This document shows positions 1-24,792 of a stretch of DNA of 24,792 nucleotides, one piece after another. A program made the translations under genes and the position numbers. This stretch comes from a virus. Within the stretch, counting starts at the first letter, position 1; each line of letters begins with the position of its first letter. The notes beneath the pieces were generated by a model. The model worked only from the letters and a program-made list of their open reading frames with translations, did no database searches and was not told the origin of the DNA. The stretch spans positions 1 to 24,792 of IMG/VR virus record IMGVR_UViG_3300018481_001304; one strand, 5' to 3'.

Positions 1-954
1 CTATTTAGTGAGGTTTTGAAGTTGTTCTGCCATTAACGTTACTTTAGCTTCCAAATCGTTAAACCTCCCGTAGAGTTCTCCAGGCTCTGGGAAATCGAAT
101 AAAACACCCGCCCGCAAGTACCACAATTCCAAAACATCTGATTGATCTAAAATTATGTTCGGGTAATCTCTTTTGTTTTGGTTGTCTGATATTAAAATTA
201 GCTTTCCAGTATCGTGAACTCGGTTTAGTACCCTTTTAATTACAATCCCTTCAGACTTTGTAACTACAATATAGATACGCCTATCGCGTATATCTTCAAT
301 GCTTTCAGTCCATCTGCCAACTGCAATAGATGAATTTGGAAGCGTTGGCATACTATGGCCTTTTACTTCGAATGCGCGATGTGTGCCACCCCTTATGCCT
401 GGCATTTTAATAGTCGGTAGGTTTCCAATATATTCAGGATCGCCGTAACCATTCAGGTAACCAGCCGCTGCTTTTGCGGCTACAAGCGTTACTAAATCTT
501 CATTATTTTCACTGATTGCAATAACCTTTGGCGTTCCTAAATTAAGAGTTGGGGGGGCATTATTATGAGTTGGGGTGTCAGTTGGAGTGTCAAATTTACC
601 AAAAGTTGGGGTGTCACTATTGGCATTTTTTAATGCTGAAACTCCTGACTTTTGGATATCATCATTAGGGGTATTTGCATTTATTTTATCTAACTCATTT
701 GGGGTTACCAGCATTTCGCCGATGCCATTAAGCAGCCATCTAGGATTTACGTCAACAAACATGTTGGTAATAGCTACTAAAATGTCAGTAGTAGGTATTG
801 GATATTTCTTAGTTCTAGTATCAATATTAAATAATCTATTCAATGTTTGTTGAGATACGTTCTCTAATTGCTCTGCAAAAACCCTTACTACCCCATTGGA
901 ATAATGATTTATTAATCTTTTAACTCGTTGATTTATAGGAGGAAGAGAATCCAT
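1..954 (-). CDS. Phage repressor, HTH plus S24 (LexA/CI-type) self-cleaving peptidase
   Basis: A 317-aa protein. The N-terminal ~85 residues look like an XRE-type DNA-binding region; residues 71-82 (PRWLLNGIGEML) are the 'P.WLL.G.G.M' signature common in Bacteroidetes phage repressors. A low-complexity linker follows (about 100-143), then an S24 peptidase domain with the Ser nucleophile at S201 (GHSMP) and the Lys general base at K240 (IVIKRV). An Ala-Gly pair at 164-165 (AAAGYL) sits where LexA/CI proteins cleave themselves. The last ~25 residues are heptad-like. In this family RecA filaments trigger autocleavage, so the inferred role is to hold the prophage silent and induce it on DNA damage. 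It is divergent from the early operon, as in Mu-like phages. The gene is complete, with its stop at the window edge. Confident on family; DNA target not shown. Confidence 0.88.
   Translation of the reverse strand: MDSLPPINQRVKRLINHYSNGVVRVFAEQLENVSQQTLNRLFNIDTRTKKYPIPTTDILVAITNMFVDVNPRWLLNGIGEMLVTPNELDKINANTPNDDIQKSGVSALKNANSDTPTFGKFDTPTDTPTHNNAPPTLNLGTPKVIAISENNEDLVTLVAAKAAAGYLNGYGDPEYIGNLPTIKMPGIRGGTHRAFEVKGHSMPTLPNSSIAVGRWTESIEDIRDRRIYIVVTKSEGIVIKRVLNRVHDTGKLILISDNQNKRDYPNIILDQSDVLELWYLRAGVLFDFPEPGELYGRFNDLEAKVTLMAEQLQNLTK
569..616 (-). repeat. Short repeats in the repressor linker
   Basis: On the plus strand GTTGGGGTGTCA occurs at 569-580 and 605-616, with a one-base variant at 581-592. 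On the coding strand these give repeated Asp-Thr-Pro-Thr units in the linker between the DNA-binding and peptidase domains. Repeat gain or loss could change linker length without shifting the frame, because the unit is 12 bases. Confidence 0.7.
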
Positions 955-1042
955 TGAAATTTATTTACTTAAATGTTTGTTATTTATTACTTAAATGTTT
1001 GTATAATTGTGTCGCAAAGAAACACTTTTGCAAACGCAAGAT
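955..1042. promoter_or_regulatory. Divergent switch region: direct-repeat operator and early promoter
   Basis: The 88 bases between the repressor and the first early gene hold two exact 16-base direct repeats, TTACTTAAATGTTTGT, at 965-980 and 987-1002. They start 22 bases apart, about two helical turns, so two repressor units could bind the same face. On the plus strand TATAATTG at 1002-1009 resembles the Bacteroidetes -7 element TAnnTTTG, with a TTTG at 976-979 as a possible -33 element (22-base gap, slightly long). The second repeat abuts the -7 element, so binding there would block the early promoter. I found no convincing leftward promoter. The operator role is inference. Confidence 0.5.
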
Positions 1043-1276
1043 ATGAAAAATCAAAACGAAATGTACCAAAACAAGAAAAAGCCTGAAATCAATATTCCGG
1101 CCTCAGTTACGGCTGATATTGTTGGCTGTAGCGAAAGCTTAGTAAAGCAAGTACGTACTGGAGACCGGAACGCAACTAAAGGCGCTGGCGCAAAGGTAGC
1201 GGTTGTTGATGATTTATTAACTATAGGCACAACCGCATTAATTCAACACATTAAAAAGGTTGTAAAATTAGGGTAA
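1043..1276 (+). CDS. Small early protein, putative Ner/Cro-like DNA-binding protein
   Basis: A 77-aa protein, first of the early operon and divergent from the repressor. ATG 1043 (MKNQNEMYQ) is preferred over an upstream in-frame ATG at 1007, which overlaps the putative -7 element. Residues about 20-45 (TADIVGCSESLVKQVRTGDR) have the spacing of a helix-turn-helix: a short helix, a Gly turn, then a helix with Ser/Lys/Arg. The place next to the switch fits a Ner-like regulator that limits early transcription or represses the repressor. The stop overlaps the transposase start (TAATG), so the two are translationally coupled. Function rests on position and the weak HTH reading; I cannot name a family. 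Confidence 0.6.
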   Translation: MKNQNEMYQNKKKPEINIPASVTADIVGCSESLVKQVRTGDRNATKGAGAKVAVVDDLLTIGTTALIQHIKKVVKLG

Positions 1277-3363
1277 TGCAGTATTTAAACACAAATATCC
1301 TTTGTTTAAGCTACTACGAATATATTGTTTATTTCGGCTTAGATGCCTATAAGAATGATAAAAGACGTAATCTGATGACCGTTCATGGCATTGGAGGCAA
1401 TGGCCGTAAAGTGTTTATTGAATTTGAAAGCTTACAGCCTAAGCGTAAAGAAGTCATAGTAAAAAAGATTGGTAGCCCCTACGAATACATGGCAAAACAG
1501 CCAATACTTGACTTAATTGATTGGGATTACATAGCTCAATCTTTCTACTCTGATTTTGTACTTCCCAACGGTGACAAATTGCCGAATACCAATATTAACG
1601 CGAAGGGTAAAGAGCAAATTAACTATGTTGAGCGCTATACTAAAGCCGCCAGCTGGTTAAATATGATTGACCGTTTAACCTCTGATAAAAGGGCTTTAAA
1701 ACAACTTTTAAATCTATCGGTAATGGACTTTTGGGATACCGTTAGCGAATTGATTTTAAATGAGGGTGTTAAACTTCCAAGTGCGCCAAAAAGACTTAAA
1801 GAAAAAGTTAAAGAATATAAAGCTATTGCAGATACGGAAGACCGTTATGCATCATTAGTGGACTTAAGCAAGTTTGGCAATAGTCATTCAACTAAAATTA
1901 AAGATGAAGAAAGCGAAGCGTTACTATTGAAAATGCTTAGTGATCCACGTAAGCAAGATAATACTGTTATTGCTTCTGCCTATAATCTTTGGGCTAAGAA
2001 AGCAGAGAAACCAACTATAAGTGTTGGGGCTGTTGGCTATTTCGCCCGTAATAATGAACATATTATTGCGCCTTTAAGGGATGGTTTAAAGAAAGCTGCT
2101 AATGTTTATACCAAGGATATACAGCGTAAACGTGCTACTGCACCACTGTTATTTATCAATGCCGATGATAACTGTTTAGATTTATTCTTTGAGGTTGAAA
2201 AGCTAAAGGCTGACGGTAAAGTGCAAAAAAGCAAGCATTACCGCCCTATGTTATACGTAATTATTGATACTTACAATGATTATATCTTAGGCTATGCCGT
2301 TGGTGATACTGTTACACACGAACTTGTTTATTCAGCATTCAGAAATGCTATTAACCATATCGCTGAACTTACTGGTGGTTATTATCTTCCACACCAATTA
2401 CAAACTGATAGATGGGGATTAGATGTAAAATATAAAAACGAATTAGGCCAGTTTTACAAAAAAGTCGCCCGTTTTACGCCTCAATCTCATGGTGTACCGC
2501 AAGGTAAATACATCGAAAGATCATTTGGTGTGGAATGGCACCAGGTGTTAAAAGTAATGCCGACTAATAACTATGCAGGCCAAAATATTACTGCAAAAGA
2601 ACGGTTAAGCGCTGAATACATTGTAGAAGCAAGCAAAAACTATCCAAGCATTGACAGAATGCCGGAAGTTGTGGCCAGTTTCATCAATGTAATGCGCATG
2701 AAAGCTAACCCAAAAACAGGGGTTAGCCGCCAATCAGAATGGATAAATGCCTTCCATGCATCGGAAAAAAGCCAGCAAAAAGCCATTGATGTTAGCTTAA
2801 AACTTCAATTATTCGGTAAAAAATACGAACATGATGCTACAATTACCAAAAGCGGCTTAAAGCCAGTTATAGGCGGTGAAAAGATCACTTTAAACATTCC
2901 TCCTGAAGTAATCTGGCAAAACAACGGTAAAAAGGTAGACATCATTTATGACCCTCAAAATCTTAATGAAATGATGGTAACTGATGGTAAAGGTTTAAGC
3001 TTTATCGCTCCAAAATACGACTTCGTACCATCCAATTTCGCGGATTATAAAGAAGGTGACCACGCCAGAATACAGGGATTGTTTGATGAAAAGAGAAGCA
3101 TTAACCGCCTAATGGCTGAAACCATTCAAAGCCGCTTAAAATCCTTGCCAAATATCAATGTAGAAGGCTTAATGCAAGGCGGGGTATTGCTTAAGGACTT
3201 AAAAAACGAAGCGGAACGCGAATACTTAGAAAACCTTTACCAGCCGAAAGAAATCGAAGCGCCAACAGTGGTACTGCCTGAAGCTAAGAAGAAAATTAAA
3301 GCATCGAAGAAAGTTTTAGCTATTGCTGAAGCGGAAACAGAAGATATAAGAAATTTTTATTAA
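1276..3363 (+). CDS. Mu-type DDE transposase (MuA-like), integrase core
   Basis: A 695-aa protein, close to the length of Mu A (663 aa). The N-terminal ~250 residues correspond to the end-binding region. The RNase H-fold core begins near 285: the first catalytic Asp is at about D297 (LLFINADD), followed by strands 'MLYVIIDTYNDYILGYAVGD'; the second Asp is D378 (QTDRWG); the Glu is E414 in KYIERSFG, equivalent to the Mu A motif KPVERAFG. A beta-barrel-like C domain and a basic, charged tail follow. Known role of the family: binds phage ends, assembles the transpososome and joins phage DNA to target DNA, both for integration and for replicative transposition. The next gene is its MuB-like partner. 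The frame is intact. Confidence 0.9.
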   Translation: MQYLNTNILCLSYYEYIVYFGLDAYKNDKRRNLMTVHGIGGNGRKVFIEFESLQPKRKEVIVKKIGSPYEYMAKQPILDLIDWDYIAQSFYSDFVLPNGDKLPNTNINAKGKEQINYVERYTKAASWLNMIDRLTSDKRALKQLLNLSVMDFWDTVSELILNEGVKLPSAPKRLKEKVKEYKAIADTEDRYASLVDLSKFGNSHSTKIKDEESEALLLKMLSDPRKQDNTVIASAYNLWAKKAEKPTISVGAVGYFARNNEHIIAPLRDGLKKAANVYTKDIQRKRATAPLLFINADDNCLDLFFEVEKLKADGKVQKSKHYRPMLYVIIDTYNDYILGYAVGDTVTHELVYSAFRNAINHIAELTGGYYLPHQLQTDRWGLDVKYKNELGQFYKKVARFTPQSHGVPQGKYIERSFGVEWHQVLKVMPTNNYAGQNITAKERLSAEYIVEASKNYPSIDRMPEVVASFINVMRMKANPKTGVSRQSEWINAFHASEKSQQKAIDVSLKLQLFGKKYEHDATITKSGLKPVIGGEKITLNIPPEVIWQNNGKKVDIIYDPQNLNEMMVTDGKGLSFIAPKYDFVPSNFADYKEGDHARIQGLFDEKRSINRLMAETIQSRLKSLPNINVEGLMQGGVLLKDLKNEAEREYLENLYQPKEIEAPTVVLPEAKKKIKASKKVLAIAEAETEDIRNFY

Positions 3364-3373
3364 TAAAAAAGCC

Positions 3374-3390
3374 GCCACGGTGGGCGTGGC
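3374..3390 (+). terminator. Hairpin between transposase and ATPase genes
   Basis: GCCACG at 3374-3379 pairs with CGTGGC at 3385-3390 around a 5-base loop, just after the transposase stop. On the plus strand only a weak T-rich run (CTTTT) follows at a distance; on the minus strand the stem is followed by a run of six T. It may attenuate early transcription or stop antisense transcription from the right. Partial read-through is likely, since the downstream genes belong to the same early module. Confidence 0.4.
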
Positions 3391-3415
3391 AGCTAAACTT
3401 TTAACAATGTGTATT

Positions 3416-4267
3416 ATGAATACGGTAACAAAAGAACAAATTAAAAATGAATTAGCCAATTACGTGGCTAAAATCGGTAGCCAGAATGCAGCCAGCAAAA
3501 GGCTTACCAATGTTTCAAACGCTACGATCAGCAATATTCTGGCGGAAAAATGGGATAATATTGGCGAATCAATGTGGATATCTATCCAAAAGCAAATAAC
3601 AGTTTCCTTAGATGGATGGCAGGTTGTTTCCAATGTTCGCAGGGTAAAGCAGTTGCACCAGCTTTATTCTGATGCCAAAGACTTTAGTGAAGTATTTTGT
3701 GTGGTAGCGCCTGCTGGAAGCGGTAAATCTCAACCTGCTACGCTATTTACTGAATACCCAAACGTTTACCGAGTGGTATGTAAAGAGCATTTTAGCCGTA
3801 AAACTTTCTTAGTTGAATTGCTTACCGCGATGGGTAAAGACGGTAGCGGATACACTATCCATGAAATAATGAATGAGGTTTTAAACTCTATTCTAAAAGC
3901 AGAAAAACCGCTAATCATCCTGGATGAAGTTGATAAGCTTAACGATCAGGTATTATACTTCTTTATCAGCATTTACAATACTACTGAAGATAAATGCGGT
4001 ATTGTTCTCCAGGCTACAGATTTCTTCAAAAAAAGAATCACCAGAGGTGTTAGCGCTAACCGCAAAGGGTACAAGGAAATTTATAGCCGTTTCGGTAGAA
4101 ACTTCGTTGAGTTGCCGAATAATACTGATAGAGATTTAGCCGAAATAATTAAGGCTAACGGCGTGAAAGAAGAAGGCGAAATAATCAGGATCACCAACCA
4201 AAGCGAGGGCGATATACGCCGTATAAAACGCCTTGTTAAAGCTTATTTAAGAAAGGAGGCTGCATAA
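3416..4267 (+). CDS. MuB-like AAA+ ATPase, transposition target selector
   Basis: A 283-aa protein from ATG 3416 (MNTVTKEQIK); an in-frame ATG at 3380 would lie in the hairpin and add a non-family N-terminus. Residues 1-60 form a helix-turn-helix-like domain (GSQNAASKRLTNVSNATISN), as in Mu B. Walker A is APAGSGKS at 98-105; Walker B is LIILDEVD at 167-174. The C-terminal helical domain ends in a basic segment (DIRRIKRLVKAYLRK). In Mu, B binds target DNA as an ATP-dependent filament, activates the transposase and gives target immunity. It immediately follows the transposase as in Mu A-B. Its stop overlaps the next start (TAATG). Confidence 0.87.
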   Translation: MNTVTKEQIKNELANYVAKIGSQNAASKRLTNVSNATISNILAEKWDNIGESMWISIQKQITVSLDGWQVVSNVRRVKQLHQLYSDAKDFSEVFCVVAPAGSGKSQPATLFTEYPNVYRVVCKEHFSRKTFLVELLTAMGKDGSGYTIHEIMNEVLNSILKAEKPLIILDEVDKLNDQVLYFFISIYNTTEDKCGIVLQATDFFKKRITRGVSANRKGYKEIYSRFGRNFVELPNNTDRDLAEIIKANGVKEEGEIIRITNQSEGDIRRIKRLVKAYLRKEAA

Positions 4268-4452
4268 TGAATACGTTAGAATGTACCGAATATGGCTGTA
4301 GAACAAACCACATGCATGGTGAAAGGTGGAGTAGTAAAGTTGGATTTGTCATCAACAAAGAAGAACACTTATGTACGACATGTGCAACCAAAAGAATAGG
4401 ATTTAAAACATTAAGTGCCATAAACGCAGAACGCAAAACAATTAAATCATGA
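4267..4452 (+). CDS. Small Cys-rich protein, possible zinc-binding early protein
   Basis: A 61-aa protein in the early operon, overlapping its neighbours by 1 and 4 bases. It carries Cys at 6 and 11 (ECTEYGC) and a CTTC pair at 37-40 with nearby His residues, which could form a small zinc site; the spacing matches no named finger that I can identify. An AGGAGG lies 8-13 bases before the start, inside the ATPase gene, and is unusually good for this element. Role unknown; real by position, overlap and frame. Confidence 0.6.
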   Translation: MNTLECTEYGCRTNHMHGERWSSKVGFVINKEEHLCTTCATKRIGFKTLSAINAERKTIKS

Positions 4453-4826
4453 ACGCACAAAAATTTATAACTGAAGCTAACAAACAGAGAGTTTGCCAGC
4501 TCTTGGGCTGGTCACTAGGTGACTATACACAATACCAGGAAAATAAAGGGCTTGAATATTTAAGCGAAGTGGTTTGTTGCGATTTGTGGAGTGTAAACAA
4601 CCTGGCTAAAGCCCCGTTTTTCTGGAGGTGGTGGGTTAACCATTGGAACGCACGGGATGTCGAATTTATAGCCGACGCGAGTAACTGGCCTTTAGATTGG
4701 TTACGCCGCAAATACAACGATTTGAATGCGGTGGATGGCTTTACGTTCTGGCCTCATAAAATCATCATGGAGCAAAGCTATGCATACATGATTGGCGATG
4801 TAAATAAAGAATCAGTACGGGTATGA
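4449..4826 (+). CDS. Early-region protein of unknown function, Trp-rich
   Basis: A 125-aa protein whose ATG overlaps the previous stop and whose stop overlaps the next start (ATGA at both joints), so it is firmly in the operon. It is rich in Trp and aromatic residues: WSLGDYTQYQ near 22-31, FFWRWWVNHW near 57-66, and WPLDWLRRKYND near 78-90. No membrane segment or known catalytic motif is visible. The Trp-rich middle could be a compact fold contacting other replication proteins, but I do not recognise the family. Confidence 0.62.
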   Translation: MNAQKFITEANKQRVCQLLGWSLGDYTQYQENKGLEYLSEVVCCDLWSVNNLAKAPFFWRWWVNHWNARDVEFIADASNWPLDWLRRKYNDLNAVDGFTFWPHKIIMEQSYAYMIGDVNKESVRV

Positions 4827-5113
4827 AAGGCGGGGATATCATTGCTATTGTAGAGAAACAAACGGGTTTTACATTGGCGCAAATGAAGGCTACCCGTAAG
4901 GACGAAGTACTTAAGCCTCGCTATCTTTTAACCCTTTTATTGCATGAAGAAGGCTGGAGTGCGGACAGGATAGCGGAACTATTTACCCGCAATAGAACGG
5001 GTACAGGGAAAGCTTTGAAAAATGCAGATAAGCTGCTGGGAAACGATAAATATTTTAAAAAGAACTATTTGGCTTGTGTGGCCAAAATAACTGAATTAGA
5101 AGATGCGATTTAA
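4823..5113 (+). CDS. DnaA domain IV-like DNA-binding protein
   Basis: A 96-aa protein. Residues about 30-75 (KPRYLLTLLLHEEGWSADRIAELFTRNRTGTGKAL) follow the plan of DnaA domain IV: a long helix beginning with R and hydrophobics, a 'S...I...F.R.....' basic helix-turn-helix, then a helix with Ala/Lys. In DnaA this domain reads DnaA boxes at origins. No AAA ATPase domain is present, so this is a stand-alone DNA-binding module, perhaps for replication or for competing at host sites. It overlaps its neighbours by 4 and 11 bases. Family assignment is by pattern only. Confidence 0.6.
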   Translation: MKGGDIIAIVEKQTGFTLAQMKATRKDEVLKPRYLLTLLLHEEGWSADRIAELFTRNRTGTGKALKNADKLLGNDKYFKKNYLACVAKITELEDAI

Positions 5114-5495
5114 AGCAAATAAAGACCAATTGGAAGCCGTGGTAAAAATGCTGGGTATGATGCTGGATAGCTTTCCGGCTGAAACGATTGAAGAGGAAGT
5201 TTTTGAAGAAATTGTAAATAAGATTTTTATCAGGCTACAGGCTAAATCGCTGCAAATATACTGCAATAACAATAGCTGGGCTTTTTCCCTTAATGCAATT
5301 GAAGCGAAATGCATCCATATTTTTTGCAAAAATACTTATCTGGATGAAGTAAACTATCACTACGAAGCGCATCAGTTAAGAAAGATATTTAACGAAATAG
5401 ATAAAATTTATGGCAGAATTAAAGCAAAAAATAGCCCAAACAGAGGCATCGTTACGGGATCACCCGTATACAGACTGGATAACCCGTCACGATAA
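5103..5495 (+). CDS. Hypothetical early protein
   Basis: A 130-aa protein overlapping the 3' end of the DnaA-like gene by 11 bases. It is helical and charged at the N-terminus (ANKDQLEAVVKMLGMMLDSF), with a middle segment of aromatic and Cys residues (LQIYCNNNSWAFSLNAIEAKCIHIF, split around residues 50-74). The last ~25 residues (after KIYGRI) look unlike the rest and overlap a reading frame that starts at 5410, so either the native protein ends differently or the two genes really overlap. No family recognised. Confidence 0.5.
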   Translation: MRFKANKDQLEAVVKMLGMMLDSFPAETIEEEVFEEIVNKIFIRLQAKSLQIYCNNNSWAFSLNAIEAKCIHIFCKNTYLDEVNYHYEAHQLRKIFNEIDKIYGRIKAKNSPNRGIVTGSPVYRLDNPSR

Positions 5496-5532
5496 GATAA
5501 CAGAATTAAAAGAACAGTTAAAACAGAAGAAT

Positions 5533-6195
5533 ATGAACACAGCAACATTAAGTAAACCAGCAAACGAATTATCCGCAGCAGAATTAAAAGCCCTATTGGC
5601 TGACAGAGAAAGCGAAGAACAAAACCAACGTATTCAAAAACGTAAAGATTACGAAGTGCTTAGGGATAGTACTGTAAATGAATTGGTAGGTGGTGCGATG
5701 CATTTTAATGGGGTTTTAAAGGGTTTTAAAACCAATGCTTACAATGACCTTGAAGCAATGTATAAGCTGCTTCAGGAGCATAGTTCACGCCATGAGAAAG
5801 GCAAAGGTACTTTTACCATTGAAAACAGTGAAAGCACAATGAAGGTTCAATTTAAAAGGCACGATGCAACGATGTTCGATGAACGTGCTACGCAAGCGGA
5901 AAAATACATTCTGGAGTTTTTAACAGATGAATTTGGCGATGACAGCGAATCTGATCCACGCAACAAATTAATTAAAAAGTTGCTGGAGCGTAAAAAGGGT
6001 AAAGTAGATAAAGACAATGTATTGCTTTTGGCTGGAATGAAAGATGACTTTCCTAATGCAAATTGGCATAAGGGAATTGATCTTTATTTAGAAAGCATTG
6101 TGCCGGCACATACTAAATATTACGCTCAATTCTACTACCGTGATAGCGTTGATGATGCCTGGTTATCTATCGTTTTGGACTTTGCTAAACTTTAA
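5533..6195 (+). CDS. DUF3164-like phage protein
   Basis: A 220-aa protein from ATG 5533 (MNTATLSKPAN). An in-frame ATG at 5410 would give 261 aa; the added 41 residues are a plausible Lys/Glu-rich helix, but they overlap the preceding gene by 86 bases, so I prefer the shorter form. The body has a helical stretch (KDYEVLRDSTVNELV), a beta region (GTFTIENSESTMKVQF), and a C-terminal 'YYAQFYYRDSVDDAWLSIVL' that matches the ending of DUF3164 proteins found in the early regions of Mu-like phages. Biochemical role is not established. Family call is by remembered pattern. Confidence 0.62.
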   Translation: MNTATLSKPANELSAAELKALLADRESEEQNQRIQKRKDYEVLRDSTVNELVGGAMHFNGVLKGFKTNAYNDLEAMYKLLQEHSSRHEKGKGTFTIENSESTMKVQFKRHDATMFDERATQAEKYILEFLTDEFGDDSESDPRNKLIKKLLERKKGKVDKDNVLLLAGMKDDFPNANWHKGIDLYLESIVPAHTKYYAQFYYRDSVDDAWLSIVLDFAKL

Positions 6196-6199
6196 GGAC

Positions 6200-6256
6200 A
6201 TGGCAAAATTATTTCGAGTCAAATTAAGATTGTGGTTGGCTGCAAGAAAGAAGTAA
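6200..6256 (+). CDS. Possible basic micropeptide
   Basis: An 18-aa reading frame, MAKLFRVKLRLWLAARKK, begins 4 bases after the preceding stop. It would be a cationic amphipathic helix. The stretch to 6325 holds nothing else that I can support. Coding is uncertain; the frame is short enough to arise by chance. Confidence 0.15.
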   Translation: MAKLFRVKLRLWLAARKK

Positions 6257-6325
6257 TTACCCCTTGTGATTATAAATGCGCTAAGACAATGTGCATCTAT
6301 CTATAAAAGATAAGCTGATAATGAA

Positions 6326-6544
6326 ATGAAAAGGAATGAGTTAACTATAGCGGGCGCTTTAGCAATTGGCGATACTTTCTATAAAGCCAGTGATAAAACT
6401 AAAAAGGTTTTTGAACGGATAGAAGGCGAAACGAAACAAAGTGCTTTTGCAATGTACAACGTCACCGCTCACGAACATGGGAGTAAGTTCCCTGAAGCAA
6501 TGAAAAGTAATACAGCCGTGGTGTTTTTGCGCCATATCGGCTAA
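6326..6544 (+). CDS. Small hypothetical protein
   Basis: A 72-aa protein starting MKRNELTIAGALAIGD, predicted as mixed alpha/beta with several Lys and His. Its last codons and stop form the left arm of the 6535-6582 inverted repeat, so its 3' end is tied to that regulatory structure. It has a 130-base gap upstream, unlike the overlapping early genes before it. No family recognised. Confidence 0.5.
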   Translation: MKRNELTIAGALAIGDTFYKASDKTKKVFERIEGETKQSAFAMYNVTAHEHGSKFPEAMKSNTAVVFLRHIG

Positions 6545-6582
6545 TTATCCGATAATTTAATATATCGGGTAATTAGCCGATA
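6535..6582. repeat. Duplicated 20-bp palindrome / 20-bp stem
   Basis: Two near-palindromes lie in tandem: TATCGGCTAATTATCCGATA at 6535-6554 and TATCGGGTAATTAGCCGATA at 6563-6582. They differ at 2 of 20 positions, and their centres are 28 bases apart. Each is self-complementary except at positions 7/14. Together they pair with each other over all 20 positions (one G-U) with an 8-base loop, so the RNA could also form a long hairpin. It covers the stop of the 6326 gene and ends 16 bases before the ATPase start at 6599. Likely a dimer-binding operator pair, or an RNA hairpin setting expression between the two genes. Confidence 0.72.
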
Positions 6583-6598
6583 AATTTCGATTTAAAAT

Positions 6599-7426
6599 AT
6601 GAAACCATTAGGAATAAAACAATTTCATCAGAAAACATTTAGCCTTTTAGATTTAAAAGGCAGCAAGTTTGCAGGGGTTTTGGGTAATGTTACCCGCCAC
6701 TTTACATGCGTTATTTACGGGTATAGCGGCAACGGAAAAACAGAGTTCTGTGTACAGCTGGCTAAAGAACTTGCTAAACATGGGCGTGTGGCCTGGTTAA
6801 GTTATGAACAACGCCACGGCTTCGATCTGCAGACCGCTACACGCCGTAACAATATGGAAGAACAAAGCGGCAACTTTATCCCTATTGATCCGCTGGCGAA
6901 TATTGAAAAGGGCGTAAGCTTATTAGAGGATTTATACAACTACCTATCAAAGAAAGCAAGCCCTGAATATATCTTTATTGATAGCCTGGATTATACAGGC
7001 TTCACATTTGATGATTACAAGCTTTTGAAGGAACGCTTTGATGGTAAAAAGACTTTCATATTCATTGCACACGCAGATAAGTCTGGCAATCTTAAAAAGT
7101 CTGTTAGCCGTGATGTTTTGTTTGATGGTGGCATGGGTATCCGCGTAAAAGATTTCATTGCTGAAGCTGAAAAGAATAGATACGGGGGATTTGAGCCGTA
7201 TATCGTTTACGAACAAAAGGCTAGGGAACGTAATCCTGCATTCTTTACTATGAGGCTAAAAGGCCAAACAGCCCTGCCATTAGCGGAGGGCGCTGAAGCT
7301 GTACCCACTCCTAAAGATAGGGGTAATTCGCCAATACCCCCTATTGAAAGTATAGGGATAAAAGCCAAACAGCCCGTTAAAGTTGATGGGCTAAAAGTAT
7401 CAAAAAACCCTTTAGCGGTATGTTAA
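6599..7426 (+). CDS. RecA-fold ATPase (RadA/DnaB-like P-loop NTPase)
   Basis: A 275-aa protein. Walker A is GYSGNGKT at 41-48; a SYEQ segment at 68-71 sits where RecA-fold enzymes carry the catalytic Glu; Walker B is YIFIDSLD at 124-131; a sensor-like strand FIFIAHADKSG follows at 153-163. The C-terminal ~60 residues are Pro/Lys-rich and probably disordered. Such proteins in transposable phages probably act with DNA during replication or repair after strand transfer, but the substrate cannot be read here. It follows the duplicated palindrome by 16 bases and overlaps the next gene by 7 bases. Family is clear; role is inferred. Confidence 0.75.
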   Translation: MKPLGIKQFHQKTFSLLDLKGSKFAGVLGNVTRHFTCVIYGYSGNGKTEFCVQLAKELAKHGRVAWLSYEQRHGFDLQTATRRNNMEEQSGNFIPIDPLANIEKGVSLLEDLYNYLSKKASPEYIFIDSLDYTGFTFDDYKLLKERFDGKKTFIFIAHADKSGNLKKSVSRDVLFDGGMGIRVKDFIAEAEKNRYGGFEPYIVYEQKARERNPAFFTMRLKGQTALPLAEGAEAVPTPKDRGNSPIPPIESIGIKAKQPVKVDGLKVSKNPLAVC

Positions 7427-7848
7427 AGTACATTTTAACCAGTCCTAAGTTTACAGGAAGTGTAACTTTTGGCTATGATGGTGGCGGTTTCCTTGTTTAT
7501 TTTCTAAATGAAACGGAAATGACACCCATTCAAAAAGAATGGTTACTTAGAAAATTGCCTTTAGGCGATGGAAGTCTAAAGGAAATTAGCAAGCTTATTG
7601 AAGGTGATTTAAAAGAAGTGCCAGCAGATTTAAGTTTTGAAACCTTCTGGGATAAGTATGATAAGAAGATAAACCGAAAGCGTACAGAGCCAATGTGGAA
7701 GAAAATGCCTGATGCTGAAAGGATGGCGGCGATAATGAATATAAAGCCTTACGATAGTTATCTACAGCGCACGGGGATTGGTAAAGCACATCCTGAAAAC
7801 TATCTAAAGAAAGAATATTTTAACGTTGAATGGCATAGAGAAAAGTAA
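7420..7848 (+). CDS. DnaT/helicase-loader C-domain-like protein
   Basis: A 142-aa protein overlapping the ATPase gene by 7 bases. The N-terminal half is beta-rich (GSVTFGYDGGGFLVYFLNET). The C-terminal half has the pattern seen at the end of phage replication initiators and loaders: 'FETFWDKYDKK....R....W.KM...ER' (about 75-105), then 'YDSYLQRTG...HPENYLKKEYF' ending in W near 138. In those proteins the segment contacts helicase or single-stranded DNA. Its place after a RecA-fold ATPase supports a replication role. Assignment is by pattern, moderate. Confidence 0.55.
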   Translation: MLKYILTSPKFTGSVTFGYDGGGFLVYFLNETEMTPIQKEWLLRKLPLGDGSLKEISKLIEGDLKEVPADLSFETFWDKYDKKINRKRTEPMWKKMPDAERMAAIMNIKPYDSYLQRTGIGKAHPENYLKKEYFNVEWHREK

Positions 7849-7941
7849 AATACATATTATAACAAATCAGAAGGCCAAAATCAGCAGGACTGATAGCTAA
7901 GATGTTTAAAGCAAAAGAGGTAACTCATTACAAAATGGACG

Positions 7942-8346
7942 ATGGAAAAGATAACGACACCCCAATTAATCAAGATTAAAATATTAATGAATCAACAGGG
8001 TTTAATTGAGTTTAGCCCTGAATTAGCCAAATCATTTAGCGATGGCCGTACTACAAGTGTTAGAGAGATGTACGGCCATGAAGCGTGGCTGCTGATTAAG
8101 CATTTAAGTGATGAAGGCAAAGAGCCAACGGCAAAAGAAAGGATGCAGCGTAAGATATTGAGCATGGCACACGAACAAGGCTGGAAGTTGCCTGGTAGTA
8201 AAATAAATATGGCTAAGGTGAATGCCTGGTGCATGAAGTATGGTGTACCAGTGCATAAGCCGTTTAATGACTACAATGAAATTGAACTACCTGCATTGGT
8301 TACTCAATTTGAAAAAATGTATGCAAAGCATTTGAGCGCAATTTAA
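7942..8346 (+). CDS. GemA/Gp16-like early phage protein
   Basis: A 134-aa protein. The N-terminal part 'TPQLIKIKILMNQQGLIEF..ELAKSFSDGRTTSVREM' and the following 'EAWLLIKHLSD' match the plan of the GemA/Gp16 (DUF1018) family of Mu-like phages. In that family a short helix pair is followed by 'T..S..DLT..E...LI..L'. The second half (MQRKILSMAHEQGWKLP...INMAKVNAWCMKYG) also fits the family's C-terminal helical region. In Mu, GemA influences host gene expression and DNA topology. It ends the early operon, 93 bases after the previous gene. Moderate confidence. Confidence 0.55.
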   Translation: MEKITTPQLIKIKILMNQQGLIEFSPELAKSFSDGRTTSVREMYGHEAWLLIKHLSDEGKEPTAKERMQRKILSMAHEQGWKLPGSKINMAKVNAWCMKYGVPVHKPFNDYNEIELPALVTQFEKMYAKHLSAI

Positions 8347-8358
8347 TATCTTCACGGA

Positions 8359-8863
8359 ATGAAAAAGCTTACTTTATTTTTTGATTTCAATTCCTTTTAT
8401 AAGTTTCTCGCAAACTTTTAAGTCAGATGATAGTGTTAAAAGTGCTTACACAGATCAGCCAGCACATACTTTAGATACAGTTGTTGTTTCGAGTTTGACA
8501 AAACAGCAGTCATATAGTAATACGCTCAATTACCTAACTACGTCTTTTGAAGATTCCCGTTCGGTGATCGAAATGAAAGATGCTGATTTAGGCGAAGTCT
8601 CTTTTAATGGCGTAATTGAATCTGACATTACTAATTTGTATTTCAAATGTAGGGTGTATAATAAGGATAACAAGTTTAAGGTAGTTCTTTCAGCTTTGGG
8701 GTATGATAAGCCTATTCCGGGTTTAAGTCTTTCAAAAAGTCAGTTGAGAGTTGCTAATAAGAATTTCGATCCTGAACAGAATAAAGCAGCAAGGCAAATG
8801 GCAGTATCATTAATAAAAGATATAGCCTACCGGATCAACAAAAAGCCCGAAAATGATTTTTAA
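8359..8863 (+). pseudogene. Exported protein gene with a frameshift in the signal peptide
   Basis: From ATG 8359 the frame reads MKKLTLFFDFNSFYKFLANF and stops. The long frame (to 8863) has only a TTG at 8381 as a start. If one T is removed from the T6 run at 8377-8382, the two join as MKKLTLFLISIPFISFSQTF, a typical signal peptide with a basic start, hydrophobic core and cleavage before Gln. The mature part (~150 aa) is soluble, with no motif that I recognise; it contains 'LGEVSFNGVIESDITNLYFKCRVYN', suggesting a beta-sandwich. It may be a lysogen-expressed cargo gene. Causes could be a true mutation, phase variation by slippage, or a sequencing error. A terminator follows directly. Confidence 0.55.
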
Positions 8864-8866
8864 TTT

Positions 8867-8890
8867 AAGCCCCAAATTGGTGCTTTTTTT
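8867..8890 (+). terminator. Rho-independent terminator after the exported protein gene
   Basis: AAGCCCCAA at 8867-8875 pairs with TTGGTGCTT at 8877-8885 with one internal mismatch and a very short loop, followed by a run of T to 8890. It starts 3 bases after the stop codon and closes the early/cargo segment before the promoter at 8906. Confidence 0.6.
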
Positions 8891-8905
8891 ATGTTCAAAA
8901 TCCAT

Positions 8906-8937
8906 TTTGCAAAACGAATAACTAGATGTTATTTTTG
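8906..8937 (+). promoter_or_regulatory. Bacteroidetes-type promoter for the 8956 gene
   Basis: TTTG at 8906-8909 and TATTTTTG at 8930-8937 match the Bacteroidetes -33 and -7 consensus (TTTG and TAnnTTTG) with a 20-base gap. Transcription would begin near 8944, about 12 bases before the ATG at 8956. This is the best consensus promoter in the window and would express the 102-aa protein separately from the early operon. Confidence 0.62.
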
Positions 8938-8955
8938 TGCAACTAAGCACAATTA

Positions 8956-9264
8956 ATGATACGCGGCTCACAAACACTGACCTCAATTTTTCCGCCTGCA
9001 CCCGAAGCCAAAAACAAGGGTAAAAGAAACGTATATGCATTAGATCGGGATACATGTATGAGTTACCGTTTTTACTATTATTACCATCTGGAGCGTAAAA
9101 GATTTGATGATGCGATCTTAGATATGGAAAGGGAATTTTTTATAAGTGGCCGTACGATTGCTGATAGATTGACCGAAAATAATGAACTGCTAAAAGATAT
9201 AGCCCTAAACGCACCGAGCCGTAAGCAATTAAAGCAACGCTACCCACACTTTAACTGGAATTAG
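8956..9264 (+). CDS. 102-aa HTH-like protein, candidate late activator
   Basis: Starts MIRGSQTLTS. The central region 'FDDAILDMEREFFISGRTIADRLTEN' (about 50-76) reads as helix, short turn (FIS) and a recognition-like helix (RTIADRL), the pattern of a helix-turn-helix. The N-terminus is basic (KNKGKRN), with a tyrosine-rich patch YRFYYYYHLERKRF before the HTH. It has its own promoter, is isolated between two terminators, and is the last rightward gene before the late region, the position of Mu gene C, whose product activates late promoters. The activator role is inference; a terminase-like or transposase-like HTH is also possible. Confidence 0.55.
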   Translation: MIRGSQTLTSIFPPAPEAKNKGKRNVYALDRDTCMSYRFYYYYHLERKRFDDAILDMEREFFISGRTIADRLTENNELLKDIALNAPSRKQLKQRYPHFNWN

Positions 9265-9272
9265 ATAAAAAC

Positions 9273-9299
9273 AAAAGCCCCGAACATTCGGGGCTTTTT
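9273..9299. terminator. Strong bidirectional terminator
   Basis: AAAAGCCCCGAA at 9273-9284 is complementary to TTCGGGGCTTTT at 9287-9298, with A runs before and T runs after. It separates the rightward 8956 gene from the convergent leftward gene ending at 9308 and can stop transcription both ways. Confidence 0.85.
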
Positions 9300-9307
9300 A
9301 ATTTTAA

Positions 9308-9736
9308 TTAATCAATCTGTTTGGTAAACCCTGTTTTAAACACAAACACCATTACATCTAAATCAGCACGTTGTTCTTCAATGCTGCTAATGCATTCCCA
9401 ACGGTTCATTTCGCTATCTCCAAAGCCTTGAAATAACGTCTCTACTTCTTCAATGGTGTCATAGTATTGCAGCGCTAAATTAAGGTGCTGTGTATCGCTT
9501 AAACTGCTGCTATCAGCAAAGCGTTCTTGTGCTATACGAATGGTAATATTGCATTCGCATAGCTGTAAAGTTTCTGTAAGGTTTTTGCGCTTTGGTAGTG
9601 ATATAGAAATCAATGCGCATGGAAACTGGACGGCGGGGCTTTCGCCGGTGTCTATTTGCGCCCTGTCTTTATCTACAAATTTTATTGATGGCATTTCCTT
9701 GAAACGCTCCAATGTTTTTAAATATATCTTTTTCAT
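9308..9736 (-). CDS. Tail terminator / tail completion-like protein
   Basis: A 142-aa protein with an intact frame at the end of the leftward block. The layout 'LKTLERFKEM..IKFVDKDRAQ', a central 'PCALISISLP', 'QLCECNITIRIAQER', a helix (LNLALQYYDTIEEVETLFQGF) and a C-terminal beta strand 'ADLDVMVFVFKTGF' fits the alpha/beta fold of tail terminator and minor tail proteins such as gpU. These cap the tail tube and fix its length. It is intact although the genes before it in the same block are broken, which matters for the idea that tails are still made. The family call comes from the layout, not from a clear motif. Confidence 0.5.
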   Translation of the reverse strand: MKKIYLKTLERFKEMPSIKFVDKDRAQIDTGESPAVQFPCALISISLPKRKNLTETLQLCECNITIRIAQERFADSSSLSDTQHLNLALQYYDTIEEVETLFQGFGDSEMNRWECISSIEEQRADLDVMVFVFKTGFTKQID

Positions 9737-9831
9737 TTAACTTGTTTTTAAGTGATTTTATCCCTTGTTTCTATTAATGCTAACATCCTTTTCCAAAAGG
9801 TAGGGCTAATGCTTATTTCTTCCTTGTTGTT

Positions 9832-10601
9832 TTATGGGGTTTTGGCTTTCTTTCCTTTTGAAGGTGTAGGGGTATCGGCTTTTTCTTCTTCCTCTTTATC
9901 TTCAAAAAGCGCGTTTGCGCTATTCCAAATGGCTTTTTTTAACTGTTTGTAATTTTTTTGGCGTGGCATCCCGTATTTCTCATAAAAGAAATCATCATCA
10001 AACGGAATTTTCAATTCTTTTGCCATTTTGAAATGCAAATCAAATTCATCCTTTAAGCTTAATCCGGTTCTGCTTTTTAAGATGAACGTACCGCCTTTGG
10101 TGTCAAAGTCCGCGGCCTTTAAAACAGTTATAAAGCGGCTGTTTAAATTTCTTCTTACAAAATTTAATCTGTTTCATGTTTTCTGTGATCAGAGTTCTGG
10201 TGTATTTGCGCTTGTGCATAGCCACTGCTTTTGCTGCTGCCTAATAAAGCCTTACTGATGTAACCATCCATTTTGCTGGTAAAAAACTATCCTGTAGCTG
10301 GCCGCTTGCATTACCCGTATTTTGATGGATTTGTAATTTTGTTCCATCATGGCGAATGATCACACCGGCCCCGCCCATTTCCTGAAATGTCTTAGCCAGT
10401 TTTAGGCGCTGGTTTTCATCAAAACCATCCCAGGTGGCATGAATGATACCAAAGCCGAAAATTTCAATAAATTCAGTCCAATCACTGGTAGTGCCTCGTT
10501 TTAGAATAGCGTAGATGCCTTCACGAATGTTTATGCCGTCAGTACTCATCGCCAGCGGCGGACTTAACGTTTCTTTTGTTCTTATTTTTTTTGTTGCTCA
10601 T
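9832..10601 (-). pseudogene. Broken Mu-like portal gene (DUF935, Mu gp29-like)
   Basis: The start MSNKKNKNKR at 10601 stops after 20 codons. A second frame (from 10549) holds 'EGIYAILKRGTTSDWTEFIE' and 'FQEMGGAGVIIRHDGTKLQI', the middle of DUF935 portals (W..F.E.fG ... G..i.p.g). A third frame has ISKALLGSSKSSGYAQAQIH, matching the portal motif ISKA.LG. The last frame (10038 onward) ends with 'MAKELKIPFDDDFFYEKYGM', the portal C-terminal signature. So one gene lies across at least three frames, with most of its N-terminal half missing. One shift is at an A6/T6 run (10281-10286). A 27-codon open remnant follows the stop (9748-9831), perhaps from a lost head morphogenesis gene. It cannot give a working portal. 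Confidence 0.75.
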
Positions 10602-10644
10602 TTGGTTAAGTGTTTAAAGTAATTACCTCTTTTGGTTCTGCTGG

Positions 10645-11025
10645 TTACACTGAATACAACTCCAGTAAATCTTCGTCGGCTAACGGCCATGCTTTCGGAA
10701 CGGTTCTACCGCTTTGTATTTTGCCTAATTCAACTAGAGCAGCCTTATAGTGTTTTTCGGCTATCTCCATATCAACGTTGACATTACAGATATTGATAAA
10801 ATGCCATTTGGACATATCTTTAATGTACGCGCGAAGGTTGGCATACTTAATTTTATCCTCACTAACGAAAATTATATCTGTGTTGAAGCGGCTTAGGTAG
10901 CCTGAAGCTTCAGCCATTGCGGTGGCAATGGCATCGTTTAATATTTCATCATCGTTGTCGCTGATCGCATCTATACTACCTTCGTACATGTGCGTTAAAA
11001 AATCTTGTTTGGTTATAAAATCCAT
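10645..11025 (-). CDS. DUF1320 / Mu gp36-like head-tail connector protein
   Basis: A 126-aa protein, MDFITKQDFLTHM, with an acidic helix 'DNDDEILNDAIATAMAEASGYLSRFNTD' and the C-terminal 'AEKHYKAALVELGKIQSGRTVP', the Y..A...L..I..G pattern of DUF1320 (Mu gp36). This family resembles connector proteins joining head and tail. It is the only intact head-proximal gene here, between the terminase chimera and the broken portal. The frame is open 20+ codons upstream (KPLTQAVKAAEEFNN precedes the Met), probably the tail end of a deleted gene fused in frame; translation could start further up. Confidence 0.62.
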   Translation of the reverse strand: MDFITKQDFLTHMYEGSIDAISDNDDEILNDAIATAMAEASGYLSRFNTDIIFVSEDKIKYANLRAYIKDMSKWHFINICNVNVDMEIAEKHYKAALVELGKIQSGRTVPKAWPLADEDLLELYSV

Positions 11026-11075
11026 GTTGTTAAATTCTTCTGCTGCCTTTACGGCTTGCGTTAATGGTTTGAATA

Positions 11076-11501
11076 TTACTGGTAAGGGTAAGAAATTGAT
11101 CGTGTTGGAATTAAAGCCTTTTCAAACCAGTCATGTTTTTGTGTGATGGTGTCAGGTTTTCGGCAATCTTCATCCGTGTCAAAATCATCAACAATAATCC
11201 CGTCAGGTCTTACCTCGTCATTACGGCTACCTCTGGGGCTTTGCCCCGCGCCGATGACTCTAAAGGCTACACCTTTAAGGATGATAAATTCGCCTTCACT
11301 CCAGCTGCCATAACTTTTCTGTATTTCGTAATCAGCAATTAAACGGGTATTGTTTTCTAAAATTGATTTGATCGTGTTGCCGCTAGTTCCAACGCGTTCA
11401 GCCAGGGCTTTTGGGTTGATAATGTTTTCATGCAGGTACAGGACTTTGGCATGCTCCTTAAGCCGTTCCGGTTCCTCTTTTGTAAGTCGTTTTTTTGCCA
11501 T
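11076..11501 (-). pseudogene. Chimera of terminase small and large subunit remnants
   Basis: A 141-aa frame. Residues 1-48 (MAKKRLTKEE ... ALAERVGTSGNTIKSI) are the HTH start of a terminase small subunit. From about 49 it becomes the interior of a large subunit: RLIADYEIQKSYGSWSEGEF, GVAFRVIGAGQSPRGSRNDE, then Walker B IIVDDFD (102-108) and the conserved 'PDTI..K.DWFEKAL.PTRSIS'. The ATP-binding Walker A region is absent. The frame stops at 11076; adding one base there would continue as PLPVIF, as expected in the large subunit, so a 1-base loss also occurred. The nuclease domain is gone. It cannot package DNA. The start codon lies only ~7 bases from the -7 promoter element. Confidence 0.75.
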
Positions 11502-11508
11502 AACACTT

Positions 11509-11641
11509 CAAAAATGCATGCTATATATAGACTAAAAAAACTGGGTTGCGCTATCACGGCACCTATTGCCGGAATAACGTAAACATGCTGCTGTGATACT
11601 GCAAACCGATTTTTTTGGCTGTTTTTGAAGGAGTATGTTTG
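11509..11641. promoter_or_regulatory. Mirror-image divergent late promoters
   Basis: Two copies of one element point outward. Rightward: GCTGTGATACTGCAAAC at 11590-11606, T7 at 11610-11616, then TATGTTTG at 11634-11641. Leftward (read on the minus strand): GCCGTGATAGCGCAACC at 11560-11544, T7 at 11540-11534, then CATTTTTG at 11516-11509. In both, 3 bases separate the motif from T7 and 17 bases separate T7 from the -7-like box. The last box fits TAnnTTTG exactly on the right and with one change on the left. This equal geometry implies shared control of the head (leftward) and protease-lysis-tail (rightward) operons, likely by a DNA-binding activator. Confidence 0.65.
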
Positions 11642-11666
11642 TGCCAACAAAAGGAAAAAGCGGCAA

Positions 11667-11867
11667 ATGAAAAGAGCAAGCAAGCGTATTATTCTTACCA
11701 GTGAAAATGTTAACCGCTACGGCTTTCGTGTATTAACTGATGGGATTGATTTAACGCAATACGGTAAAAATCCATTAATGCTTTGGATGCACATCCCAGC
11801 ATTTTCCAATGACGCGGAAACTACAATTTTAGCTTTAAGTAAAAAATCCAATGAAGTTTTTAAATAA
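11667..11867 (+). pseudogene. Truncated prohead protease (Mu gpI-like) remnant
   Basis: From ATG 11667 the frame reads MKRASKRIILTSENVNRYGF and continues 'RVLTDGIDLTQYGKNPLMLWMH', the conserved start of prohead proteases in Bacteroidetes Mu-like phages. After about 42 residues homology ends and an unrelated 24-residue tail (IPAFSNDAETTILALSKKSN...) follows before the stop. The catalytic His/Ser part is gone, and so is any major capsid gene expected downstream. The tail probably comes from the end of a gene that lay before the holin, so one deletion removed protease body, capsid and more. An in-frame ATG at 11625 lies in the promoter and was not used. Confidence 0.65.
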
Positions 11868-12363
11868 GATGCTTGCTACTTTCGATTATCATAGCTGGGC
11901 AGAATTTGGACAAAGTTTATTGCCATCGTCAAAATACGGGTGGACGGTGATAAGTGCTGGTTTTAGCCTGTCAATATTCCCATTCGTAGATAGGGTTTTC
12001 GGGTTAGATGCTTATGCGTTCGCAGTCTTAATCTTAGTTTTTATTGCTGAGTTGACTAGCGGCCTTATTGCTGCCAGTATTTGTAAGGAAGCAATTAGCA
12101 GCATGAAGCTAAGTCGATTTTCATTTAAGGTATTTTATTACCTGGTGCTAATCTCATTGCCTTACGTGATGGCTGAAAGCTTCAAATTGCACGGAAAAGC
12201 GGCTGCTGCTTTTATGTTCGATTGGCTGCATTTATTCTTACTCGCCCAAATCATTCTCGAAAACGTAGTAAGTATCCTTGAAAACCTAGCCGTGATCAGT
12301 GGTAAGGATAAAACGCACTGGATCGCAAAAATTCAACAAAAATTCAACAATCTAATATCATGA
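11851..12363 (+). CDS. Holin, phage lysis membrane protein
   Basis: A 170-aa membrane protein with about four hydrophobic segments: 31-48, 54-78 (FAVLILVFIAELTSGLIAAS), 92-110 (FKVFYYLVLISLPYVMAESF) and 117-145. The 'ELTSGLIAAS' followed by a cationic stretch (KEAISSMKLSRFSFK) is typical of the phage_holin_4-type family common in Bacteroidetes and Firmicutes phages. It overlaps the protease remnant by 17 bases and the endolysin start by 4 (ATGA). Holins form membrane lesions that time lysis. A second Met at 11869 could give a form six residues shorter. Confidence 0.75.
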   Translation: MKFLNKMLATFDYHSWAEFGQSLLPSSKYGWTVISAGFSLSIFPFVDRVFGLDAYAFAVLILVFIAELTSGLIAASICKEAISSMKLSRFSFKVFYYLVLISLPYVMAESFKLHGKAAAAFMFDWLHLFLLAQIILENVVSILENLAVISGKDKTHWIAKIQQKFNNLIS

Positions 12364-12878
12364 ACAGAGCAGAAAAAATAATCACAATAGCTAAAAGCTA
12401 CGTTGGCATAAAAGAAAAAACAGGCAACAAAGGTTTTTGGAATGCGGCGTTTGAAAAGTTAATGATTGCGGTTGGCTGGTATGTTGGTGCTGCATGGTGT
12501 GCATTCTTCACTAAAAACGCTTACCTGCAAGCATATTCCGATAACAAAGCTTTCGTTGCTGTGATTAAAAATTGCTTCACTGGCGGTGCTGTTGACACCT
12601 TTAACCGCGTGAAAGCAAATGGCACGTTTGCAACAGGAACAATACCCAAAAACGGCGCTATCGTTGTATTTAGGATGGGTGATACTTCGCGTGGTCATCA
12701 TGGCATTATAGTTAATTCAGCTTATGCCACCAATACCATGCAAACGGTAGAAGGTAATACCAATTCTGCTGGCAGTCGTGAAGGCGATACGGTGGCGATT
12801 AAATTAAGGACAATTACCCGCGATTTTAAGGCCGATGGTTTAAATGTTGTTGGATATATCTATCCATTTGAAGTGTAA
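12360..12878 (+). CDS. Endolysin, CHAP/NlpC-P60-type cysteine peptidoglycan hydrolase
   Basis: A 172-aa protein with no signal peptide. The catalytic Cys is C47 in AAWCAFF; the catalytic His is H113 in RGHHGIIV; the polar residue and fold motif VEGNTN (130-135) follows. The order C...H...(E/N) fits CHAP/NlpC-P60 amidases and endopeptidases that cut peptide bonds or amides in murein. N-terminal 'IAKSYVGIKEKTG.N' is common in phage CHAP enzymes. It sits between holin and spanin, a complete lysis cassette, and overlaps the holin stop. Lack of a signal suggests release through the holin. Confidence 0.85.
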   Translation: MNRAEKIITIAKSYVGIKEKTGNKGFWNAAFEKLMIAVGWYVGAAWCAFFTKNAYLQAYSDNKAFVAVIKNCFTGGAVDTFNRVKANGTFATGTIPKNGAIVVFRMGDTSRGHHGIIVNSAYATNTMQTVEGNTNSAGSREGDTVAIKLRTITRDFKADGLNVVGYIYPFEV

Positions 12879-12882
12879 GACT

Positions 12883-13383
12883 ATGAAAAATATACAGGTT
12901 AAATGCTGGAAATTATTAGTCTTTCTTGTTCTCGGATTATTGATGCTATCCAGTTGCAGGGTTCGGGAAAAAAGCTTGAATACCCAGATATTAAACAATG
13001 TTGTTATAGACAGCCTAAGTCAGCACTACACAAAAGCAAAGCTTGTTACCAGCTTTTACGATGATGTGCTTCAAGGCGCTTACAACCCTGATAGTTTGGA
13101 TAGCGATAGTGCTGTTTTCGAGAGTGCCGGAATAAAACTGACTTTCAAAAAAAGAGGCAAAGGCAAAGGTTTTGATTTTGCGGCCAAAGCAAAGCCCGTG
13201 GCACGATCAGAATTGACGGCGATAGATAGCAATATAACAGCGGCTAAAAAGAACGCAGGATTGAGCTTTAACCAACAAAACAAAGAAACAGTTGAATCTT
13301 CCCAATGGACAAAGGGGCTAACCTTACTATCTATAGTGGCAATCATTTTACTGGTTTATTGGGCTTACAAAAAGTTTATATGA
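12883..13383 (+). CDS. Predicted unimolecular spanin (lipoprotein plus C-terminal TM)
   Basis: A 166-aa protein from ATG 12883. The N-terminus is a lipoprotein signal: a basic start, a hydrophobic core (LLVFLVLGLLMLSSC) and lipobox Cys at C25. The C-terminus has a transmembrane helix (LTLLSIVAIILLVYWAY, about 146-162) followed by KKFI. An outer-membrane lipid anchor and an inner-membrane helix in one chain is the topology of u-spanins such as T1 gp11, which fuse the two membranes in the last step of lysis. It follows the endolysin by 4 bases. The middle is rich in Lys/Asp/Ser with no motif. An in-frame ATG at 12844 overlaps the endolysin and is rejected. Confidence 0.68.
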   Translation: MKNIQVKCWKLLVFLVLGLLMLSSCRVREKSLNTQILNNVVIDSLSQHYTKAKLVTSFYDDVLQGAYNPDSLDSDSAVFESAGIKLTFKKRGKGKGFDFAAKAKPVARSELTAIDSNITAAKKNAGLSFNQQNKETVESSQWTKGLTLLSIVAIILLVYWAYKKFI

Positions 13384-13811
13384 AAACAGAAAATTTAGAG
13401 AGAGTCAAAGAGTTCTTCGAAAAAAACACCGAAACAAAAGCGGTTTATTTTACCAGTGATGGTAATATGTTTAAGGCAGAACACTACGCTTCAAACTGGG
13501 CGATTGGCTTATCTGATAAGGCTGTAACGCCAGTAACAAGGGCTTCAATCCTGAGATCAGAGACCATTACAAAAGCCTTAGCAAACAAAGCAGCTAATGG
13601 TTTAAGTGGTGATACTGAAGGCCAAAACCCGATTGCTCCGGTAGCGACAAAGTCTGAATTATCAGAAGCGGATGAAAAAGCCGAATTGGTTAAGCGTTAT
13701 ATCGAATTGTACGATAAAAAGCCAAATCACCTTACTGGTATAGAAAAGTTAAAATTAAAAATCGCAGAGAAAGAAGCTGAATCAAAATTAGCTGAAGGCT
13801 CTGGCAAATAA
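13380..13811 (+). CDS. Hypothetical late protein
   Basis: A 143-aa protein overlapping the spanin stop by 4 bases (ATGA). The N-terminal half (ERVKEFFEKNTETKAVYFTSDGNMFKAEHYASNWA) looks like a small alpha/beta fold. The C-terminal ~40 residues are an acidic/Lys helix ending with 'RYIELYDKKPNHLTGIEKLK', reminiscent of short SAP/HI1506-like segments near capsid or tail genes. It may be a remnant accessory of the capsid or tail joint. No function assigned. The frame is intact. Confidence 0.55.
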   Translation: MKTENLERVKEFFEKNTETKAVYFTSDGNMFKAEHYASNWAIGLSDKAVTPVTRASILRSETITKALANKAANGLSGDTEGQNPIAPVATKSELSEADEKAELVKRYIELYDKKPNHLTGIEKLKLKIAEKEAESKLAEGSGK

Positions 13812-13831
13812 TCCAATCAATTAATCAAAAT

Positions 13832-13856
13832 CCTTTAATGTCATTTAAAGGCTTTT
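13832..13856 (+). terminator. Weak terminator or attenuator before the tail genes
   Basis: CCTTTAA at 13832-13838 pairs with TTAAAGG at 13845-13851 around a 6-base loop, followed by CTTTT. It lies between the 13380 gene and the tail tube gene. The low GC stem would let many transcripts through, so it could set the tail tube level rather than end the operon. Confidence 0.4.
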
Positions 13857-13876
13857 AAAACACAAAAAAAAACAAT

Positions 13877-14395
13877 ATGGCAACTACTTATTCACATGGT
13901 TTAAAAGTTAACGGCGTACTTATCGGCGCTATTGCTAATGATGGCGGTGCAGGCACCGTACTAACAAGTCCGGGCAAAGTTAGAGAGGACACAATCAACG
14001 TAAATCCTGCATCCAATACCGATACAGAATTTTTTGCACAAGGTGATACCAGTCCTGTAATTATCGTTACAAAAAAAGGTGTCAAAGAAGGTCAGTTTGA
14101 TTTATTGACTTTCGATCCTGAAGTTATTGCAGATTTAACAGGTGGCACTACTACCGGTACTGGTGTAAATATGCTTTATCACGAATCCACCGAGCCAACA
14201 GATGTACGCAAAACTTTGAAGTTCATTGATGCGCAAGGTAACGAATGGCTTTACCCACACGTAAAACTTAACGCTGATTTAGTAGGGATGTTCCGTACTG
14301 GTGATGTGAACGTTGTTCGTGTTCAGTTTAAAGTTTTAGCACCAACTAAGGCAGGTGTAGCGTCTTTTACTTACGGTAAACCAGCGGTAGCGTAA
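13877..14395 (+). CDS. Major tail tube protein
   Basis: A 172-aa protein of mostly beta strands, rich in Gly/Thr, with little Cys and no signal. Segments such as VNGVLIGAIANDGGAGTVLT, PVIIVTKKGVKEGQFDLLTF and VNVVRVQFKVLAPTKAG fit the beta-barrel of siphovirus tail tube subunits. Position confirms it: directly before the chaperone with a slippery site and the tape measure. There is no sheath gene, so the tail is flexible and non-contractile, unlike Mu itself. It starts after a 65-base gap and ends overlapping the next ATG (TAATG). Confidence 0.72.
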   Translation: MATTYSHGLKVNGVLIGAIANDGGAGTVLTSPGKVREDTINVNPASNTDTEFFAQGDTSPVIIVTKKGVKEGQFDLLTFDPEVIADLTGGTTTGTGVNMLYHESTEPTDVRKTLKFIDAQGNEWLYPHVKLNADLVGMFRTGDVNVVRVQFKVLAPTKAGVASFTYGKPAVA

Positions 14396-14868
14396 TGAAT
14401 GATATAGCTATCGAACTCGAAGCAGCCGATACGCTATTAGACAGCGGCGTTCCATTTCCAATACGAGCGCCGCTGTTTTTGCGAATATTCGGCAAGAAAA
14501 CAGTTATCCTGATGCTTCAAAATCCTTTTTTAGATACAGCCGTAAGGGCTGGCCGGATATATCTGAAAGTTCAGCAAATGGGCGTTGAGGTTGACACCGT
14601 AACTGAAGCGATTAAGCTGCGTGAAAAATCAGCGGTGCTGGTTTCCAGAATAGTTGCATTAATCGTATTAAGAAGCCCGTTAATGGGCTGGCTATTTGGC
14701 CGCTTATTGGCTCGTTACTTAAGGAGAAACGCAAAAGAGAAAACACTTTACAATATATCCAGGGTGATCGTAAGCAGCGGCATTTCGGATTTTTTGAATA
14801 CTATCAGATTGACCAGTCATCTACGGATGACGAAGCCGAATTTGAGTCCGATGGAAAAGAGGAGTTAA
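14395..14868 (+). CDS. Tail assembly chaperone, short form (gpG-like)
   Basis: A 157-aa product of the unshifted frame, between the tube and tape measure genes, the usual position of gpG. It is helical, with 'FPIRAPLFLRIFGKKTVILM' and basic helices near 90-115 (LMGWLFGRLLARYLRRNAKE). The last ~24 residues, after the slippery site at 14790, are likely the natural end of the short form (SGISDFLNTIR...). In lambda-type tails the chaperones bind the tape measure and recruit tube protein, then are lost. It overlaps the tube stop by one base. Confidence 0.65.
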   Translation: MNDIAIELEAADTLLDSGVPFPIRAPLFLRIFGKKTVILMLQNPFLDTAVRAGRIYLKVQQMGVEVDTVTEAIKLREKSAVLVSRIVALIVLRSPLMGWLFGRLLARYLRRNAKEKTLYNISRVIVSSGISDFLNTIRLTSHLRMTKPNLSPMEKRS

Positions 14869-15068
14869 AGGCCACTGGCCTAAATAGCCTTTCAGGTATA
14901 ATTTTCATGATAGCGGAAAAAACCGGATGGACTGAAAAATATATCATGCAAAAAGTAACGTGGGAAAGCTTACGCCGAATGCTGGCCGATGCTCCAGCCA
15001 TGAAAAAAGTAAAACCAAAACCAAAAGTATTGGAAGGCGATGAACTCGCTAAAATCTTAGGAATGTAA
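14395..15068 (+). CDS. Tail chaperone, frameshifted long form (gpGT-like)
   Basis: A -1 shift at 14790-14796 joins residue 134 of the short form to a 90-residue extension beginning EYYQIDQSSTDDEAEFESDG and ending at TAA 15066-15068, 3 bases before the tape measure ATG. The extension has no good start codon of its own near its beginning, is acidic and then basic (MKKVKPKPKVLEGDEL), and includes 'FMIAEKTGWTEKYIMQKVTWESLRRMLA', a pattern typical of the T part of gpGT. Total about 224 aa. The long form is expected at a minor ratio to the short form. The alternative is a separate overlapping gene. Confidence 0.68.
14790..14796 (+). promoter_or_regulatory. Programmed -1 ribosomal frameshift site T TTT TTG
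   Basis: The heptamer T TTT TTG is in the X XXY YYZ phase relative to the short-form frame. Next downstream is a hairpin with a 6-bp stem, GTCATC (14816-14821) and GATGAC (14826-14831), loop TACG. It starts about 20 bases after the site, farther than the usual 5-9, so it may or may not help. Confidence 0.65.
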
Positions 15069-15071
15069 CCA

Positions 15072-18000
15072 ATGAACAACGATTTAGAATTAGGTATTAA
15101 TTTTGTTTTTAACACGCCTGAAGCGGAAGCCGAAGCTAAGCGTATAGAAACCAGTATCAGCAGTATTGGCAAATCTGCTGATGGTGCTGCCGCTAAATTA
15201 AAAAGCAGCGTTAGTAAACTTGCAGCACCGGCTAAAGAGCAAATTGGTTTAATTGAGCGGCTAAATATTAAGCTGGCTGAATATCAGGAAAAAGCAAACA
15301 AAGCCACAAGCGTAAAGAGCATTGAACTTGCGAACGCACAAATACAAAAATTTCAAGAGGAAATTGCCCGTTTAACCAACGTAGGTGAGGCTGGCTTTGA
15401 TGATTTGGGTAGAAATATAACCAAATCATTTGAGCGGCCTACAGGCGAACTTAACAGGGCAAAAGAAGCCTTAATGATATATCAAAAATATGCGGACGAA
15501 ACATTCAACCCGGAATTGTTGGCGAAGTATAATGCAAAAATTGAACAAACCACTGAAAAGATAAAACAGCTTAAAAGTTTAGATACTAGCGTTGATGCTT
15601 CAGGCGGTTCTACACCGGAAACTTTAGGCAGTAAAGAAACCTTTCAGGAGCTTCCTAAAAGCTATGCTTCTAAAGCTAATGGTTCAAATGACTTATCTGA
15701 AATTACCAGCTATAATAAAAAACTAGAAGAAATCCGTGCAGAAATAGAAAAAACAGCAAACGCTGGTAAATCCGTTTTCGATAAATTTGGTAATTCAATC
15801 GCTGAAAGTGGGGGTAATCTATTAACCAAAGTTTTTCCGGCTTTAAACAATATCGAAACGATATTGCCAGGCATTGGCGTTGCGGGTTTATTAGCCTTCG
15901 CCATTGATCCTATTATGGAATATCTTTCTGCTTTATGGGAGGGTAAAGATGCGTTGAATACTTTAAAGATTTCCGCTGAAAACCTTAACGATGTAAGAAA
16001 TAAATCATCTGAAGCATTATATACGGAGCAAAGCAATTTACAGGTTCTTTTAGATGTTGCCAGAAATGAAAATATATCTAAGGATTTAAGGGCTGAAGCG
16101 TTAAGAAAGATCAACAGGATATCCCCTGAACACTTAGGTAATATCACGTTAGAGACTGTTAAAACGAAGGAAGCAACAGCTGCTATTAATTTGTACGTAG
16201 ATGCACTAAAAAGGCAGTCTGTTGAAAAAGCGATATCCGATAAAAGGCAGGATCTTGTTAAGTCCCGTATAGAACTAAGGCCGGCTTATAAAGATGCCAC
16301 TGAGAAAGTTAACAACCTGGCTGAACAGGTTAAAAACCAGCGGTTCAAAAATAAAGCATCAAATGAAGAAACTGCTACAGAGGCAAAATACAGAGAGGCT
16401 AAAGATGATTTACAGAAGCAATACAGCAAAGATAAATCTATCCTTAAGCAAATAGATGATTTGGATGCCTTTGCTAAAAAGCAATATGAAAATTTCAGTA
16501 AGAAACCCGTTAAATCTGGCCGAAAAGATAAAGGCTTCTATCAGAATATAGTTGATGATGCACAATTTCAATTAGACAATCTGGATAAAACTAATGCGGA
16601 TTTCAAAACGAAAAAGGCCGCTTTGGAAGTAAAGATAAAGGAGGCGAATAAAGAATTAGAAGATTTTGAAATTAAAGAAGATAAGCCAAAAAAGGGAAAA
16701 AAGGCTAAACCTGAAACCGCGAATATTGTTCAAAAAAGTGCGCTACAGCAGAAAGTTACTGATATAAAGGAAGAATACTCCCTTAAGTCGCTCAATAATG
16801 ATGACGCAGAACTGCAAGCGATCAGGAATAAGTTTGCGAAACTTTCAAAAGAAATAAAAGACTTTAACGACAATCCGAAGAATAAATATAAAGTTGACGA
16901 TTCGTCTTTAAGTGACATAATGCAGCAGGCAATTGGAGATTTGCGTTATAAAATTGATACTGAAAAAGCTACGATAGCATACGAAAAGGATAAGCAGCTG
17001 TTTGAAGATTACGAAAACTACAAAACCAACTTTGGTAAACAGGCCGCTGATGAGCGCTACGGTACTGAAGTTAAAAGTAGCGCTGATCTGCTGAAGCAAA
17101 AGCAAACGGATTACGTAAAGTTAGCTTTGAAAGCCACGGTTGGTGGTGGTTTAACTGGTGGTGAACAATCGCGTTTGGATAACGAAGAAAAGCAAATCAA
17201 AGAATTGCAGGGTTTTGAGGATAAACGCTATCAGGATGCCTACAATTCAGCTTTAACGTACAACCAAAAAGTAGAACGTATAAACGAAGAATATAGCAGT
17301 AAAGCGGATGCTTTAGGTAAGAATATTACAGATGACCAAAAAAAGGTTTTAAACGAGGAAAGGGATAACGCCATTAATGCGGCAAAAGATGTAGCCTTAA
17401 CGAAAACTGCCATTTATAAAAAGCTTGCACAGGAAACATTGGAGCTCACGCTAAGTGATGCTAAAAAACAAAGTGAAGCACTAAAAACACTGCTTGCAGA
17501 CGGATCAATAAACGGCGAAGTAAAATCACAGATCGAAGAGCAGTTAAGTAAACTGGAGGTTACGTTGTCGATAGGTGTAAACCAATCTAACCTGAACGAT
17601 CTTAAAGCCAAATTAGCTTTAACAAAGGACTTGCTGAACCCTGAAAAGAACGGTGGTATAATCGTTTCACCAGATGAAACGAAGCGGATAATCAAAGATT
17701 CAACGGCTATTCAAAAGAAAATTAACGAGGCAACAAATCCAGATGGGAGCGCCAAATCAAATTTTGTTAGAGGTCTGGAAGAAAACTTTAAATACCTGAA
17801 GGGAGATGCTTCAACGGTTGCGGCTGGTTTGTCTAAGGATTTAGGCGCGCTTTCCGGTTCGTTCGGCCAGCTTTCTGAAGCCGTGGGCGGTGTAGGTACA
17901 GAAACAGGTTACGCGCTGGATACGATAGGTAAATTGGCTGCTGTTGGTTCTGATGCTGCTGGTTCATTTGCTGCTTTTGCCACTGGTGATATAATTGGTG

Positions 18001-19121
18001 GCGTTACTAAGGCTATCAGCGCTGTTGCTGGCCTTTTTTCAATAGGGAAAAAGGTTAAAGAAATGAATGCAGCCGCCCGTAAAGAGGTTGACGATTTTTA
18101 TATCAATGCAATAGCTGGAGAGCGTGAATATCAGGATTTAGTCAAAGAACGCCAGTTGCAAACCATTCGTAACAACAAAACTGCTTTACAGGGTATTCGG
18201 GATGAATTGGCATTAAGAAAATCGCAGGGTGCTGAATATGCAAAGGAATCTGAGGAAATCATGGCAAAGCTTCAGGGGAAATCTTTTATTCAAAGCGAAA
18301 GCTATACGCACGGTACCTGGTTTAGAAAAGCCAATGTTGAAAAAACCTACAGCAGCCTTCAGGGCATGAACTTCGAACAGCTTAGTGCATTGCTTTCACA
18401 AGGCAAATTAGACGGTGAAGCGAAGGCATTAGTCGAGCGGTTAAAAGAACTGGAGCAAAAGGGCTTTGATGCACAGCAAGCGATTGCTGATCTGGCGAAG
18501 GAAACGCAAGTAATATTTACGGGTACCACCGGAGACAGTTTAACTGATAGCATTTTAGATATGTTCAAATCGGGTAAAACTGGCGCTCAGGATCTAGCCG
18601 ACTTTTTTAAGAAAACGATGGATGGCGCGGCCTTATCTATTTTCAAAAATAAAGTGCTGTCTGATCTGATGAATAAGTTTTATGATGAGTTCGCTAAAAA
18701 GGCTGAAAGCAATGACGAACTGACGAAAGATGAAACTGAAGAATTGCAAACGCTTTTCACTTCTTTAACTGATGAGGCTAAAACTAAATACGAACAGTTC
18801 AAAAAGGTAGCTGGCTCTGATTTGGGTTCGCTAGGTGAAGATACCGGATTAACAGGCCAAATTACTAAGTCTATTACGGAGGAAACAGGTTCGGAGTTGG
18901 CGGGCTTACAGCGCTCTATGTATGACATTACAAAACAAGGTGTGGTAGTAGCAAAGGATAGCCTGGCGGCAATTAAACAACAAACGCTATATCAATATCA
19001 GATTGAGATAAATACGCGCGAAACGGCTACACAAGTTAAAAACGCGGTTTCTGAATTGCAAACCATTAACAGCAATATGAAAGGTTCGGGTTCTACCGCA
19101 TACGATAGGGGGTTTTTATGA
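15072..19121 (+). CDS. Tape measure protein
   Basis: A 1349-aa protein, by far the longest gene. Heptad-rich coiled coils run through most of it (about 20-250, 330-900 and 1010-1220). Two hydrophobic segments lie at about 258-290 (ILPGIGVAGLLAFAIDPIM) and 947-995 (SFAAFATGDIIGGVTKAISA), the Gly/Ala-rich helices that such proteins use near the membrane at injection. The start is 3 bases after the chaperone stop, and the stop overlaps the next ATG. In siphoviruses its length sets tail length; by the usual ~0.15 nm per residue, about 200 nm here. The frame has no break over 4 kb, which argues against general decay of the element. Confidence 0.88.
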   Translation: MNNDLELGINFVFNTPEAEAEAKRIETSISSIGKSADGAAAKLKSSVSKLAAPAKEQIGLIERLNIKLAEYQEKANKATSVKSIELANAQIQKFQEEIARLTNVGEAGFDDLGRNITKSFERPTGELNRAKEALMIYQKYADETFNPELLAKYNAKIEQTTEKIKQLKSLDTSVDASGGSTPETLGSKETFQELPKSYASKANGSNDLSEITSYNKKLEEIRAEIEKTANAGKSVFDKFGNSIAESGGNLLTKVFPALNNIETILPGIGVAGLLAFAIDPIMEYLSALWEGKDALNTLKISAENLNDVRNKSSEALYTEQSNLQVLLDVARNENISKDLRAEALRKINRISPEHLGNITLETVKTKEATAAINLYVDALKRQSVEKAISDKRQDLVKSRIELRPAYKDATEKVNNLAEQVKNQRFKNKASNEETATEAKYREAKDDLQKQYSKDKSILKQIDDLDAFAKKQYENFSKKPVKSGRKDKGFYQNIVDDAQFQLDNLDKTNADFKTKKAALEVKIKEANKELEDFEIKEDKPKKGKKAKPETANIVQKSALQQKVTDIKEEYSLKSLNNDDAELQAIRNKFAKLSKEIKDFNDNPKNKYKVDDSSLSDIMQQAIGDLRYKIDTEKATIAYEKDKQLFEDYENYKTNFGKQAADERYGTEVKSSADLLKQKQTDYVKLALKATVGGGLTGGEQSRLDNEEKQIKELQGFEDKRYQDAYNSALTYNQKVERINEEYSSKADALGKNITDDQKKVLNEERDNAINAAKDVALTKTAIYKKLAQETLELTLSDAKKQSEALKTLLADGSINGEVKSQIEEQLSKLEVTLSIGVNQSNLNDLKAKLALTKDLLNPEKNGGIIVSPDETKRIIKDSTAIQKKINEATNPDGSAKSNFVRGLEENFKYLKGDASTVAAGLSKDLGALSGSFGQLSEAVGGVGTETGYALDTIGKLAAVGSDAAGSFAAFATGDIIGGVTKAISAVAGLFSIGKKVKEMNAAARKEVDDFYINAIAGEREYQDLVKERQLQTIRNNKTALQGIRDELALRKSQGAEYAKESEEIMAKLQGKSFIQSESYTHGTWFRKANVEKTYSSLQGMNFEQLSALLSQGKLDGEAKALVERLKELEQKGFDAQQAIADLAKETQVIFTGTTGDSLTDSILDMFKSGKTGAQDLADFFKKTMDGAALSIFKNKVLSDLMNKFYDEFAKKAESNDELTKDETEELQTLFTSLTDEAKTKYEQFKKVAGSDLGSLGEDTGLTGQITKSITEETGSELAGLQRSMYDITKQGVVVAKDSLAAIKQQTLYQYQIEINTRETATQVKNAVSELQTINSNMKGSGSTAYDRGFL

Positions 19122-20104
19122 AAAATTACTTTTTAAATGGTGAAAATCTAAAAACAGCCTATGGCATTACTGCCCTTCAGAATGAAGGAAGTAACCTGGC
19201 TATTTCGGGTGCATGGGATTTCCCGGTACGTACGGGCAAATGCTTTCATGATTGGGGTGATGATGACGGAATAGAGCCGTATGTTTCTGCTGAAGAAATA
19301 CGTTTTGCGGGCCGTGATATTGTTTTCGTTGGTATGGTGTCGGCTGCTACCGAAAAGCAAGCGCTGGTAAGCTGCTATAAGCTTTACAATGATATAGGTG
19401 GATTTAATTCCTTAGTTCCTTTCGAAGCTGAAGGGTTAGGTAAATGGATGGTTATCGTTAAATCAGAAATAAAAGCCGAATATATTGGTTCCGGCTATTG
19501 CAAAATCACCATTACATTTCGTGAGCCTGTTTGTGATTTATCCGGAATACTGCCAACTAATAAACTCGAATACAATCCGGTTACAGATCATTTGGATAAC
19601 CCTATCTACATTAATAACCAGCCTTTGCATATAGGTTCAATTAATTTCGATGGGTACGGCATTGATGGCGTAATGTTTAGAAACTTAGGTTTGATCATAC
19701 TTGATTTTACAGGCCATTTCGGAAGGCCGGCAGCAAAAGACGGAGAATATACTTCTTATCAAAATGAAGGCTTTAAAATAACCCGGCATAGCGCAAGGGA
19801 AATAACAATGAAAGCTTTGATTGTACAGCCCGGTTATGAGGCTTTTAAAGCTGCTTTAAAAGGGCTTTATAAGCTATTCTCAAAAGAGGGTCTACGCTAC
19901 ATCACAAAAGAAAATGATTTTTTGCGTGACTTCTTTGTGAAAGATGGCTTTGCCGTGAGTGATGTAAATATTGAAGCTAAAAGGGTTGTAGCAGTTTTGG
20001 AAATGAAGCTTACTGAAGCTAAGGCGTGGCAAAACTGGAGCATCTTAACTGATGCGAATAACAATGAAATAGTAACTGAATTAGGAAATATTATAATAAC
20101 ATAA
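19118..20104 (+). CDS. Distal tail (Dit)-like protein
   Basis: A 328-aa protein after the tape measure, overlapping by 4 bases. The start 'MKNYFLNGENLKTAYGITAL' and the following strands (AISGAWDFPVRTGKCFHDWG), 'FAGRDIVFVGMVSA', and 'SGYCKITITFREPVCDLSG' resemble the N-terminal beta-barrel of Dit/ORF46-type hub proteins of Bacteroidetes siphophages. A repeat of the same kind of domain seems to follow (from ~200: ITRHSAREITMKALIVQPGYEAFKAAL in pieces). Dit forms a ring at the tube tip and anchors fibre and hub. Called from position and fold pattern. Confidence 0.6.
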   Translation: MKNYFLNGENLKTAYGITALQNEGSNLAISGAWDFPVRTGKCFHDWGDDDGIEPYVSAEEIRFAGRDIVFVGMVSAATEKQALVSCYKLYNDIGGFNSLVPFEAEGLGKWMVIVKSEIKAEYIGSGYCKITITFREPVCDLSGILPTNKLEYNPVTDHLDNPIYINNQPLHIGSINFDGYGIDGVMFRNLGLIILDFTGHFGRPAAKDGEYTSYQNEGFKITRHSAREITMKALIVQPGYEAFKAALKGLYKLFSKEGLRYITKENDFLRDFFVKDGFAVSDVNIEAKRVVAVLEMKLTEAKAWQNWSILTDANNNEIVTELGNIIIT

Positions 20105-20106
20105 AA

Positions 20107-22623
20107 ATGGAAACCCCACAAAGATTTTGGCAGGGAATGCCCAAAGCGGCTACGATTAGTTTGCTTGATAAAATGTTGATCGGCATTAATGCTGATGGAT
20201 CAACGAAGTATGGAGACGTTAACCAGATTGTTGGATTGATTAGCGCTATAGCCTCTACCGGCTTTAAAGGCGTAGCATTAACCACAACAAATCCTGGCGT
20301 TCCAACTTCTCCTCAATTTTGGCTTGCCGGAGCCAGCGGAGTATTTACAAACTTCGGAAATACATCCGTTGACTTATCGACCGGCATTGTAATATTAAGT
20401 GGTGAAGCTGGAGTTTGGACTAAGGTTACAATTCCAGTTTCTTTGAATGGCTACGCTACAATTTCATCGATTGTCAATAATTTAACAGCAGGAGGAACAA
20501 CAGTTCCATTGAGCGCAGAGCAGGGGAAAGTGTTAAAGACTCTTGTTGATGCATCATCCCCGTCTAACGAAACAAAATTAGTGCAAGGTACAGGAGCAAT
20601 TTTAGACGATTCTTGGATTGCTTCAGATGGTACCATACTTGCTTTTACTGGAACATCTGTAATTGGGCCAATTTCAGTAATTGAGGGATCGACAATAATT
20701 ATACGCTCAAAAGGATTCGCCGTTAACACATCTTATATAGGTTTTTACGGGGAAAATAATTCGTTCATAGAAAGAAGGGCATTGCCTTTAACTTTTACAG
20801 AGACAACGATGGTCGTTCCTGCTCTTTGTAAAACAGCAAGAATTTGTTGTGATTCTACGAGAAAAAATGATGTAGTTCTTATATCTGTTGTTAATAGTGT
20901 AAACGCTGTTTTAAATGGCTTGGGGGCTGTTAAAAGATTATCGGGATTAGGTGAATTAATGGTTGCAACTGGAGATAATTTAATTAAAAATTACCCAATC
21001 GAGGTAACGCCAACCATATATTTAAATTCACTTGGTAATGAAACAGCTTATAGTTCAGACGCATATAATTTAACTAATAATATATCTGTTAAAGGAAATC
21101 AATCGTATAGGATTAATAAAGCTACCGCTTCAGCTTATTTGAGTTACTATAACAAAACAGGTTCAAAAATAGGAACAGCGGGGCCAATTACCGATAACTT
21201 TACATTTACAACCCCGGCAGATTGTTACTCAATTCGGTTTTCAGTTTTAAAAGTAAATTTATCTATTGTTACGCTTGTAAACATGGGTGCTGCTTATTTT
21301 ATAAATACAACAACATCCAATACAACGGAAGCGTTCAATAAAGCCATTCAATTTGACAGCAGCGATATGGGGGCTTTACCTTTTCAACCTTTTATAAATA
21401 ATGGTTATAATCATATTCAATTTTATGGTCAATCTTTAAGTGTTGGTGCTGTAAGTTATCAACCTATAAGTACTGTTGCATTACCTGATTGTTTTATGAT
21501 TGGAGCAAACACAGACGTAGTAACTGGTGCTTTTACTCCTTTGGTAGGGGCGGTAAGTACTATAACTGCTGGTGCTGGAGAACAGCCTGTAGTTGGCGCT
21601 ATTAACTCTTTAAAAACTAAACTTAACAGAACATTTTTAAAAGATGCAAAATTTATTGGTTCTAATTCAGGAGTTGGGGCTAAATCAATAGAGGAATTGT
21701 CTAAGGATTACAATAGTTCATCGCCTAGTAATATATATAATTCCAGGTTATTAGTAGCACATCAAACTGCTAAAACAAATGCAGGAGTAACGCCGATAGT
21801 TTGTCCGGCTATTGTTTACATGCAAGGCGAACATAATCAAATGGGAACGGGAGGTACCAACGATAAAAACACATATAAAGCGTTATTGTCCGTTTTGAAA
21901 GATAACATGCAAAACGATATAATGACTATATATGCCCAAACTTTAAAGCCATTGTTTTTTATTTACCAAACTAGCGTTTTGTACACAGCTGGTAATATTC
22001 CTATTACCCAAGCTCAATATGAGTTTGCGCAGGAAAATGAAGATGTTATTTTATTGAATCCTCATTACTATCTACCAACAGCCCAGGCGGGCGGCGGCCA
22101 TTTAAACGCAAATGGTTATAGATGGTTCGGGGAACAAACTAGTAAGGCACTTTATAACACCATTTTTAAAAACAGAAAATTCACACCAATTTTGCCTAAA
22201 AAGTTTACGCTTGAAGAAACCACATTGTATATTGATTTTCATGTTCCTGTACCTCCATTGGTTTTAGATACTAAAATGTTGCCAGCACAAACAGGGTCGG
22301 GTTTTGTAGTATTAAAAAATAACAATTCAATACCAATAAGTAGTGTTGAGATTGTAGGCAGCACCTGCATAAAGCTTACGTTAACCTCTAATATTGCTAC
22401 AGGAACTATCGACGTAAGTTATGGGGGGCATCCGCAACAGGGCAAAGGAAATGTAAGAGATAGCGATGCTGAATACTCATTTGCTAAATATGTAGATGAT
22501 ACCACTTTAACATCTAATAATCCGCCTTACACGGCTTTAGACCAAAACGGAATTAATTTTTACGGTAAGCGTTACCCTCTTTATAATTGGTTAAGTAATT
22601 TTTACATGAACGTTAGAGCATAA
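20107..22623 (+). CDS. Tail fibre / receptor-binding protein with SGNH esterase domain
   Basis: An 838-aa protein. N-terminal anchor ~1-50 (FWQGMPKAATISLLDKMLIG), then a linker with LTAGGTTVPLSAEQGKVLK (~125-143), a motif seen in many tail fibres. Beta-sandwich modules, likely sugar-binding, span ~155-420. An SGNH/SASA-type hydrolase follows at ~434-690: nucleophile S443 in FYGQSLS, YMQGEHNQ with E575, and H665 in GGGHLNANGY. The Asp usual three residues before His is Gly here, so the acid may be E575 or absent. A C-terminal domain ends near 838. Such esterases remove O-acetyl groups from surface polysaccharide. Codon use looks more AT-rich than in neighbours (~20560-22200), suggesting exchange. 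It starts 2 bases after the Dit stop. Confidence 0.75.
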   Translation: METPQRFWQGMPKAATISLLDKMLIGINADGSTKYGDVNQIVGLISAIASTGFKGVALTTTNPGVPTSPQFWLAGASGVFTNFGNTSVDLSTGIVILSGEAGVWTKVTIPVSLNGYATISSIVNNLTAGGTTVPLSAEQGKVLKTLVDASSPSNETKLVQGTGAILDDSWIASDGTILAFTGTSVIGPISVIEGSTIIIRSKGFAVNTSYIGFYGENNSFIERRALPLTFTETTMVVPALCKTARICCDSTRKNDVVLISVVNSVNAVLNGLGAVKRLSGLGELMVATGDNLIKNYPIEVTPTIYLNSLGNETAYSSDAYNLTNNISVKGNQSYRINKATASAYLSYYNKTGSKIGTAGPITDNFTFTTPADCYSIRFSVLKVNLSIVTLVNMGAAYFINTTTSNTTEAFNKAIQFDSSDMGALPFQPFINNGYNHIQFYGQSLSVGAVSYQPISTVALPDCFMIGANTDVVTGAFTPLVGAVSTITAGAGEQPVVGAINSLKTKLNRTFLKDAKFIGSNSGVGAKSIEELSKDYNSSSPSNIYNSRLLVAHQTAKTNAGVTPIVCPAIVYMQGEHNQMGTGGTNDKNTYKALLSVLKDNMQNDIMTIYAQTLKPLFFIYQTSVLYTAGNIPITQAQYEFAQENEDVILLNPHYYLPTAQAGGGHLNANGYRWFGEQTSKALYNTIFKNRKFTPILPKKFTLEETTLYIDFHVPVPPLVLDTKMLPAQTGSGFVVLKNNNSIPISSVEIVGSTCIKLTLTSNIATGTIDVSYGGHPQQGKGNVRDSDAEYSFAKYVDDTTLTSNNPPYTALDQNGINFYGKRYPLYNWLSNFYMNVRA

Positions 22624-22638
22624 ATAAATAAATAAAAC

Positions 22639-24792
22639 ATGTCTCAATTCCAATTAAACATAAAACGCTCTGGCGTAATAATAGCTACTGTTGAGATCGA
22701 TGAAAACACTGTTTTCAATCAGGAATGGATGGGGGTTGAAAAGATTACTTCAACCTTCACTTTATCTAATCCTATTGATATTCGGGTTAACGATTATATT
22801 GAGTTTTTGGGTGAAAAATACACCATTAAAAACGGCATTCCATGTGATCAGTCTAATGGCTCAACATTCAAGTATAATGTTGAGTTTTTTAGCCCAACAT
22901 ATTACTTGTATAACGTGCCGATGATGCATTTAGATCGTGTTAAGTTTTCGTATGTGGGTACGCCGTTGGAAGTACTTTCTTTAATTATAGAAAATTTAAA
23001 CAATGAAGAAGCTGGCTGGAGTATCGGGGATTGTTCTTTGATTTCCGAGCCAGAAACCTTCAATTTTGATCAGCAAAGCTGTAGAACTGCATTAACCACT
23101 TTGGCCGAAACATTTAAACTGGAATATAAAGTTAAAGGCAAAAAGATTTATTTGCTTGAAAAATTAGGCGAAACGCAAAATATCGTTTTGAAGTATGGCC
23201 GTGGTTATGGCCTTATCAATGCGGCACGGCAGGCGGTTGATCGGGAATATGCAACTGTTTGGCGTTTTTATGGCGGATCAACAAATTTGCCGGAAGGTTA
23301 TCGAAATAGCATGGATAGGATTGCTTTAGATTCTCCCTATTTATTAAACGATGATATTTATGGCCGAAAACATGGAAGTGTGATTTTTGAAGATGTTTTT
23401 CCGCGCCGTACAGGTTCGGTAACAGCTATTGACGGGTTAAATGCAGTTATTGATAATACTTTAGATTTTGATCTAAATATTCAGTCAATAAGTGACGGCG
23501 GCGCTAAAATCGTTTTTAAATCAGGTGAATTAAGCGGAGGTGAATTTGTAATTAAATCTTATAACCCAACTACCAAAAAGATTACGTTTGGAGATAGGAA
23601 GGATGAAACAACGGGTTACGTTACCCCTAATGCAAGCTTTACCGCTGCTGTAGGCGATAAATATACTTTGATGGGTATAATCATGCCGCAAACGTATGTT
23701 GATGCTGCTGAAGCAGAGGTATTGGCGTTGGGAACTGAGCATGCAAAAGCAAATAGTTTCCCGCCAGTGGCATTCCCTTTAAATATCGATGAAAAATTTA
23801 TTCGCGATATGCAACTTATTTATAAAATAGTTGCTGGCGATTATGTTTACGTTATTTCTGAAGCTTTGGGTATTAACACTAAAATAAGAATGCAGTCAAT
23901 TTCTTATCCTTTAGTTAATCCAGCCAATATCGCTGGTGTAGTGTCTGATGTTGCGCAATACTCCACAGTTGAAAAACTAAAAAAAGATGTTATTCAAAAC
24001 AAAAAAGAAACGGCAAAAAGCGTAGCTGTTGCGCTTTATGCCCGTCAATTGGCTGATGAAATAAGTAACGCCGCTATTTTAAATCAATTTCAGCGCACTT
24101 ATGTTGGCGATCAGGCTATTTTAACAGGGGCATTCGTTGCTGGCAATCCTGAAGCTGGTGCGGTTGCGGGCATCAATGGCGCGGAAAACGATCCTGAAAC
24201 TATTCGTTTTTGGGCTGGCTCATCATTCGCGGATAAGGAAAATGCCCCTTTTAGAGTTTCGCAACGTGGAGATGTTGTAATGCGTAATGCTACACTTCAA
24301 TCATCTGCCGCTGGAAAGCGTATCGAAATAAATAGCAAAGAAAATAATTTAAGATTTTATGATGAAGCTGGCAATACGCTTATTGATTTTGATGATAATA
24401 GTGCCTTAGAGGGTATTTCGATTACGCCTAATGATCCGCCGTCACCGCCTACGCTTCATTTTACTTATGGCCCTGGTATAAGGGTTGGTAACTTTGATAA
24501 TAACTTAGGCGGTTCGTCAATTAGTCGAAAAGGCTTCTTTTCAAACGGAGTAATTGAGTGCAGGGATATCGCAACCGAACAAGTTGTTTTTAAAGTTGAG
24601 AATGGCAATATTATGCTTGCTGGCAACATCGTTATGGCTGGTGCTATCCAGATATCAGATACTACTTCGGGTGGTATAACGATGGGTGAAGAACCTGGAT
24701 TAAGCACAGTTTATGATGTTCGTGTTGGCGGGGATTCTTTTGTGAGATTAAAGTGGGTTAAAGGCATTTTGGTCGGTATTACTCCTCGATAG
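22639..24792 (+). CDS. Tail hub / tail-associated protein (Tal-like)
   Basis: A 717-aa protein whose stop is the last codon of the window. N-terminal ~1-250: strands 'VIIATVEIDENTVFNQEWMG', 'DYIEFLGEKYTIKNGIP', 'VEFFSPTYYLYNVPMMHLDR' and 'TALTTLAETFKLEYKVKGK', the pattern of gp27/gpD-like hub domains of Tal proteins. The middle has a beta-rich insertion (NTLDFDLNIQSISDG...) and a helix region near 455-480 (KKDVIQNKKETAKSVAVALY). The C-terminal part repeats 'DVVMRNATLQSSAAGKRIEI' type beta units, common in phage host-specificity proteins. It closes the tail tip with Dit and fibre. No peptidase motif is obvious. Called from layout and position. Confidence 0.68.
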   Translation: MSQFQLNIKRSGVIIATVEIDENTVFNQEWMGVEKITSTFTLSNPIDIRVNDYIEFLGEKYTIKNGIPCDQSNGSTFKYNVEFFSPTYYLYNVPMMHLDRVKFSYVGTPLEVLSLIIENLNNEEAGWSIGDCSLISEPETFNFDQQSCRTALTTLAETFKLEYKVKGKKIYLLEKLGETQNIVLKYGRGYGLINAARQAVDREYATVWRFYGGSTNLPEGYRNSMDRIALDSPYLLNDDIYGRKHGSVIFEDVFPRRTGSVTAIDGLNAVIDNTLDFDLNIQSISDGGAKIVFKSGELSGGEFVIKSYNPTTKKITFGDRKDETTGYVTPNASFTAAVGDKYTLMGIIMPQTYVDAAEAEVLALGTEHAKANSFPPVAFPLNIDEKFIRDMQLIYKIVAGDYVYVISEALGINTKIRMQSISYPLVNPANIAGVVSDVAQYSTVEKLKKDVIQNKKETAKSVAVALYARQLADEISNAAILNQFQRTYVGDQAILTGAFVAGNPEAGAVAGINGAENDPETIRFWAGSSFADKENAPFRVSQRGDVVMRNATLQSSAAGKRIEINSKENNLRFYDEAGNTLIDFDDNSALEGISITPNDPPSPPTLHFTYGPGIRVGNFDNNLGGSSISRKGFFSNGVIECRDIATEQVVFKVENGNIMLAGNIVMAGAIQISDTTSGGITMGEEPGLSTVYDVRVGGDSFVRLKWVKGILVGITPR

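Follow-up and report, generated by a model that had tools for sequence, protein, structure and literature searches.

The early region of a Mu-like Pedobacter phage, held in a 24.8-kb viral record (24,792 nucleotides; here called the window), carries two closely spaced palindromes directly in front of a gene for a RecA-fold-type ATPase. Do these palindromes act as RNA or as DNA, and which protein would read them?

A tandem palindrome pair in the early region

The early genes are arranged in the order S24 CI-like repressor (positions 1-954, minus strand), transposase (PHROG 310), MuB-like ATPase (PHROG 296), DUF3164 protein, a 72-amino-acid ORF (6326-6544, plus strand) and RecA-fold-type ATPase (6599-7426, plus strand; PHROG 6891). 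The 72-amino-acid ORF, for which no Pfam or PHROG match was obtained, ends with a TAA stop codon inside the first palindrome, an arrangement also seen in the related phage L004 and in a prophage of genome G465. Copy 1 (TATCGGCTAATTATCCGATA, 6535-6554) and copy 2 (TATCGGGTAATTAGCCGATA, 6563-6582) are separated by an 8-bp spacer (6555-6562) that sets a start-to-start period of 28 bp, and the ATG at 6599 lies 16 bp past the array. A preceding sequence-only reading, which had described two 20-bp palindromes 28 bp apart at a stop codon before a RecA-fold ATPase, was thereby confirmed. When the consensus was searched with up to three mismatches, two matches were found in the window compared to 0.01 expected, and none of 100 shuffled sequences reached two. 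No further good copy of the site was present in the window, the repressor's own promoter region included. A clear Bacteroidota promoter was not found at the array, and enrichment of TANNTTTG near phage arrays was not significant (7 versus 3.4; 19 of 300 shuffles).

Elsewhere in the window, a small protein encoded at 4823-5113 matched the C-terminal domain of DnaA with a score below the threshold. The repressor promoter (955-1006), upstream of the S24 repressor gene, contains a direct repeat, TTACTTAAATGTTTGT, which is unlike the sites at 6535 and is likely an operator of the S24 repressor.

Arrays of the same type are linked to satD in host genomes

A scan of genome contigs with a pattern of 18 fixed bases yielded 72 stretches, mostly from Pedobacter and many of them with tandem sites at 28 bp beside satD. 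They hold 56 distinct arrays of two to six copies at 28 or 29 bp (at most two half-site mismatches). Most arrays adjoin a SatD-family gene followed by a DUF3307 gene; they sit in satD promoter regions, often between divergent genes, and in Pedobacter their other neighbour is a ligase-associated exonuclease-ligase-helicase operon. A minority of the 72 lies elsewhere, in mobile elements (e.g. L038, L071, L072, L080, L082), and unrelated genomes with single palindromes are also among them (e.g. L054, L057, L062, L065, L091, L095).

Both window copies match the half-site bases of the Pedobacter type, TATCGG-N8-CCGATA, at 12 of 12 positions and share the 6-8-6 layout of the host satD operators. We define a SatD-type operator by half-sites of this kind, a tandem arrangement with a 28- or 29-bp period, a position directly upstream of satD and binding by SatD; the window pair has the half-sites and the 28-bp period, and the gene that follows it is the ATPase gene instead of satD.

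The association was quantified in 119 genomes of the genus Pedobacter. A tandem site (gaps of 0-30 allowed) was present in 59 of them and the reversed control in none. A close SatD homolog is encoded in 64, including all 59 with the tandem site; five close-SatD genomes lack an exact pair. None of the 55 genomes without close SatD (eight with divergent SatD only, 47 with none) had a tandem site (Fisher 1.7e-28; the genomes are related, so that the p-value is only a guide). Where positions were listed, the tandem site was directly upstream of satD in 39 of 39 Pedobacter genomes.

A more independent test is the extension to the whole phylum. The Bacteroidota sample comprised 69 satD loci in 68 of 395 genomes, and at 59 of these loci tandem palindromes at 28 or 29 bp upstream of satD beat 100 of 100 dinucleotide shuffles. 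The best period was 28 or 29 bp in 63 of the 69, and in the control region inside satD tandem palindromes passed at none of the 69. The shuffle test failed at L139, L148, L152, L246, L265, L267, L274, L281, L287 and L290. In a smaller sample of 30 loci including more distant SatD proteins, nothing was found at, for example, L156-L159.

Two other accounts of the host arrays were rejected. The DNA-repair operon could have been their true partner. In other Bacteroidota, however, satD and the array stay together, with a DUF3307-like gene nearly always behind satD, whereas the upstream neighbour varies; satD is therefore the constant partner. The second was a dispersed host repeat, a possibility that the sequence-only reading had raised against itself. 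REP elements are extragenic palindromes of 20-40 bp, as stated in the accessible part of PMC3733652; in contrast, the arrays described here occur mainly at one locus per host genome, with a fixed period and in promoter position. In 12 whole genomes the loose pattern had three to eight exact matches each, mainly in one satD array, which rules out a REP-type repeat.

The half-site co-varies with the SatD recognition helix

SatD proteins (PF16264) combine an N-terminal nucleotidyl-cyclase/GGDEF-like domain with a predicted C-terminal helix-turn-helix. Relative to the Pfam cut-off of 29, proteins of L066 (29.7 bits) and L093 (37.3 bits) scored above and those of L041 (24.8) and L078 (23.2) below. 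In a model computed from 37 sequences (pLDDT 91, pTM 0.89), the N-terminal domain resembles cyclase, GGDEF and Cas10-palm domains (VIA Z up to 11.8, rmsd 2.9 over 108 residues); the best Foldseek E-value for this domain was 2.4e-3, with none below 0.001. The C-terminal helices of the model include the conserved QSSVSE helix. Residues 145-181 match a phage regulator family (E 3.3e-4), and SatD of L093 gave sub-threshold helix-turn-helix hits. A sequence search of the PDB returned nothing convincing, and SatD and DUF3307 had no hit in a defence-system library.

Half-sites and helices were compared at 65 loci, L148, L152, L265 and L290 having been dropped as they gave no signal. The site finder gives a bonus for TAT ends, which is the same in every row. 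The half-site starts with TAT in 57 of the 65, all with Gln171 in the helix QSSVSEALKR (residue 171 read by eye). A TAT start thus marks 57 of the 58 Gln171 rows and none of the seven lacking this residue (L145, L260, L263, L267, L284, L285, L286), which have other half-sites. The single row with Gln171 and no TAT, L287, has a weak signal. Further, Ala173 goes with T at half-site base 4 in eight of 14 distinct combinations versus one of 26 others (p 2.9e-4, uncorrected for phylogeny). Such co-variation is the trace that would be expected of a protein contacting its own operator.

The window pair is therefore a candidate SatD operator on two grounds: its half-site, 6-8-6 layout and 28-bp period are identical to those of the arrays upstream of Pedobacter satD, and arrays of this kind go with satD across Bacteroidota while half-site and recognition helix co-vary. 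We consider it probable that the two palindromes together form a DNA operator with two sites, of a type that a SatD-family protein of the host recognises. The earlier proposal of a dimeric DNA-binding protein is supported by the half-sites kept in relatives and by the linkage to satD; the likely binder, left unnamed there, would be host SatD.

Phage and mobile-element arrays

Pairs of the same kind at 28 bp were also found in L003, L004, the G465 prophage and the more distant mobile elements L017 and L171. The ATPases of L003 and L004 are 94% and 97% identical to that of the window, and the G465 prophage is 99.29% identical over 3,825 nt and carries the same array. The gene after the array varies, being a 77-amino-acid ORF in L003, a PAPS-reductase/SspD-like gene in L004 and a C5 DNA methyltransferase gene in L017, with start codons 2, 2 and 15 bp past the array, respectively. 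In L171 an ATG lies 2 nt past the array; the ORF caller (60-amino-acid limit) gave the ATPase gene 155 bp away as the next gene. The cargo gene of L004 (2250-2993) is of the phosphorothioation type. A pair near the ATPase gene was absent from L005, L006, L007 and L008 and from the more distant L166, L167, L169, L170 and L172. In the related prophage L168 a single palindrome, TACCGG-N8-CCGGTA, stands at this gene end, which speaks against the operator reading.

Among viral contigs, a tandem TATCGG pair occurred in 20 stretches, with a gap of 8 in 14 and of 9 in six, and no other gap was seen though 0-30 was allowed. The half-site TATCTG gave four stretches with gaps of 8, 8, 2 and 24, and a permuted control half-site gave none. 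Flanking ORFs, called crudely, were co-directional at 16 of 27 phage and mobile-element arrays, divergent at two and convergent at seven, and two arrays lay at contig edges; L016 was left out as it has no tandem pair at that threshold. Tandem TATCGG palindromes with gaps of 8 or 9 adjoin tRNA genes in L118, L119, L120, L121 and L128, mostly in phage tRNA clusters. From the convergent positions and the tRNA clusters it follows that not all arrays need be SatD operators; some of the 20 viral arrays, located in tRNA clusters and large phages, may be elements of another kind. In the Pedobacter mobile elements L013, L014, L015, L018 and L122 the array lies before or near a SRAP gene and/or a small DUF6965-like gene (Pfam confirmed both genes in L013 only, and for the other elements they were assigned by sequence similarity).

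SatD was not among the ten window ORFs scanned. A profile search found it in none of 32 array-bearing or related viral records, a set that includes several fragments and excludes the window; the same profile does detect SatD in G001. The phage studied here thus seems to have a SatD operator of two sites but no satD gene of its own. In G465 (L184), the genome with the prophage nearest to the window, only a satD remnant interrupted by stop codons is left, no DUF3307-like frame was seen and the satD locus is without a tandem array. This speaks against a simple role: an array can be carried without a working satD, and it may serve in other hosts or be read by another factor.

The absence of a phage-encoded SatD from the 32 records would also suit a decoy, in which the host's SatD is titrated by phage DNA as it replicates, so that satD-DUF3307 is derepressed and no phage gene is regulated. 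The sites are the same as in the host operator, and phage arrays have exactly two copies in 25 of 25 cases. A decoy could sit anywhere, however, and in the Mu-like relatives 2-16 bp separate the array from the start that follows, which suggests local control; we consider titration alone unlikely.

Termination and RNA structure

Many phage arrays have a stop codon at their edge or within them, and seven of 27 lie between convergent ORFs; both would fit an intrinsic, possibly bidirectional, terminator or 3'-end hairpin. The potential stem in the window has seven GC among its 20 pairs and a tail, AATTTCGATT, and was flagged by a lenient terminator scan only. The claim that a T run is missing thus holds loosely: a proper T tract is lacking, and the stem with its tail is nevertheless picked up by the lenient scan. 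In L012, L020 and L026, convergent genes are separated by single TATCGG palindromes that have T tracts; these are probably ordinary terminators and lend the idea some support. Against it stand the strict period of 28 or 29 bp and the location of the host arrays in satD promoter regions, often between divergent genes. A terminator is thus quite improbable for the window pair, and the earlier view of a control point that is not an ordinary terminator fits the evidence.

The palindromes could, alternatively, fold together into a single long hairpin of the early mRNA that serves translation, processing or stability, as suggested by the stop codon at the array and the start codon that directly follows it. 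Folding of 6515-6610 gave one 20-bp stem with a single G-U pair (-37.5 kcal/mol, z -6.15), as good as which was none of 200 shuffles. An Rfam search of the array gave no match. In the window, 9 of 10 base pairs can form within a copy and 20 of 20 between copies, and the sequence-only reading had taken the better pairing of the inner bases between copies as a sign of selection for an RNA hairpin. This was not borne out: between-copy pairs fall from 20 of 20 in the window to 15-17 of 20 in relatives, the folded stem weakens from -29.2 kcal/mol to between -9.9 and -21.1 kcal/mol, and in the 56 host-genome arrays, of which 39 have three copies, inner bases pair equally well within (689/952) and between copies (692/952). 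Half-site symmetry, in contrast, is kept: pairwise differences among five related phage arrays amount to 14/240 in half-sites, 42/160 in inner bases and 25/80 in spacers. As the site moreover tracks satD and its recognition helix, an RNA element is very unlikely.

That the array serves a protein of the phage, which encodes both an S24 repressor and a DnaA-like protein, is hardly credible, given that the window has no other good copy, the repressor promoter has the direct repeat instead and the site is satD-linked in hosts.

Discussion

The two-site SatD operator preferred here resembles known systems in part. Use of a host repressor's sites by a phage is already known: GIL01 uses host LexA boxes, according to the available text of PMC4551915. 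Like the phage described there, ours would be a temperate phage with sites for a repressor that the host employs for genes of its own; the difference is that the LexA/SOS boxes of GIL01 were demonstrated by experiment, whereas here another, uncharacterised regulator family and tandem 20-bp palindromes at 28 bp are proposed. The non-canonical (S24) LexA of Bacteroidetes also has palindromic operators, GGA-N5-TCC or CTAA-N5-TTAG in the passages available from PMC8565304, which differ in half-sites, spacing and protein family. Neither box is present in 6535-6582 by inspection, which rules out a LexA site. The host gene beside the arrays belongs to the same family, PF16264, as SatD of the Streptococcus sat operon, reported for acid tolerance and essentiality in the accessible portion of PMC11323703. 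Among open-licence papers, none was found that describes SatD as a DNA-binding regulator or a SatD operator.

In the proposed mechanism, SatD dimers would bind each palindrome, side by side. In the host, SatD would control its own operon, satD-DUF3307. On phage DNA, the host protein would sit 2-16 bp ahead of a start codon and switch the early or cargo gene that begins there, in the window that of the ATPase, with the state of host SatD. As the sites directly adjoin start codons, our guess is that this control is most likely repression, although it may also be activation. A nucleotide is a plausible signal because of the cyclase-like domain seen in the SatD model. The arrangement suggests that the phage has wired an early gene to a control protein of its host.

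More tentatively, and with some doubt as to the whole, SatD may be a phylum-wide regulator of Bacteroidota whose cyclase-like domain senses a nucleotide signal and which binds adjacent palindromes by a readable code between helix and bases. Its two-site operator may repeatedly have been installed before early or cargo genes by Mu-like and other mobile elements, so that the SatD signal of the host would decide on phage expression. The SatD operator proposed for the window pair gives an uncharacterised, widespread family a function that can be tested, for which operators and contact residues are predicted, and links this family to the control of phage genes.

Follow-up and report, generated by a model that had tools for sequence, protein, structure and literature searches.

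The window (the whole stretch of DNA analysed, 24,792 nt of IMG/VR virus record IMGVR_UViG_3300018481_001304) comes from a Mu-like transposable phage. Besides a CI-like repressor and a MuA-type transposase, whose rve match is weak (E 0.0035) but which can be aligned with its MuA-type counterparts in 19 related records, it has a MuB-type AAA ATPase, DUF3164, a Portal_Mu fragment, a weak Gp36 match, a holin and a CHAP lysin. Two inverted sequence arms lie between its leftward TerS/TerL operon and its rightward protease/capsid/lysis/tail operon. The genes and sites that matter for the following are:

1-954: CI-like repressor
1276-3363: MuA-type transposase
8956-9264, plus strand: candidate late regulator, 102 aa, a predicted all-helical helix-turn-helix (HTH) protein with its recognition helix at about residues 65-74 (RTIADRLTEN)
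11076-11501, minus strand: leftward late gene, TerS 1-44 fused by deletion to TerL 130-224 (tblastn with Pedobacter terrae prophage proteins; phrog_38, terminase large subunit)
11509-11516, minus strand: predicted left -7 box, sequence CATTTTTG, its first base off TAnnTTTG
11534-11540, minus strand: left T7 tract, read as the -33 element; the -7 box follows 24 nt after its first T
11552-11561, minus strand: left outer half-site, TGCCGTGATA
11567-11576, plus strand: inner half-site, TGCCGGAATA, matching an outer site at 8/10 and forming a dyad with the left outer half-site
11574-11583, minus strand: fourth half-site place of many relatives, degenerate here (1/10)
11589-11598, plus strand: right outer half-site, TGCTGTGATA
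11610-11616, plus strand: right T7 tract, read as the -33 element
11634-11641, plus strand: predicted right -7 box, TATGTTTG, a perfect TAnnTTTG
11667-11867, plus strand: prohead protease residues 1-57, the rest deleted; start of the rightward late operon (tblastn with Pedobacter terrae prophage proteins)
11851-12363: holin, after the protease remnant in the rightward operon
12360-12878: CHAP lysin, after the holin

The head genes at 9308-11867 are damaged, with TerS and TerL fused, the portal fragmented and the protease cut at residue 57, and no match to a capsid gene was found in the window. The late promoters are intact, and the early, lysis and tail genes have kept their full length. Given the degenerate fourth half-site and the broken head genes, this copy may be decaying. 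Its nearest named relative is the Pedobacter terrae prophage (L125), and the host of the phage is probably Pedobacter-like. Head genes are likewise broken or missing, with early, lysis and tail genes and the late promoters intact, in L083/L094 and in L087/L088, and L083 has the same protease-to-holin deletion as the window.

A repeat search returned the two arms, 11534-11561 and 11589-11616, as a 28-nt inverted repeat with 79% complementarity (22/28) and 27 nt between. The string GTGATANNGCAANCCNNTTTTTTT is exact on both arms, at 11593-11616 on the plus strand and 11557-11534 on the minus strand, and with its T7 tract it matches exactly twice; dinucleotide-shuffled versions of the window gave an expectation of 0.02, and none of them reached two. 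Both GCCGTGATAGCGCAACCC (11560-11543, minus strand) and GCTGTGATACTGCAAACC (11590-11607, plus strand) fit GCNGTGATANNGCAANCC with 0 mismatches, and the arms are the only sites in the window with 0-1 mismatches to it. Read directly, the gap from T7 to the -7 box is exactly 17 nt on both sides. The mirror-image pairing of motif, T7 tract and box that the sequence-only reading had noticed is thus real, and its proposal of divergent late promoters with Bacteroidetes -7 boxes and a shared control element is supported. When set against the Bacteroidetes housekeeping promoter (-33 TTTG / -7 TAnnTTTG), the right -7 box fits perfectly, the left nearly so, and the spacing agrees, whereas the -33 element is a T-run mostly without the G and the left -7 box begins with CA. 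A sigma-70 promoter scan of the arm region stayed at chance level, the sigma-70 model being not applicable to Bacteroidota. One partial operator match with two mismatches, at 24559-24577 on the plus strand, lies inside the last tail gene and is likely due to chance.

As BLASTN of the arm region, and of one related short record (L087), against phage records found no match, relatives were sought by protein and by pattern instead. With TerL as query, 80 viral loci were found, and 80 in named genomes of Bacteroidota. In 126 related loci an intergenic region separates TerS from the protease, which point away from each other; together with three added regions this made 129 regions from Mu-like phages of Bacteroidota, each scored on both strands for a -7 box placed 24 nt from a T-run. 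When the two promoters were sought jointly at 66-72 bp, where spacing peaks at 67 and 69 bp, a pair was present in 89% of the 129 regions at a score of at least 18, versus 3.9% of shuffles, and in 61% at a score of at least 22, which no shuffle reached. With no spacing constraint beyond 40-140 bp, the distance from T-run to T-run was 67-71 bp in 54/59 non-redundant pairs. T-runs are prominent on both sides of the resulting profiles, where the -33 element mostly lacks the G of TTTG, and nnnnTTTG stands at the fixed 24-nt offset in 66/68 on both arms, the TTTG being partly selected by the scoring. The left -7 box starts with CA rather than TA across the relatives as well, with the profile CAnTTTTG and C at 78% despite a scoring penalty.

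This layout is where the conservation across relatives that had been predicted for the GTGATA motif was found; the word itself is limited to the close kin of the window, and other phages have a different word in the same place. What is conserved is the geometry and the match of the two arms within each phage. Arm words include TGCCGTGATA in the window's kin, TGCTATGATA in L005/L006, TGCAAGCTTA in L016/L030, AGGGGTAAAA in L079 and TGTAAAGC-like words in Flavobacterium phages, and the operator words of the Pedobacter phages L125/L126/L163 are GTGATA, TATGATA and CGTACGC. Left and right arms agree at 9.4/16 positions within a phage versus 5.4/16 across phages (z about 13.6, 0/5000 permutations), an agreement seen at shift 0 only and gone at any other shift.

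Profiles built from each phage's own half-site mark four places, at -58 on the minus strand, -43 on the plus, -36 on the minus and -21 on the plus from the right T-run (-56, -42, -35 and -21 in the 67-bp class). The inner half-sites beat a null of sites from other phages, with 0, 0, 1 and 0 of 3000 permutations reaching the observed values. From these two results we take the common design to be two dyads 21-22 bp, or two helical turns, apart. The outer half-sites are strongest and adjoin the -33 elements, each spanning -21 to -12 from the start of a kept T-run that itself begins 24 nt before the -7 box. The control element that had been described as two copies of about 30 bp is indeed shared between the promoters, and in many relatives it is a single operator of four half-sites spanning both; the window keeps three of the four.

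The candidate regulator at 8956-9264 belongs to a family found in 37 of the 40 related viral records, nearly always in one copy, and in 121 loci; it is always in the same place, where it closes the early region and runs towards the leftward operon. Its AF2 model has a mean pLDDT of 87.9 (about 97 over the helical core) and five helices with an HTH. The regulator had no match in Pfam or NCBIfam, none of 59 family members matched Pfam PF08765 (Mor) at E<=0.1, and a PDB sequence search with the family profile returned nothing significant. When the family was aligned by hhalign to Mu Mor/C, the probability was 0.3/2.3%, the alignment falling on the Mor/C HTH and not being significant. Foldseek/VIA-align of the model gave weak HTH matches only (DeoR domain Z 5.6, GerE 4.5, sigma-4-like 3-3.5), a list from which Mor is absent, which is not evidence against a Mor fold, and Foldseek against BFVD gave nothing under E 0.001. 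Another gene, 7942-8346, was rejected as the regulator, with homologues in few relatives and one weak match as its HTH support.

Hankyphage and Porphyromonas gingivalis phages carry the same family. In Bacteroides phage jmh42_hp the homologue (L227 14199-14468, minus strand) is annotated ‘transposase’, probably a mis-annotation. The nearest relative of the window, L004, has the regulator twice, at 8266-8580 and at 9273-9611 (minus strand), with 99% and 85% identity to that of the window, and the gene beside it is duplicated too. In 17 Flavobacterium-type and other loci, the place of the regulator is taken by a protein of 75-85 aa with a predicted HTH (class B), which never occurs together with the 8956 family; one example is the Flavobacterium phage fF4-like prophage L160 (15061-15300, minus strand). 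The AF2 model of this protein has a helix order similar to that of the 8956 protein. Since hhalign of class A (8956-type) against class B regulators gave a probability of 2.6%, aligned over the HTH, we do not claim homology. The Flavobacterium phages have an operator of another type alongside the class B protein.

Operator similarity tracks the identity of the 8956 regulator, with r 0.50 over 32 phages and 0.29 (p 4e-4) when TerL and protease are controlled for, while the correlations of TerL and protease with the operator vanish once the regulator is controlled for. Over 19-20 phages, r was 0.74-0.77 for the regulator versus 0.50 for MuB, 0.53 for DUF3164, 0.64 for the second AAA protein, 0.67 for P7420 and 0.71 for MuA, and the regulator's correlation survived control for each of these five. 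In these tests, drawn on related phages, the regulator thus follows the operator more closely than seven other phage proteins do. The HTH columns alone track the operator weakly after control for TerL and protease (r 0.11, p 0.05). Within the group nearest to the window, phages whose recognition helix reads GRTI have GTGATA, and those with GTTI/GSTI have ATGATA, a pairing that, with few lineages, is a lead only. The proposal that the product of the 8956 gene reads the arms fared well by this comparative evidence: a phage-encoded, putative DNA-binding protein, it is the best candidate binder of the half-sites.

We consider it likely that the arm region serves a Mu-like Bacteroidota (pro)phage as the switch for its late genes, with the 8956 HTH protein activating both promoters. 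Two divergent promoters of housekeeping type, each with a T-run at -33 and a TAnnTTTG-like box at -7, would drive head and packaging genes leftward and protease, capsid, lysis and tail genes rightward, with predicted transcription starts at both. Because the A/T-only -33 elements mostly lack the G of TTTG, both promoters are probably weak alone; the right one might fire without help, its -7 box being a perfect consensus. The early-encoded 8956 protein would bind the half-sites directly upstream of each -33 element, presumably as dimers on the dyads, and with the dyads about 21-22 bp (two helical turns) apart, one nucleoprotein complex could face both promoters. After early transcription, the protein would bring in or stimulate the host's RNA polymerase at the two operons at once, so that the head and tail operons would start together. 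Silencing of the CI-like repressor of hankyphage raises expression of most phage genes (PMC12135933), which fits such a cascade and is no test of the late-activation step.

The likeness to Mu C-dependent promoters suggested by the sequence-only reading stands in its logic. As with Mu Mor (Pm) and C (Plys, PI, PP, Pmom), the phage is transposable, a small HTH protein from the end of the early/middle region would act with host RNA polymerase, as an activator by analogy, and a dyad lies upstream of a promoter whose -35/-33 element is poor. It does not carry over to the protein, which is not detectably of the Mor/C family, or to the placing of the site. The Mor dyad at Pm has its centre at -43.5 and takes the place of the -35 element (PMC4390567), whereas here a half-site lies upstream of a -33 T-run that is kept, unlike in a Mu-type late promoter with its dyad at about -43. 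Mu late promoters are scattered and unidirectional, whereas the two divergent promoters here are served by a single control region whose length is fixed, and, unlike in Mu, the regulator has no Pfam Mor match and the core promoters are of the Bacteroidetes type.

The element could instead be a repression operator, by which the 8956 protein or another phage protein silences the late genes until a signal arrives, the promoters themselves being strong. Tandem palindromic dyads are common in operators, the perfect TAnnTTTG of the right -7 box would suit a strong promoter, and the CI-like repressor at 1-954 shows that such proteins exist in the window. The half-sites, however, are upstream of the -33 elements and leave the core promoters uncovered, most of these elements lack the consensus G, and the 8956 gene ends the early region and faces the late block, as Mu C does. 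We also found no convincing operator sites in the window or the phages outside the intergenic region, and none near the early/repressor region. We therefore regard repression as unlikely and retain activation of both promoters as the preferred reading.

The sites might also be bound by a different protein of the phage, such as a genuine Mor-like protein that has diverged and is encoded elsewhere among the early genes. ORF14 of fF4 was called mor-like by HHpred (PMC7761591) and, judging by gene order, is probably not the gene beside the head module; in addition, small correlations with the operator persist for MuA, the second AAA protein and P7420 after control for the 8956 family. However, Pfam gave no Mor match in any of 18 whole genomes of hosts carrying such prophages, that of L160 among them, so that the mor-like call was not reproduced. 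Covariation is strongest for the 8956 family (r 0.77 versus 0.50-0.71), and where another HTH protein stands at its place, in the Flavobacterium phages, the operator has changed too. Another phage protein as the binder therefore seems improbable to us. That a host factor binds the sites, or that the repeat is a DNA structure or a packaging or transposition site without a regulatory role, is very improbable, for although the region is A/T-rich and palindromic and pac-like sites can occur close to terminase genes, the words of the Pedobacter phages differ in step with their own regulators, the half-sites hold a fixed register to -33 and -7 on both sides, and in three Pedobacter host genomes the operator was not found outside the prophage promoter.

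The arrangement that the 8956 protein is proposed to control extends beyond the window. Hankyphage p00/jmh42, the P. gingivalis phages, Elizabethkingia phage TCUEAP3 and fF4 (the last from PMC7761591) share its genome plan of rightward early genes, a leftward terminase/portal operon and a rightward protease/capsid/tail operon; the fF4-like prophage has the class B protein instead of the 8956 family. More tentatively, and at slightly less than an even chance in our judgement, this may be a type of switch found throughout the phylum: an HTH activator not recognised before would bind as two dimers, two helical turns apart, to one control region of fixed length and fire both divergent operons as a unit, regulator and operator having co-diversified into many private specificities and the regulator having been replaced in Flavobacterium with the geometry kept. 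In the literature searched we found no description of this intergenic control region or of a late regulator in Bacteroidota Mu-like phages, nor of any protein that activates late transcription in phages of Bacteroidota, the widespread gut hankyphages among them. It is now possible to name, in dozens of phages, a candidate gene family (its members annotated as hypothetical and in one case as transposase) together with its predicted DNA sites and the two promoters, so that late activation can be put to a direct test in laboratory strains. Numerous regulator-operator pairs, each of them matched and all on a single rigid scaffold, form a natural series for the evolution of DNA-binding specificity, and could give orthogonal expression switches for Bacteroidota.

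Two further features of the relatives were noted. In many phages of Sphingobacteriia/Chitinophagia type the TerS start codon lies 4-7 nt past the left TTTG box, compared with 15-24 nt in most others, and to judge from this distance the terminase mRNA of the former may be leaderless. Two short records of 14.7 and 16.1 kb (L087 and L088; L229, L230), in which TerL was not found, have the order MuA, MuB, regulator, one leftward tail-type gene, holin, lysin and tail genes, and in this gene content they resemble a capsid-less, tailocin-like element that has kept its transposase.
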